Positions 1 through 64,000 of a DNA stretch of 64,000 nucleotides are shown one piece after another. Positions within the stretch are counted from its first letter, which is position 1, and every line of letters starts with the position of its first letter. Origin of the DNA: Pseudohongiella nitratireducens (GTDB lineage Bacteria > Pseudomonadota > Gammaproteobacteria > Pseudomonadales > Pseudohongiellaceae). Location of the stretch: the NCBI RefSeq assembly GCF_001642735.1, contig NZ_LWHM01000032.1, forward strand, positions 1 through 64,000. Direction: 5' to 3'. The position numbers and the translations under genes are program-made. The notes below the pieces were generated by a model. The model did no database searches, was not told where the DNA came from, and worked only from the letters and a program-made list of their open reading frames with translations.

Positions 1-452
1 ATGCGGGGCGTCTCGAAGCGGTGCCAGCGCCCCAGGAACTCGGCGCGGGCGTTGAAGATGTCGCGCACCGTCTTCTCGTCCAGGCCGGTCTGTGCCGCCA
101 CAAAGGTGTAGGGGTGGTTGAAGGATTCCTTCTCCACGTACTCATGCAGCCGCAGTGTCATACGGAATCCGTCCACCATCTCCGGTAGCTGGGGCCTGAA
201 TGTTGTCTTGCAGGCCCGGCAGGTGTATCGGCGGCGGACCACCCAGAGAGTGACCCGCTTGCCGTGGATGGGCAGATCACGATAGGGAACGTCACGCTTG
301 CCGAACCGTACGAACTCACCCTGCACGCCGCATTCCTCGCAGGCGATGGGATCGGGCACGTCCACCTGGAAGTGCATTTCGTCGCCGGCTGATTTGCAGC
401 CCTGTACTTGGTATTGCGGCAGGTGCAGGATGTTGTCGGGAAGTTCGGTCAT
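1..452 (-). CDS. tnpA: ISL3-family transposase, N-terminal part (runs off the window start)
   Basis: Translating the minus strand from ATG at 452 gives 150 uninterrupted codons before the window edge. The product starts [16 protein letters not shown] and contains two zinc-finger-like pairs, CEEC near residue 38 and CRAC near residue 74. This matches the N-terminal ISL3 zinc-binding domain, followed by the start of the helix-turn-helix region (about 120-140). The DDE catalytic core would lie beyond the edge. Its ATG overlaps the lspA stop codon in an ATGA junction, so the two are probably co-transcribed and translationally coupled. The family call is firm. Whether the full gene is intact cannot be seen. 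Confidence 0.88.
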
Positions 453-990
453 GGTCTTATATAAGCATAGGTGTCAGTCAGATCCATCCGGCTCGGCATT
501 GGTGTTTGTTTTTTTACCCAACAAGCTGCCGGAACTAAAAGTAAGACACCGAGGACAATTGCAATATCAGCCAGGTTGAAGACCGGCCAATGCCGTTCTC
601 GCAAATAGAAATCAAAGGAATCCACAACATAATCACGAAAGACTCGGTCAATCAGGTTGCCCATGGCGCCACCGAGGATAGGACTGTAAGCGATAGCTTC
701 TCCTTTATGATGATTTTCAAGGATCACCTTGATCAGAAAAATCGAGACCATCACCGCGATTCCGATAAAAAGTTGCGTTGCCAGCCTCCACCATTCGCAA
801 AAAGACTGAATGCGCCACCGGTGTTACATAGGTGCACCAAGTTAAAGAGCGGGGTCACCGAAATATAAATATACTCGCCATAGGCCCTTGATTGCTGCAT
901 CAGCCACTTTTCAGCCTGATCAGACGCTGCCCGCAGGCCCGATATGGACAATAAGGCATACGGCGAGAGCTTTCTGCCAATAATGAGCAT
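449..990 (-). pseudogene. lspA: Signal peptidase II (LspA) homologue with a one-base frameshift
   Basis: Two adjacent minus-strand reading frames together make a prolipoprotein signal peptidase. The upstream piece (990 to about 771) has the N-terminal SDQAEKW motif and [15 protein letters not shown]. The downstream piece carries the two catalytic aspartates in GNLIDR and FNLADIA. The frames join at a T5 run (A5 on the plus strand, 767-771); one more T would restore a protein of about 180 residues. Reading through would equally need a -1 slip at UUU UUA. LspA normally cleaves lipoprotein signal peptides in the inner membrane. A passenger lspA is a known feature of ISPpu12, and a related gene occurs in lead-resistance operons. 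A sequencing error in the homopolymer is possible, as the cell should have its own essential lspA elsewhere. Confidence 0.82.
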
Positions 991-993
991 TAT

Positions 994-1890
994 TTAATCT
1001 TTCAACGCCAGAATGCGTCTGGCGCCGTTAAGTACAATGACTCCCGCGATGGTGCCGATAATCAGATCCGGATAATTGGAGCCGGTCCACGCGACCAGGG
1101 CGCCGGCGGTGATGACCCCCAGGTTGATCACCACGTCGTTGGCCGAGAATATCCAGCTTGCCTTCATGTGCGCCCCGCCTTCCCGATGTTTGGATATGAG
1201 CAGCAGACAACTGGTATTGGCAATCAATGCGACGAATGCGATAGCCATCATCACCAGCGATTCAGGCTCACTACCGAATACAAAGCGTCTCACCACCTCT
1301 ACGAGCACGCCCACAGCCAAGATCAGTTGCAGTACACCAGCAAGATGCGCGGCACGTACCTGCATTTTCACGCTATGTCCAACCGCATAAAGGGCAAGCC
1401 CGTACACCGCCGCATCGGCAAAATTGTCCAGGGATTCTCCAATCAGGCCGGTGGACTGGGCGATCAGACCGGCAGTCATTTCCACCACGAACAGAAGTGC
1501 ATTGATGCCGAGCAACCAGCGCAGGGTCCCGGATTCTTGCTTAGCAGAAGCTGCCGAAAACTCGGCGGCCTTGATGGTCTCCGGATTTGCAGCGACGGTT
1601 TCCTGAAGCGAGGCGCCTAGCCCCAAGGTCTTCAGTTTCGAGGTGACGGGCTCGACCTCGCCGTCATGCACGACCTTCAGCCGGCGGTTCGACAAGTCGA
1701 AGGACAGCGCCCGAATCTCCTCAAAGCCGTTCAGGGCTAGGCGAATCATTCGTTCTTCTGATGGACAGTCCATCTTCGGCACGGCATAAACACTGACCCA
1801 TCTCCCTGGCGCCTCGGAGGAGGCCTGTATATCGGTATCCGCTGCGGACGTTGCATCACCGCCACAGGCGCCACCACAGGATTTGCTCAT
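994..1890 (-). CDS. Cation diffusion facilitator (CzcD-like) transporter with N-terminal Cys-rich/HMA-like segment
   Basis: The product is 298 residues from ATG at 1890 (MSKSCGGACGG); a start seven codons upstream is possible but less natural. The N-terminus has a CxxxC pair (C5, C9), then a metallochaperone-like stretch containing PKMDCPSEER. From about residue 125 onward there are several membrane segments. LDNFADA and the later SANDVVIN resemble the paired intramembrane metal-binding motifs of CDF exporters, although the usual histidine is absent. It probably exports a divalent metal (Zn, Cd or Pb) from the cytoplasm. It is transcribed divergently from the MerR regulator at 1986 and lies 3 bp upstream of lspA. 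The family is clear; the substrate is inferred from the regulator. Confidence 0.8.
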   Translation of the reverse strand: MSKSCGGACGGDATSAADTDIQASSEAPGRWVSVYAVPKMDCPSEERMIRLALNGFEEIRALSFDLSNRRLKVVHDGEVEPVTSKLKTLGLGASLQETVAANPETIKAAEFSAASAKQESGTLRWLLGINALLFVVEMTAGLIAQSTGLIGESLDNFADAAVYGLALYAVGHSVKMQVRAAHLAGVLQLILAVGVLVEVVRRFVFGSEPESLVMMAIAFVALIANTSCLLLISKHREGGAHMKASWIFSANDVVINLGVITAGALVAWTGSNYPDLIIGTIAGVIVLNGARRILALKD

Positions 1891-1923
1891 GATACGACTC
1901 CACTTGAACAATGTTGTGGTACC

Positions 1924-1954
1924 ATTTAAAACTATAAAGCTACTATAAGGTCAA
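1924..1954 (-). promoter_or_regulatory. MerR-type promoter/operator driving the CDF-lspA-tnpA genes
   Basis: On the minus strand a -35 element TTGACC (1949-1954) is separated by 19 bp from a -10 element TTAAAT (1924-1929). The overlong 19 bp spacer is the hallmark of promoters remodelled by MerR-family activators. It contains an imperfect dyad (ACCTTATAG facing CTTTATAGT) where PbrR/CadR-type operators lie. The element sits between the divergent transporter and merR genes, so the regulator probably controls both directions. Confidence 0.65.
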
Positions 1955-1985
1955 TAGAGTAAAGAATCCGTTGGGGAGGAGGCTG

Positions 1986-2393
1986 ATGCGCATTGGTCAG
2001 TTGGCGCAGTTGGTAGGGGTCGAAACACAGACGATCCGCTTCTATGAACAGCAGGGCTTGTTGCCGCCGCCTGATCGGCAGGACAACGGTTACCGTGTCT
2101 ATACCGAGAAGCATGGTGAGGGGCTGGCCTTCATCCGTCGCTGCAGAATCCTGGGCCTGTCACTGGCTGAGATTCAGGAACTACAGAGCTATCAGGACGA
2201 CCCTCATCAGCCTTGTACCGCCGTCAACGCCTTGCTCGATGATCACATCTCTCATGTGCGGTCGCAGATAACCGCTCTGCAAGCGCTTGAGAAACAACTC
2301 GTTTCACTGAGAGCGAGTTGCAACGATGACCGGGAAGTTGAGGCGTGTGGGGTTCTTGCTGGAATTAGCGAAGGAAACATGCACCAGCAGTAG
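1986..2393 (+). CDS. MerR-family metal-responsive regulator (CadR/PbrR type)
   Basis: The start chosen is ATG 1986, preceded at five bases by a strong GGGGAGGA ribosome site; a TTG at 1971 is less likely. The 135-residue product begins MRIGQLAQLVGVETQTIRFY, the typical winged-helix MerR DNA-binding domain. A dimerisation helix and a C-terminal metal loop follow. Cysteines at 77, 112 and 121 match the three-cysteine pattern of the CadR/PbrR group, which sense Cd(II), Zn(II) or Pb(II). It faces away from the CDF transporter gene, with a 19 bp-spacer promoter between them. The family assignment is strong; the exact metal is not decided by sequence. Confidence 0.88.
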   Translation: MRIGQLAQLVGVETQTIRFYEQQGLLPPPDRQDNGYRVYTEKHGEGLAFIRRCRILGLSLAEIQELQSYQDDPHQPCTAVNALLDDHISHVRSQITALQALEKQLVSLRASCNDDREVEACGVLAGISEGNMHQQ

Positions 2394-2398
2394 GTGAA

Positions 2399-2427
2399 GC
2401 ATCAACCAGATAATCCGATGAGATGCC
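2399..2427. repeat. Probable right terminal inverted repeat of the IS element
   Basis: The segment begins GCATCAACCAGATAATCCGA, immediately after the last gene of the element and before unrelated, AT-richer DNA. Its reverse complement would be the outer-to-inner IR. The partner end is outside the window, so this is a placement, not a demonstration. The 168 bp from here to the next gene hold only a small GCCC-AAAAT-GGGC hairpin at 2507-2519. Confidence 0.4.
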
Positions 2428-2595
2428 GGTCTGTCTCACTCTCATGCAAAGGTAAGATCAACCATTTAATCCGCTTACCCAAAATTTTCTCAATTCCGCT
2501 CAAACCGCCCAAAATGGGCAAAAGCAGACCCGTCGTTTCGCACCTCTCTCCTTCATCATAAACCCATCAAAGCGAATCAAAGTCAATGTGGGTGA

Positions 2596-2973
2596 ATGAT
2601 GTCTGAAACAGAACAGTTATCGTGCGTGATGAATGAATTGGCAGAAATCAAAAAAATCTTGGCTGATTTCGTTTCGGGAACAGCGTCGAACGACACCAGT
2701 AACGTGAACCTCCCTCCTTCTGGAAAGGAGTATCTTACTGTCGATGAGGCGGCAGCTTTGATCGGTTCAAAGCGGAGCTATATCTACAAGCTGACTCATG
2801 AGAAGCGAATCAGCTTTACAAAGCCGGGGGGGAATCGTGTATTGATTAAACGCTCGGACCTTTTGGATTGGGTTGAGGCCAACCGCATCAAATCTCAGAA
2901 GGATGTGCAGAACGACGTTGAGGAGTTTATGAAGAACTCTCGCCGTCCTGGACGTAAAGCGCCTAAGCGATAG
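2596..2973 (+). CDS. Small helix-turn-helix (excisionase-like, HTH_17) DNA-binding protein
   Basis: This is a 125-residue protein (MMSETEQ start; a second ATG follows at once). Residues about 45-100 form an excisionase/MerR-like winged helix: LTVDEAAALIGSKRSYIYKL, then a basic wing FTKPGGNRVLIKRSDLLDWV. The N-terminal 30 residues look helical. The C-terminus is strongly basic (RRPGRKAPKR). Such proteins commonly accompany tyrosine integrases of Bacteroidetes-type mobile elements and may act as excisionase or regulator. Its 3' end overlaps the convergent integrase gene by 11 bp. The role in excision is inferred from this pairing; a plain transcription factor is the alternative. Confidence 0.75.
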   Translation: MMSETEQLSCVMNELAEIKKILADFVSGTASNDTSNVNLPPSGKEYLTVDEAAALIGSKRSYIYKLTHEKRISFTKPGGNRVLIKRSDLLDWVEANRIKSQKDVQNDVEEFMKNSRRPGRKAPKR

Positions 2974-4183
2974 CCATGGGGACTGCCTGCCCGCAATGGG
3001 AGCATCTGTTATTCTCACTTTCACGCTCTTTGAATATGTCTGGAAAGCTTCTCATGGCCGTTACTCGACGGCTTTCGAGAATATCAGCATAGTCTTCAGT
3101 TGTTCTCAGCTCTGAGTGTCCAAGGAGCCGAGAAAGAGAATAAATATCAACACCACGGTTAAGTTGGGCTACGGCGAATGTATGTCTCCCGACGTGAAAC
3201 GTGACATGCTTTGTTATTCCAGCTCTCATTGCCCACTTCTCTAAAGCCACATTAAAGTAGCTGTTGTATTTTAGGCCGACGAACACTCTGTCTTCTGGTT
3301 CGCCCTTTCGATCTATATCCAACAGCTTTACAGCCGAATCTGGAAGGTCCAGATATACAAGGGATTTTCCACCGTTCTTAAGCTTTTTCTGGTCAAAAAT
3401 GATTCGATAGTGGCCAGGCTCAAACTCTTCGATTTCACTCCATGTGAGTTTATTGATGTCACTCCACCGGAGACCGGTAGTGCAACTGAACAAAAAAGCC
3501 CGCTTCAGGACATCGTAGCGACATTCCGCTTTTGTCAACGCTCGAACCTCATCCAGTGAGAGGTAGGTTCGCTTAGTGTTCTCTGGCTTGACACTTTTCA
3601 CTCGTTGAACCGGATTATCCCTGATGATGCCCTCTCGATATGCTTCATTCAGAGCAGCTCGGATCTTATTGAAGTAGCTCGATGCAGTATTTTTGGCAAG
3701 CTTGGTTTTCGATTTGGTGAGCTTCTCCTCCAGTAGGTACTTCCGTAAGCCTTCAAGAAACTGCTTATCAATCTCCTCAAAGGTGAGTTCAGCTCTGCCG
3801 TGGTAGTTTCTGAGGTGCTTACCTGCCGAGATCCAGATTGAATAATTAGATGCGCTTCCGGATTCTTTGGTCGAGGTTAATTGGTCGTAGTAGTCGAAGA
3901 AGCTTGAGGCCAGTTTCACGCGGTCTTCAAGCTGGAATTTATTGGCATGTGCTTCAACGAGACGTGCAGACCTCGCAGCTTCTGCCTGACGCATCATCTC
4001 CTTGTTGTGCTGCCGCTCAGCCTGGGTCTTGGGGTTGTGATACACGTACAGCTCAAGAGGCTCGTAATCCCGCTTAGGCCGCTTTTTTCCGTCCTCCCCT
4101 TCGACCACACCGTAGTAGTACACCAGGCGAAGCTGCTGTAGCCCCTTCGAGTTGGGGTTCCTCTTGTTAACAGATACCTTCAT
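2963..4183 (-). CDS. int: Tyrosine recombinase / integrase, Bacteroidetes-like
   Basis: The 406-residue product has an N-terminal arm-binding region (1-85, opening MKVSVNKRNPNSKGLQQLRL), a SAM-like core-binding domain (about 90-195) and a catalytic domain (about 205-385). All catalytic positions are visible: R239 (TTGLRWSD), H330-x-x-R333 (HVGRH), H356 (LLGHSEL) and the nucleophile Y365 (EDYADIL), with a basic hairpin near 266-273. A C-terminal CSHC pair (394-397) is an add-on. The long arm domain with YYYGVVEGEDGKK resembles integrases of Bacteroidetes elements. The gene starts about 200 bp from the mnmE stop codon and reads away from it, as expected for an element integrated at the mnmE 3' end. 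Confidence 0.92.
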   Translation of the reverse strand: MKVSVNKRNPNSKGLQQLRLVYYYGVVEGEDGKKRPKRDYEPLELYVYHNPKTQAERQHNKEMMRQAEAARSARLVEAHANKFQLEDRVKLASSFFDYYDQLTSTKESGSASNYSIWISAGKHLRNYHGRAELTFEEIDKQFLEGLRKYLLEEKLTKSKTKLAKNTASSYFNKIRAALNEAYREGIIRDNPVQRVKSVKPENTKRTYLSLDEVRALTKAECRYDVLKRAFLFSCTTGLRWSDINKLTWSEIEEFEPGHYRIIFDQKKLKNGGKSLVYLDLPDSAVKLLDIDRKGEPEDRVFVGLKYNSYFNVALEKWAMRAGITKHVTFHVGRHTFAVAQLNRGVDIYSLSRLLGHSELRTTEDYADILESRRVTAMRSFPDIFKERESENNRCSHCGQAVPMAIA

Positions 4184-4184
4184 G

Positions 4185-4266
4185 TTTGCTCCAATTTTGA
4201 TCCCATTGCTCCCGAATTCTAACCTTGGAGCAAATCGGGATCAATTTATAGTGAAACGGAGCAAAT
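4185..4266. repeat. Four copies of a GGAGCAA element upstream of the integrase
   Basis: TTGCTCC occurs at 4186-4192 and 4206-4212. Its inverse GGAGCAA occurs at 4227-4233 and 4258-4264, the last two both extended to GGAGCAAAT. GATCCC (4199-4204) and GGGATC (4237-4242) form another inverted pair between them. The cluster overlaps the integrase start and promoter region, next to the attachment site. It could be an operator or integrase/excisionase arm sites; this is inference from position. Confidence 0.55.
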
Positions 4267-4386
4267 TAGAAGAAAACGCGGGAAAAAGGTTTTTGAGGTA
4301 AAAGCGAATATTGTCCTTAGAAAACAATAAGTTATTTTGATATGTTTTGATAGGTTTCACGGGGCTTTACCACTTCAGAATGAGGT

Positions 4387-4404
4387 TCACTTCCCGATAC
4401 AAAA
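4387..4404 (-). other. Probable integration (att) core in the last codons of mnmE
   Basis: The minus strand reads TTTTGTATCGGGAAGTGA, encoding the conserved FCIGK-stop end of MnmE. The last 18 bp of mnmE are the known attachment core of SGI1-type genomic islands (TTCTGTATTGGGAAGTAA), which differs here only at three synonymous third positions. The integrase lies directly downstream. No second copy was found within the window, so the distal junction must be outside it if the island is intact. Confidence 0.5.
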
Positions 4405-5781
4405 ACTTGAAAATATCCTGCCTAGCAGGTCATCGGCAGTGAATTCACCGGTGATTTCACCCAGGTGTCTGTGAGTTAATCTCAGGTCTTCAGCAACCAG
4501 TTCTGCGGCATTGTGTTCTGCCAGTTGGTGTATGGCCAGAGCCAGGCTCTGCTGTGCTCTCTGGAGGGCATCAATGTGTCGTCGCCGGGCGATAAAACCG
4601 CTTTCACCATCAGGACGATAGCCCATCAACGCTTTGAGATGGTCTTTCAATAAATTCATCCCCGGGCCGGTTTTGGCGGAGAGCCTAATTGCGGTTACGG
4701 GAGGTGTTTCGGAGATGACTTCAATACCGGGTGACTGATCTGACAGGTCGATTTTGTTATAAACGAGCGTCAGACCGGACCGTTTAATCACGTCTCGAAT
4801 CTGTGAGAAATATGGTGTATCCAGAAATGCATCCAGATTGTCTGGATCGGGAGCATCATTCTGACTGTCGATCATCAGTAATACCTGGTCGGCCTGCCCA
4901 ATTGCCTGTTGCGCTCGCTTGATCCCCTCTTGCTCAACGATATCATCGCTGTCGCGTAACCCGGCCGTGTCCGTAATATGCAACGGCATGCCATCCAGAT
5001 TAATCTGTTCGCTCAGAATGTCCCTGGTCGTGCCTTCGATATCGGTAACAATAGCTTTGTCACTGCCTGAGAGCGCATTTAGCAGACTGGATTTGCCCGC
5101 GTTAGGCCGGCCAGCAATGACGACTTGCATGCCGTCACGAAGCAGTGCGCCCTGGTGGGCCTGAGCGATAATTGTTTCCAACTCGCCGGCTATTGTTGAA
5201 AGCTTTTCAGCAATACGTCCTTCACTGAGGAAATCAATTTCTTCATCGGTAAAATCAATAGCCGCCTCGACATATACCCGAAGCGAAACAATCGACTCTG
5301 ACAAACCCTCGATCAACCTCGAGAAATCCCCCTGAAGCGTCCGCACAGCGCTTCTGGCAGCTTCTGCCGAGCTGGCGTTGATAAGGTCAGCAATGGCTTC
5401 TGCCTGCGCCAGGTCGAGCTTGTCGTTCAGGAAGGCGCGTTCGGAGAATTCGCCGGGCCGTGCCAGTCGACAACCTTGAGCCAGCAGTGTTTGCAGGAGC
5501 GTATCGAGAATGAAGGTACCGCCGTGTCCCTGAAGTTCAAAGACATCTTCACCGGTAAATGAGTTCGGGCCCGGAAAGAAAAGCGCAATCCCCTGATCAA
5601 TAACCTGTTGTTGCTCATCAAGGAAGGGGCAGTAGTGGGCATGGCGTGCTTTGGGCTTGAATCCCAAAACTTTTTCGGCGATCAGACGGCTTTTAGCGCC
5701 TGATACCCTGACGATACCTACGCCACTGCGACCACTGGGGGTCGCGATGGCGCAGATTGTGTCCTGATCGCCAGCGATCAC
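4387..5781 (-). CDS. mnmE: tRNA modification GTPase MnmE (TrmE)
   Basis: With MnmG, MnmE installs the 5-carboxymethylaminomethyl group on wobble uridine of certain tRNAs. The N-terminal tetrahydrofolate-binding domain starts [19 protein letters not shown]. The inserted G domain shows the P-loop GRPNAGKSS (about 224-232), [13 protein letters not shown] and NKIDL. The C-terminus ends in the conserved CIGK, so insertion at the 3' end has left the protein intact. I prefer the GTG at 5781 (464 residues, AAGAG eight bases upstream) to an ATG at 5826 that would overlap yidC by 41 bp. It is last in the rpmH-rnpA-yidD-yidC-mnmE block. Confidence 0.95.
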
Positions 5782-5785
5782 GGCA

Positions 5786-7510
5786 TCAGCTCTTCGCGGC
5801 TTCCCGAGCGGCGAATTCAGATTCAATCTTGCGGGTCACATAGTATTGCTGGGCAATACCCAACACACTGTTTGCAAGCCAGTACAGTACCAGACCAGCC
5901 GGGAACCACAGGAAGAAGATGGTCATACCAATTGGCATGAACTTCATCACTTTGGCCTGCATAGGATCCTGAGGTGTGGGGTTCAGCATGAACTGAACGT
6001 ACATGGATGCACCCATCAACAAGGGCAGTACAAAGTATGGATCCATGACCGACAAGTCATTGATCCACAGAATCCATGGTGCGTGACGAAGCTCTACGCC
6101 TTCCATCAATACCCAGTACAGCGCAATGAAAACAGGCATCTGTACCAGCATGGGCAGACAGCCGCCAAATGGGTTGATTTTCTCTTTTCGGTAAAGCTCC
6201 ATGGTCTCTTTTTGCAGCTTCATCTTGTCATCGCCATAGCGCTCTTTTAGCTGAGTCATTTTTGGCATGACCCGGCGCATATTCGCCATAGAGCGATAGC
6301 TGGTGGCCGACAGTTTGAAAAAGATGGCTTTAACGATCAGGGTAAGGATCAGGATGGACCAGCCGAAGTTACCGACAAAGCTGTTGATAAGTGTCAGCAG
6401 CGTATGGATCGGAGAAGCAATAAACCACAGGAAACCGTAGTTGATTGTTCTGTCGAGCCAGGGGGCAATTTCTTTCAGGCGGTCCTGGTCTTTCGGGCCG
6501 GCATAGAACTGCATTTGCTGGCTGGATTGTTGCCCGGACTCAACACTGAAAGCAGAGCTGGTAAAACCACCTATGAACTGACCCTGATTGTTCTGACGAA
6601 ACGTAAAGTTATTCTGGCTATCTGAAGGGGGGACAAAAGCAGACATAAAGTAATGCTGGCTCAGTGCCACCCAGCCACCAGCAATGCTGTGACTTGGGCT
6701 GCTTTCTTCAATGTCATCGAATTCAACTTTGCGATAGTTATCATCAGGTGTTGTCGTCGCAAAGCCCAGGTAGCTGGATTTGCCAAATGATGTGCCTGAT
6801 GTTGGATCCGCATAATTATTGCGTTTGATCTGAGCAAACAGGTTACCCTGCCAGGAGGAACCGCTCTGGTTATCCACATCAAAACCGATATCAATCAGGT
6901 AGTCGCCACGACGGAAGGTGAACGTCTTGTTGATGGTTACACCGTTGGCTTGTTCATAGGACAGGACAACGTTTAATGAGTTTTGGTTAGGACCTAGCGT
7001 ATAGCTGCTTCGCTGGCTGCTGTATAGAGGACGCTGCTCTCCCCCATCAATACCATCACGGCCAATGACGCCGTTTTGTGCAACATAGGTTCGGCCGTTG
7101 GTATTTTCTAACAAGACGAAAGGAACTTCAGGTGTTTCCAGCGACGTGGCGTATTCTGGCAGGGAAGTGAAGACGATATCTCCACCCAGTGGATCAATCT
7201 GTAAATTGAGTACGTCAGTCGATACCGTAATCAAGCGTTCGCTTGCATCGGTATTACTTTCCTCATCGGTCATTGCTGTTGCTGAACCAACACTGGGAAT
7301 ATCGCTGCTGGTCGCTGCATTGTTTGCCGGTGCGGTAGGCAGATCACTACCACTGGATTCTATGGGTAAATCTGAGGGTAAGGCCGCCGTATTTTCCATC
7401 TGGGTTTCAGTTTGACTGGATACAGGTGGATAATCCTCTTGCCAGGCGAGCAATAACAGGTAACTGACTGCTGCCAGGCCGGCAATTAGTACGTACTTGA
7501 TATAATCCAT
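5786..7510 (-). CDS. yidC: Membrane protein insertase YidC
   Basis: YidC inserts and folds inner-membrane proteins alone or with SecYEG. The 574-residue product has an N-terminal membrane anchor (about 5-25), a Ser/Thr/Asp-rich linker, a large periplasmic beta-sandwich domain (about 90-330) and the conserved C-terminal five-helix core. The core is seen in [20 protein letters not shown], the cytoplasmic [19 protein letters not shown] hairpin and [20 protein letters not shown]. The length is typical of Gram-negative YidC (about 550 residues). It lies 9 bp downstream of yidD and 4 bp upstream of the preferred mnmE start, consistent with one operon. Confidence 0.97.
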
Positions 7511-7519
7511 GGGCGATGA

Positions 7520-7771
7520 CTACTTTTTACAGGTTGTGATTTCAGTATCGTGAGTGCACTTGGGTGCAGGGTCATAACCACCAGCACTCCAGGGGTGACA
7601 ACGCAGGATTCGCTTGGCACCTAGCAGGCTGCCTTTGAGAATACCGTGTGCGGCAATAGCGTCTTGGGTGTAGTGAGAACAAGAGGGATAAAAACGGCAC
7701 TGGTTTCCGATGAGCAGGCTCAGCGTACACTGATACAGTGTGATCAGTTTAATCGCGATCTTTGCCATCAT
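7520..7771 (-). CDS. yidD: Membrane protein insertion efficiency factor YidD
   Basis: This small 83-residue protein carries the family signature CRFYPSCSHYTQDAIAAHG and, toward the C-terminus, RCHPWSAGGYDPAP. YidD is a membrane-associated helper thought to assist YidC-dependent insertion. An N-terminal amphipathic helix (AIKLITLYQCTLSLLIG) would bind the inner membrane. It sits in its usual place between rnpA and yidC, 13 bp after rnpA, so co-transcription is likely. Confidence 0.93.
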   Translation of the reverse strand: MMAKIAIKLITLYQCTLSLLIGNQCRFYPSCSHYTQDAIAAHGILKGSLLGAKRILRCHPWSAGGYDPAPKCTHDTEITTCKK

Positions 7772-7784
7772 GATGCCTTACCCG

Positions 7785-8156
7785 TCATTGTCTGGCGTTA
7801 TGATTTCGTCGTTTGCAGAGATCTTGCCAGAGCTGCTCCAGCATATTTGTGACAGCATCATTATCAAGCTTGTCCAATCCCCCGCGAGCCAGCATAACGA
7901 TATCAAGGCCGTTGAGCAATTGTTGATGGTGTCTGAAAGACTCTCGAGTCAGGCGCTTAAGCCGATTCCTCTGTACAGCCAGACGAACGTGCTTTTTGGC
8001 GATGACCAAGCCAATGCGAGTCTTACCGCTGGGGTTTTCATTGGCCAGGATCAGAATCTGGCGCCGTGATACGCGAAAGCTGGCGCCATTAAACACTGAT
8101 TGATAATCAGTGGCTGTCAGGAGCCGCCGCTCTTTGCCAAAACCCAGTTCTGTCAT
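7785..8156 (-). CDS. rnpA: Ribonuclease P protein component
   Basis: RnpA is the basic protein subunit that, with M1 RNA, removes 5' leaders of pre-tRNAs. The 123-residue product opens GFGKERRLLTATDYQSVF and contains the RNR motif region AVQRNRLKRLTRESFR, the RNA-contacting helix. The length matches the family (about 115-130). It lies 26 bp downstream of rpmH, the near-universal bacterial arrangement. Confidence 0.96.
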   Translation of the reverse strand: MTELGFGKERRLLTATDYQSVFNGASFRVSRRQILILANENPSGKTRIGLVIAKKHVRLAVQRNRLKRLTRESFRHHQQLLNGLDIVMLARGGLDKLDNDAVTNMLEQLWQDLCKRRNHNARQ

Positions 8157-8182
8157 TGGCGGCTCAGTTACTTGCGATAGAA

Positions 8183-8317
8183 TTAAGCTGACAGCTTAGC
8201 ACGGCCTCGTGCGCGACGACGCTTGATTACCTGGCGACCACCGCGGGTTGCCATGCGAGCACGAAAACCGTGTGAACGGGCGCGTTTCAATACGCTGGGC
8301 TGAAATGTTCTTTTCAT
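8183..8317 (-). CDS. rpmH: 50S ribosomal protein L34
   Basis: The minus strand from ATG 8317 encodes 44 residues beginning [20 protein letters not shown] and ending RGRAKLSA, a complete L34. It is extremely basic, as expected for a protein buried in 23S rRNA. It heads the rpmH-rnpA-yidD-yidC-mnmE block and is divergent from dnaA across the presumed origin. Confidence 0.98.
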
Positions 8318-8457
8318 AATGGCATATCCGAATAAATGCGTTTCTGAATCAATAGCTAGCATGCTGCTATTGAAAATGAAGAGCGCGGATTTTAGATTGA
8401 TAACAGCCTAATTGCAAGTATTTTAAGGGTTTTCCTTTATACCCATTTAAGCACAAT

Positions 8458-8466
8458 TTATCCACA
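8458..8466 (+). promoter_or_regulatory. DnaA box
   Basis: Perfect consensus TTATCCACA on the plus strand within the rpmH-dnaA gap. Confidence 0.8.
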
Positions 8467-8606
8467 GGTTGTTCTATATGGTCATCAGGATTTGCTCATG
8501 CTCAAAGAGCATTGTTTTTACTGGTAATTTCTTTTATTGAATATATAAGATACTGATATAAAAAGGAAATGCTTAATACGGCTTTCAAGAAAAATTTGCT
8601 ATTATT

Positions 8607-8615
8607 TGTGGATAA
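8607..8615 (-). promoter_or_regulatory. DnaA box
   Basis: TGTGGATAA on the plus strand is a perfect TTATCCACA box on the minus strand. It lies at the edge of the most AT-rich part of the gap. Confidence 0.8.
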
Positions 8616-8654
8616 GTCTGGTTTGTCTGGGTAGAATCCTAGGCCTTCGCAGAG

Positions 8655-8663
8655 TTATCAACA
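8655..8663 (+). promoter_or_regulatory. Variant DnaA box next to dnaA
   Basis: TTATCAACA differs from consensus at one position. It lies 19 bp before the dnaA start and may serve autoregulation of dnaA as well as origin function. Confidence 0.6.
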
Positions 8664-8681
8664 ATAAAAGACTACAGGGTA

Positions 8682-10253
8682 GTGAAAGTCGTGCTATTGG
8701 CAAATTGGGAACAGTGTGTGGATCACCTGAGGGATGAATTACCATCCCAGCAATTTAATACCTGGATTCGTCCGCTAAAAGCCGAGTCCAGTTCTGAAGG
8801 ACTTACATTATTAGCACCTAACCGTTTTGTTCAGGATTGGGTCAGGGAAAAATTTCATAACCGTATTTCCGAGCTGATAAACCGTGAGGTTGAATCAGGT
8901 CCTGTTGATGTATTCGTTGAAGTGGGTGCCCGTCAGACAATGGCAAAAGGATCTCCACGATCTACCACCCTTGATGTGAACAGAGCATCCGGACATCAGG
9001 CATCTAATGATTCGGTTTTATCAGCTTCACCATCTTCTACACAGGCGTTGTCCTCATCAGGTGCAGACCACTTTGAAACCAGATCATCTGGCTCTTCCCG
9101 CTCATTTCAGGCGTCACAAAGAAGCGTCGTGGATGCTGAAGCTGTCTTGTCAGACAGCTTGGATATGCCATCTGCGAGTCAGTCGCGCTCTACCCGGAAG
9201 ATGGAGTCAATCATTGAAGGGAAGCTCCGTCATAAAGGGTCTCTGAATTTTGAGAACACCTTTGATAATTTTATTGAAGGTAAATCCAACCAGTTAGCCA
9301 GAGCGGCTGCAATGCAGGTTGCAGACAACCCGGGTGGGGCTTATAACCCGCTTTTTATTTATGGCGGCGTTGGTTTGGGTAAAACTCACTTGATGCATGC
9401 TATTGGCAATTACATGCTTGCCAGAAAGCCAAATGCAAAAGTTGTTTATTTGCATTCAGAAACATTCGTCGCAACGATGGTGACAGCGTTACAATTAAAT
9501 GCGATTAATGAGTTCAAACGCTATTATCGATCTGTAGACGCGCTGTTAATTGACGATATCCAGTTTTTTGCAGGTAAAGAGCGCTCTCAGGAAGAGTTCT
9601 TCCACACGTTTAATGCGCTCTTGGAAGGTGGTCAGCAGATTATTCTAACCAGTGATAAATATCATAAAGAAATCAATGGGTTAGAAGAGAGGTTGAAATC
9701 CAGATTTGGCTGGGGACTGAGTGTCGCTGTAGAACCACCGGAACTCGAAACCCGCGCTGCCATCCTTATTAATAAGGCAGCACAGAGCCAGGTTGAGTTG
9801 CCAGGTGATGCAGCAATGTTTATTGCTCAGCGGCTACGTTCGCATGTCCGTGAGCTTGAAGGCGCGCTGAAGAAGGTTATCATTCATGCAAACTTCGTTG
9901 GCCGTAAAATCGATCTCGAGCTTGTAAAAGAAGCATTGCGAGACTTGTTTGCATTACACGATAAACTGGTTTCAATTGATAATATCCAGCGTTCAGTTGC
10001 TGAGTATTATAAAATCAAAATGTCAGATATGTTATCCAAGCGCCGCAATCGATCTGTTGCCCGACCTCGACAAGTCGCTATGAGTCTGGCCAAAGAGCTG
10101 ACCAATCACAGCCTGCCAGAAATTGGCGAAGCTTTTGGTGGTCGTGATCACACCACTGTATTGCATGCTTGTAAACAAGTTAAGAAGTTACGAGACAGTT
10201 CACAGGATCTGGCCGAGGACTATAACAACCTGCTCCGGGCACTAACCACATAA
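8682..10253 (+). CDS. dnaA: Chromosomal replication initiator DnaA
   Basis: DnaA binds 9-mer boxes and melts oriC. The 523-residue product (GTG 8682; GTG 8691 is also possible) has domain I ([20 protein letters not shown]) and a long Ser-rich linker domain II (about 85-185). The AAA+ core follows, with Walker [10 protein letters not shown] (228-236) and Walker B LLIDDIQ (288-294). The C-terminal DNA-binding domain carries the [13 protein letters not shown] signature. The linker is longer than in E. coli (whole protein 523 versus 467). It heads dnaA-dnaN-recF-gyrB and adjoins the presumed origin. Confidence 0.97.
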
Positions 10254-10292
10254 GGTTAAGAATTCCAGCTAACTGAAAATAGAGACGGAAAT

Positions 10293-11399
10293 ATGCATTT
10301 TACAATAACCAGGGAAGCTTTACTTAAACCACTTCAATTGGCAGCGGGCGTTGTCGAACGCCGGCAAACGCTGCCAGTACTTGCTAATGTATTGCTGACA
10401 CTGAAAGACAATGTATTAGAAATCACTGGTACAGACCTTGAAGTTGAGTTAATAGGCCGGGTTGCTGTCAGTGGTGAGTCTCAGCCAGGTGAAATTACTG
10501 TACCGGGTCGAAAGTTATTGGATATCTGTAAAGCCTTACAAGATGATGCTTCACTAGAGTTTAAGGTTAATGATAATAAGTGCCTTGTTAAAGCCGGCAA
10601 GAGCCGTTTTAGCCTAACCACCCTGCCCGCTTCTGATTTTCCGGCCACTGTTGATGAGCCAGGCTCTTTCGAGTTTGCAATTAGTCCTGATGAGTTAAAA
10701 TCACAAATTCATGCCTGCGCATTTGCCATGGCTCAGCAGGATGTCCGATATTATCTAAATGGTATGCTGTTTGAAGTCGGTGAGTCCTGGTTTCGGGTTG
10801 TCGCAACTGATGGCCATCGATTGGCAATGCAGACGGTTGGTGTAGCCAGTGATGTGACTGAAACACAACAAATAATTGTACCAAGAAAAGGTGTTCTTGA
10901 GCTGTCTCGCCTACTTTCAGAACCCAGCGACGAAAAAATTGCCTTGTTATTTGGTAGTAGCCATATACGGGTCAGGCTGAAAGATTTCACCTTTACTTCC
11001 AAGTTAGTTGACGGAAAATTCCCAGATTATATGCGTGTCCTGCCAAAAGGCGGCGACAAGGTTGTTATTGGGGATAAACAAGAACTTAGGCAAGCCTTCA
11101 ACAGAGCTGCCATTCTTTCTAATGAAAAGTATAGAGGTGTGCATTTGCAGCTGTCACCCTCAGAGATGAAAGTAGTGGCAAATAACCCTGAGCAGGAAGA
11201 AGCAGAAGATCAGGTTTCAGTTAACTACGATGGTGATGCTTTAGAAATCGGATTTAATGTTAGCTATCTACTAGATGTATTGAATGTCATAGACAGTGAA
11301 GATGTTAAATTTACATTAGCTGACTCCAATAGCAGTGCTTTGGTTGAATCGACTTCACCTGTAGATGCGCTATATGTGGTTATGCCTATGCGGCTGTAA
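10293..11399 (+). CDS. dnaN: DNA polymerase III beta sliding clamp
   Basis: The 368-residue product has the usual three repeated clamp domains. It begins MHFTITREALLKPLQLAAGV and ends with the family-typical VESTSPVDALYVVMPMRL. The ring-shaped dimer tethers replicative and repair polymerases to DNA. The length equals the standard 366-367 residues. It lies 39 bp after dnaA and 9 bp before recF. No anomalies were seen. Confidence 0.97.
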   Translation: MHFTITREALLKPLQLAAGVVERRQTLPVLANVLLTLKDNVLEITGTDLEVELIGRVAVSGESQPGEITVPGRKLLDICKALQDDASLEFKVNDNKCLVKAGKSRFSLTTLPASDFPATVDEPGSFEFAISPDELKSQIHACAFAMAQQDVRYYLNGMLFEVGESWFRVVATDGHRLAMQTVGVASDVTETQQIIVPRKGVLELSRLLSEPSDEKIALLFGSSHIRVRLKDFTFTSKLVDGKFPDYMRVLPKGGDKVVIGDKQELRQAFNRAAILSNEKYRGVHLQLSPSEMKVVANNPEQEEAEDQVSVNYDGDALEIGFNVSYLLDVLNVIDSEDVKFTLADSNSSALVESTSPVDALYVVMPMRL

Positions 11400-11408
11400 C
11401 TCTTATAT

Positions 11409-14967
<3,559 letters not shown>

Positions 14968-14990
14968 TACGTTGCATTTAAAAATCTAAA

Positions 14991-15019
14991 ACCAGGGGGT
15001 GAAACATTTATCCCCTGGT
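14991..15019 (+). terminator. Hairpin downstream of gyrB
   Basis: ACCAGGGG (14991-14998) pairs perfectly with CCCCTGGT (15012-15019) across a 13-base loop. It is followed by CTTGGCTTTCT rather than a clean T-run. It lies 24 bp after the gyrB stop codon and before the convergent plsC gene. Confidence 0.55.
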
Positions 15020-15118
15020 CTTGGCTTTCTAATAGATGTAACTGATTAGAGAGCCTGGCACTTTACTTCTCTAATCCACAGCCTTAAGAAAATGGCTGCA
15101 CATCCTGGCTAATAGTAT

Positions 15119-15829
15119 TTACTCAATACCCACAGCTGACTTGTTCTCTTCTATCCAGTTCTGAAATTCTGCAGCCAACTCTTTTGAGTGTTTACCAGCC
15201 GTAGGCATTGGTTTCCCGATGATAACGGTAATCTTACCCGGTGTTTTGTGCCCTTGCCTGGCAGGCCAGCAATTACCCGCATTGTGTAATATAGGCAGAA
15301 TATCTGTTTCAGTTGCTGCAGCTAATTGTGCGCCGCCACGAGAAAACTTACCTAGTTTACCAGCTGAGGCTCTGGTGCCTTCTGGGAAAACCAGAATAGA
15401 AATCCCTTTGGAAAGTCGGTCAGCACCTTGTAATAGTAAGGACTTACCAGCCTCGCGAGGCTTGCTACGATCAATTGCAATGGGTTTTTGCAAACGAAGT
15501 GCCCACCCCCAGAACGGTATGGAAAGAAGTTCTTTTTTCAGAATTGGGCAAACAGGAGTGAGCAATTGATAGAGAAAAATAGTTTCCCAGGTACTTTGGT
15601 GGTTACTTAAGGCAATAACAGGCTTGTCAGGAATGTTTTCCAGCCCGATGATTTCGTAGCTGACGCCACAAGTGATTCTCAACCACCAAACAACCAGGCG
15701 GCACCATAGCGCGTATAAATAAAAGCGTCTTTTTGCCGGTAGCATCCAGAACAGGAGGATTACCAAGCTTGAAATGATAAAGGTAAGAAAAGCATACCCT
15801 ACGGAAAATAAAGCAGAACGGATACGCAT
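15119..15829 (-). CDS. plsC: 1-acyl-sn-glycerol-3-phosphate acyltransferase (PlsC family)
   Basis: The enzyme transfers a second fatty acyl chain to lysophosphatidic acid in the inner membrane. The 236-residue product has an N-terminal membrane segment (about 8-30), the catalytic block NHQSTWET (a His-x4-acid motif with Glu where Asp is usual) and the substrate-binding FPEGTR with GKFSRGG after it. Its start overlaps the gmhB stop by one base (TAATG), so the pair is translationally coupled. In Pseudomonas the matching position between gyrB and gmhB also holds such an acyltransferase. Confidence 0.9.
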   Translation of the reverse strand: MRIRSALFSVGYAFLTFIISSLVILLFWMLPAKRRFYLYALWCRLVVWWLRITCGVSYEIIGLENIPDKPVIALSNHQSTWETIFLYQLLTPVCPILKKELLSIPFWGWALRLQKPIAIDRSKPREAGKSLLLQGADRLSKGISILVFPEGTRASAGKLGKFSRGGAQLAAATETDILPILHNAGNCWPARQGHKTPGKITVIIGKPMPTAGKHSKELAAEFQNWIEENKSAVGIE

Positions 15830-16389
15830 TAGTGTGCTTCCCTGTCAGCCAGTAAACTATCAGTAAAATCAGATAAAGATACATACACTGGTGTATTTAA
15901 AAGTTGCTCAGGAAGGCCGGAAGCAATAGTGCGATTGCCCTTGCCTGTCTTTACCAATACTGGGAGACATCCTGCAGCAGTGGCAGCCTGTAAGTCTCTT
16001 AAACTGTCCCCAATGAAATGACAACCCTGGACAGAAAGTGATAACTCACCTTCAGCCCTTGTTAGTAGCCCGGGTAAGGGCTTACGGCAAGTGCAGCCGT
16101 CATCTGGTCCGTGAGGGCAGTAGAAGAATGCGGTAATCTCTCCCCCGGCCAACTCAACCTGCTCGGTGATGTATTGATGGATACGAGCAAGAGCAAATTC
16201 GTCGAACAAACCCCGAGCCAGGCCGGACTGATTCGTAGCAACGATGACGGTATAACCTGCCTGGCTGAGCCTTGCAATCGCATCCACACTGCCTGGAATC
16301 AGGAAGCACTCTTCTACACTTTTGATATATGCATCAGAGTCCTCATTGATGACACCGTCTCTGTCCAGAATGACAAGCTTGTCCGTCAT
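15829..16389 (-). CDS. gmhB: D-glycero-beta-D-manno-heptose 1,7-bisphosphate 7-phosphatase
   Basis: This HAD-superfamily phosphatase acts in ADP-heptose synthesis for the LPS inner core. The 186-residue product has the HAD nucleophile motif LDRDGVINED, the second motif VATNQSG, the zinc-binding loop CPHGPDDGCTCRKP and the late acidic motif GDSLRDLQAA. The length matches E. coli GmhB (191). It is coupled to plsC downstream and lies 36 bp after glyS, so glyQ-glyS-gmhB-plsC may be one unit. Confidence 0.93.
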   Translation of the reverse strand: MTDKLVILDRDGVINEDSDAYIKSVEECFLIPGSVDAIARLSQAGYTVIVATNQSGLARGLFDEFALARIHQYITEQVELAGGEITAFFYCPHGPDDGCTCRKPLPGLLTRAEGELSLSVQGCHFIGDSLRDLQAATAAGCLPVLVKTGKGNRTIASGLPEQLLNTPVYVSLSDFTDSLLADREAH

Positions 16390-16425
16390 GAAGAATAAGG
16401 CCTTACTACAGTTAACCTGGATACT

Positions 16426-18513
16426 TTAGCTTTGGTGCAGGCTTGAAATGTCAGCACCGCGCAAGAATAACGATCGTAATTCAGACAGCATACTTAATCG
16501 GTTTTGGCGGACTTGTTCATTATCAGCCATCACCATGACATTATCGAAGAAAGAGTCTACCTCAGGTCGAAGCACTGCCAGTGACTCCATTGCTGCAGTG
16601 TAATTGCGATTTTCGAACAGCGCTGAAGTCTGCTCACGTACTTCGCAGATGCGGTGCCAAAGTGCCTTTTCAGCTTCTTCCTCAAACAGCGAGGTAACAA
16701 CCGCCGATTGCTCGAAAGCGTCAGCTTTTTGCAATATATTGGACACACGCTTATTAGCAGCGGCAAGCGCCTCACTTTCTGGCAAATTGACGAAACGTTT
16801 AACAGCTTCAATGCGCATGGCGAAATCCATTGGACTGCCTGGTTGCAGGAGATAAACCGCTTGAAAGACTTCTGAGGACACCCCTTCTGCCTGATACCAG
16901 GCTCTGAAGCGATCGAGCAGGAAACTGAATACTTGTGATGCAGTATCGTCTGTAATTTTTAACCCTTGCTGTTGATACAGTGCCAGGCTGCTATTGATAG
17001 CATCGTTGAGGTCAAGATCGAGGTTTTTTTCAACCAGTATTCTTAGAATGCCAAGAGCTGAGCGACGCAGAGCAAATGGGTCCTTGGAGCCGCTGGGAGG
17101 CTGACCAATAGCAAACATACCGGTCATGGTATCGAGTTTTTCTGCGACAGCCAGTATGGAACCAGTCAGCGTGTCAGGTAGTGCATCTCCTGAGAAACGA
17201 GGCAGGTACTGTTCGTTAATCGCCCTGGCTACTTCATCAGCTTCGCCATCATGGCTGGCATAATAATACCCCATGATTCCCTGTAGCTCTGGAAACTCCG
17301 CAACCATGTGAGTGACCAGATCACACTTCGCCAGCAAAGCAGCCCTTTCGCAATTATCACGGTCAGCATTTAGCTTTTCTGCCAGTTTGACTGAAAGCTG
17401 TGCAACACGACGAGACTTATCAGCTACCGTGCCTAACTGTTGCTGGAAGACAATCTTTTCGAGTTGCTCAATACGAGATGAGAGTGGTGTCTTGCGATCA
17501 GACTCGTAAAAGAAAGCGGCGTCTGCCAGCCGAGGGCGAATCACCCTTTCATTACCAGCGATGACCTGGGCAGGATCCTGGCTTTCGAGGTTGGCTACAG
17601 CAACAAAGTACGGCATGAGCTGGCCGTTGTTGTCGGTTATGTAGAACGTCTTTTGGTGACTCTTCATGGAAGAAATGAGAGCTTCAGCCGGAACGTTCAG
17701 AAAGTGATCATCAAAGCGCCCGGTCAGCGCCACAGGCCACTCAACCATACTGGTGACTTCATCCAGCAAATCGCTGTCCATAAAGACATTACCAGAAACG
17801 GTTTTGCCTTGAGCTTCAACCTGGGATGAGACAACCTCTTTTCTGCGTTGATAGTTAGCGATCACATAGCCTTCGGTTTCCAGCATACGCTCATAATCTG
17901 CAGGTGTGGCAATATCCAGCTGCTGGCTGCCATGAAAACGGTGTCCCCAACTGGTTCGTCCACTGCGCACACCGTAGAGTTCGGCGTCAATAACCTGTTG
18001 CCCAAATAACATCACCAGCCAGTAGACAGGCCGCACAAACTCGTCACGTGTGCTGCCCCAACGCATTTTGCGGGGAATTGGCAGCTTGTTTAAAGAACTG
18101 GCAATGATGTCAGGCAATAACGCCTCTGTATTTGAACCCGGCTGAACACTTTTATAGAACAGCTTCTCTACGCCTTTGTTGTCTGCGCGATCGAGCTCAT
18201 CTACGGAAACACCACATGACTTGGCAAAGCCATTGGCGGCGGGAGTTGGTTGACCATCGTTATCAAATGCCGCTTTGACCGCAGGTCCCCACCGTTCCTG
18301 GTGAATATCGTCCTGCTGAACGTCAAGGCCGGAAATTAAAATGGCCAGGCGGCGTGGGCTGGCGAATGACTGGATTTGTTGATAGGACAGGCCTGCTTTG
18401 CCAAGACCGGCTTCAACGCCTGACTGAAACGCCTCAGACAGGGATTTGAGTGCTTTTGGCGGGAGTTCCGCACAACCCAGTTCTACTAAAAAATCTTCGC
18501 TATGTTTACTCAT
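16426..18513 (-). CDS. glyS: Glycyl-tRNA synthetase beta subunit
   Basis: The beta subunit of the tetrameric alpha2beta2 glycyl-tRNA synthetase binds tRNA-Gly. The product is 695 residues from ATG 18513 (MSKHSEDFLVELGCAELPPK); a TTG five codons upstream is unlikely. Recognisable blocks are FASPRRLAILISGL, KMRWGSTRDEFVRPVYWL, SSMKSHQKTFYI and DPFALRRSALGILRI, with a C-terminal anticodon-binding (DALR-like) domain. The length agrees with E. coli GlyS (689). It starts 21 bp after the glyQ stop. Confidence 0.97.
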   Translation of the reverse strand: MSKHSEDFLVELGCAELPPKALKSLSEAFQSGVEAGLGKAGLSYQQIQSFASPRRLAILISGLDVQQDDIHQERWGPAVKAAFDNDGQPTPAANGFAKSCGVSVDELDRADNKGVEKLFYKSVQPGSNTEALLPDIIASSLNKLPIPRKMRWGSTRDEFVRPVYWLVMLFGQQVIDAELYGVRSGRTSWGHRFHGSQQLDIATPADYERMLETEGYVIANYQRRKEVVSSQVEAQGKTVSGNVFMDSDLLDEVTSMVEWPVALTGRFDDHFLNVPAEALISSMKSHQKTFYITDNNGQLMPYFVAVANLESQDPAQVIAGNERVIRPRLADAAFFYESDRKTPLSSRIEQLEKIVFQQQLGTVADKSRRVAQLSVKLAEKLNADRDNCERAALLAKCDLVTHMVAEFPELQGIMGYYYASHDGEADEVARAINEQYLPRFSGDALPDTLTGSILAVAEKLDTMTGMFAIGQPPSGSKDPFALRRSALGILRILVEKNLDLDLNDAINSSLALYQQQGLKITDDTASQVFSFLLDRFRAWYQAEGVSSEVFQAVYLLQPGSPMDFAMRIEAVKRFVNLPESEALAAANKRVSNILQKADAFEQSAVVTSLFEEEAEKALWHRICEVREQTSALFENRNYTAAMESLAVLRPEVDSFFDNVMVMADNEQVRQNRLSMLSELRSLFLRGADISSLHQS

Positions 18514-18534
18514 GATCGCATTCTTCAATGGAGT

Positions 18535-19491
18535 TTATTGGCTGTCCAGGACAGCTTTGCGCAGGTCTTCAGGTGCAAGCGGAAAGCCCAGTTTGCGCCG
18601 GCTCTCGTAATAAGCCTCGGCCACTTCCCGAGATAGCGTGCGCACACGCAGGATAAATCGCTGACGCTCAGTGACTGATATAGCCTGTCTCGCATCAAGC
18701 AGGTTAAAGTAATGAGACGCTTTCAGCACCTGCTCGTAAGCCGGTAAAGCGAGGCCGCTTTCAATAAGTTGATTGCAGGCGCGTTCACACTCATCAAAGC
18801 TCAGAAAAAGCGCCTCTGTGTTGGCGTGCTCAAAATTATAGGCCGACATCTCTACTTCATTCTGATGGAACACATCGCCGTAAGTGACAACGCCGTCCGG
18901 CCCTTCTGCCCAGATCAGGTCATAAATGCTGTCGACACCCTGCAGGTACATGGCGATACGTTCAAGGCCGTAGGTAATTTCACCGCTGACCGGAAAGCAC
19001 TCAAGGCCACCAACCTGCTGGAAATAAGTGAACTGAGTGACCTCCATGCCATTGAGCCACACTTCCCAGCCCAGGCCCCAGGCACCCAGCGTTGGGGATT
19101 CCCAGTTGTCTTCGACAAAACGGATATCATGAATCTGTGGATCCACGCCCAGATGTTTCAGTGAGTCGATGTACAACTCCTGAATGTTATCCGGGGAAGG
19201 CTTCAGTATGACCTGAAACTGGTAGTAGTGCTGCAGCCGGTTCGGGTTTTCGCCATAGCGACCATCAGTCGGACGCCGGCTTGGCTGAACGTAGGCTGTG
19301 CGCCATGATTCGGGGCCAATAGCCCTGAGAAAAGTTGCTGGATGAAAAGTACCAGCACCAACCTCCAGGTCCAGCGGCTGTAATACCACACAACCCTGGT
19401 CAGCCCAGAAACGCTGCAGTGCCAGAATCAGTCCCTGAAAAGTTTTTACGTCGGCTTTGGCCGAATTTTGCGCGGACACGTTCAACCCCAA
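18535..19491 (-). CDS. glyQ: Glycyl-tRNA synthetase alpha subunit
   Basis: The catalytic class II alpha subunit forms glycyl-adenylate. The conserved sequence includes [40 protein letters not shown] and [20 protein letters not shown]. The product is 318 residues from TTG 19491. A GTG at 19479 is an equally credible start, being preceded by GGGG at normal spacing. The length is close to E. coli GlyQ (303). It is divergent from the LpxL-like gene. Confidence 0.96.
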
Positions 19492-19645
19492 TGATAGTCA
19501 CTGAAAAGGCGCAATTATGCGGGATTAGGCAGTCAATATCCACTGCGCTAGAATAGCTGACTGCCACGAAACCAATATCGGAGTACTTGCTATCAATACC
19601 GTTAAATCCTGGCTCATCAAATCCTTCCTGAAACTGCTCTCTCTA

Positions 19646-20500
19646 TTGCCGTTAGCAGCTGTGCATAAAATGGCGTCGGCGATCGGTGAGTTATTAAACG
19701 TCCTGCCCATTGCAACCAGGAAGGTGACTGAAACCAACTTGCAGCGAGCCATGCCAGAGCTTGATGAGATAACGAGAAAAGAACTGGTAAAAAGCAGCCT
19801 GTGTGAAACGATCAAGGCAGGGCTGGAACTGGGACACATGTGGTATGCAAGCCTGGAGAGTGTAACGGGCCGGATTAGAACCGTCCACGGGTTTGAACTG
19901 GTTGAAAATGCCAAGGCCTCCGGCAAAGGGATTATCTATGCAGCTCCCCACCTGGGCAGTTGGGAACTGCTGGGTATATACCTGTCGACTTTGGGGCCCA
20001 TGACGACTCTCTACAAACCAGCAAAAATCGATGGCTTGAATGAGTTGATTGCTCACTCACGTGCCAAAGGTGGTGCGAAGTTAGTACCAACAAATCGGCA
20101 AGGTGTTGTAAAGCTGACGAAGGCGTTAAAACAGGGAGAGTCGACCGGTATTCTGCCTGACCAGCAACCAAAGCGGGATGGCGGTGTATTTGCTGACTTT
20201 TTTGGTGTGCCAGCGTTTACTATGACACTGTTGCCTAAACTGGCAGCAAGAACGGGTGCGGTGGTTTTATTGGCTTATGCGGAGCGGCTCCCGGGTAACC
20301 AGGGTTTTGATGTGCATTTCCGGGAGGCGGATCCGGATGTCTACTCAGAAAATTCAGAAGTTGCTGCAGCTGGACTTAACCGCTCTGTTGAAGCCTGTGT
20401 CCGGCAAATCCCGGCGCAATATCAGTGGGAGTATAAGCGTTTTAGAAAGCGCCCTGACAGTGAAGCCCCAGAAGGGAAGTCGCAGCCATTCTATCAATGA
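19646..20500 (+). CDS. LpxL/HtrB-type lysophospholipid (lipid A) acyltransferase
   Basis: The 284-residue product has the family's catalytic block APHLGSWELLG (His-x4-Glu) and later ILPDQQPKRDGGVFADFFG. This fits acyltransferases that add secondary acyl chains to lipid A at the inner membrane. The start is uncertain: the only standard start codon giving a long product is TTG 19646, yet the open frame continues upstream and encodes the amphipathic helix typical of the family (KSWLIKSFLKLLSLLPL). The real start may therefore lie near 19592. An LpxL-like gene follows glyQ in Pseudomonas too. Confidence 0.87.
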   Translation: MPLAAVHKMASAIGELLNVLPIATRKVTETNLQRAMPELDEITRKELVKSSLCETIKAGLELGHMWYASLESVTGRIRTVHGFELVENAKASGKGIIYAAPHLGSWELLGIYLSTLGPMTTLYKPAKIDGLNELIAHSRAKGGAKLVPTNRQGVVKLTKALKQGESTGILPDQQPKRDGGVFADFFGVPAFTMTLLPKLAARTGAVVLLAYAERLPGNQGFDVHFREADPDVYSENSEVAAAGLNRSVEACVRQIPAQYQWEYKRFRKRPDSEAPEGKSQPFYQ

Positions 20501-20581
20501 GAGCATGGTAAAATTGACGTCAGGCAACGGTGAATGAGTTTCAGCAATGAGATGAAGCTGATGGTTTCAACATGCAGGAAA

Positions 20582-22033
20582 TTATCGGCGCCAGAACATA
20601 GGCATCAGCAATACCAGCAGCGTAAAGATTTCCAGCCGACCCAGCAACATGGCGAGACACAATACCCATTTGGCCGGATCTGCCAGGTCTCCATAGTTAG
20701 CTGCTACCCCTTCCAGGCCAGGTCCCAGGTTATTCAGGCAGGCACCGACGGCACTAAATGCAGTGACAACATCAATGTCCATCGCTAATAACACGATGAG
20801 CAGCGCGAGATACACCAGTACGTAGACAGCAAAGAATCCCCATACAGATTCAATAATCCTGTCTGGCACCAGATCTCTGCCGAGTTTGACGGAAATGATA
20901 GCGTTTGGGTGGATCAGACGTTTGACCTCACGAAAGCCCTGCTTGATGATCAGCAGTATGCGGATGACTTTCATGCCGCCACCGGTTGACCCAGCACAGG
21001 CACCGATAATGGAAGAGTAGATCAGCAGGTATGGCAGAGCCAGGGGCCAACTATCAAAATTCGCGGTAGCGTAACCCGTCGTGGTTGCCACAGATACAGT
21101 TTGGAACAGGCCATGCACGAGCGAGTCCTTGGCATTGTATGTATCTGTGAAATACAGCACCAGGATGGTAAAGGCGGCTACCAGGCCAAGGATGCCCGTA
21201 TAAAAACGAGTCTCCGGGTCTTTGAGATACTGGATGAAACTGCGCCGCTGCCAGGCAGTAAAGTGCAAAGCAAAGTTGATGCCGGCAACAAACATAAACA
21301 ACACAGCAATCATGTTGATAACGTCACTATTAAAGTAAGCCATGCTGCTGTCGTGCGTGGAGAATCCACCAATAGCCACCGTAGTGAAGCTATGGCAAAT
21401 GGCATCAAACAAGCTCATGCCAGCTGCCCAATAGGCAAGTGCACAGGCTACGGTTAATCCAAGATAAATGTACCAGAGCGCTTTAGCGGTTTCTTTCAAG
21501 CGTGGAACCAGGTTGTCATTCTTAACTGGACCCGGGCTTTCCGCTCTGTAAAGCTGCATACCACCAATACCCAGCATTGGTAAAACGGCAACGGCTAATG
21601 CCACGATACCCATGCCTCCCAGCCACTGTAATTGCTGGCGGTAAAAAAGAATGGATTTAGGCAGATCATCAAGGCCGGTAATAACAGTTGCACCGGTGGT
21701 AGTCAGGCCGGAAAAAGATTCAAATATTGCGTCGGTCAGGTCCAGTGGTACATCGGGAGATATCCAAAATGGTAAAGCACCGAAGGTGCTAAGAACTGTC
21801 CAGAAAAGCGTAACAATCAGGAACCCATCGCGAGTTCGCATTTCCTTATTGGCCCGGCAGGTCATGAGCCACATGGCGAAACCCACCAGAAAAGTAATCA
21901 ATCCGGCGTATAGAAAGGAAGTGATCTCTCCGTCCCTGTAGATCCAGGACACCAGAACGGAAGGCAGGTTCGCCAAAATGCTGAATAGCATCAACAATAC
22001 ACCAAGGATTTTGGCGACGACCGGCAAATACAT
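20582..22033 (-). CDS. trkH: Trk-type potassium uptake channel TrkH
   Basis: TrkH is the membrane subunit of the Trk K+ uptake system gated by TrkA. The 483-residue product has four pore repeats with filter glycines, seen in TTTGATVITG, TVAIGGFSTHDSS, TTTGYATANFDSWP and NNLGPGLEGV, plus the gating-loop region GSTGGGMKVIR. The length equals E. coli TrkH (483). It lies 24 bp downstream of trkA, so they form an operon. Such a trkH is not part of the Pseudomonas order used for comparison here. Confidence 0.95.
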   Translation of the reverse strand: MYLPVVAKILGVLLMLFSILANLPSVLVSWIYRDGEITSFLYAGLITFLVGFAMWLMTCRANKEMRTRDGFLIVTLFWTVLSTFGALPFWISPDVPLDLTDAIFESFSGLTTTGATVITGLDDLPKSILFYRQQLQWLGGMGIVALAVAVLPMLGIGGMQLYRAESPGPVKNDNLVPRLKETAKALWYIYLGLTVACALAYWAAGMSLFDAICHSFTTVAIGGFSTHDSSMAYFNSDVINMIAVLFMFVAGINFALHFTAWQRRSFIQYLKDPETRFYTGILGLVAAFTILVLYFTDTYNAKDSLVHGLFQTVSVATTTGYATANFDSWPLALPYLLIYSSIIGACAGSTGGGMKVIRILLIIKQGFREVKRLIHPNAIISVKLGRDLVPDRIIESVWGFFAVYVLVYLALLIVLLAMDIDVVTAFSAVGACLNNLGPGLEGVAANYGDLADPAKWVLCLAMLLGRLEIFTLLVLLMPMFWRR

Positions 22034-22057
22034 AGTTTCCCCGTTACGAATCCGGCA

Positions 22058-23431
22058 TTAGAAAAAGGTGAGTCCGACCGCGAAAAGCCTTTCAACATCC
22101 GCGATACGTTTCTTGTCAGTTAAAAACAGAATGACATGATCTTCGGGTTCGATAACGATATCGTCATGAGCAATCAGGACTTCTTCATTTCGCACAATTG
22201 CACCAATGGTTGTACCAGGGGGAAGGTCGATATCTTCTAGTGCACGGCCAACCACTTTTGATGAGTTACTATCACCGTGTGCAATAGCTTCCAGCGACTC
22301 TGCTGCACCACGGCGCAGTGAGTGTACATTAACGATATCACCTCGGCGAATATGAGTTAGCAAGCTGCCAATGGAAGCCTGTTGGGGTGAAATGGCGATA
22401 TCGATTTCGCCGCCCTGAACCAGGTCCACATAGGCAGGGTTATTGATCAGGCACATCACCTTGCGGGCCCCCAGTCGCTTGGCCAGCATGGAAGACATGA
22501 TGTTTGCTTCGTCATCATTGGTCAGAGCCAGGAATACATCGGTGTCTTCAATACCCTCTTCCAGTAATAACTGTTTGTCGGAAGAAAAACCCTGCAGCAC
22601 AATCGCGCGGTTAAGAAACTCGGAAAGGAAAGTGCATCGCTCAGCGTTGGCGTCTATGACTTTAACCTGGTACTTCTTTTCCAGTGCGGCTGCCAGACGA
22701 ACCCCGATATTGCCGCCGCCGGCAATGATGACCCGTTTGTAGGGCTTATCCATCCGACGAAGCTCGCTCATGACAGCGCGGATGTTTTTCGGGGCAGCAA
22801 TAAAAAAGACCTCATCGTCGGCTTCAATCACGGTTGAGCCTTCAGGAGTAATGGCACGGTTACGTCGAAAAATCGCCGCGACCCGGGCATCAACATTAGG
22901 CATATGCTCACGCAGGAAGCGGATTTCCTGACCGACCAGTGGACCTCCATAGTAGGCGCGGACACCGACCAGTTGAGCATTGCCATCAGCAAAGTCCAAT
23001 ACTTGCAAGGAGCCAGGCAACTCAATCAGACGGTGAATATAATTGGAGACCAGTAGCTCGGGACTGATGACGACATCCAGAGGTATCGCTTCCGGGCGAA
23101 ACAGATCCTCCTGGTTTATATAGGAGGAAGAGCGCAGTCGGCATATTTTCTTCGGGGTTTTGAATACGGAGAATGCAATCTGGCAGGCCATCATGTTGAC
23201 CTCATCATTCTCGGTAACAGCGATGATCATGTCAGCATCTTCGGCCCCTGCGGCGCGAAGGACATCAGGGTGGGATGGCCAGCCCTGTGCTATACCAATG
23301 TCGAGCCGGTCTTTCAGTTCTCGAAGTGCATCGCCGTCAGGGTCAACCAGCGTGATGTCAGTAGCTTCATTGGTCAGGTTCTCAGCAAGAGAAGCACTAA
23401 CCTGATTACAACCTAGAATGATGATCTTCAT
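22058..23431 (-). CDS. trkA: Trk system potassium uptake regulator TrkA
   Basis: TrkA is the peripheral cytoplasmic subunit that binds NAD(H)/nucleotides and gates TrkH. The 457-residue product (E. coli 458) holds two RCK_N-RCK_C modules. The second nucleotide site is normal ([12 protein letters not shown], about residue 234). The first reads [15 protein letters not shown], where the usual glycine-rich motif is GAGQVG, so two of the three glycines are missing. The acidic residue after strand 2 (TLVDPD) is kept. It is the first gene of trkA-trkH and lies 34 bp after rsmB. Confidence 0.95.
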
Positions 23432-23465
23432 TTAGAGCGTCCGGCTCCTCTGCATTTCAGGCAGA

Positions 23466-24797
23466 TTAGAGTGTCGAGTCTGGCTTTTCAAGCACCATGT
23501 AATAAAATCCATCACTGCCCTGAGGGTATGGCAGTAGTTGTAACCCGTGAGTACTGGCGATGGCATTATCAGGCTTTAGCAATATCGGTACTGTTTGTGC
23601 TTCCGGGTATTCTTGTAAAAACTGCCCAATCAGCCCCGAGTTTTCGGCAGGTAAAATGGAGCATGTGCTATAAACAAGTCGCCCACCGGGTGAGAGAAGT
23701 TCCCAGGCAGTGCGCAGTAATCTTAACTGCAAGAGGTTGAGCCGGGTAATATCTTCCGGCTTGCGAAGTATTTTAATATCAGGCTGTCTGCGAATAACCC
23801 CGGTGGCTGAGCAAGGTGCGTCCAGCATGATACGGTCGAAGGTCTCACCATCCCACCATTTGTCGATATTGGTAGCGTCACTGCAGTGCAACGTAATGTC
23901 GTTAAACGACAGGCGGGCAAGTGTATCCTTTAGTTTAAGTAGGCGCTTACTATCAGACTCAATTGCCACAACCCGGGAAAGCGCTGGCCCCGACTCCAGA
24001 CAGCTGGCGAGTTTGCCACCAGGTGCTGAACAAAGGTCAAGTAAGCTATCACCTTCTTGTAAGTCGAGCAGTACTGACACCAGCTGGGAAGCCTCATCCT
24101 GGACACTGACCATGCCCTCATTAAATCCGGGCAGTGTTTCAACGTCACAGGGTGAATCAAGATAAACACTATAGGGTGTAAACAAGCCGGGCCGGGCAGA
24201 AATCTGTGTAGATGCAAGTTTATCCAGATAAGCAGAACGTGATACCTGCTGTGCATTAACACGTAGTGTCATGGCTGCACGTTCATTGCTGTTGATAAAA
24301 ACTTCCGGGCTATGGCCTGGCCATGACTCTTTAAAAGCGGCAATCATCCATTCGGGAAAACTTTGCACCTGCATTGTCTTTGAGAGCTCAATGCTGGCAT
24401 TAGCGGAGAGCTGTTCCTGGTACTTACGCAACACGCCATTGATTAAACCTTTAGCCCAGTGTTTTTTCAGCGTTTGGGCAGCGGCGACGGTTTCGTTGAT
24501 AACCGCATACTCAGCCAGACGCATGAAGCGAAGCTGGTACAAACCTATAATTAACAGGGCGTGAATGTCACGGTCCTTGCGGCGCAGTGGTTTGTCGAGA
24601 AGCTCATTCAGCTCCCTGCGCAAATAGTGATACCAACGGGCACTGCCAAAACACAGTTCACGATACAGAGGCAGGGCTTCAATGCTGTTATCGTTGCCCT
24701 GATTGCCAGTGTTAATGGCACTGGCAAGCGAGCCTTGTTCGTTCAGCAAAGAGGTTAGTGTATTAGCTGCGCGGGCACGAATCAGCGCCGGGTTCAT
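23466..24797 (-). CDS. rsmB: 16S rRNA (cytosine-967-C5)-methyltransferase RsmB
   Basis: RsmB is an SAM-dependent methyltransferase for C967 of 16S rRNA. The 443-residue product has an N-terminal NusB-like RNA-binding domain (about 1-140) and a Rossmann methylase. The methylase shows the SAM motif LLDLCSAPGGKLA, the catalytic DAPCSATGVIRRQPDIK and the second cysteine motif YSTCSILPAEN. The length is close to E. coli RsmB (429). Its ATG overlaps the fmt stop by four bases, giving the usual def-fmt-rsmB operon. Confidence 0.96.
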   Translation of the reverse strand: MNPALIRARAANTLTSLLNEQGSLASAINTGNQGNDNSIEALPLYRELCFGSARWYHYLRRELNELLDKPLRRKDRDIHALLIIGLYQLRFMRLAEYAVINETVAAAQTLKKHWAKGLINGVLRKYQEQLSANASIELSKTMQVQSFPEWMIAAFKESWPGHSPEVFINSNERAAMTLRVNAQQVSRSAYLDKLASTQISARPGLFTPYSVYLDSPCDVETLPGFNEGMVSVQDEASQLVSVLLDLQEGDSLLDLCSAPGGKLASCLESGPALSRVVAIESDSKRLLKLKDTLARLSFNDITLHCSDATNIDKWWDGETFDRIMLDAPCSATGVIRRQPDIKILRKPEDITRLNLLQLRLLRTAWELLSPGGRLVYSTCSILPAENSGLIGQFLQEYPEAQTVPILLKPDNAIASTHGLQLLPYPQGSDGFYYMVLEKPDSTL

Positions 24798-25771
24798 GCG
24801 AGGTTTGAAAACTGTTTGCCAGGTTCAAACGCTTGCTGGCGAGCATTGAGCACATCATGAACAGACATGGCGTTTTTACCGGGTAGCTGCAGTTGTTTAA
24901 TTCTTAGCAGCCCTTCCCCGCAGGCAACATCAACAGATTCCACTTTTTTCCCGTTTCGGCTGATTGAGATGATGGTGCCTGGTTCAATATTATTTTCAGG
25001 CGCGTCTTGTTCACAGACGGCAGCTAGCACTCGAATCCGCAAGTCGTCCATAAACGTATAGGCGGGGTTGCGTCCTATGCTGGCACGGATCTGACGATCA
25101 ATGATCGCACTGGGGTCAGCCCAGTTAATGGCTGCTTCCTGTTTATCCAGTTTTCGTGCGTATGTGCTGAGTTCGTCATTCTGTTCGCGAGCCTGAGATT
25201 TAAGTAAATCCAGGTTTGCCAGTGTGTACAGCAGTGATTCCTGACCCAGGTGCAGAAGTTTGGCTTCGAGTGTTTCACGGTTGTCGTTTGGGGTGATGGG
25301 GGTCGCTTTGGTATAGAGCATATCCCCTGTATCAAGACCCGCGTCCATTTGCATGATTGTTACGCCTGACTCTGTATCTCCCGCCAATATGGCCCTTTCA
25401 ATTGGAGCTGCACCCCGCCAGCGTGGCAATATGGAGGCATGAACGTTGAGGCAGCCCAGGCGTGGTGTGTCGAGTACTGTCTGGGGAAGAATGAGCCCAT
25501 AAGCAACCACAATCATCAGATCTGCCTGCCACTCACGGAGCCGGGCCAGCTCTGATTCATCCTTTAAGGAAGCTGGCTGACACACTGGCAAGCCATGGCT
25601 TTCTGCCACAGCTTTAACCGGCGTGGGCTTGAGTTTTTTGCCGCGGCCGGTAGCTCGGTCAGGTTGTGTATAAACCGCACAGACCTGATGGCCAGCACTG
25701 AGCAGTGCTTCCAGATGCTGAGCCGCAAAATCAGGCGTGCCGGCGAAAATAAGTCGGAGCGAATTTGCCAT
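24794..25771 (-). CDS. fmt: Methionyl-tRNA formyltransferase
   Basis: The enzyme formylates initiator Met-tRNA using 10-formyl-tetrahydrofolate. The 325-residue product begins LRLIFAGTPDFAAQHL and contains the catalytic NVHASILPRWRGAAPIERAI (Asn/His) and DAGLDTGDML, with an OB-like C-terminal domain. It starts one base after the def stop codon and overlaps rsmB by four bases, so all three are tightly coupled. Confidence 0.97.
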   Translation of the reverse strand: MANSLRLIFAGTPDFAAQHLEALLSAGHQVCAVYTQPDRATGRGKKLKPTPVKAVAESHGLPVCQPASLKDESELARLREWQADLMIVVAYGLILPQTVLDTPRLGCLNVHASILPRWRGAAPIERAILAGDTESGVTIMQMDAGLDTGDMLYTKATPITPNDNRETLEAKLLHLGQESLLYTLANLDLLKSQAREQNDELSTYARKLDKQEAAINWADPSAIIDRQIRASIGRNPAYTFMDDLRIRVLAAVCEQDAPENNIEPGTIISISRNGKKVESVDVACGEGLLRIKQLQLPGKNAMSVHDVLNARQQAFEPGKQFSNLA

Positions 25772-26284
25772 TTAAGCGGTTGCAGCCATTTTTTGAGCTT
25801 TAACAAGTTTGCTGCGTATACGCTGGCGCTTGAGGTTGCTTAGATAATCCACAAACAGCTTGCCATCCAGGTGATCTTTTTCATGCTGAATACAGGTGGC
25901 CAGCAAATCATCACAGACAAGTTCGAAAGGCTCACCATCACGGTTCAGAGCTTTGACGCGAACCTGGCTGGGACGGCTGACCGTTTCGTAATAACCGGGT
26001 ACAGACAGGCAGCCTTCATCATATTCAGCTAACTCGGGATCGAGGACTTCAATCTCAGGGTTGATGAAAACCTGCGGTTCATCCTGGTTCTCACTGATGT
26101 CAATCACGATGATTTGCTGATGAACATTGACCTGTGTAGCTGCCAGCCCAATACCAGGTGCAGCATACATGGTCTCGAACATGTCATCGATCAGTTCGCG
26201 CAATGCATCATCCACCGTTTCAACCGGTTTGGCGACCGTGCGTAAGCGCGGATCTGGGAACTCAAGTATTTCCAATTTCGCCAT
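25772..26284 (-). CDS. def: Peptide deformylase
   Basis: This metallohydrolase removes the N-formyl group from nascent proteins. All three motifs are present in the 170-residue product: [16 protein letters not shown] with the metal-ligand Cys, and [12 protein letters not shown] with the HExxH pair. The length equals E. coli Def (169). It is first in def-fmt-rsmB and divergent from dprA. Pseudomonas has a LysM-domain gene between def and dprA; here the gap is only about 0.2 kb and shows no such gene. Confidence 0.97.
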
Positions 26285-26491
26285 GAAGGCCTCCAGGTAC
26301 TTCGTGTCTCGACAAGCCGCTTTTCAGCAAAGCCGACCGGCTTGTGCCATAACTAGCAAAAGCCCCGGTCTGGCGAAGACACTTCCAACTCAGTTTGATG
26401 ACCGGATTATAGCACAAAGCTTGCGATGTCTTGGCGCAATGCGGTGTTGGCAGAGAACACAAATCAGGATAGCGGATTATCAGGAATGCCA

Positions 26492-27679
26492 ATGAGCGAG
26501 ATGCAAAAAGCAGACAAACCGTTTGAAACAAATACCCCACTCACAAAAGATGTGTTGAGAAATTGGTTATGGCCACTGCTTTGCCCTGGTGTAAGTTATC
26601 GTCAGTACTGGAAATTACTGTGCCAGCTGGGTTCTCCTGATTTTTTGCAAGACTTGCAAAAAGAAGATGCCGAGAGAATGCAAATTGATGCAGAAATCGT
26701 GGCGAGTTTACAGCCTGAAGCAGCGGTGCGTAATGAGCTGGAAGCGGAAATAGAGACGTCATATCGATGGCTGGCCTCTGCCAGCCATCATCATGTGATT
26801 CTTGCCGGGGATAACCATTACCCCGAGCTGTTGCGTGAAATAGCAGATCCTCCTCCCCTGTTATTTGCTGCTGGAAATTTATCGGCGCTGAACATGCCTT
26901 CTGTTGCCTTGGTCGGAAGTCGGGGCTGCACACCCTACGGGTCAAAAATAACACGCCGACTGGCAATGGAAATCTCTGATGCGGGTTTTGTCATCACCAG
27001 TGGCCTGGCTCTTGGTGTTGACTCGGTCGCGCACCGAAGTTGTGTCGATCGAAACAGGCCCACAATTGCTATTCTGGGTAGCGGCCTGGCGAACATTTAT
27101 CCGGCAGCGAATTTTACCCTGGCAAAACATATCATCGATAAAGGGGGGCTGGTGCTGTCGGAGTTTCCGTTATCGGCCGGTCCGGCAAAATACCGCTTTC
27201 CTCAGCGCAATCGCCTCATCAGTGGTTTGAGTCTGGCAACCTGTGTGGTTGAAGCCAGCTTGAGAAGTGGCTCATTAATCACAGCCCGGCTGGCGCTGGA
27301 GCAAAACCGTCTGGTGTTTGCTGTGCCGGGTTCTGTTGATAGTCAAAACAGCCGTGGATGTCATCGGCTCTTGCGTGAAGGTGCTGCTGTAGCGGAAAAT
27401 GCCGCCGACATTAAGGAACCGTTGGCGCCCTTGATCCAGGGCCAGCTCGATTTGTTGCATGATAAACAGCAGGAAAATGAAACAGTACACACCAGTGCAG
27501 CCAAGCTGAATGCGCAAGAGGATGAGATAATGCATTGCGTAGAAGCGGGGCCAATAGATACAGATTCGCTGTTGCGAAGTACCGGGCTAACGGTGTCAAA
27601 GCTTCAGCAAAACCTGGCCAGGCTGGAACTGAAAGGACTTTTGATTCTTCACAATGGACAATGGTTTCGTCGTGATTGA
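26492..27679 (+). CDS. dprA: DNA-processing protein DprA (Smf)
   Basis: DprA protects incoming single-stranded DNA and loads RecA during natural transformation, and is kept in many bacteria of unproven competence. The product is about 395 residues from ATG 26492, chosen for the AGGA seven bases upstream; ATG 26426 would add 22 residues. The Rossmann-like core shows VALVGSRGCTPYGSKI, TSGLALGVDSVAHRS and PQRNRLISGLSLATCVVEA. A C-terminal winged-helix domain (about 340-395) follows. It is divergent from def and 56 bp upstream of tsaC. Confidence 0.93.
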   Translation: MSEMQKADKPFETNTPLTKDVLRNWLWPLLCPGVSYRQYWKLLCQLGSPDFLQDLQKEDAERMQIDAEIVASLQPEAAVRNELEAEIETSYRWLASASHHHVILAGDNHYPELLREIADPPPLLFAAGNLSALNMPSVALVGSRGCTPYGSKITRRLAMEISDAGFVITSGLALGVDSVAHRSCVDRNRPTIAILGSGLANIYPAANFTLAKHIIDKGGLVLSEFPLSAGPAKYRFPQRNRLISGLSLATCVVEASLRSGSLITARLALEQNRLVFAVPGSVDSQNSRGCHRLLREGAAVAENAADIKEPLAPLIQGQLDLLHDKQQENETVHTSAAKLNAQEDEIMHCVEAGPIDTDSLLRSTGLTVSKLQQNLARLELKGLLILHNGQWFRRD

Positions 27680-27735
27680 CAGCGAGCCACTGAGCAACGC
27701 GGAAGCCGCGGCTCCGGGGAAACTGAGATAGAGAA

Positions 27736-29221
<1,486 letters not shown>

Positions 29222-29243
29222 ATTTAATTAGAGGTTCCTCACT

Positions 29244-30095
29244 ATGCACAAAGACCGTTATGCAGTGACTGGCTATCCGGTATCACACAGCCAGTCGCCA
29301 ATGATTCATGGTCATTTTGCCAGTCAAACCGGAGAAGCGGTTGATTACCAGAAACTGCCTTTGCATCCGGATGAATTTGAGAGTGGGGTAAAGCAATTCT
29401 TTAGCCAGGGTGGCAAAGGGTTGAATGTCACGGTGCCGCACAAAGAGTCGGCCTGGCAAATGGCAGCCATCCATGCACCTGCTGCCGAACGTGCTGGCGC
29501 AGTGAACACGCTCTATCTCAACCAGGAAGGAGAACTGGTCGGTGACAATACCGATGGCGTTGGGATGGTCAGAGACATAGAGCACAATCATGGCGGTAAC
29601 CTGAAAGGTGCCAACCTGTTAGTGCTGGGCGCTGGCGGTGCGGTGCGCGGTGTTTTGCCGGTACTGATCGCGGCTCAACCTGCCAGCATTGTTATCGCTA
29701 ACCGAACGCTGGCACGAGCGGAAGCACTGGCTGAGCTTTTTGCAGACCTCTTCCCCATCACTGTGCTGAGTTACCAGCAACTGGATTCCGCATTCTCGCG
29801 TGCACCGGAGTGGATCATAAACGGAACAGCAGCAGGGCTGTCCGGTGAGATGCCTGAGTTGCCAGATACGCTGGTTGATCAGCACACCGCCTGTTATGAC
29901 ATGGTGTATGCACCCGGGGGAACAGTCTTTCAGCGCTGGGCGGAGAGTCTGGGCGCGAACAAATCACTGGACGGCACTGGGATGCTGGTCGAACAGGCTG
30001 CTGAATCTTTTCGTATCTGGCGCGGCAAGATGCCGGACACAAAGCCGGTTATTGCCGAACTCCAGAAGGCACTATTTCAGTCCTCCGCTAAATAA
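29244..30095 (+). CDS. aroE: Shikimate dehydrogenase (NADP+)
   Basis: AroE reduces 3-dehydroshikimate in aromatic amino acid synthesis. The 283-residue product has the shikimate-binding SHSQSPMIH, the catalytic-lysine block NVTVPHKES, DNTDGVGMVRD, the NADP site VLGAGGAVRGVL with ANRTLARAEAL, and GTGMLVEQAA. The length is typical (E. coli 272). Its last 19 bases overlap the 3' end of the convergent carbonic anhydrase gene. Confidence 0.96.
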   Translation: MHKDRYAVTGYPVSHSQSPMIHGHFASQTGEAVDYQKLPLHPDEFESGVKQFFSQGGKGLNVTVPHKESAWQMAAIHAPAAERAGAVNTLYLNQEGELVGDNTDGVGMVRDIEHNHGGNLKGANLLVLGAGGAVRGVLPVLIAAQPASIVIANRTLARAEALAELFADLFPITVLSYQQLDSAFSRAPEWIINGTAAGLSGEMPELPDTLVDQHTACYDMVYAPGGTVFQRWAESLGANKSLDGTGMLVEQAAESFRIWRGKMPDTKPVIAELQKALFQSSAK

Positions 30096-30610
30096 CGATC
30101 TTTCAGCTCCCGGTACTTGTTAGCTGTATAAGCGAAGAACTGCTTCTCTTCATCGCTCAGTTCACGGATCTGTTTTACCGGGGAGCCCATGTACAGGTAA
30201 CCACTTTGCAGCCGCTTGCCGGGTGGTACCAGGCTGCCACCACCGATAACCACCTCTGATTCGACCACTGCCCCGTCCATAATGGTGCTGCCCATGCCAA
30301 CCAGTACCCGGTCGTGGACAGTGCAGCCGTGAAGCATCACTTTGTGACCCACCGTGACATCATCGCCGATCAGGCAGGGAAATCCGCCGGGGTTAAATGG
30401 CCCGTCGTGGGTGACGTGAAGCACGGAACCGTCCTGAATATTGGTTCTGGCGCCGATACGTATGCGGTGAATGTCACCTCGTATGACCGTTAACGGCCAG
30501 ACTGAGGCATCTTCTCCCAGAGTCACATCGCCAATAACCACTGCGGTACTGTCAACAAATACACGTTGAGCAATTTTCGGTGATATGTCGCCAAATGGTC
30601 TGATATTCAT
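30077..30610 (-). CDS. Gamma-class carbonic anhydrase-like hexapeptide-repeat protein
   Basis: The 177-residue left-handed beta-helix protein opens MNIRPFGDISPKIAQRVFVD. It has hexapeptide repeats (for example VVIGDVTLGEDASVWP) and three candidate Zn-ligand histidines in VLHVTHDG and VGHKVMLHGC. It belongs to the YrdA/CaiE-like gamma carbonic anhydrase family, whose members often have no shown activity. In Pseudomonas it sits next to prlC, as here. Confidence 0.88.
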   Translation of the reverse strand: MNIRPFGDISPKIAQRVFVDSTAVVIGDVTLGEDASVWPLTVIRGDIHRIRIGARTNIQDGSVLHVTHDGPFNPGGFPCLIGDDVTVGHKVMLHGCTVHDRVLVGMGSTIMDGAVVESEVVIGGGSLVPPGKRLQSGYLYMGSPVKQIRELSDEEKQFFAYTANKYRELKDRYLAED

Positions 30611-30731
30611 AAATATTTATCTCTTGTTTAGATAACGTCTTCTGTCTTCAATGCTCAGGGCACATTTAGCGGCAGCGCTAAGCAGTGCTATGATGACTGT
30701 CTTTGAGCCAGGTTCATGACAGGAGTCAATC

Positions 30732-32801
30732 ATGACGCAGAACGCCAGCAACCCTTTACTACAGTTTGATCGATTACCGGACTTCGGGGCAATACGTGCT
30801 GAACATATTCAACCGGCAATTACAGAGGTGTTGGCTGACAACAACGCGCAATTGGACAAGCTTATTGCAGACCTGAATGGCAAATCGCCGGATTGGGAAA
30901 ACCTCATGGACGGGCTTGATGATATGGAAGACCGCCTGAGCAAAGTGTGGTCTACCGCAAGTCATCTTAATGGTGTCTGCAATACACCGGAAATTCGTGA
31001 TGCCTATAATGGCTGCCAGCCAATGATTACGGAATATTATGCCGGGTTGGGTCAGAATCGCGCGCTCTTCGAATTGGTCACTCAGTTGTCTGAGCGTGCG
31101 GATGAATTGGCGTTGACGCGTTCGCAACGAAAAATTTTGCGGGACATGCTGCTTGAGTTCGAGCTGGCCGGCGTTAGTCTGAGTGCAGAGCAGCAGCCCC
31201 GATTCACTGAAATTCAGACCCGCCTGAGCGATCTGTCGAACCGTTTTGGTAATAATGTTCTGGATGCAACAACAGGCTGGTCACACCTTATTAAGAGCGA
31301 AGATGAGCTGGCCGGCGTGCCGGCTCTGACGATTCAGGCTGCCAAGGAGGCTGCAGAACGTAAATCTCAGCAGGGCTATTTGTTGACCCTGGATTTCCCC
31401 TGTTATTTTGCGGTCATGAGCTATGCCGATAATGCTGCACTGCGGGAAACGATGTATCGGGCATTTACCAGTCGTGCCGCCAATACGGAAGATAGCGCAA
31501 AAGATAACTCCGGCATTATTAAAGAAATTCTGGCACTGCGGGAAGAGATGGCTGACATCCTTGGTTACCCGAATTACGCAGCCGTTTCGGTGGCCACTAA
31601 AATGGCCAGATCTGTGGCCGACGTGAACCACTTCCTGGATGACCTGATCAAACACAGCCGCCCCGCTGCCGAGAAAGAATTTGCTGAGCTCCAGGCATTT
31701 GCCCGGGATGTTCATGCTGTCAGTTCGATTCAGGCCTGGGATGTGCCCTATTACAGTGAAAAACTGAGGAAGCAGGACTTTGACCTGTCGCAGGAAGAGT
31801 TGAGGCCCTGGTTTCCCCTGGCCAAGGTACAGCAGGGAATGTTCGCGATTGTCGAGACTTTGTATGGTATTTCCATCGAACGGGATCGGACAGCGTCGGT
31901 CTGGCATGAAGATGTCGAGTTCTACAATATTCGCCGTGATGGAGAACTGGTAGCGCGTTTTTACCTGGATCTGTTTACCCGGGAAGGAAAGCGAGGGGGT
32001 GCCTGGATGGCAGATTGCCGCAGTCGTCGATTGACAACGACTAACGGACAACCTGTCAGTCAGCAAATTCCGGTGGCTTATCTGGTTTGCAACTTTGCAC
32101 CCCCGACCAGCGATAAACCTGCCCTGCTGACTCATAATGATGTCACGACGCTGTTTCATGAGTTTGGTCATGGTCTGCACCACATGCTGACTCAGGAGAA
32201 CTACCTGCGCTGTTCAGGCATTGCCGGTGTAGCCTGGGATGCCGTGGAGCTACCCAGTCAGTTGATGGAAAACTGGTGCTGGGACAATGAGTCGCTGGGT
32301 CTGATATCAGGGCACTACGAGACGGGTGAACCATTACCACAGACATTACTGGATAAAATGCAGGCAGCCAAAAACTTCCAGGCCGGCATGAAAAGTGTTC
32401 GCCAACTGGAGTTCGCACTGTTTGACTTCCAATTGCACCAAACACAGATTGCTGACAGCCAGCAAGATGTTGTCAGATCCGTCATGCAGGGGGCGAGAGA
32501 TAAGGCTGCTGTTTACCCGGTGCCGGATGAGAACCGTTTCGAGAACAGCTTTTCGCACATTTTTGCGGGTGGTTATGCGGCAGGTTATTACAGTTATAAG
32601 TGGGCAGAAGTGCTTTCGGCAGATGTGTTCAGCCAGTTTCAGGCAAATGGAGTGCTTGATTCAGGCACGGGCCAGGCGTTTCTTGACAAAATATTGTCAA
32701 AAGGTGGCGGTGAAGACGCGCTGACACTCTTTGTTGATTTTATGGGTCGCGAGCCTGATATGACTGCATTGCTGCGACAAGACGGTTTGGAAAAGCACTG
32801 A
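30732..32801 (+). CDS. prlC: Oligopeptidase A (M3 family)
   Basis: This cytoplasmic zinc metallopeptidase degrades short peptides, including cleaved signal peptides. The 689-residue product (E. coli 680) has the M3 active site FHEFGHGLHHML and, downstream, the supporting DAVELPSQLMENW; AGYYSYKWAEVLSADVF is a further M3 signature. The N-terminal half is the usual helical domain. It is divergent from the carbonic anhydrase gene and stands alone before the cox region. Confidence 0.96.
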   Translation: MTQNASNPLLQFDRLPDFGAIRAEHIQPAITEVLADNNAQLDKLIADLNGKSPDWENLMDGLDDMEDRLSKVWSTASHLNGVCNTPEIRDAYNGCQPMITEYYAGLGQNRALFELVTQLSERADELALTRSQRKILRDMLLEFELAGVSLSAEQQPRFTEIQTRLSDLSNRFGNNVLDATTGWSHLIKSEDELAGVPALTIQAAKEAAERKSQQGYLLTLDFPCYFAVMSYADNAALRETMYRAFTSRAANTEDSAKDNSGIIKEILALREEMADILGYPNYAAVSVATKMARSVADVNHFLDDLIKHSRPAAEKEFAELQAFARDVHAVSSIQAWDVPYYSEKLRKQDFDLSQEELRPWFPLAKVQQGMFAIVETLYGISIERDRTASVWHEDVEFYNIRRDGELVARFYLDLFTREGKRGGAWMADCRSRRLTTTNGQPVSQQIPVAYLVCNFAPPTSDKPALLTHNDVTTLFHEFGHGLHHMLTQENYLRCSGIAGVAWDAVELPSQLMENWCWDNESLGLISGHYETGEPLPQTLLDKMQAAKNFQAGMKSVRQLEFALFDFQLHQTQIADSQQDVVRSVMQGARDKAAVYPVPDENRFENSFSHIFAGGYAAGYYSYKWAEVLSADVFSQFQANGVLDSGTGQAFLDKILSKGGGEDALTLFVDFMGREPDMTALLRQDGLEKH

Positions 32802-33155
32802 AACTAAAGTAAAAATTGATTTATCGCAGAAAATTGCTGATCGGTTAACAGTAGACTGGCAGCGAGCTAGAGGTCCGGTCTGGTGTTTCTCTGAATATCA
32901 GGGAGCCAAATAAGGCCGGATTTCATGGTAATTTAATAAAATATTTTTTATAATGCCCGGCGCTTTACATTGCATCCGAAAGTCCTGCCCCAACAAAACC
33001 AGCCTTGGTCAGATGCCATCTAAGGGCAGATGGTGAAACTGACAACTTCGGGCTGCGGGTCAATCATATCGCGAGTAATTAAAGCGTCTCATAACAAAAA
33101 TATAACTCAAACGTTGTAAAAACAGCCTTTTCTTATTATTACGGAGACACGGCGA
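32802..33155. other. 354 bp gap before coxB: promoter and structured leader
   Basis: No gene was seen. A perfect TATAAT (32949-32954) in a very AT-rich stretch is the best -10 candidate; 17 bp upstream there is only a weak -35 (TGGTAA). The implied leader of about 195 nt contains nested inverted repeats between 32976 and 33051, described among the findings. No clear terminator for prlC is visible. Confidence 0.5.
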
Positions 33156-34304
33156 ATGTTGTCCAAAGCAAAGCTGTGGTTAAGCCTTGCCGTCGGCACT
33201 CTACTTATGTGGAGCACTGGCGCGCATGCAGCCTGGGAATTGAACATGCCCAGGGGCGTAACCCAAATCAGTCGAGACACCTACGACCTGCATATGACAA
33301 TTTTCTGGTGGATGATTGCCATCGGAGTAGTTGTATTCGGTGTTCTGTTATGGTCTATCATTAATCATCGCAAATCCAAGGGAGCCAAACCGGCCTCTTT
33401 CCACGAAAGCACAAAAGTGGAAATAGTCTGGACACTGATTCCTTTCCTCATTCTGATTGCGATGGCGGTTCCTGCGACCCGCGTTTTGACCGCAGCCTAC
33501 GATGCTTCTGCATCAGATCTGGACATTCAGATTACGGGTTATCAGTGGCGCTGGGAATATAGTTACCTCCCACAAAGCGCAGATGAAGAAGAAGTCTCCT
33601 TCTTCAGCACACTGGCAACCTCCCGTGAAGAAATCAGCAACAGCATGGAAAAAGGTGAAAACTACCTGCTGGAAGTTGATAACCCTCTCGTTATTCCTAC
33701 CGACCGTAAAGTCCGTTTCCTGATGACCTCAGCGGATGTACTGCACGCCTGGTGGGTGCCTGAATTCGCCGTCAAGAAAGACAACGTACCGGGTTTCATC
33801 AACGAATCCTGGGTGATTGTTGAAGAGCCTGGCGTTTACCGCGGCCAATGTGCCGAGCTGTGTGGTATGGACCACGGCTTTATGCCAATTGAAGTTCATG
33901 CTTTGGAACCAGCTGAGTACGATGAGTGGTATGCCGAGCAGCAACAGCTGGCACTTGCCGAGCAAGAGCTGGCAAACGCTGAACTGAGCATGGATGATGC
34001 CATGGCTCAGGGTGAAGAAATTTACACGGCTAGCTGTATTGCCTGCCACCAGGCTGGTGGCGCCGGTATGCCGCCGGTCTTCCCTGCCCTGGCAGGTAGC
34101 GAAAAAGCAACTGGCGATGTCCAGGTCACCATCGACACACTGGTCAATGGGGTTCCGGGCACGGCAATGGCAGCATTTGGCCGCCAATTCAATGCCGTTG
34201 AGCTTGCATCCATTATTACTTATGTCCGAAATGCGTTTGGCAATGAAACAGGTGATCTGGTGCAACCCGCTGATGTCAACGCAATCATTGAAGGGGGACA
34301 GTAA
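33156..34304 (+). CDS. coxB: Cytochrome c oxidase subunit II with C-terminal cytochrome c domain
   Basis: Subunit II accepts electrons at the CuA centre. The 382-residue product has an N-terminal signal segment (about 5-25), two membrane helices (about 48-70 and 90-112) and a periplasmic cupredoxin domain. CuA ligands are H197, C232, C236, H240 and M243 (CAELCGMDHGFM). After a charged, Ala/Glu-rich linker (about 258-285) comes a cytochrome c domain with CIACH (294-298). It is therefore caa3-like in architecture. It is first in coxB-coxA-ctaG-coxC. Confidence 0.96.
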   Translation: MLSKAKLWLSLAVGTLLMWSTGAHAAWELNMPRGVTQISRDTYDLHMTIFWWMIAIGVVVFGVLLWSIINHRKSKGAKPASFHESTKVEIVWTLIPFLILIAMAVPATRVLTAAYDASASDLDIQITGYQWRWEYSYLPQSADEEEVSFFSTLATSREEISNSMEKGENYLLEVDNPLVIPTDRKVRFLMTSADVLHAWWVPEFAVKKDNVPGFINESWVIVEEPGVYRGQCAELCGMDHGFMPIEVHALEPAEYDEWYAEQQQLALAEQELANAELSMDDAMAQGEEIYTASCIACHQAGGAGMPPVFPALAGSEKATGDVQVTIDTLVNGVPGTAMAAFGRQFNAVELASIITYVRNAFGNETGDLVQPADVNAIIEGGQ

Positions 34305-34309
34305 CCGTC

Positions 34310-35917
34310 ATGAGTACGAGCAGCGCTGCACTCGACCATTCACACGATGATCACCATCACGGACCAGCTAAAGGCTTTTCCCGTTGGTTGTTCACGACCA
34401 ACCACAAAGACATCGGTTCGATGTACCTGTGGTTCAGTTTTGCCATGTTCCTGCTGGGCGGTACCTTCGCTCTGGTAATTCGTGCAGAACTATTCCAGCC
34501 AGGCCTGCAGTTTGTAGAGCCTAACTTCTTCAACCAGATGACCACCATGCACGGCTTGGTGATGGTCTTTGGTGCGGTGATGCCAGCCTTTGTCGGTCTG
34601 GCTAACTGGATGATTCCATTGATGATCGGCGCGCCGGATATGGCCCTGCCACGTATGAACAACTGGAGCTTCTGGATTCTGCCATTTGCATTCGCATTGA
34701 TGGTTTCCACTCTGTTCATGGAAGGTGGCGGTCCCAACTTCGGTTGGACATTCTACGCGCCGCTGTCGACAACCTATGCGCCGTCGTCAGTGACTTACTT
34801 TATCTTTGCTGTCCATATCATGGGTGCGTCTTCCATTATGGGTGCGATCAACGTTATCGCAACCATTCTGAACATGCGTGCACCGGGTATGACACTGATG
34901 AAAATGCCACTGTTCGTCTGGACATGGTTGATCACAGCTTACCTGCTGATCGCGGTGATGCCAGTACTGGCAGGCGTGGTTACCATGATGCTGTTCGACA
35001 TCCACTTCGGTACCAGCTTCTTTAATGCTGCTGGTGGTGGTGACCCGGTTCTGTTCCAGCACTTGTTCTGGTTCTTCGGTCACCCGGAAGTTTACATCAT
35101 GATCCTGCCAGCATTTGGTGTGGTTTCTGCGATCATCCCTACATTCGCACGCAAGCGTCTGTTCGGTTATGACTCCATGGTGTATGCAACCGCATCTATC
35201 GCATTCCTGTCGTTCATCGTATGGGCGCACCACATGTTTACCGTTGGTATGCCACTGGCTGGCCAGCTGTTCTTCATGTACGCAACCATGCTGATCGCTG
35301 TACCAACAGGTGTGAAGGTATTTAACTGGGTTGCCACCATGTTCCGCGGTGCGATGACCTTTGAAACGCCAATGCTGTTCGCCATTGCGTTCGTTGTTCT
35401 GTTCACTATTGGTGGCTTCACTGGCGTTATGCTGGCGATGACACCAGTAGACTTCCAGTATCACGATACTTACTTTGTTGTAGCTCACTTCCACTACGTA
35501 CTGGTGCCAGGCGCTGTCTTCTCTTTGATGGCTGCTGCCTACTACTGGCTGCCTAAGTGGACTGGTTACATGTACGACGAAAACCTGGGCAAACTGCACT
35601 TCTGGATGTCCTTTGTTGGCGTCAACCTGCTGTTCTTCCCGCAGCACTTCCTGGGTCTGGCTGGTATGCCTCGCCGTATCCCGGATTACGCGCTGCAGTT
35701 CGCTAACTTCAACTGGATTTCCAGTGTTGGTGCATTCCTGTTCGGCTTCTCGCAGTTGATCCTGCTGGTTGTTGTTATCAAATGTATCCGTGGTGGTAAG
35801 AAAGCGACTGACCAGGTTTGGGAAGGTGCGGAAGGTCTGGAGTGGACGGTTCCATCGCCGGCGCCATACCATACCTTTGAAACGCCTCCTGATCCCAGCC
35901 TGATCAAGGATCAATAA
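34310..35917 (+). CDS. coxA: Cytochrome c oxidase subunit I
   Basis: This is the catalytic subunit with haem a and the haem a3-CuB centre. The 535-residue, 12-helix protein shows the low-spin haem ligand block TTMHGLVMVFGA, the CuB/cross-link motif FFGHPEVYIMILPAFG (Glu of the D-channel and cross-linked Tyr), AHHMFTVG and the haem ligands in VAHFHYVL. It is a standard A1-type oxidase. An N-terminal His-rich stretch (HSHDDHHHG) precedes helix 1. It lies 5 bp after coxB. Confidence 0.97.
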   Translation: MSTSSAALDHSHDDHHHGPAKGFSRWLFTTNHKDIGSMYLWFSFAMFLLGGTFALVIRAELFQPGLQFVEPNFFNQMTTMHGLVMVFGAVMPAFVGLANWMIPLMIGAPDMALPRMNNWSFWILPFAFALMVSTLFMEGGGPNFGWTFYAPLSTTYAPSSVTYFIFAVHIMGASSIMGAINVIATILNMRAPGMTLMKMPLFVWTWLITAYLLIAVMPVLAGVVTMMLFDIHFGTSFFNAAGGGDPVLFQHLFWFFGHPEVYIMILPAFGVVSAIIPTFARKRLFGYDSMVYATASIAFLSFIVWAHHMFTVGMPLAGQLFFMYATMLIAVPTGVKVFNWVATMFRGAMTFETPMLFAIAFVVLFTIGGFTGVMLAMTPVDFQYHDTYFVVAHFHYVLVPGAVFSLMAAAYYWLPKWTGYMYDENLGKLHFWMSFVGVNLLFFPQHFLGLAGMPRRIPDYALQFANFNWISSVGAFLFGFSQLILLVVVIKCIRGGKKATDQVWEGAEGLEWTVPSPAPYHTFETPPDPSLIKDQ

Positions 35918-35971
35918 AAGCGGGTCACCGATACGTTGAAGTAAAGAGATTGGTACCAGAGGAGTAAACAT

Positions 35972-36541
35972 ATGAGTGACAAGTCTGTACAGAATGGCAC
36001 AAAGAAACTGGCTGTTAAGCTGGGGTTTGCAGTCGTGGGGATGTTTGCATTCGGGTTTGCGCTGGTACCGCTCTATGACGTGATCTGTGACATTACCGGC
36101 CTGAACGGTAAAACCGGTGAGCGCGTCGAAGCCGTGCAAGCCGGTATGCTGGTAGACGAGCAACGTGAAGTCACTATCCAGTTCACGACACGACAAAATG
36201 ACGTGGATGGGGTGTTCAAAGCTGAGGTGCCGCAAATGACACTGAAGCCTGGTGAAATGAAATTAACCAGTTACAGAGTCAGCAACCCCAGTGATGAAGT
36301 TCGTGTTGTTCAGGCAATCCCCAGTGTTGCTCCCAATGCGGCAGCACTGCACTTGAATAAAGTGGAGTGCTTCTGTTTCCAGGAGCAGATTCTGGAACCA
36401 GGTCAGACAGTTGATATGCCACTGCGTTTCTTTATCGATCCGAAGATACCAGAGCAGATCAGCAAGCTGACCCTGTCTTACACACTGTATGACATAACAG
36501 AAAAACACCAGCAGGCAGCAAACAAAATAGCAAGCCGGTAA
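35972..36541 (+). CDS. ctaG: Cytochrome c oxidase assembly protein CtaG (Cox11)
   Basis: This copper chaperone delivers Cu to CuB of subunit I. The 189-residue product has one N-terminal membrane helix (about 14-35) and a periplasmic immunoglobulin-like domain with the copper-binding CFCF motif (VECFCFQEQ) and the conserved MPLRFFIDP. The length matches the family. It lies between coxA and coxC, its common position. Confidence 0.95.
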   Translation: MSDKSVQNGTKKLAVKLGFAVVGMFAFGFALVPLYDVICDITGLNGKTGERVEAVQAGMLVDEQREVTIQFTTRQNDVDGVFKAEVPQMTLKPGEMKLTSYRVSNPSDEVRVVQAIPSVAPNAAALHLNKVECFCFQEQILEPGQTVDMPLRFFIDPKIPEQISKLTLSYTLYDITEKHQQAANKIASR

Positions 36542-36575
36542 CAAAGAACAGTATTGTTAATTCTGGAGATTAAAA

Positions 36576-37502
36576 ATGGCCAGCGAAAGCTCCCATAGCG
36601 TCTATTATGTACCGGAACAAACCAAGTTTCCGTTTTTCGCGTCGATTGGTTTGTTCTTTATGGTATTCGGTCTTGGCAGTGTCTTAAATGACATTTCTGC
36701 CAGTGAAAGTGCGACTGGATCCACCTGGATTGCACTGGCAGGTTTTACCCTGCTGTCTTTCATCATTTTCCAGTGGTTTGCTACGGTTATCCGTGAAAAT
36801 CACGCCGGCTTAAACAATGAACAGCTGAAGCGCTCATATGTCTGGGGCATGCTTTGGTTCATCTTCTCTGAAGTGATGTTCTTCGCCGCGTTCTTTGGCG
36901 CCCTCTTCTATGTCCGTAATCTGTCTGTGCCATGGCTGGGCGGTGAAGGTGAGAAAGGTGTTGCTGGTGAGTTCCTCTGGCCTGAATTCCAGGCAGCCTG
37001 GCCGCTGATCAACAACCCGGATTCGTCTATTTTCACAAACCCTCATGAGGCGCTGAACGTACACGAATGGAGCTTGAGCTTCTTCGCTGGCTACCTGCCT
37101 TTCTGGAATACGGTTATTCTGATTACATCGTCAGTGACGTTGCACTACGCACACCATGCGCTGAAGCATGAAAACCGTAAACGCCTGATTCAGTGGATGT
37201 TTGTCACTGTGGGTCTGGGTATCATCTTTCTGGGGCTGCAGGCACTGGAATATGTTGAAGCGTATGGTCACTACGGGCTGACGCTGGATTCCGGTATTTA
37301 CGGTTCAACCTTCTTCCTGCTGACCGGTTTCCACGGCTTCCACGTAACACTGGGTACGTTTATCTTGATTGTTATGTTACTGCGTTGTCTGAAAGGTCAT
37401 TTCAAGCCAGATGATCATTTTGGCTTCGAAGCAGCGGCCTGGTACTGGCACTTCGTTGACGTGGTTTGGGTGATGCTGTTCTTCTTCGTTTACTTGCTGT
37501 AA
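36576..37502 (+). CDS. coxC: Cytochrome c oxidase subunit III
   Basis: Subunit III is the membrane subunit that stabilises proton uptake by subunit I. The 308-residue, seven-helix protein contains the conserved FFAAFFGALFY, THYAHHAL-like LHYAHHAL, LTGFHGFHVTLG and the C-terminal AWYWHFVDVVWVMLFFFVYL. A long loop (about 115-160) separates helices 3 and 4, as in Pseudomonas homologues. It is followed by a strong hairpin at 37555-37578. Confidence 0.96.
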   Translation: MASESSHSVYYVPEQTKFPFFASIGLFFMVFGLGSVLNDISASESATGSTWIALAGFTLLSFIIFQWFATVIRENHAGLNNEQLKRSYVWGMLWFIFSEVMFFAAFFGALFYVRNLSVPWLGGEGEKGVAGEFLWPEFQAAWPLINNPDSSIFTNPHEALNVHEWSLSFFAGYLPFWNTVILITSSVTLHYAHHALKHENRKRLIQWMFVTVGLGIIFLGLQALEYVEAYGHYGLTLDSGIYGSTFFLLTGFHGFHVTLGTFILIVMLLRCLKGHFKPDDHFGFEAAAWYWHFVDVVWVMLFFFVYLL

Positions 37503-37554
37503 TTGACGAAAGCAGTGCGCTTGGGGAGATAGTCTGGCTGTCTTCCCTCCCATG

Positions 37555-37578
37555 GACGGCTCGCATTAGCGGGCCGTC
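37555..37578 (+). terminator. Rho-independent terminator after coxC
   Basis: GACGGCTCGC (37555-37564) pairs with GCGGGCCGTC (37569-37578) around an ATTA loop: ten pairs with a single wobble. The sequence TTTGTGT follows. It ends the coxB-coxA-ctaG-coxC unit. Confidence 0.75.
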
Positions 37579-37614
37579 TTTGTGTCAGGGGTAGGTTATA
37601 AGGAAGTTATTTGT

Positions 37615-37824
37615 TCAGGGGTTCCAGGGCGTACTGAGATTAAATTCGCCTGTGTAGAGTCCGTAAGAAACGACTAGTATAAGGATGAAAGCCAGAGTGA
37701 CCCGCGTACCAAGTGCATACATGACCCGCTTGCTTCTGCCACGGTCCTGGTAGAAGAAAATAAAGCCTGCGGCCAGGGTGATCAGAATAGCCACCAGAAG
37801 GATGATTACAATGGTCTGCAACAT
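37615..37824 (-). CDS. Twin-transmembrane DUF2909-type small protein
   Basis: The 69-residue protein has two hydrophobic helices (about 3-25 and 42-60) joined by a short basic loop with FFYQDRGRSKRVMYALGTRV. A DUF2909 gene sits at this exact place, between coxC and surf1 and on the opposite strand, in Pseudomonas. Its function is unknown; the position suggests a link to oxidase biogenesis. The family call rests on size, topology, the RGRSKR-ALG pattern and gene order. Confidence 0.8.
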   Translation of the reverse strand: MLQTIVIILLVAILITLAAGFIFFYQDRGRSKRVMYALGTRVTLAFILILVVSYGLYTGEFNLSTPWNP

Positions 37825-37900
37825 GTTAATTCCGTGTGTTAGTTCGGTAGTTAATTCAAGAATTCAGATATTAATGATACCAGCATAAAAAGGCATTCGC

Positions 37901-38611
37901 TTGTTCCGCTTCGATTGGAAAATGACATTGTTTGTTCTGCTGTTGCTGCCGGTCCTGATCAGGCTCGGCTACTGGCAGTTGGAAAGAGAAGCTGAAAAAC
38001 GTGATCTGCAGCAGTTGTACGAAGAGCGACAGTCTTCAGCACCGTTGCCGATCTCTGGTGTTGACTGGAGTGATAAGGATATTGGCTGGAGCCGAATTCA
38101 GGCGGAAGGCTATTATGAAACAGAATATAATTTTCTGTTAGATAACCGCATACAATCAGGTCAGGTCGGTTATGAGGTATTAACACCATTTCGAACAGAT
38201 TATGGTGTTTTATTGATTAATCGTGGATGGATTGCAGCAGGCCCAAGACGTGAAATACTGCCTTCTATTGAAACACCAGAAGATAAGGCAGTGATTGAAG
38301 CGACAATCTACATACCTGATGGTGAGTTGATGATGTTTGGTGAAGAGACTCTTTCCGGTGAACAGTGGCCAAAGCGCATACAGCAGGTTCACCTGGCAAG
38401 AATGTCGGAAGCCCTCGGAGAGAAACTGATTCCTGCCCGACTGCGGCTCTCAGCAGGATCAGCGGGTGAGTTATCCATAGACTGGCAAACGGTTAATATG
38501 CAGCCAGAAGTGCATCGGGGCTATGCGATTCAATGGTTCCTGATGGCAGCTGCACTGGTAGTGTTATTTGTATTTTTTAGTTTCCGAAGAAAGGAGAAAC
38601 CCAATGAGTGA
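37901..38611 (+). CDS. SURF1-family cytochrome oxidase biogenesis protein
   Basis: SURF1 proteins help insert haem a into subunit I. The 236-residue product has a membrane helix at each end (about 8-25 and 208-228) with a periplasmic domain between. Family features are RLGYWQLEREAEKRDL, LDNRIQSGQVGYEVLTPF, LLINRGWIAAG and the final HRGYAIQWFLMA. The start is TTG 37901, because the conserved FRFDWK before the first helix needs it. The 3' end overlaps the next gene by eight bases. Confidence 0.92.
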   Translation: MFRFDWKMTLFVLLLLPVLIRLGYWQLEREAEKRDLQQLYEERQSSAPLPISGVDWSDKDIGWSRIQAEGYYETEYNFLLDNRIQSGQVGYEVLTPFRTDYGVLLINRGWIAAGPRREILPSIETPEDKAVIEATIYIPDGELMMFGEETLSGEQWPKRIQQVHLARMSEALGEKLIPARLRLSAGSAGELSIDWQTVNMQPEVHRGYAIQWFLMAAALVVLFVFFSFRRKEKPNE

Positions 38612-39257
38612 GACCAGAACCACAAAGATGAAGCTGGCTTTCCTCTTGCTGATTGCTTTCGTTCCGATTACGTTAGCGTCATTCGCGTATCGGGCCGCCA
38701 CTGATGCCGGAATGTTTAGCGGTGAGACAGTGAACAATGGCATCTTGATTAACCCTCCGGTTGATATCAGTGAACTTGCACTTGAAGATGAGCAGAATGA
38801 TGAAGTTTTCCTCACCTTTGATGAACGCATCGCCGATATTCCTGACCCTGATGATTATGAAACAGCACCTTGGCTGATTCTTTATGTGAATAACGGCAGC
38901 TGTGGTGACTCTTGCCGGGAACGGGTGCATTTGCTCAGACAAATGCATGTGACATTGAACAAAAATATGCCACGCGTTAGACGCTATTATGTGCAAAGCA
39001 ACATGAATGCTGTTGATGAAGCATTAGCGACGCATTTTCGAGAAGAGTTCCCAAGCATGGGAATCGTCCAGGGCGAAGCCGATAAAATAGCAGCAGCGTT
39101 AGCTCCCAGACAGATCAACCTCGACCCAGACGTTCAGGATATTGTTTTCTTTGTGGATCCTGTTGGTAACGTCATGATGTACTACACAGATGAACATGAA
39201 GTTGCTGACATCAAGGAAGACCTTGTTCGTTTGCTGCGTCTATCCAGCCTGGGTTAA
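38604..39257 (+). CDS. Membrane-anchored thioredoxin-fold protein of the cox assembly locus
   Basis: The start is ATG 38604, preceded by AAGGAG; it overlaps surf1. The 217-residue product has one N-terminal membrane helix (about 9-28), then a periplasmic domain with CGDSC (C100-x3-C104). This has the spacing of Sco-type copper/thiol sites but lacks an obvious Sco histidine in the usual context. A gene of this kind follows surf1 in Pseudomonas and precedes ctaA there. A role in CuA maturation or thiol redox is inferred from the motif and neighbours. Confidence 0.8.
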   Translation: MSETRTTKMKLAFLLLIAFVPITLASFAYRAATDAGMFSGETVNNGILINPPVDISELALEDEQNDEVFLTFDERIADIPDPDDYETAPWLILYVNNGSCGDSCRERVHLLRQMHVTLNKNMPRVRRYYVQSNMNAVDEALATHFREEFPSMGIVQGEADKIAAALAPRQINLDPDVQDIVFFVDPVGNVMMYYTDEHEVADIKEDLVRLLRLSSLG

Positions 39258-39291
39258 GTTCAACAGCGATAACACCTGACAGAACAGATAC

Positions 39292-39325
39292 AAAAAGGGG
39301 CTGCCAACTGGCAGCCCCTTTTTTA
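39292..39325. terminator. Strong bidirectional terminator between the two convergent cox blocks
   Basis: AAAAAGGGGCTGCC (39292-39305) and GGCAGCCCCTTTTTT (from 39310) form a long GC-rich stem around a four-base loop. There is an A-run before it and a T-run after it, so it can stop transcription from both sides. It separates the assembly-factor genes (plus strand) from the second oxidase operon (minus strand). Confidence 0.9.
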
Positions 39326-39338
39326 TACGCTTGTAATG

Positions 39339-39692
39339 TCAGTGATGCACAACATGCTCGGGTTCCTGGTTAGCATCCTGACCAAAATATTCAACCCGGG
39401 CGCTTTCGGTATAATTACCCTCAACCGCCATGAAGAATATTAATAAAAGCAGAACAGAGGGAGGGCCGAGGATAGTGAGTGCCAGAGCCATGCGCTCCCA
39501 TTTAACATGCATAAAAATTGCCATGATGAAGCCTGCTTTCAACGCCATGAACAACAGAACAAGTGTCCAGCGCAGCGAGCCTTGCACATGAAGGTAGTCC
39601 ACCATGTAACTGAACAGGCTTAGAACAAATAAAAGAACCCAGATCTTCAGATATATCCCCAGAGGGTGCTGTTGTCCTTCTGCTGATGCCAT
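39339..39692 (-). CDS. Cytochrome c oxidase subunit IV (second oxidase)
   Basis: This small 117-residue protein has three membrane helices (about 12-30, 38-58 and 68-92) and the subunit IV pattern FMALKAGFIMAIFMHVKWER. Subunit IV of bacterial haem-copper oxidases is an accessory helix bundle. It is the last gene of the five-gene leftward operon, 13 bp from the shared terminator. Confidence 0.87.
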   Translation of the reverse strand: MASAEGQQHPLGIYLKIWVLLFVLSLFSYMVDYLHVQGSLRWTLVLLFMALKAGFIMAIFMHVKWERMALALTILGPPSVLLLLIFFMAVEGNYTESARVEYFGQDANQEPEHVVHH

Positions 39693-39740
39693 CGTTAAAT
39701 CTCCAAACTGAAATAGGAAGTAATCAGAAAACTGTTTGCG

Positions 39741-40427
39741 CTATAGCAAATAGAAAAATGCAAAAATAAAGACCCAAACCAGGTCAACAAAGTGCCAATA
39801 GAGACCGGTGATTTCGACAATCTCGAAGCCCTTCTTATCGTAGTGACCTTTGGAAACCTTTCGGGCGATGATCAAAAGATAGATGACACCCCCGGTAACG
39901 TGCAGACCGTGAAAACCAGTGACCATAAAAAACACAGAGCCGAATTGAGGTGCACCCCAGGGGTTACCCCAGGGCCGGACCCCTTCACTGATCAACTTGG
40001 TCCACTCGAAGGCCTGCATGCAAACAAAAGAAGCACCTAATGCCGCTGTAGCCAGCATCAGCATGACAGTTTTCTTTTTGTCTTTGCGGTACCCGTAATT
40101 AACAGCCAGTGCCATCGTGCCGCTACTGGTAATCAGGATAAACGTCATTATCGCGATGAGGACCAACGGAATGGGATCACTGCCGAAAATTGATAATGCA
40201 AAAACTTCAGTCGCTAATGGCCATGGCTCAGTTGTGGTAATCCTGACCGTCATATAACCGACGAGAAAGCAGGAAAAGATGAAGGTGTCACTGACGAGGA
40301 AAATCCACATCATGGCCTTACCCCAGGGGACCTGATAGGTCTGCTTGTCTGCAGACCAGTCCTGGATGAAACCAGTCACACCCTTGGCGGTTGGGCTACT
40401 ACTCGATAGCGATTCATTGTGACTCAT
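39741..40427 (-). CDS. Cytochrome c oxidase subunit III (second oxidase)
   Basis: The product is 228 residues from ATG 40427 (MSHNESLSS). It contains WGKAMMWIFLVSDTFIFSCF, TGFHGLHVTGGVIYL and the C-terminal LYWHFVDLVWVFIFAFFYLL, all subunit III hallmarks. It has about five helices, shorter than coxC at 36576. It lies downstream of another subunit III-like gene (40488-41114), so the operon holds two such proteins. Confidence 0.9.
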   Translation of the reverse strand: MSHNESLSSSSPTAKGVTGFIQDWSADKQTYQVPWGKAMMWIFLVSDTFIFSCFLVGYMTVRITTTEPWPLATEVFALSIFGSDPIPLVLIAIMTFILITSSGTMALAVNYGYRKDKKKTVMLMLATAALGASFVCMQAFEWTKLISEGVRPWGNPWGAPQFGSVFFMVTGFHGLHVTGGVIYLLIIARKVSKGHYDKKGFEIVEITGLYWHFVDLVWVFIFAFFYLL

Positions 40428-40487
40428 GTGTCTGTCCTTATTATTCAAAAACTGCCATCAGTCGGTCAATTTCAATAATGCTGGGAA

Positions 40488-41114
40488 TCAGTTGGTTGCG
40501 ACCAGATAAAAAAGGGCGAACCAGACAATCAGCAGAAAGTGCCAATACCAGGCGCAGAGCTCGATACTCTTGCTTATGTCATGTGAAGCGTCTTTCCTGA
40601 CCTGGCGAAGCAGGGCGCGACTCCAGACCCATAAGCCGCCCACCAGGTGTAATATGTGCACGCCTGTTAAAACATAGAAAAAAGAATTAGCGGGATTGCT
40701 TTGAAGAATATAACCCTGAGATGTTAACTGTTGCCATACAGTGAACTGACCAATGATGAACCCAAGCGTCAAGACGCCGCCAACTAAAAACCACGGGCTT
40801 TTACTCTTGTCTCCATGACCCTGCTTTCGCGAAGATACAACAGCGACTTGCATGGCGACACTGGCTGCGACCAGGGCGCCAGTATTCACCCAAAGCATGC
40901 TGGGTAGCGCGATAGGCAACCAGTCACCGCCACCAAACCACATACGAATGAAATACGACACGCAAAGCAGTGAGAACAGCACAGATGCAACAATGACAAA
41001 AACAACAAGTGCCAGTTTTTCATTGGAAACATTGAACGTAGGTTTTGGATCTATGCCATCAGGTAGTCCAACAGTGTTCCAGGGCTTGCGGGTTACATCC
41101 TGATATAGGCTCAC
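40488..41114 (-). CDS. Second subunit III-like protein of the second oxidase
   Basis: The 208-residue, five-helix protein is related to subunit III by FYVLTGVHILHLVGGLWVWS and CAWYWHFLLIVWFALFYLVA, but is more divergent than its neighbour. Its start overlaps the subunit I stop by four bases, so it is translationally coupled to it. Paired subunit III-type genes are also reported for alternative oxidase clusters such as coxMNOP of Bradyrhizobium (from memory). The two may form a split or heterodimeric subunit III; that is inference. Confidence 0.85.
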   Translation of the reverse strand: MSLYQDVTRKPWNTVGLPDGIDPKPTFNVSNEKLALVVFVIVASVLFSLLCVSYFIRMWFGGGDWLPIALPSMLWVNTGALVAASVAMQVAVVSSRKQGHGDKSKSPWFLVGGVLTLGFIIGQFTVWQQLTSQGYILQSNPANSFFYVLTGVHILHLVGGLWVWSRALLRQVRKDASHDISKSIELCAWYWHFLLIVWFALFYLVATN

Positions 41115-42877
41115 GACTCCCCTCCTTTATGGTGGAACGTTTTTTCGTATTCCTCGCCAGGTTCGTTTTGTGGGATAAAGTCCTTTTCCGCACCAGGCAC
41201 ACTGTAGTCATATGCCCAGCGATACACAGCAGGTAATTCTTCGCCCCAGTTGCCGTGCTTGGGTGGCGTATCCGGTGTTTGCCATTCAAGTGTGGTTGCT
41301 CCCCATGGGTTACCACCGGATGGTTTGCCGCTCTTCAGACTCCAGAAAATATTGATGAAGAAAAGTAGCTGCGCAATAGCAACAAAGATAGCAGCAATTG
41401 TGATGTTGGCATTGAGTGCCTGGGCTGAGGCCGGGATAAAATCCGTGTTGCCCATTTCATAATAGCGACGAGGAACGCCCAGGAAACCCAGGTAATGCAT
41501 AGGCAGATAGATGGCATAAGTGCCCAGGAAGGTACACCAGAAATGTATCTTGCCAAGAGTCTCATTGAACATCTTGCCCGTCATTTTCGGATACCAGTGA
41601 TACAGTGCGGCATAGAGCACCAAGACGGGTGATACACCCATAACCATATGGAAGTGGGCAACCACAAAGTAGGTATCGGCCAGAGGAACATCAATAATGA
41701 CATTGCCCAGAAATAACCCTGTCAGGCCACCGTGAACAAAGGTAAAGATAAAGCCGATGGCAAACAGCATGGGCGTATTGAGACGAATATTGCCCTGCCA
41801 TAACGTCAGTACCCAGTTATAGACTTTTAGCGCTGTCGGTACGGCAATAATCAACGTGGTAGTCGCGAAGAAGAATCCGAAGTAAGGGTTCATGCCGCTG
41901 ACGTACATATGATGAGCCCAGACCAGGAAGCTCAAGCCACCAATGGCAATGATTGCCCAGACCATCATGCGGTAACCGAAAATGTTCTTACGGGCATGAG
42001 TGGATAAGACATCAGAAACCAGGCCGAATGCTGGCAAGGCTACGATGTATACCTCCGGGTGTCCAAAGAACCAGAACAGGTGCTGGAACAGGATCGGGCT
42101 GCCGCCATCATGTTCCAGGGTCTCACCCATATGGATCATGGAAGGTACGAAGAAGCTGGTGCCTAGCATTAGATCAAACGTCAGCATGATGGCGCTAACT
42201 AACAAGGCGGGGAAGGCGAAAAGGCCCAGTACTGTTGCCGTAAAAATGCCCCAGATGGAAAGCGGCAGGCGCATCAGAGTCAAACCGCGTGTTCTTGCCT
42301 GCAGAATCGTGGTGACATAATTCAGGCCACCCATGGTAAAGGCAATGATGAACACCCCGAGAGAGACCAGCATGAGCAGGATGCCGTAGCCGGAACCAGG
42401 CGTCCCGGGTGTAATTGATTGGGGCGCATATAAGGTCCATCCTGCCCCGGTCGGCCCGCCTGGGACAAAGAAACTTGCCAGAAGAATCAGTACTGACAGC
42501 AAATAGACCCAGACACTGAGCATATTGAGAAATGGAAACACCATATCCCTTGTGCCGCACATCAGTGGGATAAGGTAGTTACCGAAGCCACCCAGGAACA
42601 GTGCCGTCAGCAGGTATACCACCATAATCATGCCGTGCATGGTCACAGCCTGATAGTAAAAAGCAGGATCAATCCAGCTGATAGTATCCGGGAAGCCAAG
42701 CTGCAGGCGCATCAGAATTGACAGGCCCAGTGCAATCAAGCCGACAAAGATGGCAATGCCGCCATACTGAATGGCAATGACTTTGTGATCCTGGCTCCAT
42801 ACATATTTGGTGATGAAACTGTCAGGATCGTGCAGCGCGTGCGCGTCATCCTGGTCGGCGAGTGGAACGTATGCCAT
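41111..42877 (-). CDS. Cytochrome c oxidase subunit I (second oxidase)
   Basis: The 588-residue catalytic subunit is about 50 residues longer than coxA at 34310. It shows AVTMHGMIMVVYLLTA (haem ligand), FFGHPEVYIVALPAFGLVS (D-channel Glu and cross-linked Tyr, so A1 type), AHHMYVSGMNP and FVVAHFHMVMG. The extra length is in the N-terminus (MAYVPLADQDDAHAL) and the C-terminal tail (about 525-588). It is not close to coxA in detail, which suggests an independently acquired oxidase rather than a local duplication. Confidence 0.95.
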   Translation of the reverse strand: MAYVPLADQDDAHALHDPDSFITKYVWSQDHKVIAIQYGGIAIFVGLIALGLSILMRLQLGFPDTISWIDPAFYYQAVTMHGMIMVVYLLTALFLGGFGNYLIPLMCGTRDMVFPFLNMLSVWVYLLSVLILLASFFVPGGPTGAGWTLYAPQSITPGTPGSGYGILLMLVSLGVFIIAFTMGGLNYVTTILQARTRGLTLMRLPLSIWGIFTATVLGLFAFPALLVSAIMLTFDLMLGTSFFVPSMIHMGETLEHDGGSPILFQHLFWFFGHPEVYIVALPAFGLVSDVLSTHARKNIFGYRMMVWAIIAIGGLSFLVWAHHMYVSGMNPYFGFFFATTTLIIAVPTALKVYNWVLTLWQGNIRLNTPMLFAIGFIFTFVHGGLTGLFLGNVIIDVPLADTYFVVAHFHMVMGVSPVLVLYAALYHWYPKMTGKMFNETLGKIHFWCTFLGTYAIYLPMHYLGFLGVPRRYYEMGNTDFIPASAQALNANITIAAIFVAIAQLLFFINIFWSLKSGKPSGGNPWGATTLEWQTPDTPPKHGNWGEELPAVYRWAYDYSVPGAEKDFIPQNEPGEEYEKTFHHKGGES

Positions 42878-42929
42878 GTAAACTACCTCCGGATCAAAAG
42901 CTGCTATCTCGTTATTATTGGTAAACCCA

Positions 42930-44297
42930 TTAGCGCAATGTGTTGATATAGGCGATCACATCGTTTTGCTGTGCTTCCGTGCGCATGGCTTTCACCATGG
43001 ATGTCATCTGATAACCATAGTGATCACCGTCTTCACCACCCCGGATGCCATCGCGGTAATTATTCAGTTGTCTGGCAAGATACCAGTCGCTCATCCCTGC
43101 CAGAGCGGGTGCATCTGTTGACCAGCTGCCTTGTGCTTCTGCGCCATGACAGGCTGCACAGTTAGCGCTGTAAATTCGCATGCCGCGCTCTGCATCACCC
43201 TCGACTGTGGCAGGGGCAGGTTCGTCGGGAAGGCTTTCAATATAGGCAGCAACGTTGAGTCTGGCTTCCTCTGAGTTAACCATGGCAGCCATCGGAGCCA
43301 TCATCTGCCCGGCGCTGTCGTCAGGGTTGGCACCCCGGACACCTTCGCTGTAATAGCGTAATTGTCGGGCGATGTACCAGTCTTGAAGTCCGGCAAGTTT
43401 GGGGGCGTTCATGGCCTGGTTACCCTCGCCGTTCTGACCATGACAGCTTGCACAAGTGGCGTACGCCTGGCGCCCGGCAGAGACACTGCCTTCGGGCAGG
43501 CTCTGGGTTTCTGCAAAGGTCATTTGCTGATCCAGCCACTGCTCATAGTCAGCTGGCTCCATGACCTCAATCTGAGCGCGCATGATATGGTGACCCAGGC
43601 CGCAGTATTGTTCGCACAACACATCAAACACACCGGTACGCGTCGGCTCTATCCACATGTAAGAAACCATACCTGGCACCATATCCATCTTGGCGCGGAA
43701 CTGCGGTACGGTGTAGTTGTGGAGAACGTCGCGTGAGCGCAATAACGCTTTTACAGGCTGATCGACAGGTAAGGCCATATAAGGGGCTTTGACAACCAGG
43801 TCATCCTGTCCGGCCGGGTCTGCCGGATTAATACCCCAGGGGTTGGTTTCAGAAATATGGGAAATGTCAGCAGTGCCCATGACGCCATCGTCGCCCGGGT
43901 AGCGGAAAGCCCATTGCCATTGTGAGCCAAAGGCTTCGAATTCAGTCGCGTCTTCCGGCACAGTGACGAACTGTGCCCAGACAAACAACCCAGGAGCCAG
44001 CATGGCCGCAACACCGAGCGCGGTCAGTATGGTGAGGCCGGTTTCCAATCTTGCATTCTCAGGTTCATAAACAGCCTTGTTGTCCGGGGTATCCTTGCTT
44101 TGACGATAGCGATAGACGCTATACGCGAGGAACAGGTTAACCGCAATAAAGACAAACCCGGTGACCCAGAATGTCAGGTTGACCGTGAAATCAATGTTCG
44201 CCCAGTGGGACGCTATGTCTGTAAACCACCACGGACTGACGAGGTGGAATATGATGGAGCCGACAACCAGTAGGACGAGAACAACTGCAATAGCCAT
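42930..44297 (-). CDS. Cytochrome c oxidase subunit II with two C-terminal cytochrome c domains (second oxidase)
   Basis: The 455-residue product has three N-terminal hydrophobic segments (about 3-22, 41-62, 86-110) and then the CuA domain with H193, C228, C232, H236 and M239. Two tandem class I cytochrome c domains follow, with CASCH (282-286) and CAACH (380-384). The two share an internal repeat (LAG-x2-DWY-x-ARQL-x2-Y-x2-G-x-RG), so they arose by duplication. One haem c domain is usual for caa3 oxidases; two is uncommon. This subunit could take electrons directly from a bc1-type or soluble donor. It heads the five-gene leftward operon. Confidence 0.93.
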   Translation of the reverse strand: MAIAVVLVLLVVGSIIFHLVSPWWFTDIASHWANIDFTVNLTFWVTGFVFIAVNLFLAYSVYRYRQSKDTPDNKAVYEPENARLETGLTILTALGVAAMLAPGLFVWAQFVTVPEDATEFEAFGSQWQWAFRYPGDDGVMGTADISHISETNPWGINPADPAGQDDLVVKAPYMALPVDQPVKALLRSRDVLHNYTVPQFRAKMDMVPGMVSYMWIEPTRTGVFDVLCEQYCGLGHHIMRAQIEVMEPADYEQWLDQQMTFAETQSLPEGSVSAGRQAYATCASCHGQNGEGNQAMNAPKLAGLQDWYIARQLRYYSEGVRGANPDDSAGQMMAPMAAMVNSEEARLNVAAYIESLPDEPAPATVEGDAERGMRIYSANCAACHGAEAQGSWSTDAPALAGMSDWYLARQLNNYRDGIRGGEDGDHYGYQMTSMVKAMRTEAQQNDVIAYINTLR

Positions 44298-44644
44298 ACG
44301 CGAAATATCCTTGTGAATGTGCGAGCACGGACAACAGTGGATAAAGCAACTGTATAGCGAAAGATAAACAGGGGGCGCAGACCAGAATCAGAATGGCCTG
44401 TAAAAAGGATTGATTTGTAAATACTGCGGTTGACGACGAACGCTACAACTATCCCGTTCACAACGTCGTTCCCTCCCTTTATTCCTTGTTGTTATCTTTC
44501 GGACGGGGTACTCAACGTGTTACTTCGATCGTTACAACAAACTGTCTCGCGGTGTTCGCTGAAAGAGAAACCAGCAAACGAACTTCTTCGATCCTATAGC
44601 AATGCCTGAGGGAGTGCAATACTCCCCCAGACAACTTAATAAGA
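44298..44644. other. 347 bp gap upstream of the second oxidase operon
   Basis: No gene was recognised. It must hold the promoter of the leftward oxidase operon. A hairpin at 44606-44630 (CTGAGGGAGT against ACTCCCCCAG, one mismatch) lies just after the hypothetical gene at 44645 and may end its transcript, but no T-run follows. Confidence 0.4.
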
Positions 44645-45184
44645 TTATGCCCGGACCATTTTCAGGTCGGCAAATGGGTTCAGGAAGTGTGGGTCGATAG
44701 CCGCAAGGGTGGCTTCCTGATGTTGCTGACTCATCATTTGCTGAATCTTTTCTACCTGACTTTCTTTAGCATAAATCAACACCAGGTATTTGCCCGCTGC
44801 AATGTCATCGTGAAAGTTGGCAATTTTCTTGTTTTCCCGGGCAACGCCGCTCAGGCCGCCGACCCAGGCGCCAAAACAAGTGATCAGGCATATGATAGCG
44901 GCGTAGGCATACCAAGGTATGGCTGTGCCAAAGGGGTCTGCGACTGCTGCGATTCCAGCCATGCCCAGGCCCGCCAGGAAACCGATGCCGGCACCGATGA
45001 AACCCTCTCGGATGAAGTCCAGGGTTTCCAGGTAATTACTCGAATGCAAATGTTCTTTGACCAGGCCGCTCTCGTTCTTGCTGTGGATATGCAAGAACCA
45101 GTCATCAACACCAATGTTGTGCAGGTCGTCGGAGATCTGCTGTGTGCTTTTTAAGGTGGGTGACAGATAATAGATACATCTCAT
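44645..45184 (-). CDS. Uncharacterised two-helix membrane protein
   Basis: I do not recognise the family with certainty. The 179-residue protein has two glycine-rich membrane helices (about 62-82 and 90-112) flanked by soluble segments. The N-terminal (RCIYYLSPTLKSTQQISDDL) and C-terminal (GKYLVLIYAKESQVEKIQQM) segments each look like a beta-alpha-beta half. Together they could form one small sensor-like fold split by a membrane hairpin. It stands alone between the second oxidase and ctaB, with gaps of about 350 bp on both sides. A role in stress or membrane sensing would be speculation. Confidence 0.7.
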   Translation of the reverse strand: MRCIYYLSPTLKSTQQISDDLHNIGVDDWFLHIHSKNESGLVKEHLHSSNYLETLDFIREGFIGAGIGFLAGLGMAGIAAVADPFGTAIPWYAYAAIICLITCFGAWVGGLSGVARENKKIANFHDDIAAGKYLVLIYAKESQVEKIQQMMSQQHQEATLAAIDPHFLNPFADLKMVRA

Positions 45185-45533
45185 TGAGCTTCTCCTTCTA
45201 TTATTTAGGGTCGCTTTATTCGTACATCTCTATCAGTCTAAATACATCCGCTCCACGAAATCAGATGACTTCAATTTAGAAGACAGACTCGATTCCCTGA
45301 TGGAAGCAGACCCGTCTCCTGAGTTAATCTCAGGCTTTTAGCCTAACATAGCCTCTCAAAAAGAATAGACCATGTTTGATTACAATTTACTCCGGAAATT
45401 TTAAATTGTCCTCTTTTTTTTCGTATCTCGATCCTGATATCGAATTACGGTACAATATGCCACCCCCGATTCATTCATCCAGTCTGCATGCACCTCCGAC
45501 GTTACGAGGCAGTGTCTGGCAAGAGGATATCCC
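45185..45533. other. 349 bp gap between the hypothetical gene and ctaB
   Basis: No gene was seen. It contains divergent promoters by position. A hairpin CCTGAG-TTAAT-CTCAGG (45318-45334) is followed by CTTTTAG, and a small AGGCTTTTAGCCT palindrome overlaps it; this could be a leftover terminator. A TACAATATG stretch near 45451 is a plausible -10 for ctaB. Confidence 0.4.
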
Positions 45534-46421
45534 GTGACAGAGCTTAGCCAAAAGCAAACAGCCAGCTGGCGCGACTACTACGAAATGTGCAAACCCCGTG
45601 TCGTGATGTTGATGATACTCACGTCCATGGTCGGAATGTTTCTTGCCGTGCCGGGTATGGTGCCCTTCGATATTCTGATTCTCGGTAACCTGGGTATTGC
45701 GCTGGTAGCCGGTTCCGGTGCTGTCGTGAATCACCTGATTGACCGAAAAATCGACGCGGTGATGAGGCGAACCAGCAACCGGCCGATGCCACAGGGACGA
45801 GTCGCGCCAAAACAGGCCGCCTTGTTTGCCGCCATGATTGGTGTGCTGGGCATGGCGATCATGCTGATTTGGGTCAACGCACTAAGTGCCTGGCTGACGC
45901 TGGCTTCTTTTATCGGGTATGCGTTTATTTACACAGGTTACCTGAAGCGGGCTACACCACAGAATATTGTGATTGGTGGTTTGTCCGGTGCTATGCCGCC
46001 GCTGCTGGGTTGGGCTGCCGTGACGGGCACCATTGAGCCAGGCGCATTAATTCTGGTGCTGATTATTTTCGCCTGGACGCCACCGCACTTTTGGGCACTG
46101 GCTATACATCGCAAGGAAGAATACGCGAAAACCGGTATTCCCATGTTGCCGGTGACTCACGGTGAGCAGCTCACCAAGATCCATATTATTCTCTATACTG
46201 TTATTCTGCTGCTGGTCAGCGTTATGCCATGGCTGATTGGCATGAGTGGCCTGCTGTATCTGATGGCTGCTGTGGTGCTCGGTGCAGGGTTTCTGGCCTG
46301 GTCACTGGTGTTGCTGTTCAAGCCGGGCCGAAACACTGCCATGGATACATTTAAATACTCCATCATCTATTTGATGGTGCTGTTTCCGGTACTGATGGTC
46401 GACCATTACTTCATGTTCTGA
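45534..46421 (+). CDS. ctaB: Protohaem IX farnesyltransferase (haem O synthase)
   Basis: CtaB/CyoE converts haem B to haem O in the membrane, the first step toward haem A. The product is 295 residues (GTG start). The UbiA-family prenyl-binding motif NHLIDRKIDAVMRRTSNRPM and the second motif FAWTPPHFWALAIHRKEEYA are intact, in a nine-helix protein. The usual partner ctaA (haem A synthase) precedes ctaB in Pseudomonas but is not found here or elsewhere in the window. It is followed by sco. Confidence 0.95.
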   Translation: MTELSQKQTASWRDYYEMCKPRVVMLMILTSMVGMFLAVPGMVPFDILILGNLGIALVAGSGAVVNHLIDRKIDAVMRRTSNRPMPQGRVAPKQAALFAAMIGVLGMAIMLIWVNALSAWLTLASFIGYAFIYTGYLKRATPQNIVIGGLSGAMPPLLGWAAVTGTIEPGALILVLIIFAWTPPHFWALAIHRKEEYAKTGIPMLPVTHGEQLTKIHIILYTVILLLVSVMPWLIGMSGLLYLMAAVVLGAGFLAWSLVLLFKPGRNTAMDTFKYSIIYLMVLFPVLMVDHYFMF

Positions 46422-46476
46422 GTGGATGCGTAAATAGATACGTGCTTGCGCTCCTGAGTTACAGGCGAGAGTTTTC

Positions 46477-47142
46477 ATGAAAAAAAATATCCGCATTACA
46501 GTGATCGTATGTCTGGTCTGGGTGGCGATTGTGCTGTACCTGACCTTCAACCGTTATGCAGACAACAATGATGCAGCGACAGTTTCGCCGGAAGAGCTGC
46601 GCGAAATCGGCGCGATGGTTTATGACGAGCCTGTGCCTGTCTCAGACTTTGAGCTGGTCGATCATACCGGAGAGGCATTTAACAATGGCTCATTTGATGG
46701 CAAGTGGAGCATGCTGTTCTTTGGTTTCACCAACTGCCCGGACATTTGCCCGCTGACCATGCACGAGTTGACGGGGTTTTATCAGGATCTTGAGCAAGGC
46801 CCTTATCAGCAGGATACACAGGTTGTGATGATCAGCGTTGATCCGTTTCGGGATGATCAGCAGCAGATTGCTGAATTCATGGCTGGCTATGATGACAGCT
46901 TCCTGGGTGTGAACGGCGATTTTGATGTGATTTCCCGTCTGGCCAGCGAACTGTTTGTGGCACATGGCATCATGCCCGTGCCGGCGCCTGATGGTGGCAC
47001 CCCCAAAAACTTCCTGGTCAATCACAGCGGCAATATCCTGCTGATTGATCCACAAGGCCAGTACCGTGGTTTCCTTGAGCCCAATATCAAGCGCCCCAAT
47101 ATCCTCGAAGCTTACCAGCTGATCCGGCAAGGCAATAGCTGA
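46477..47142 (+). CDS. SCO1/SenC-family copper chaperone
   Basis: This membrane-anchored copper and thiol chaperone serves the CuA site of subunit II. The 221-residue product has one N-terminal helix (about 5-24), a thioredoxin fold with the copper-binding GFTNCPDICPLTM (Cys-x3-Cys) and a later histidine in FLVNHSGNILLID. All three copper ligands are present. It lies 55 bp after ctaB, as in other cox loci, and is convergent with znuB. Confidence 0.93.
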   Translation: MKKNIRITVIVCLVWVAIVLYLTFNRYADNNDAATVSPEELREIGAMVYDEPVPVSDFELVDHTGEAFNNGSFDGKWSMLFFGFTNCPDICPLTMHELTGFYQDLEQGPYQQDTQVVMISVDPFRDDQQQIAEFMAGYDDSFLGVNGDFDVISRLASELFVAHGIMPVPAPDGGTPKNFLVNHSGNILLIDPQGQYRGFLEPNIKRPNILEAYQLIRQGNS

Positions 47143-47189
47143 GTCCGGCACACGCTTCTTACCTGCTCTTATTGCTATTCCACTGCTGC

Positions 47190-47211
47190 TCTCTCAGATT
47201 CGAATGAGAGA
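47190..47211. terminator. Hairpin between convergent sco and znuB
   Basis: TCTCTCA (47190-47196) pairs with TGAGAGA (47205-47211) around an eight-base loop. It lies between two convergent genes and could serve both, but it lacks a T-run. Confidence 0.4.
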
Positions 47212-47226
47212 CCAGTCAGTGTGGAA

Positions 47227-48018
47227 TCAATTCCTGATGACTTTGGCGCTTGCGGATACCAGTATGAACAAGGCACAGGCGCTGACGACAATTGACGGCC
47301 CGGCGGGTGTGTCCCACTGATAGGACATCGCAATCCCGCTCAGGACAGAGAGACAGCCAGCTATCGCCGCACCGATCGCCATTTGCTCAGGTGTGCTGAC
47401 CAGCTTGCGTACAGCGGCAGCAGGAATGATCAGTAAGGCTGTGATCAGCAACACACCAATAATTTTCATCGCCACAGCAATCAGCAGTGCAATCATCATC
47501 ACCAGTAGCGTGTAATAGCGGCCTACTGCATGCCCTTCTACCTGGGCCAGTTCCTGATGCACAGTCAGAGACAGGAAATAGGACCAGTAACGCAGCAGCA
47601 GCACACTGATCAACAGACAGGCGCCGGCAATCCAGTAAAGGTCGGTCTGCGAGACAGTGAGCAGGTCACCAAACAGGAAGGCCATCAGGTTAAGCTGGAC
47701 ATTGCCTGACAGTGATAATACCAGCAGCGCCACCGCCAGTGTGCCGTGGGCAATCAGTCCCAGCAAAGTATCCGTAGACAGCGCCTGTCGTTTTTCCAGC
47801 CATAACAGCACCCCGGCAAACAGCAGGCATGCAATGATAATGGCCAGCTGAAGGTGCACATTAAACAAGATCGCCATGGCAACCCCCAGCAAAGCAGCGT
47901 GGGCTAGCGTATCACCAAAATACGACATACGTCGCCAGACCACAAAGCAGCCCAGCGGACCGGCGACGACAGCAATCAGCAAACCGGCAATCAGTGCGTA
48001 AATAATAAAATCCATCAT
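47227..48018 (-). CDS. znuB: Zinc ABC transporter permease ZnuB
   Basis: The 263-residue permease of the ABC-3 family has about eight membrane helices and the family-typical GCFVVWRRMSYFGDTLAHAA near the N-terminus. The length matches E. coli ZnuB (261). It starts 2 bp after the znuC stop. With ZnuC and ZnuA it imports Zn2+ across the inner membrane. Confidence 0.95.
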   Translation of the reverse strand: MMDFIIYALIAGLLIAVVAGPLGCFVVWRRMSYFGDTLAHAALLGVAMAILFNVHLQLAIIIACLLFAGVLLWLEKRQALSTDTLLGLIAHGTLAVALLVLSLSGNVQLNLMAFLFGDLLTVSQTDLYWIAGACLLISVLLLRYWSYFLSLTVHQELAQVEGHAVGRYYTLLVMMIALLIAVAMKIIGVLLITALLIIPAAAVRKLVSTPEQMAIGAAIAGCLSVLSGIAMSYQWDTPAGPSIVVSACALFILVSASAKVIRN

Positions 48019-48020
48019 GA

Positions 48021-48788
48021 TCAGTGCTCGTGCTGACAGTTATCTTCGACCACATCACCGTCAATGCCGTGCACGTGATTATGGTGGTGGGTATAAACGG
48101 CAAGTGCTTCGGCTTCTTTACGCCCGAACAGAGCCAGATAAGCTGGGTCGGTGCTGACCTGCTCCGGTTTGCCATGACAGCAAATATGCTGGTTCAGACA
48201 AAGCACCTCGTCAGTTGTCGCCATCACCAGGTGTAAATCGTGGGAAACCATAAGGATGCCGCAACCATGGCGCTCCCGGATGGTGTTGATCAGGTCATAC
48301 AGTTCAGCCTGGCCGTTAACATCTACGCCTTGTGCTGGTTCATCCAGCACCAGTAAGTGCGGAGAGCGGCAAAGCGCGCGAGCCAGCAAAACACGCTGCA
48401 TTTCGCCTCCGGAAAGCGCTGAAACGGGCTGGTCAAGCAGGTGTACGACGTTAACCTCAGCCAGTGTGGCTTCGGCAACGGTGACAGGCTGGCTGATGCC
48501 GGTCAGGCCCAGTGAGAGGAATCGTCGGACTGTCAGCGGCAGCGTCGGTTCAATATAGAGTTTCTGAGGCATGTAGCCAATACGCAGGCCCTGCTGGCGC
48601 CGAAGCTTGCCCTGGTAACCCGTCATCAGCCCCAAGACAATGCGTACCAGCGTGGTCTTGCCAGCGCCGTTGGGACCGATCAATGTGACCAGTTGTCCGC
48701 GTTGTAATTCAAAACTGATGTCTTGCAATATCGGGCGTCCACCCAGTTTTACTCCGACATTTTCGGCTTTAACCAACCAGTCTGACAT
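48021..48788 (-). CDS. znuC: Zinc ABC transporter ATP-binding protein ZnuC
   Basis: The 255-residue ATPase has Walker [14 protein letters not shown], the signature [15 protein letters not shown], Walker [14 protein letters not shown] and the H-loop [10 protein letters not shown]. The C-terminus is His-rich ([12 protein letters not shown] and a final HEH), as seen in ZnuC proteins, and may sense or bind Zn. It is divergent from znuA over a Zur-type palindrome. Pseudomonas has zur next to znuC; here no zur is present at the locus. Confidence 0.95.
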
Positions 48789-48823
48789 GTCTACCCCTTT
48801 TCATCCGGATGGCATCATAGCAG

Positions 48824-48846
48824 AAAATGGTATATCATAACATTTT
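48824..48846. promoter_or_regulatory. Zur box between znuC and znuA
   Basis: A 23 bp near-palindrome reads AAAATGGTATA, then T, then CATAACATTTT. The two arms differ at only a few positions, and it resembles the known gammaproteobacterial Zur consensus (GAAATGTTATANTATAACATTTC). It lies in the 80 bp divergent promoter region, so Zn-bound Zur would repress both znuCB and znuA. Confidence 0.8.
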
Positions 48847-48868
48847 AGATCCAATGCCCGGTTTTCCC

Positions 48869-49816
48869 ATGCTTTCTCGGAATATTACACGTATTGCTGC
48901 CATTTTGGTGGCAGTTCTCTTCTCGACCCTGCCTGTTTCTGCTTCGGCGGCACCTGTTGTGGCGGCGACGATAAAGCCTCTCCAGTTTATCGCGGCTGCG
49001 ATTACCGACGGTGTGACTGAGCCCAGGGTGCTGGTTCCGGAAAGCCAGTCCTATCATCACTTTATTGTCCGCCCTTCCACAGTCAGGCTTTTGCGTGAGG
49101 CTGACCTGGTGTTATGGGTAGGGCCGGAACTGGAAACGTACCTGGCCGATTCCATCAACGACTTCGCGAATGCAACGGTTCAGGCATTGGCCGTGTCCGG
49201 GCTGGCTGTGCACTATCTACCTGATATAGAAACAACGGGAGAAACCAATGTGCCAGAAAGTGGGCAGCATGCCGGCCACCAGCACCATGGTGTGAGTGGT
49301 ATTGATCCTCACATCTGGCTGAATACTCAAAATGCAGAGCAGGTTGCCACTGTCCTGGCTGAGCAGTTATCTGCTATTGATCCCGCTAATGAAGCTCGGT
49401 ATTTGCAAAACCTGGCGACCTTCCGGGTAGAGTTGCAGTTGATCAGGGAAAGTGTCGTACAGCGTTTGCAGCCCTATCTGGACCGACCTTATGCGGTATA
49501 CCACGATGCGTTTCAGTATTTTGAACAGGAGTTCGGCCTTTCCCACCAGCTGGTGATTGCCAACAGTGATGAGATTCAGCCTGGCGTTCGCAAACTGATG
49601 TCCTTGCGGGATGCATTCGCAAGCCAGGAGTTATCCTGTTTGATGGAGGATGTGACCAGCCAGGAGTCCACGATTAATACGGCGCTGGGTCGTGTTCAGC
49701 TCAACCGGATCAAAGCCGATACCACTGGCCAGAACCTGACATCTTCGCCTCGCGCTTACATTCAGTTGATCAATGATTTGGGGCTGGCATTTGCACAGTG
49801 TTTTAGTGATCATTAG
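48869..49816 (+). CDS. znuA: Zinc ABC transporter substrate-binding protein ZnuA
   Basis: This is the periplasmic Zn2+ receptor. From ATG 48869 the product is 315 residues with a Sec signal (MLSRNITRIAAILVAVLFST, cleaved after about SASA). ATG 48854 is also possible, while an ATG at 48827 lies inside the Zur box and is discounted. Candidate Zn ligands are His in SQSYHHFIVRPS, GIDPHIWLN and VYHDAFQYF, with an acidic residue in EDVTSQES. The usual His-rich loop is short (GQHAGHQHHG). Confidence 0.94.
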   Translation: MLSRNITRIAAILVAVLFSTLPVSASAAPVVAATIKPLQFIAAAITDGVTEPRVLVPESQSYHHFIVRPSTVRLLREADLVLWVGPELETYLADSINDFANATVQALAVSGLAVHYLPDIETTGETNVPESGQHAGHQHHGVSGIDPHIWLNTQNAEQVATVLAEQLSAIDPANEARYLQNLATFRVELQLIRESVVQRLQPYLDRPYAVYHDAFQYFEQEFGLSHQLVIANSDEIQPGVRKLMSLRDAFASQELSCLMEDVTSQESTINTALGRVQLNRIKADTTGQNLTSSPRAYIQLINDLGLAFAQCFSDH

Positions 49817-49881
49817 AGGGGCTGACGTCCTGGCGCCGCATTCTCGACATTCGATACACTAAGACTTTCAGGCGAAACACT

Positions 49882-52659
49882 ATGGCATCCCCCAATCCGT
49901 TGATTCTGGTAGACGGTTCCTCTTATCTTTTCCGCGCATTTCATGCATTGCCTCCCCTGGTCAACAGCAAGGGGCAGCCGACCGGCGCTGTAAAAGGCGT
50001 GATCAGCATGATCCGCAGCTTGCAGAAAAACTATCCTGACAGCCCTGTCGCCATCGTTTTTGATGCCAAAGGCACGACATTTCGTAACGAGATCTACCAG
50101 GATTACAAGGCGCACCGGCCCCCGATGCCGGATGATCTGCGCAGTCAGATAGAGCCGATTCATCAGATTGTGAAGGCAATGGGTCTGCCCTTGCTGGTTA
50201 TTCCAGGTGTGGAGGCGGATGATGTGATTGGTACGCTGGCCTGCCAGGCGACCAGGGACAAGCGTGACACGCTGGTTTCAACAGGTGATAAAGACCTTTC
50301 CCAGTTAGTGAGTGATCACGTCACTCTGATTAATACGATGACAGACGAGCGCCTGGATCGTGAGGGTGTACTTAATAAATTTGGCCTGCCGCCGGAACGA
50401 ATTATCGATTTTCTGGCACTGACGGGCGACAAGGTTGACAACATTCCCGGTATTCCGGGATGTGGGCCCAAGACAGCGATCAAGTGGCTTCAGCAATACG
50501 ACTCGGTTCAGGGGGTGATTGAAAATGCTGCCGAGGTAGGTGGCAAGATTGGTGAAAAGTTACGAGCCAATATTGAACAGCTAGAGCTGTCTTATGAGCT
50601 GGCCACCATCAAACTGGATGTACAACTGGACCTCTCCTTATCTGAGCTCGTACCGACTGAGTCAGATCAGGAACAGTTGCTGGCGCTCTTTACTCAGATG
50701 GAGTTTCGAACCTGGATAAAAGAGTTACAAGACCAGGGCGTTGAGTTGTCAAAAGAGACGCTGCAGGATGTCCAGGATGAACTGGGCGTGGTAGCCGATG
50801 TTGCTGAGCAGGGTGAGGATGCGCCGGATATGTCAGCGCTGCAATCGGCGAAAGGCGACTATCAGCTGATCGAAGATGAAGCGGCGCTGAAAACTGCCTT
50901 GTCAGCGTTAAGGAAAGCCGGTCATTTTGCGCTGGAAGTCTTTGATGATGATGCGCCATACATGGAAGCGCGCATTATCGGTTTGGCATTTAGCGATCAG
51001 CCAGGTCAGGCATTTTACGTCCCCCTGGCTCATGACAGCCTGGAATCAGCCTCCGAACTGGATGGCAAAGCAGCACTGGCACTGATCAAGCCGTTACTGG
51101 AAGACCCGGATCTCGGCAAATTCTGCCATGACTGCAAACACGTCATCCATGTGTTGGAAAATGCCAATATTCAGTTGCGCGGCTGGCGCTTTGATAGTCA
51201 CCTGGCCTCGTATGTGTGGAATTCTGTTGCCAGTAATCACCAGCTGGAAAAAGTGGCACAAGAGCATCTGTCGCTTTCACTTGAAAGTAAGGATTCACTG
51301 ACGGGGAAAGGCAGGAAAAAGTTAGCTGTCAGTCAGCTCAGCCCTCAAGATGCGACAGCGTGGGCAGGTCTCAGGGCGGATGCTGTGCTACGCCTGGAGC
51401 AACTACTGACTTATGAGCTGAAGCAGGACGATAAACGCTGGGGCATCTATCACTATTATGAGCTGCCCCTCTGTGGTGTCCTGCAGCGCATGGAGCGCCA
51501 GGGTGTCGTCGTGGATGCAGCCAGCCTCGCGGGGCAATCTAAAGACCTGGCTAATCGTTTGGCAGAAATTGAAAAGGCGGTCTATGACCAGGCTGGCGAA
51601 GAATTTAATCTGGGCTCGCCCAAACAGTTACAGGCAATCCTGTTTGAAAAACTCGAGCTGCCGGTCATCAAGAAAACCCCGAAAGGTCAGCCTTCTACCG
51701 CAGAGGCAGTGTTGCAGGAACTGGCACTGGATTACGAACTGCCCAGCCTGATCATGGAACACCGGGGCATGAGCAAGTTGAAATCAACTTATACCGATAA
51801 ACTCCCAGCTCAGATTAACCCTGTCACCGGCCGGATTCATTCCCGTTTTCAGCAAGCAGTCGCCGCCACCGGGCGACTGTCGTCAACCGATCCAAACCTT
51901 CAGAACATCCCAATCCGCAGTGAAGCCGGTCGCAAGATCCGCCAGGCATTTGTGGCGGAGAAAGGCTATAAGCTGCTGGCAGCTGACTATTCCCAGGTTG
52001 AACTGCGCATCATGGCACATTTGTCGGGCGATAAAGGATTGCTTGATGCCTTCGCGAATGCCCAGGACGTTCACAAGGCGACGGCGGCGGAGGTTTTCGG
52101 GGTGGAACTGGAAGAAGTCAGTGCAGAGCAGCGCCGGCGAGCCAAAGCCATTAACTTTGGTCTGATTTACGGGATGTCGGCCTTTGGGCTGGCCAAGCAG
52201 CTGAAGATAGATCGCCATGACGCCCAGCATTATGTCGACAAATATTTTGAGCGCTATCCTGGTGTCAGTGATTACATGGAGAGAACCCGGGAGCAGGCGG
52301 AAGAGCAAGGTTATGTGGAAACATTATTTGGGCGGCGACTGTACTTGCCGGATATCAAAGCCGGTAATGGCATGCTGCGCAAGGCCGCTCAGCGCACGGC
52401 GATAAATGCGCCTATGCAAGGCACAGCGGCTGATATTATCAAGCAGGCCATGGTCGATATCGATCAGTGGTTAAAAACCGGTGTGCTCGATGCCAGCATG
52501 GTGCTGCAAGTCCATGACGAACTGATTTTTGAAGTCGCCGAAGCCGACATTGAACTGCTGAGCGAAGGGGTGCGGTTTCGCATGGCGACGGCTGCGGCAC
52601 TGGATGTGCCGCTAGTGGTTGATATTGGTACCGGTGATAACTGGGATGAGGCTCACTGA
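49882..52659 (+). CDS. polA: DNA polymerase I, predicted to lack proofreading
   Basis: The 925-residue product (E. coli 928) acts in Okazaki fragment maturation and repair. The 5' nuclease domain is intact ([45 protein letters not shown]). So is the polymerase domain (motif [14 protein letters not shown], motif [14 protein letters not shown], motif [11 protein letters not shown]). In the middle 3'-5' exonuclease domain, the positions matching E. coli D355, E357, D424 and D501 are E352, F354, V421 and R498, at a constant offset of 3. The catalytic metal site is therefore lost. The gene stands alone and its end overlaps the convergent engB by seven bases. Confidence 0.97.
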
Positions 52660-53264
52660 TCCGGTGCTGGCATATCCGCGGCAGCGACAAACCAGCTGTC
52701 CAGTTTATTGGCGAGCACATCAACGCCCTGGCGTTTGAGTGAGGAGAAAGCCTGCACGCTGGCATCCATCCCTTCGACCTGACGACGCGCCTTGCTCAGT
52801 GCATCATTGATGCCGCCTCGCTTGAGCTTGTCAGATTTGGTCAGCAGGATATGCAAGGGGAGTTCGTTGGCGCGTGCCCATTCGATCATCATCTGATCAA
52901 ATTCCTTGAACACGTGGCGAATGTCTGTGACCAGAACAAGTCCTGCCAGCGGTTCGCGTACATTAAGGTACTGTTCCAGGTGTATCTGCCAGTTGTTCTT
53001 CATCTTCATAGGGACTTTGGCATAACCATAGCCCGGCAAGTCCACCAGGTATTGCTGCTCGGCAATCTGGAAAAAGTTGATCAACTGGGTGCGGCCAGGC
53101 GTTTTACTGGTTCTGGCCAACTGCCCCTGTCGGGTCAGCGTATTGATGGCACTGGACTTGCCAGCATTGGATCGACCCGCAAAAGCAACTTCACAGACAC
53201 TGTCCGCAGGACAGTCCTTGAGCTTGGCGGCACTGATGATAAATTCGGCGGATTGATAATTCAT
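52653..53264 (-). CDS. engB: Ribosome biogenesis GTP-binding protein EngB (YihA/YsxC)
   Basis: This small GTPase is needed for 50S assembly. The 203-residue product has G1 [15 protein letters not shown]2 [12 protein letters not shown]3 [10 protein letters not shown] and G4 LTKSDKL. The length is typical (E. coli 210). polA and engB are neighbours in E. coli and Pseudomonas with a small RNA gene between; here their 3' ends overlap, leaving no room. It is divergent from the cytochrome c4 gene. Confidence 0.96.
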
Positions 53265-53448
53265 GGGGTGGCATTTTACCTGTGGCTTCTGTCTGCAAGC
53301 CAGAAAAAGTTGTGAAAGTTGGATTAAAGTTTGGACACCCGGGATTTACTGTCTTTATATCCACCATACAAATGATGGTGAGCTGTGGTATACTCTGCGC
53401 CCGCACGACCCATCCGATTTCTTATTAGTTCAGGAACTTCGATAATCC

Positions 53449-54060
53449 ATGAAAAGATTAGTACTCTCCCTGGCCTCACTCGTATTGGCAGTCTCCAGCA
53501 TTAGCGCTCAAGCCGCTGGCGATGCGGCCGCTGGTGAGGGCAAGTCTGCCGTTTGTGCGGCCTGTCATGGCGCTGACGGTAACAGTGAACTGGGTAGCAA
53601 CCCGAAACTGGCTGGACAGAATGCCCGTTACTTGCTCAAGCAGATGACAGACATCAAGGAAGGTAATCGCACGGTTGCCCTGATGACTGGTTTGCTCGAC
53701 AACATGAGTGAGCAGGATCTGGAAGATATTGCTGCATTCTACGCTGAGCAGGAACATACCATTCAGGGCGCTGATCCTGAACTGGTTGAACTGGGCTCCT
53801 CGATTTACCGTGGTGGTATAGCTGACCTGGGTGTTGCAGCCTGCACAGCCTGCCATGGTCCTGCCGGAAATGGCGTTGCTCAGGCTGGTTTCCCGTCAGT
53901 CAGTGGTCAGCATGCTGAGTACACCGCGACGCAACTGAAAGCATTCCGTGCCGGTGAACGCACCAACGATGGTGATTCAGCGCCGATGCGCACAGTGACT
54001 GAGCGTTTGACTGATCGCGAAATCGAAGCGCTTGCCAGTTACATGGCTGGCCTGAACTAA
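53449..54060 (+). CDS. Diheme cytochrome c4
   Basis: This periplasmic electron carrier between bc1 and terminal oxidases has 203 residues with a Sec signal (MKRLVLSLASLVLAVSSISA, cleaved near AQA-A). Two similar cytochrome domains carry CAACH (about 39-43) and CTACH (about 136-140). Methionine ligands are likely in GNRTVALMTGLL and DSAPMRTVTERL. c4 next to engB/dsbA is the Pseudomonas order. It is a plausible donor to either oxidase in this window. Confidence 0.94.
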   Translation: MKRLVLSLASLVLAVSSISAQAAGDAAAGEGKSAVCAACHGADGNSELGSNPKLAGQNARYLLKQMTDIKEGNRTVALMTGLLDNMSEQDLEDIAAFYAEQEHTIQGADPELVELGSSIYRGGIADLGVAACTACHGPAGNGVAQAGFPSVSGQHAEYTATQLKAFRAGERTNDGDSAPMRTVTERLTDREIEALASYMAGLN

Positions 54061-54315
54061 TCTGCCGGGCCTCTGTCTGATAGCTGACGCAACCTGTCAT
54101 TTCATGGCATGATTGTGTCTTCTCAAGACAGGGGCCTGTTTGCATATTTAGTGTCAGTAAATCGCCTGTTAGTCTGTAAAAATGGGTGGACTGCTGACTG
54201 CGATACAGATTCAGGCTGATATTCAGCAAGGATTCAGGCAAACTGCGGTCTACTCAATAGTCATTAGCCCCTGGCAATAATAAAGCAAATGCGCGATGCA
54301 TGATGGAGTAGCACT

Positions 54316-54960
54316 ATGATCAAGCAGTTATACAAATTTGGCGGTCTGGCACTGTTGCTGAGCCTGCTGTCCCTCCCCGCTTCTGCACAACCAAGCCGGT
54401 TTGTTGCAGGCACTCACTATACAGAACTTCCCCAGGCTGTCAGAACCAATGACGCCAGCAAAGTCGAAGTGCTGGAAGTTTTCTGGTACGGCTGCGGTCA
54501 CTGCTTCCGTTTTCAGCCAATCGTTGATGCCTGGGCAGAAGACCTGCCTGATTATGTCGATTACCAGCGCTTTCCTGCGATCTGGAATGACCTGATGGCA
54601 GTTCACGCACAGGCATTTTACACTGCAGAAAATCTCGGTGTGGTCGATAAAGTACATGCGCCTATCTTTGATGCGATTAATGTACAGCGCAACAGACTGC
54701 AGAATGAGCGCCAACTGGCAACACTGTTTGCTCAGCACGGTGTCTCAGAAGAAGACTTTTCAACCGCGTTTAACTCGTTCCAGGTTAAAACGCAGGTCAA
54801 TCAGGCGCAGCGTAAAATGCAGGACTACCAGATTCGCAGCACACCAAACGTGATTGTGAATGGTAAGTACCTGATTGCAACAAATGAAGCGGTTCAGACC
54901 CAGGAGCAGATGCTGGAAGTCGTCGATTTTCTGGTTGCCCGTGAACAAGCTGCCCTTTGA
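54316..54960 (+). CDS. dsbA: Thiol:disulfide interchange protein DsbA
   Basis: DsbA is the periplasmic oxidant that forms disulfides in secreted proteins. The 214-residue product has a signal peptide (about 1-24), a thioredoxin fold with the active site FWYGCGHCFRF (C60-G-H-C63) and the cis-Pro loop STPNVIVNG. The dipeptide is GH, where E. coli DsbA has PH; GH is the dipeptide found in protein disulfide isomerase. It follows cytochrome c4 by 255 bp (no gene seen between) and ends at a hairpin. Confidence 0.94.
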   Translation: MIKQLYKFGGLALLLSLLSLPASAQPSRFVAGTHYTELPQAVRTNDASKVEVLEVFWYGCGHCFRFQPIVDAWAEDLPDYVDYQRFPAIWNDLMAVHAQAFYTAENLGVVDKVHAPIFDAINVQRNRLQNERQLATLFAQHGVSEEDFSTAFNSFQVKTQVNQAQRKMQDYQIRSTPNVIVNGKYLIATNEAVQTQEQMLEVVDFLVAREQAAL

Positions 54961-54963
54961 GGG

Positions 54964-54995
54964 TTAATAACGAAAGCTCTGCTTTCGGTTATTAA
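54964..54995 (+). terminator. Hairpin after dsbA
   Basis: TTAATAACGAAAG and CTTTCGGTTATTAA form a long, mostly AT stem directly after the dsbA stop codon. A second inverted repeat, CCACCACTT (55002-55010) with AAGTGGTGG (55034-55042), follows. The pair probably ends the dsbA transcript. Confidence 0.65.
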
Positions 54996-55144
54996 GACAA
55001 CCCACCACTTTGGCAGCCTTTGACCGGTAACCGAAGTGGTGGAGTTGGGTGCCTCAGCCTGAAGTACCCCCCCTCCCCTTCAGACCTCTCTCTGCATACC
55101 CTGTCAGCTGACCTTAATACAATTGTAGAACAGGCCATCCCGTT

Positions 55145-56995
55145 ATGGTGAGTCGGGTCGATGACAGTGAAGAAGCTCTGCGCTGGAAGCGTAAATTCCT
55201 GGATGCCCTGGAAGATCAGGAGCGCCGGGAAGCCCAGCTCGACCATAGAATTCGTCTGCTGCGTCGTGGTCTGCTTGGTGTCAGCCTGGCTGGTGATGGC
55301 CAGGATCCTGTGCTGGACAAGCAACTGGAAGAGCTGCGAAAGAATTTACGCAAAGATGATCGTGAAACCGGCCTGGAGCGCCTGCTAGAGAAAATCGAAG
55401 CCTCTGTCCTGCGGCTGGACAATGAAAAACAGGACAGCTACCTGGCACTAAAGCACGCCTTTGATGAATCCATCAAAGAAATTCAGCACCTGCCTATGCC
55501 TGGCGCCTTGCAGCGTCGCATCCGTAAATTTCATCGGCAAATGTCTGCCCGCCTGGGTGATGCGCAACTACACCAAAGCCTGATCACGCAATTTATGAGC
55601 CTGCTGACGGAAGTCAGCCAGCATTTGCTGGCAAAAGAGGCTGAGGCAACGGCTGACCATGCCGCCAACCGCCCCGGTTTGTTTGGTCGCCTGTTTGGTA
55701 CTGAATCAACAACGCCAGATGCTTCGCCAGTGTCTCCAACATTTAACACGTCAGCAAATTACGCCGAGGCGGAGGCTGCCAGCGCGCAGGCGATGGCAGA
55801 CCCTGAAGAAGAGACTGTAGTCGACGATCATGTTGAAGTGATAGTTGAGGAAGAAGCGGTTTCGCTTGAGGGTGAGATTGTCCGCGATGCTTCCGGTTTA
55901 TCAGAGCCCGGGTTTTCCTATATTGCTGGTCATGTTGAACCGTTGTTGTTGAGAATCCTTGAATGCATTCATGTCAGTGAAGCTTCGTTTACGCTGGCAG
56001 ATTCTGTCCGCAACACGGTTGTAAAAGGGTTGAACTGGTACGATTTTGTTGCTGTGCTGGAGCAGATTCTGCAGCTGCTTCGTCAAAGTACGCTGGATCA
56101 GCGTGGTGAATACGAACGTTTCATTGGTGAAGTTACCGAAAGTCTTGTCCAGGTTCAGCAGTTTGTTACCCAGGCTCAACATCACAATGAAGCTGTGCGT
56201 GATAGTGAGCAGGCACTGACTGACAAGGTCAGCCAGGACGTGAAGCACATTGCCGAGACCTTCGCGAATGAAGAGCTGGATATTCAGACTATTCGAGCAA
56301 CTGTCCAGGCCCAGATTCATTCAATTCTAAGCTCTATGGAAGGTTTTCGCAGTCAGCGACAGCAGCAGGACGAATCCATGGGACAGGACATGGAAGAGTT
56401 GCTGGAGCGAATTGCAGTACTTGAAGATGAGTCACGACAGCTTCGCGAGCACCTGGCACGCCAGGAAGAGCTGGCCAGCACTGATCCGTTGACAGAATTA
56501 CCGAATCGAGAGAGCTACCGATATCGCATAGAGTCGGTCATCATGCAGTGGCAGGGAACGCTGCATGATGAACATGCCGAACCAGACCCCGCTGATCCGA
56601 CACTCTGTCTTGCTGTTATTGATGTTGATCATTTCAAGCGGATCAATGATAACTGGGGGCACCTGGCAGGTGATAAAGTGTTAAAGATTGTTGCCCGTGA
56701 AATGCGCACTGCCCTGAAAGACAGCGATTTCCTGGCCCGGTACGGGGGCGAGGAGTTCGTTGTCATCCTGCCCGATAGCCGGCCAGCAGATGCAGAGGGT
56801 CGTTTAAACAAACTTCGCCAGGCTATCGAATCTATCCCCTTCCATTTCAAGGAAGAGCGCATAGTGGTCACGGTATCCTGTGGTGTCGTTGCCATGAAAG
56901 TAGGCGAAAGTGCGGACCGGCTGTTTGAGCGTGCCGATAAAATGCTCTACCAGGCCAAACAAGAGGGTCGAAATCTCGTCATACGTCAGCGATAA
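55145..56995 (+). CDS. dgcP: GGDEF diguanylate cyclase, DgcP-like
   Basis: The 616-residue soluble protein has a long N-terminal helical region (about 1-170), an acidic low-complexity linker (about 185-250), a second helical region with coiled coil (about 370-445) and a C-terminal GGDEF domain. The domain has DPLTELPNRESY, DVDHFKRINDNWGHLAGD and the active site YGGEEF (GGEEF 534-538), so it should make c-di-GMP. The product-inhibition RxxD site reads KDSD (525-528). In Pseudomonas a DgcP gene lies near dsbA, and I take this as its counterpart; confidence in the family is higher than in the symbol. Confidence 0.87.
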   Translation: MVSRVDDSEEALRWKRKFLDALEDQERREAQLDHRIRLLRRGLLGVSLAGDGQDPVLDKQLEELRKNLRKDDRETGLERLLEKIEASVLRLDNEKQDSYLALKHAFDESIKEIQHLPMPGALQRRIRKFHRQMSARLGDAQLHQSLITQFMSLLTEVSQHLLAKEAEATADHAANRPGLFGRLFGTESTTPDASPVSPTFNTSANYAEAEAASAQAMADPEEETVVDDHVEVIVEEEAVSLEGEIVRDASGLSEPGFSYIAGHVEPLLLRILECIHVSEASFTLADSVRNTVVKGLNWYDFVAVLEQILQLLRQSTLDQRGEYERFIGEVTESLVQVQQFVTQAQHHNEAVRDSEQALTDKVSQDVKHIAETFANEELDIQTIRATVQAQIHSILSSMEGFRSQRQQQDESMGQDMEELLERIAVLEDESRQLREHLARQEELASTDPLTELPNRESYRYRIESVIMQWQGTLHDEHAEPDPADPTLCLAVIDVDHFKRINDNWGHLAGDKVLKIVAREMRTALKDSDFLARYGGEEFVVILPDSRPADAEGRLNKLRQAIESIPFHFKEERIVVTVSCGVVAMKVGESADRLFERADKMLYQAKQEGRNLVIRQR

Positions 56996-57127
56996 TGCCT
57001 GACAAACCAATCTTTGCTGGTATTCATTGCGGATAGCGGCAAACTTTCCGACTCACAGTTACGTCAAAGGATATTATGGCGCTGACTGAGCGTAAATGGG
57101 TCACTTTGCGAATGACGAGAGACGTGC

Positions 57128-58462
57128 ATGAAGTTCAATGACATTCTGGCCAGGATGCCGGGAAAACAAGAGCAGACGCCCGGCCAGCAAGGCGAAGCGT
57201 TTCTCCGTCGCATCACGCGTATTTTCCTGCTTTTCGATCAGGCTCTGGTTGATCTCGATTCCGGTGAGCAAATTGAGCTGTCAGAAGGGCTTCATTCAGA
57301 TGCCATAGCCAGTGCTGCACGGACGCTGATGAATAGCGGCCCGGATGCAAACCAAGAGCAAACAGGCCAGGAAAGTGTTCTGCTGGCAATTCCACCACAA
57401 TGGACTTTGTCACAGCCAGTGGACATGCCGGGTGTGAAGCCGGAAGACCGCTATGCAGCCCTGCGTCTGCAAGCAGACAGCTTGTTACCAGCTTATGATG
57501 AACCGCTGATGCTGGCCATGGATGAGCAACATCGGCAAATGTCGCTATGGTTACCTCTGGGACAGGTAAATCGTCTTTTCAACGCATTTTCCCAGCAAGG
57601 TATTTTTCTGGCAGGGCTGTTACCCAGGCCTCTGCTCGGGGTGGTTGCGACAGCCGATAGCAGTAACCCGGTCACATTTGAAGAGCGACTGATCATTGAC
57701 CACGATCAGCAAGGGCTCAGTGGTTATGTACTCAATGCCGAAGGCGCTGTTATGGACAGCCGTCATATCAGTCAGGCTGACCTGCAGGAAGAAGTCCTGG
57801 CGCAGGAGTGGCAAGCGCACTGGCAGTCTTTTGAACAGGCAGCCAGTAAACAGCTGAGTTCGGCGGCAGACTATCAACGCTGGTTCCGGCAGCAGGGAGG
57901 TATCCCGGGAATGCAGCAGGTAGCTGATCTTCTGGCGCCCTTATGTTTCTTCCCGGAAGATGCCCTCAAAGCACGCTATCGCCTCTATCGAAATCGGATA
58001 AAAAGCTGGGCGCTGGGTGGTGCTGCAGCAATCGTTGTGCTTGCTGCCCTGCCCTTTCTTTGGCAAGTCTGGCAAAAGAATCGTTTGCAATCAGAATTGG
58101 CGTCGCTACAGGATGAGGCAGCACCTGCCCGGGAAGCACAACAGGAAATACGTGCTTTTGAAGCTGAATGGGGTGTGCTGGGTGAGTTTCCCCGGCAACA
58201 TCTGGATGACACACTGCTTACGCTTCAGTCAGTGTTGGCGCCAAGTACATTAAGTCGGATCGACATTGAAGAAGGCTTTATCAGCATCGAAGGGCTCAGC
58301 GACGATCCGCAGAATTTGCTGGAAGAACTGGAGCAGAACCCGTTGTTTACAGCCGTCGATTTTTCGCGTGCCAGCAGCAACGGGCGCTATTACATAGATT
58401 TGCGTCTGGCCACAGTCAATTTCCCAGCATACCAGGAATGGTATTTCGGGGAGGAAGATTGA
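57128..58462 (+). CDS. gspL: Type II secretion GspL-like inner-membrane protein
   Basis: The 444-residue product has a cytoplasmic N-terminal domain (1-290) of the actin-like GspL kind, one membrane helix (about 293-315, AAIVVLAALPFLWQVW) and a periplasmic ferredoxin-like domain (about 330-440). GspL anchors the GspE ATPase to the inner membrane and pairs with GspM. Sequence motifs are weak, as usual for GspL, so the call rests on topology, length and the gspM-E-F-D genes that follow. The start at ATG 57128 has GAGAG upstream. Confidence 0.8.
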   Translation: MKFNDILARMPGKQEQTPGQQGEAFLRRITRIFLLFDQALVDLDSGEQIELSEGLHSDAIASAARTLMNSGPDANQEQTGQESVLLAIPPQWTLSQPVDMPGVKPEDRYAALRLQADSLLPAYDEPLMLAMDEQHRQMSLWLPLGQVNRLFNAFSQQGIFLAGLLPRPLLGVVATADSSNPVTFEERLIIDHDQQGLSGYVLNAEGAVMDSRHISQADLQEEVLAQEWQAHWQSFEQAASKQLSSAADYQRWFRQQGGIPGMQQVADLLAPLCFFPEDALKARYRLYRNRIKSWALGGAAAIVVLAALPFLWQVWQKNRLQSELASLQDEAAPAREAQQEIRAFEAEWGVLGEFPRQHLDDTLLTLQSVLAPSTLSRIDIEEGFISIEGLSDDPQNLLEELEQNPLFTAVDFSRASSNGRYYIDLRLATVNFPAYQEWYFGEED

Positions 58463-58463
58463 G

Positions 58464-59036
58464 ATGAAGTGGTATAACAAGCTCTCCCGACGCGAACAAA
58501 ATATTATGAAAGTGGCAGCGTTGGTCGCCATACTTTTTCTGTTAAGCCAGGGTGTACCGGGACTTCGCCAGTACTATTCTGAGGGCCAACGTGAGATTTC
58601 ACAGTTACGCGATGCGATAGCCCGGGAAACCCGGCTGATTGAAGAAACGGATCGCTGGCTGGGTCGCCAGCAAGAGCTGAATACGATTCGTCCCACCATG
58701 GATGATCAGATATTCAGTGGTGATAATGCACCACTGATTGCAGCAGCGATTCAACGGCAGGTTCGAGAAATTGCCAGTGAATACGGTATCAATATCACTG
58801 CAAATCGTCTGGCCGAAGCGGAACAAGGTGCGGGCTGGTTACGTGTTAACCAGGGCCTGTCGTTCTCGCTCACTGACCAGAATGCCTTATTACCCTTTTT
58901 CGAAGCGCTCGAAGCCGGCTCACCTTATCTGGGGGTATCGGCGTTCAGTTTGCGTCGCACACGAAACCAGTACACGGGTGAAATGACAGTGGTTGGTTTT
59001 AGTCCTATGGATAACATGGACGAGGAGCAAAGCTGA
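58464..59036 (+). CDS. gspM: Type II secretion GspM-like protein
   Basis: The 190-residue product has a short cytoplasmic N-terminus (KWYNKLSRREQNIM), one membrane helix (about 14-32), a coiled-coil stretch (about 38-70) and a periplasmic ferredoxin-like domain (about 85-180). This is the GspM layout. The LSRREQ just before the helix is a common GspM feature. It starts one base after the gspL stop and its own stop overlaps the gspE ATG (TGATG). Confidence 0.83.
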   Translation: MKWYNKLSRREQNIMKVAALVAILFLLSQGVPGLRQYYSEGQREISQLRDAIARETRLIEETDRWLGRQQELNTIRPTMDDQIFSGDNAPLIAAAIQRQVREIASEYGINITANRLAEAEQGAGWLRVNQGLSFSLTDQNALLPFFEALEAGSPYLGVSAFSLRRTRNQYTGEMTVVGFSPMDNMDEEQS

Positions 59037-60505
59037 TGCCTGCCACATTAACATTGCCCGTATTCAGTCAATTACTGGAACCGGAAAACATCGTGCCTGC
59101 TCACGACTTCAGCGATAGCGCCAGGCTGCTCTGCGAATCGTTTCCGGATATGAATACACGCGCGCGAATCCGTTTTGTCATGCAGGAACCGGTCGTATTT
59201 CAGATAGCCGGTGCCCAGGACATACAGCGGTTAATCAAGCACTGGCGTGCGACGTTGTCACCTACCATTGAATCCGGTCCGGACGATCTGTTAATGGATG
59301 GCCTGGAAGACGAAGATGATCTGCGTGATCTGGCATCAGAAGCGCCCATTATTCGTCTGGTCAATCACCTGTTCGCCCGGGCGCTGGATCTAAGCGCCAG
59401 TGATATCCACTTTGAACCCAGCGAAGACCACCTGGATGTTCGCTGCCGAGTGGATGGCATCATGCATCGGATTGAGCGGTTGCCGGTACGCATCAGCACA
59501 GCAGTAGCATCTCGCCTGAAGCTGATGGCGCGTCTGGATATTGGTGAGAAACGTCTGCCACAGGATGGCCGTATTGATTACAAACTGGGGCATAAGCAGC
59601 TCGATATGCGGGTCTCCACCCTGCCCGGTGTTCATGGCGAATCGATTGTCTTGCGTATTCTGGACAGAGGCGACACCACGGTTGGATTGCAGCAACTGGG
59701 CATGCCGGACAATGTCTTGCATCACTATCAGCGCCTGATTAAACAGCCGCACGGCATGATGCTGATTACCGGCCCAACCGGTAGCGGCAAAACAACCACG
59801 CTGTATGCGACGTTGGAAAAGATCAACAACCATTCGCAAAAAATCATCACTGTAGAAGACCCGGTTGAGTATCAACTGAGCGGCATTACACAGATACAGG
59901 CCAATGCAGCGATTGGTTTGAATTTCGCTGCGGGCTTGCGCTCGATTGTCCGACAGGACCCGGATGTCATCATGGTGGGTGAAATACGCGACCATGAGAC
60001 GGCAGAAATCGCCATTGAATCGGCATTAACAGGTCACCTGGTATTTTCCACCCTGCATACCAATGACGCAGCTGGCGCTATCACGCGTTTACAGGACATG
60101 GGTGTGGAATCCTACCTGATCAGTTCCAGTTTGCTTGGTGTTCAGGCGCAACGCCTGGTTCGGCGGGTTTGTGAGAACTGCGCACAGCCTGTGCCATTGA
60201 GTGAAGATGAAGCACGGGTTCTCGATGTCGATCGACATTTATTCCCCAATACCCGTAAAGGGAAAGGCTGTGAAAACTGTGGTGAAACCGGATACCGAGG
60301 CCGTATCGGTTTGTATGAATTGCTGGTCATGAGCGATGCGGTCAGGCATGAAATTGCCAGCGGTGCCGATGCCAATGTCATCCGTGACCAGGCGATAAAA
60401 GAAGGAATGAAAACCCTGCGTCAGGATGGTCTGGAGAAACTGGCCGATGGTCTGACGACGCCGGAAGAACTGGTCAGAGTGACATTAAGCGGAGCCGCTT
60501 CATGA
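59036..60505 (+). CDS. gspE: Type II secretion ATPase GspE
   Basis: This hexameric cytoplasmic ATPase drives pseudopilus assembly. The 489-residue product has an N-terminal domain, LDLSASDIHFEPS, Walker A GPTGSGKT (246-253), the Asp box VEDPVEYQL, Walker B VGEIRDHETAE and the His box LVFSTLHTNDAAGA. The C-terminal zinc-binding tetracysteine is seen as CENC and CENCGETGYRGR about 37 residues apart. The length matches the family. It is coupled to gspM upstream and gspF downstream by overlapping start/stop codons. Confidence 0.94.
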   Translation: MPATLTLPVFSQLLEPENIVPAHDFSDSARLLCESFPDMNTRARIRFVMQEPVVFQIAGAQDIQRLIKHWRATLSPTIESGPDDLLMDGLEDEDDLRDLASEAPIIRLVNHLFARALDLSASDIHFEPSEDHLDVRCRVDGIMHRIERLPVRISTAVASRLKLMARLDIGEKRLPQDGRIDYKLGHKQLDMRVSTLPGVHGESIVLRILDRGDTTVGLQQLGMPDNVLHHYQRLIKQPHGMMLITGPTGSGKTTTLYATLEKINNHSQKIITVEDPVEYQLSGITQIQANAAIGLNFAAGLRSIVRQDPDVIMVGEIRDHETAEIAIESALTGHLVFSTLHTNDAAGAITRLQDMGVESYLISSSLLGVQAQRLVRRVCENCAQPVPLSEDEARVLDVDRHLFPNTRKGKGCENCGETGYRGRIGLYELLVMSDAVRHEIASGADANVIRDQAIKEGMKTLRQDGLEKLADGLTTPEELVRVTLSGAAS

Positions 60506-61713
60506 GCCTGTTGCAGTTTGACTGGAAAGCTTATGATCGACATGGCACCTTAAAAGATGGCCGATTGTCAGCAGAGTCTGAACGGGAAGCGTTACAGTCG
60601 CTGAAAAACCGGCATCTGACACCGATCAAGCTGGAAGCCGTAAGCGAGAGCGCAGCCAAGCGGCGTAACGCTGGCAAGAAAATTCGCAGTCAGGATATTC
60701 TCGAATTCACTAAAGGGTTGCGCACACTGGTGGAAGCGCGTGTACCTTTAGACAAGGCGTTGCGATTGCTGGAAGGTATTACTGAATCTTCGGCCATGCG
60801 CGCCATGGTTGCGGCGATGCGCCGAGATGTAAAAGAAGGGAAGAGTCTCGCCGATGCGATGGAGCAGCGTCCGGATACCTTCTCACGGATGTATATCAAT
60901 ATAGTCCGTGCCGGTGAAGAAGGCGGTATCCTCCATCAGTTATTGCCGGGGTTGACTGAGTTTCTGGAGACCAGTGCAAAGAATCGGCAGGCACTGGTTT
61001 CAGCCATGATATATCCAATGGTTTTGCTTGTGACCGGTGTGCTTTCGGTGGTGCTTCTGCTGGTTTTTGTGATTCCACAGTTTGCCATCATGTTTGAAGA
61101 TGCCGGCAGTGAAATTCCGGCGTCAGCGGCATTCCTGCTGGGCTTGAGTGACGCGATTAAATCCTGGGGCTGGCTGTTTGTCGTCAGCGTCGCGGCTGTC
61201 ATCATCTGGTGGCGCTGGCAGCGATCGGATCCGGACTGGCAGTTGCGGGCAGATCGCACAATGCTGAACACACCCCTGTTGGGACATTTGCTACGCTATC
61301 GTGAAAGCGCGGTTTTTGCCCGAACACTTGGCGCGCTGCTGGGTGCGGGCATTCCATTAATACGCGCCTTGCGTGTCGCCAGAGAAGTGGTGTCGAACCG
61401 TGTGCTGGCCAATGTCCTGTCCAGTGTTGAAGAGGACGTCCGTGGAGGTACCGCCCTGGGCATTGCCATGGAAAAAACAGCCGCGTTTCCCAACCTCCTC
61501 CATCAACTTGTGACAGTGGGTGAAGAGTCGGGGCGCACCGCACAGATTCTGATCAAGACGGCTGATACCTTTGATCAGCAAGTTAAAAACCAGATGGACA
61601 AGTTGGTATCGGCATTACAGCCGGGTCTGATTCTGGTACTGGGGATAGCGGTCGGGGGCATTACCATTACGATGCTTTCGGCCGTATTCAGTATGAATTC
61701 CGTACAGTTTTAA
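60502..61713 (+). CDS. gspF: Type II secretion inner-membrane protein GspF
   Basis: This polytopic platform protein contacts GspE and the pseudopilus. The 403-residue product begins LLQFDWKAYDRHGTLKDGRL and has the duplicated T2SSF domain. Helices lie at about 170-192, 220-238 and 375-398, and the conserved GEEGGILHQLL and GEESGRTAQIL occur once in each repeat. The length equals typical GspF (about 405). It overlaps gspE by four bases. Confidence 0.94.
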   Translation: MSLLQFDWKAYDRHGTLKDGRLSAESEREALQSLKNRHLTPIKLEAVSESAAKRRNAGKKIRSQDILEFTKGLRTLVEARVPLDKALRLLEGITESSAMRAMVAAMRRDVKEGKSLADAMEQRPDTFSRMYINIVRAGEEGGILHQLLPGLTEFLETSAKNRQALVSAMIYPMVLLVTGVLSVVLLLVFVIPQFAIMFEDAGSEIPASAAFLLGLSDAIKSWGWLFVVSVAAVIIWWRWQRSDPDWQLRADRTMLNTPLLGHLLRYRESAVFARTLGALLGAGIPLIRALRVAREVVSNRVLANVLSSVEEDVRGGTALGIAMEKTAAFPNLLHQLVTVGEESGRTAQILIKTADTFDQQVKNQMDKLVSALQPGLILVLGIAVGGITITMLSAVFSMNSVQF

Positions 61714-61759
61714 TGACAGGTTCTGTTATACAAAAGCAGAACAGAAGGAGAAGAACACG

Positions 61760-63913
61760 GTGAACACGGTTAACCAAAAACTGATGTTGCTTACCATTGC
61801 CATCAGCCTGAGTTACTGCACGGCCAGTCAGCCACCGGCGTCTGGGCCGTCAGTGTTCAGCAACCCTTCCTCCGCCAATGCTGCAGAAGAGCGTGCTCGC
61901 AGCGTGGCTTTTGATAACGAGGCAAACGAAGCGGCTTTGCAGCAGGCAGCTGAAGAGCGGCAACGACTGGTTGATGAAATCAACCGGGATGGCCGCACCA
62001 TTTCGCTGGGTAACTACACGGAACAGGCGCCTGAACCGACTGATGTACCAAACCCGGATGTGGTGTCACTGAACTACGAGCAGGCGGATCTGCGTAGTGT
62101 GTTGGCGGAACTGGCTGATGCACTCGATATCTCGATGGTAATTGACCCTACCATTGCTGACCAGGTCAGCTTGCGTACAGCAGCGAATCGTCCATTACAG
62201 TATGATGATATCTGGCCCCTTGTTCGCACTTTGAGTCGGGCACACGGTGTGACTATCGAGCAGGCCGGGGATATCTGGTATGCCAGAAAAAGTGAAAGCA
62301 ACCTGCCTGTCGAAATAGCTTCGCCGGATACATTGGATGAGACGCTTTCCAGTGAAGTCATGCTGCTGGCACCGCTGACCTATGTGTCGGTAACTGCTGC
62401 CATCGAAATGCTGACGCCGGTCCTGGAGCCTGATGGTCAACTTATGCGCATGGGCAACAGCAATGCGGTCGCTATTCTGGCGAATACCGATAAGCTGGAG
62501 CGAGTATCAGCAATTCTGGAGGTACTTGATGACGACCCCTTCAGCAATCAGGGAATTCAACTCTACCCATTAATGAACGCCAGCGCAGCTGAGGTCGCCC
62601 AGGAATTAACCGATATTCTTGGTGTTATCGAAGGTGCTTCGCCCTCGTATCAGATTCAGGGGCTGGAGCGCATTAATGCAATTCTGGTGACTGCACCGGC
62701 AGCGCGCGGGTTTGATGAAATTTCCCGCTGGGTAGCGATACTGGATGCTGATCGTCAGGAACAAAATGAACAGTTGTTCCGCTACCGTGTCAAAAACCTC
62801 AACGCAGTAGAGCTGGCAACAACGCTAACGGATGTTTTCAGGATTGATGAAAACAATAATGATGACGATGAGGTTCAGCCCGCCCGAAATATAACACCGC
62901 GCGAGATCTTTCGTGACCGTTTTGGCGATGATGCAGCTGGCGAAGCAGCCGAAACGGTCATCGGGATTGAACCTCAGAATAATGGCGTTGAGACTTCAGT
63001 CTCCGCCAACCTTCGGGTAAGCATTGTTGCGGATGAGCCAACAAACAGTTTGCTGATTCGGGCGAACCCCAGGGATTATCGTCAACTGTTGACCACTATC
63101 AACCAACTGGACACTGCCCCATTGCAGGTGATGATCAATGCTGTCATCGCGCAGGTGATTTTGACTGACGACAAATCGTTTGGTGTTGACTGGTCGCGAG
63201 TGCTGGAAGATGCAGACGGGAGCGTGACGCGATTAGGGACCAGTTTCTTACCCACCGCTGGAGAAGACGGTAGCTCACTGGGGGGCTTGTTGTTCAACCG
63301 TGCCTTCCTGGACGGGGCTGCTCGGGTAGAAGCCACCCTGGAAGCGATTGCGATTAATAATGACGTACGCTTGCTGGCGCGCCCTTCCTTGTCGGTCATC
63401 AATAATCAGGAAGGCCTGATTCGTATCGGTGCGGAAGTGCCGGTGCAATTAGGTGAGACTGTCGGCGTGGGTGGTACCGCCACCACCAATATACAGTATC
63501 GCCCGACGGGTATTGAGTTACAGATTACACCGCGTATCAATGATGATGGTGTGGTTAACCTGACAATCCGTCAGGAGTTGTCTTCCGTGTCCGGGACTGC
63601 GGGTGTTAACCAGAACCCGATATTTCAGAATCAGGAAATTGAAACGACGGTGATTGTTCGAGACGGTGAAAATGTTGTCCTGGGCGGTTTGATTCAGGAA
63701 TCAAATGACCGTTTAAATTCGGGGGTACCTTTCTTGAATCAGGTTCCGGTGCTGGGTAAGCTGTTCAGTTATCAGCAGGACAATAACGAACGAACGGAAC
63801 TGTTTATCGTACTACGACCGGAAATTATCAATGTGAACCAGCAAGCGACAGGCAGTTACCAGAATATGATTAATCAGTTTGAGCTGGTAGCAGAACTATT
63901 AAACGAGCTGTAA
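61760..63913 (+). CDS. gspD: Type II secretion secretin GspD
   Basis: This is the outer-membrane secretin channel. The 717-residue product has a short hydrophobic leader (KLMLLTIAISLSYC), N0 (about 90-175) and repeated N1-N3 domains (about 185-465). The secretin core (about 470-700) carries VPVQLGETVGVGG, PTGIELQITPRIND and VVLGGLIQES. The leader ends LSYC, reminiscent of a lipoprotein signal as in self-piloting secretins, but Tyr at -1 breaks the lipobox rule, so the leader type is open. It follows gspF by 46 bp; no gspC lies upstream. Confidence 0.93.
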   Translation: MNTVNQKLMLLTIAISLSYCTASQPPASGPSVFSNPSSANAAEERARSVAFDNEANEAALQQAAEERQRLVDEINRDGRTISLGNYTEQAPEPTDVPNPDVVSLNYEQADLRSVLAELADALDISMVIDPTIADQVSLRTAANRPLQYDDIWPLVRTLSRAHGVTIEQAGDIWYARKSESNLPVEIASPDTLDETLSSEVMLLAPLTYVSVTAAIEMLTPVLEPDGQLMRMGNSNAVAILANTDKLERVSAILEVLDDDPFSNQGIQLYPLMNASAAEVAQELTDILGVIEGASPSYQIQGLERINAILVTAPAARGFDEISRWVAILDADRQEQNEQLFRYRVKNLNAVELATTLTDVFRIDENNNDDDEVQPARNITPREIFRDRFGDDAAGEAAETVIGIEPQNNGVETSVSANLRVSIVADEPTNSLLIRANPRDYRQLLTTINQLDTAPLQVMINAVIAQVILTDDKSFGVDWSRVLEDADGSVTRLGTSFLPTAGEDGSSLGGLLFNRAFLDGAARVEATLEAIAINNDVRLLARPSLSVINNQEGLIRIGAEVPVQLGETVGVGGTATTNIQYRPTGIELQITPRINDDGVVNLTIRQELSSVSGTAGVNQNPIFQNQEIETTVIVRDGENVVLGGLIQESNDRLNSGVPFLNQVPVLGKLFSYQQDNNERTELFIVLRPEIINVNQQATGSYQNMINQFELVAELLNEL

Positions 63914-63933
63914 GCCGAACCACGGGTGAAAGT

Positions 63934-64000
63934 ATGGAAAAAGTGAATTCAAACCGAAGAACAATGCAGGGCTTTACGATCATCGAGTTGCTGATCGTTA
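63934..64000 (+). CDS. Type II secretion pseudopilin, N-terminal fragment (cut by window end)
   Basis: ATG 63934 opens a frame reading MEKVNSNRRTMQGFTIIELL before the edge. QGFTIIELLIV is a class III prepilin signal: cleavage after Gly, Phe at +1 and Glu at +5. It is probably GspG or another pseudopilin of the preceding operon; the fragment is too short to say which. It lies 20 bp after gspD. Confidence 0.85.
   Translation, partial: MEKVNSNRRTMQGFTIIELLIV

Follow-up and report, generated by a model that had tools for sequence, protein, structure and literature searches.

The polA gene and its former proofreading site

The window is the whole stretch of 64,000 nucleotides analysed here. It holds a gene for DNA polymerase I (Pol I) between a znuA-like gene, a name that we assume for its neighbour on the 5' side, and a convergent GTPase gene. 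The main features are as follows.

48827..49816, + strand: znuA-like gene, 5' of polA
49882..52656, + strand: polA, DNA polymerase I (Pol I orthologue), 925 aa; above-cut-off matches to NCBIfam NF004397 (1162 bits) and TIGR00593 (941 bits)
49900..50670, + strand: 5'-3' exonuclease (flap nuclease) domain; PF02739, PF01367
50860..51420, + strand: 3'-5' exonuclease-like domain, catalytic site lost, fold kept (predicted); PF01612, 40.8-44.7 bits in two profile searches
51523..52650, + strand: DNA polymerase family A domain; PF00476, 548.8 bits
52653..53264, - strand: engB/yihA-like GTPase gene, convergent, downstream of polA

All PolA1 domains lie in a single chain, with Pfam matches to PF02739, PF01367, PF22619, PF01612 and PF00476, each above its cut-off. 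A znuA-like homologue was found upstream of polA in all four family loci checked, and in E. coli yihA is likewise convergent downstream of polA. Because of the profile matches and of its two neighbours, we regard polA, judged from its sequence, as the cell's ordinary Pol I orthologue; an accessory or phage-derived enzyme does not fit these data. The first-pass annotation described the motifs of the 5' nuclease and of the polymerase as intact, and they are identical to those of E. coli at 9/9 and 16/16 positions checked, respectively; these positions are taken to be catalytic.

The residues of the exonuclease site were mapped by a MAFFT alignment of the window protein with the polA product of E. 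coli K-12. The replacements are:

50935..50937, + strand: E352 at E. coli D355
50941..50943, + strand: F354 at E. coli E357
51142..51144, + strand: V421 at E. coli D424
51361..51363, + strand: W494 at E. coli Y497
51373..51375, + strand: R498 at E. coli D501

Every residue of the DEDDy motif (D355, E357, D424, Y497 and D501) is replaced. The same five pairs had been read by eye at a constant offset. HMMER aligns residues 326-925 with Klenow without a gap, and the agreement of MAFFT with that alignment at the five sites rules out misalignment as the cause. The earlier statement that all catalytic carboxylates are lost is correct for the exact residues but not for every charge, because the D355 position retains an acidic residue, E352. 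With the frame open throughout its 925 aa and no intact site in any of the 90 rows of the window's family, a sequencing error is unlikely. The protein would therefore be expected to lack 3'-5' exonuclease activity.

The AlphaFold2 model of the exonuclease-like domain, built from 52 sequences, has a mean pLDDT of 92.4. Foldseek returned E. coli Pol I entries as its best six matches, the top one being 1d8y (TMq 0.93, rmsd 1.4 Å), and the first five have TMq values of 0.93-0.94 over 190-192 columns. Both the model and the search place the domain in the RNase H-like DnaQ fold, so it is predicted to keep its fold. Alignment, structure prediction and fold search thus agree with the first reading of a preserved domain without its two-metal site.

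Searching the window genome with the Pol I protein gave two matches at E <= 0.001. At E <= 1e-150 polA was the sole match, and a second, proofreading Pol I was rejected at that cut-off; the weaker match probably represents a 5' nuclease that stands alone, like those listed for relatives. A dnaQ match scores 299 bits, with the DEDDh residues readable by eye. No family-B polymerase (Pol II type) was found in any of the eight genus genomes tested, the window's included. Such a polymerase is present in 4/6 tested genomes of genus g4 and in 5/5 tested genomes of families f5 and f6 that also have the dead site; a link between loss of the site and loss of the family-B polymerase is therefore not supported. 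For the Y family (PF00817), the window genome gave four matches. As a separate observation, a 233-aa open frame resembling a Y-family polymerase (L218, G000:C33:61981-62427) is apparently a shortened near-copy of a 429-aa frame in L217, judged by eye over the first 60 residues. Some phage-collection records that name Salmonella enterica strains hold a full-length bacterial-type Pol I; they may be misfiled contigs that come from the chromosome or carry a prophage.

Distribution, rate and history of the loss

Rows were called active, or intact, when they carried D-E-D-Y-D at positions 355, 357, 424, 497 and 501 (E. coli numbering, which is also used below for 158, 362, 420, 426, 476 and 902). 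The alignment to close relatives proposed in the first-pass annotation gave no intact site among the 90 Pol I rows of the window's family (f1), compared with 124 of the 140 other gammaproteobacterial rows. The loss is therefore common to the whole sampled family and is not an isolated defect of the window genome. Outside the family the site is intact in 73 of the 80 rows of the same order and in 51 of the 60 rows of the class outside the order, and the earlier view that most gammaproteobacterial Pol I proteins keep these residues holds in this sample.

The 90 family rows come from 99 genomes searched, the window counted, and include partial rows where the exonuclease domain is covered. Genomes were dropped for a broken frame (G017), for fragments (G057, G076, G089, G092) or for showing at most a short or lone 5'-nuclease-like match to Pol I (G066, G095, G096, G097). 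The order rows represent 81 non-family matches from 85 genomes searched; G180 was left out, its match starting past the domain, and G118 gave no match at E <= 1e-150. The class rows were hand-picked from the upper, middle and lower parts of a list of 94 matches outside the order (104 genomes searched, eight without a match at the cut-off), and their intact fraction is not a random-sample estimate. The polA match of G017, a family genome that is 99% complete, is interrupted by 11 stop codons that leave several distinct open segments (L330, G017:C6:33297-36091), which reflects either a broken gene or an assembly fault. G095, G096 and G097 (98, 88 and 89% complete; L332, L333 and L331) have only the lone 5'-nuclease-like match and no Pol I.

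Within the family, the ligands at 424 and 501 are lost in all 90 rows. Position 501 is Lys in 35 rows, Arg in 25, Asn in 11, Gln in 10 and Cys in 7, so that 60/90 carry Lys or Arg. Position 424 is chiefly Ile, Leu, Gln or Val, and position 355 chiefly Ser, Ala or Asn. E357 is retained in 68/90 rows, the window not among them, and none of the four exact acidic residues is kept in 21/90, the window included. Residues L361, Y423, M443, R455 and F473, which we take to face or hold the bound 3' end in Klenow, are changed in many or most family rows. The exonuclease pocket thus appears, from these replacements, to have been dismantled beyond mere inactivation.

Outside the family, inactive rows show a scattered distribution: 10 changes of the active label are required on the Pol I tree of 130 rows, and family f38 holds one active and one inactive row (L143, L163). 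Because of these scattered exceptions, we conclude that losses of the exonuclease site occurred several times. In the window's family, a large one, the loss is both old and fixed. One class row (L190, DEDCD) is non-intact through Tyr497 alone. A Pol I of the same order (L139, G131, family f34) has a very diverged exonuclease domain that lacks every DEDDy residue.

Measured against the polymerase domain, the dead exonuclease domain evolves at about twice the rate of its active counterpart, still under strong purifying selection. The ratio of exonuclease to polymerase protein distance has a median of 3.36 for the family (43 disjoint pairs) and of 1.49 for active rows (40 disjoint pairs), with a Mann-Whitney p of 5e-15. 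Family pairs are on average closer than active pairs, but the difference persists within distance bins, for example 2.91 (family) against 1.39 (active) at a polymerase distance of 0.25-0.35. Median dN/dS values for the family are 0.115 in the exonuclease-like domain and 0.031 in the polymerase domain, and the former exceeds the latter in all 21 pairs with dS < 2 in both domains (33 pairs computed). One active pair treated by the same method gave 0.039 and 0.044, respectively. The higher distance ratio together with the low dN/dS indicates that constraint was relaxed and the domain kept; decay of the domain is ruled out, as its dN/dS stays well below 1.

The results conflict on whether the dead sites of f1, f5 and f6 have one origin or several. 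Exonuclease columns unite the three families with a support of 90 in 44 rows and 83 in 30 rows, and a 123-row FastTree of these columns does not group them. Non-exonuclease columns do not reject a single f1+f5+f6 clade in the set of 44 rows (p = 0.41) and reject it in the set of 30 (p = 0.0075). The 30-row set also rejects f1+f5 (p = 0.0097; 0.0031 without f6) and does not reject f5 with f37, its neighbours in the RpoBC tree (p = 0.31). That tree covers 28 of 30 genomes (RpoB 28, RpoC 27, one with a partial RpoB only) plus E. coli, with f5 represented by two rows. RpoB+RpoC rejects both f1+f6 (p = 7e-98) and f1+f5+f6 (p = 7e-44).

Pol I trees unite f6 with f1 (support 97, 97 and 96; 94 in a further analysis). 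When the f6 Pol I is made to join the group to which RpoBC assigns f6, the combined columns reject the placement (p = 5e-4). The 5' nuclease by itself rejects it too (p = 4e-14) without singling out f1+f6, and the polymerase domain by itself does not reject it (p = 0.29). The conflict is not special to f6, since Pol I disagrees with RpoBC elsewhere too: the RpoBC group of f1 and six active genomes is rejected (p = 0.00015), and the position of G115 also differs. It may therefore be partly single-gene noise. The f6 Pol I (L112, L153; L318, L320) groups with the window's family, with RpoB and RpoC placed elsewhere and the polA-engB order kept. Since that order is kept, any transfer would have been a replacement in place, which is possible for f6. 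Gene replacement, domain exchange and convergence after loss are all candidates, and convergence could itself mislead the trees.

Residues that replaced the site and their possible meaning

Several positions in and beyond the former pocket are nearly fixed in the family. In the window these are:

50956..50958, + strand: P359 at E. coli D362, where the signature His is missing
51130..51132, + strand: D417 at E. coli N420
51148..51150, + strand: H423 at E. coli G426
52576..52578, + strand: F899 at E. coli Q902

Position 362 is His in 82/90 family rows and in 0/124 active rows; the window has Pro and the seven further rows Gln. Asp occurs at 420 in 86/90 family rows and 0/124 active rows, and His at 426 in 90/90 and 23/124, respectively. 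Among rows readable at 902, in the polymerase domain, Phe is found in 86/87 of the family and 0/121 of the active ones. The same filter also let through, less cleanly, Leu at 476, which 6/124 active rows share. Four further polymerase positions passed the filter as well, as did position 158 in the 5' nuclease, which is Glu in 89/89 readable f1 rows, 3/3 f5 rows and 4/102 readable active rows, and not in f6. H362, D420 and H426 occur jointly in 78/90 family rows. The three f5 rows have all of H362, D420, H426 and F902, and both f6 rows have H362, H426 and F902 with Asn at 420. Among the 11 inactive rows outside f1, f5 and f6, H362 occurs in L192 only, D420 in L181 and L258, and F902 in none. 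As family markers that are absent from the active rows examined and recur in f5, H362, D420 and F902 are possibly new. No mention of the family or of the 362/420/902 set was found in the passages and listings consulted, which cover openly licensed papers; this is weak evidence of absence.

We propose that, very probably, this is an ordinary Pol I with its 5' flap nuclease and polymerase, whose proofreading was lost and whose exonuclease domain was kept as a folded scaffold. Such a Pol I would serve in Okazaki-fragment maturation and the filling of repair gaps. The two-metal site would have been lost before the sampled family diversified, and the dead domain would then have been retained in its place between the polymerase core and the 5' nuclease, serving as a folded scaffold, a role that it likely still has. 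Catalytic and 3'-end-binding residues would meanwhile have drifted or been replaced, D501 by Lys, Arg, Asn or Gln and D424 by mostly hydrophobic residues. At a misincorporated base, this Pol I would extend or dissociate instead of excising. Replication fidelity and chromosomal proofreading would rest on the DnaQ epsilon subunit, and errors made by Pol I would have to be limited by the selectivity of the polymerase or corrected by other repair; these cellular consequences are what we would expect from the loss.

Two sets of residues count against this proposal. The fixation of 362, 420, 426 and 902 exceeds what a passive scaffold would need. In an alternative reading the dead site was rebuilt, with the His-Asp-His set and Phe902 forming a new site for binding, docking or metal. 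The absence of H362, D420 and Phe902 from the active rows examined, the joint presence of the His-Asp-His set in most family rows and its recurrence in f5, and the recurrence of Phe902 in f5 and f6 favor this reading. However, the window itself lacks the His at 362, H426 may be retained ancestry, given its occurrence in active rows, and the set is not a general consequence of loss. The residues, whose contact is hypothetical, may also merely fill the emptied metal pocket. On balance, we consider a rebuilt site unlikely. In a broader form of this reading, the domain would have been rebuilt alike in at least two lineages, giving a class of Pol I without proofreading that is marked by these four residues and whose former active site has a new selected role (docking, DNA-holding or metal), with f6 perhaps reached by gene replacement; this appears doubtful to us, and more so than the rebuilt site itself. 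The second set consists of E357, an acidic residue at 359 (Asp or Glu in 60/90 rows) and the new D420, which from sequence could suggest weak or altered exonuclease chemistry. Catalysis might then survive through shifted carboxylates, namely these three in relatives (E357 with D420 in 66/90 rows, 48/90 also with Asp or Glu at 359), or E352, the following D355-D357 and D417 in the window. Against this stand the gapless alignment to Klenow, the complete loss of the 424 and 501 ligands with a basic residue so often at 501, the altered Y497 and 3'-end contacts in many rows, and the absence of E357 from the window. Surviving catalysis is thus highly improbable.

The loss could instead have been adaptive, if a Pol I free of the exonuclease were better at strand displacement or lesion bypass. 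In PMC12926913, inactivation is suggested to matter, perhaps, for translesion synthesis, citing the Pol I of H. pylori and B. subtilis. The four Y-family matches and the lack of a family-B match in the window genome would fit this picture, but the family-B polymerase is kept in most g4 genomes tested and in all tested f5 and f6 dead-site genomes, so the two losses are uncoupled. An adaptive origin appears unlikely. The scaffold reading remains the one that we favor.

Comparison with known polymerases

A close reference is E. coli Pol I (Klenow), an orthologue with 53% identity, a convergent engB/yihA neighbour and the same predicted exonuclease-domain fold. In contrast to the window protein, its D355/E357/D424/Y497/D501 site is intact. 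The window's family indicates that Pol I proofreading can be dispensed with in all members sampled, within the same class as E. coli, the model organism that has it; assumptions on repair fidelity based on E. coli should therefore not be transferred. Comparing the family with its active relatives is a natural way to ask what Pol I proofreading is for and why a dead domain is kept. A naturally exonuclease-free Pol I could also have practical use.

The first-pass annotation described the loss in Pol I as known in some bacteria such as Thermus. That it is known is correct, but it is far commoner: in PMC12926913, about half of the bacterial Pol I orthologues have DEDDy substitutions or an inactive exonuclease domain. 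According to the same paper, the substitutions are commonest in Firmicutes, Tenericutes and Actinobacteria, and Pol I proofreading is suggested to be often dispensable.

Two groups described there resemble the window protein. The PolA2/APEX actinobacterial polymerases, with an eclipsed exonuclease, share the vestigial exonuclease domain. However, they have no 5' nuclease and carry a clamp motif, QxxLF, in the vestigial domain, whereas the window protein has the 5' nuclease. A scan of the window protein for Q-x-x-[LMI]-[FLYW] found no match in the exonuclease-like domain, the only matches, at residues 263 (QEQLL) and 584 (QAILF), lying outside it. The other group is the inactive-exonuclease PolA1, defined in that paper as a canonical three-domain Pol I with DEDDy substitutions, and the window protein has exactly this make-up. 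The difference lies in its gammaproteobacterial lineage, where the great majority of rows outside the family are intact. The window Pol I is thus a known type of change found in a bacterial group where it is uncommon, and the parts worth following are its distribution within Gammaproteobacteria and the recurrent replacement residues.
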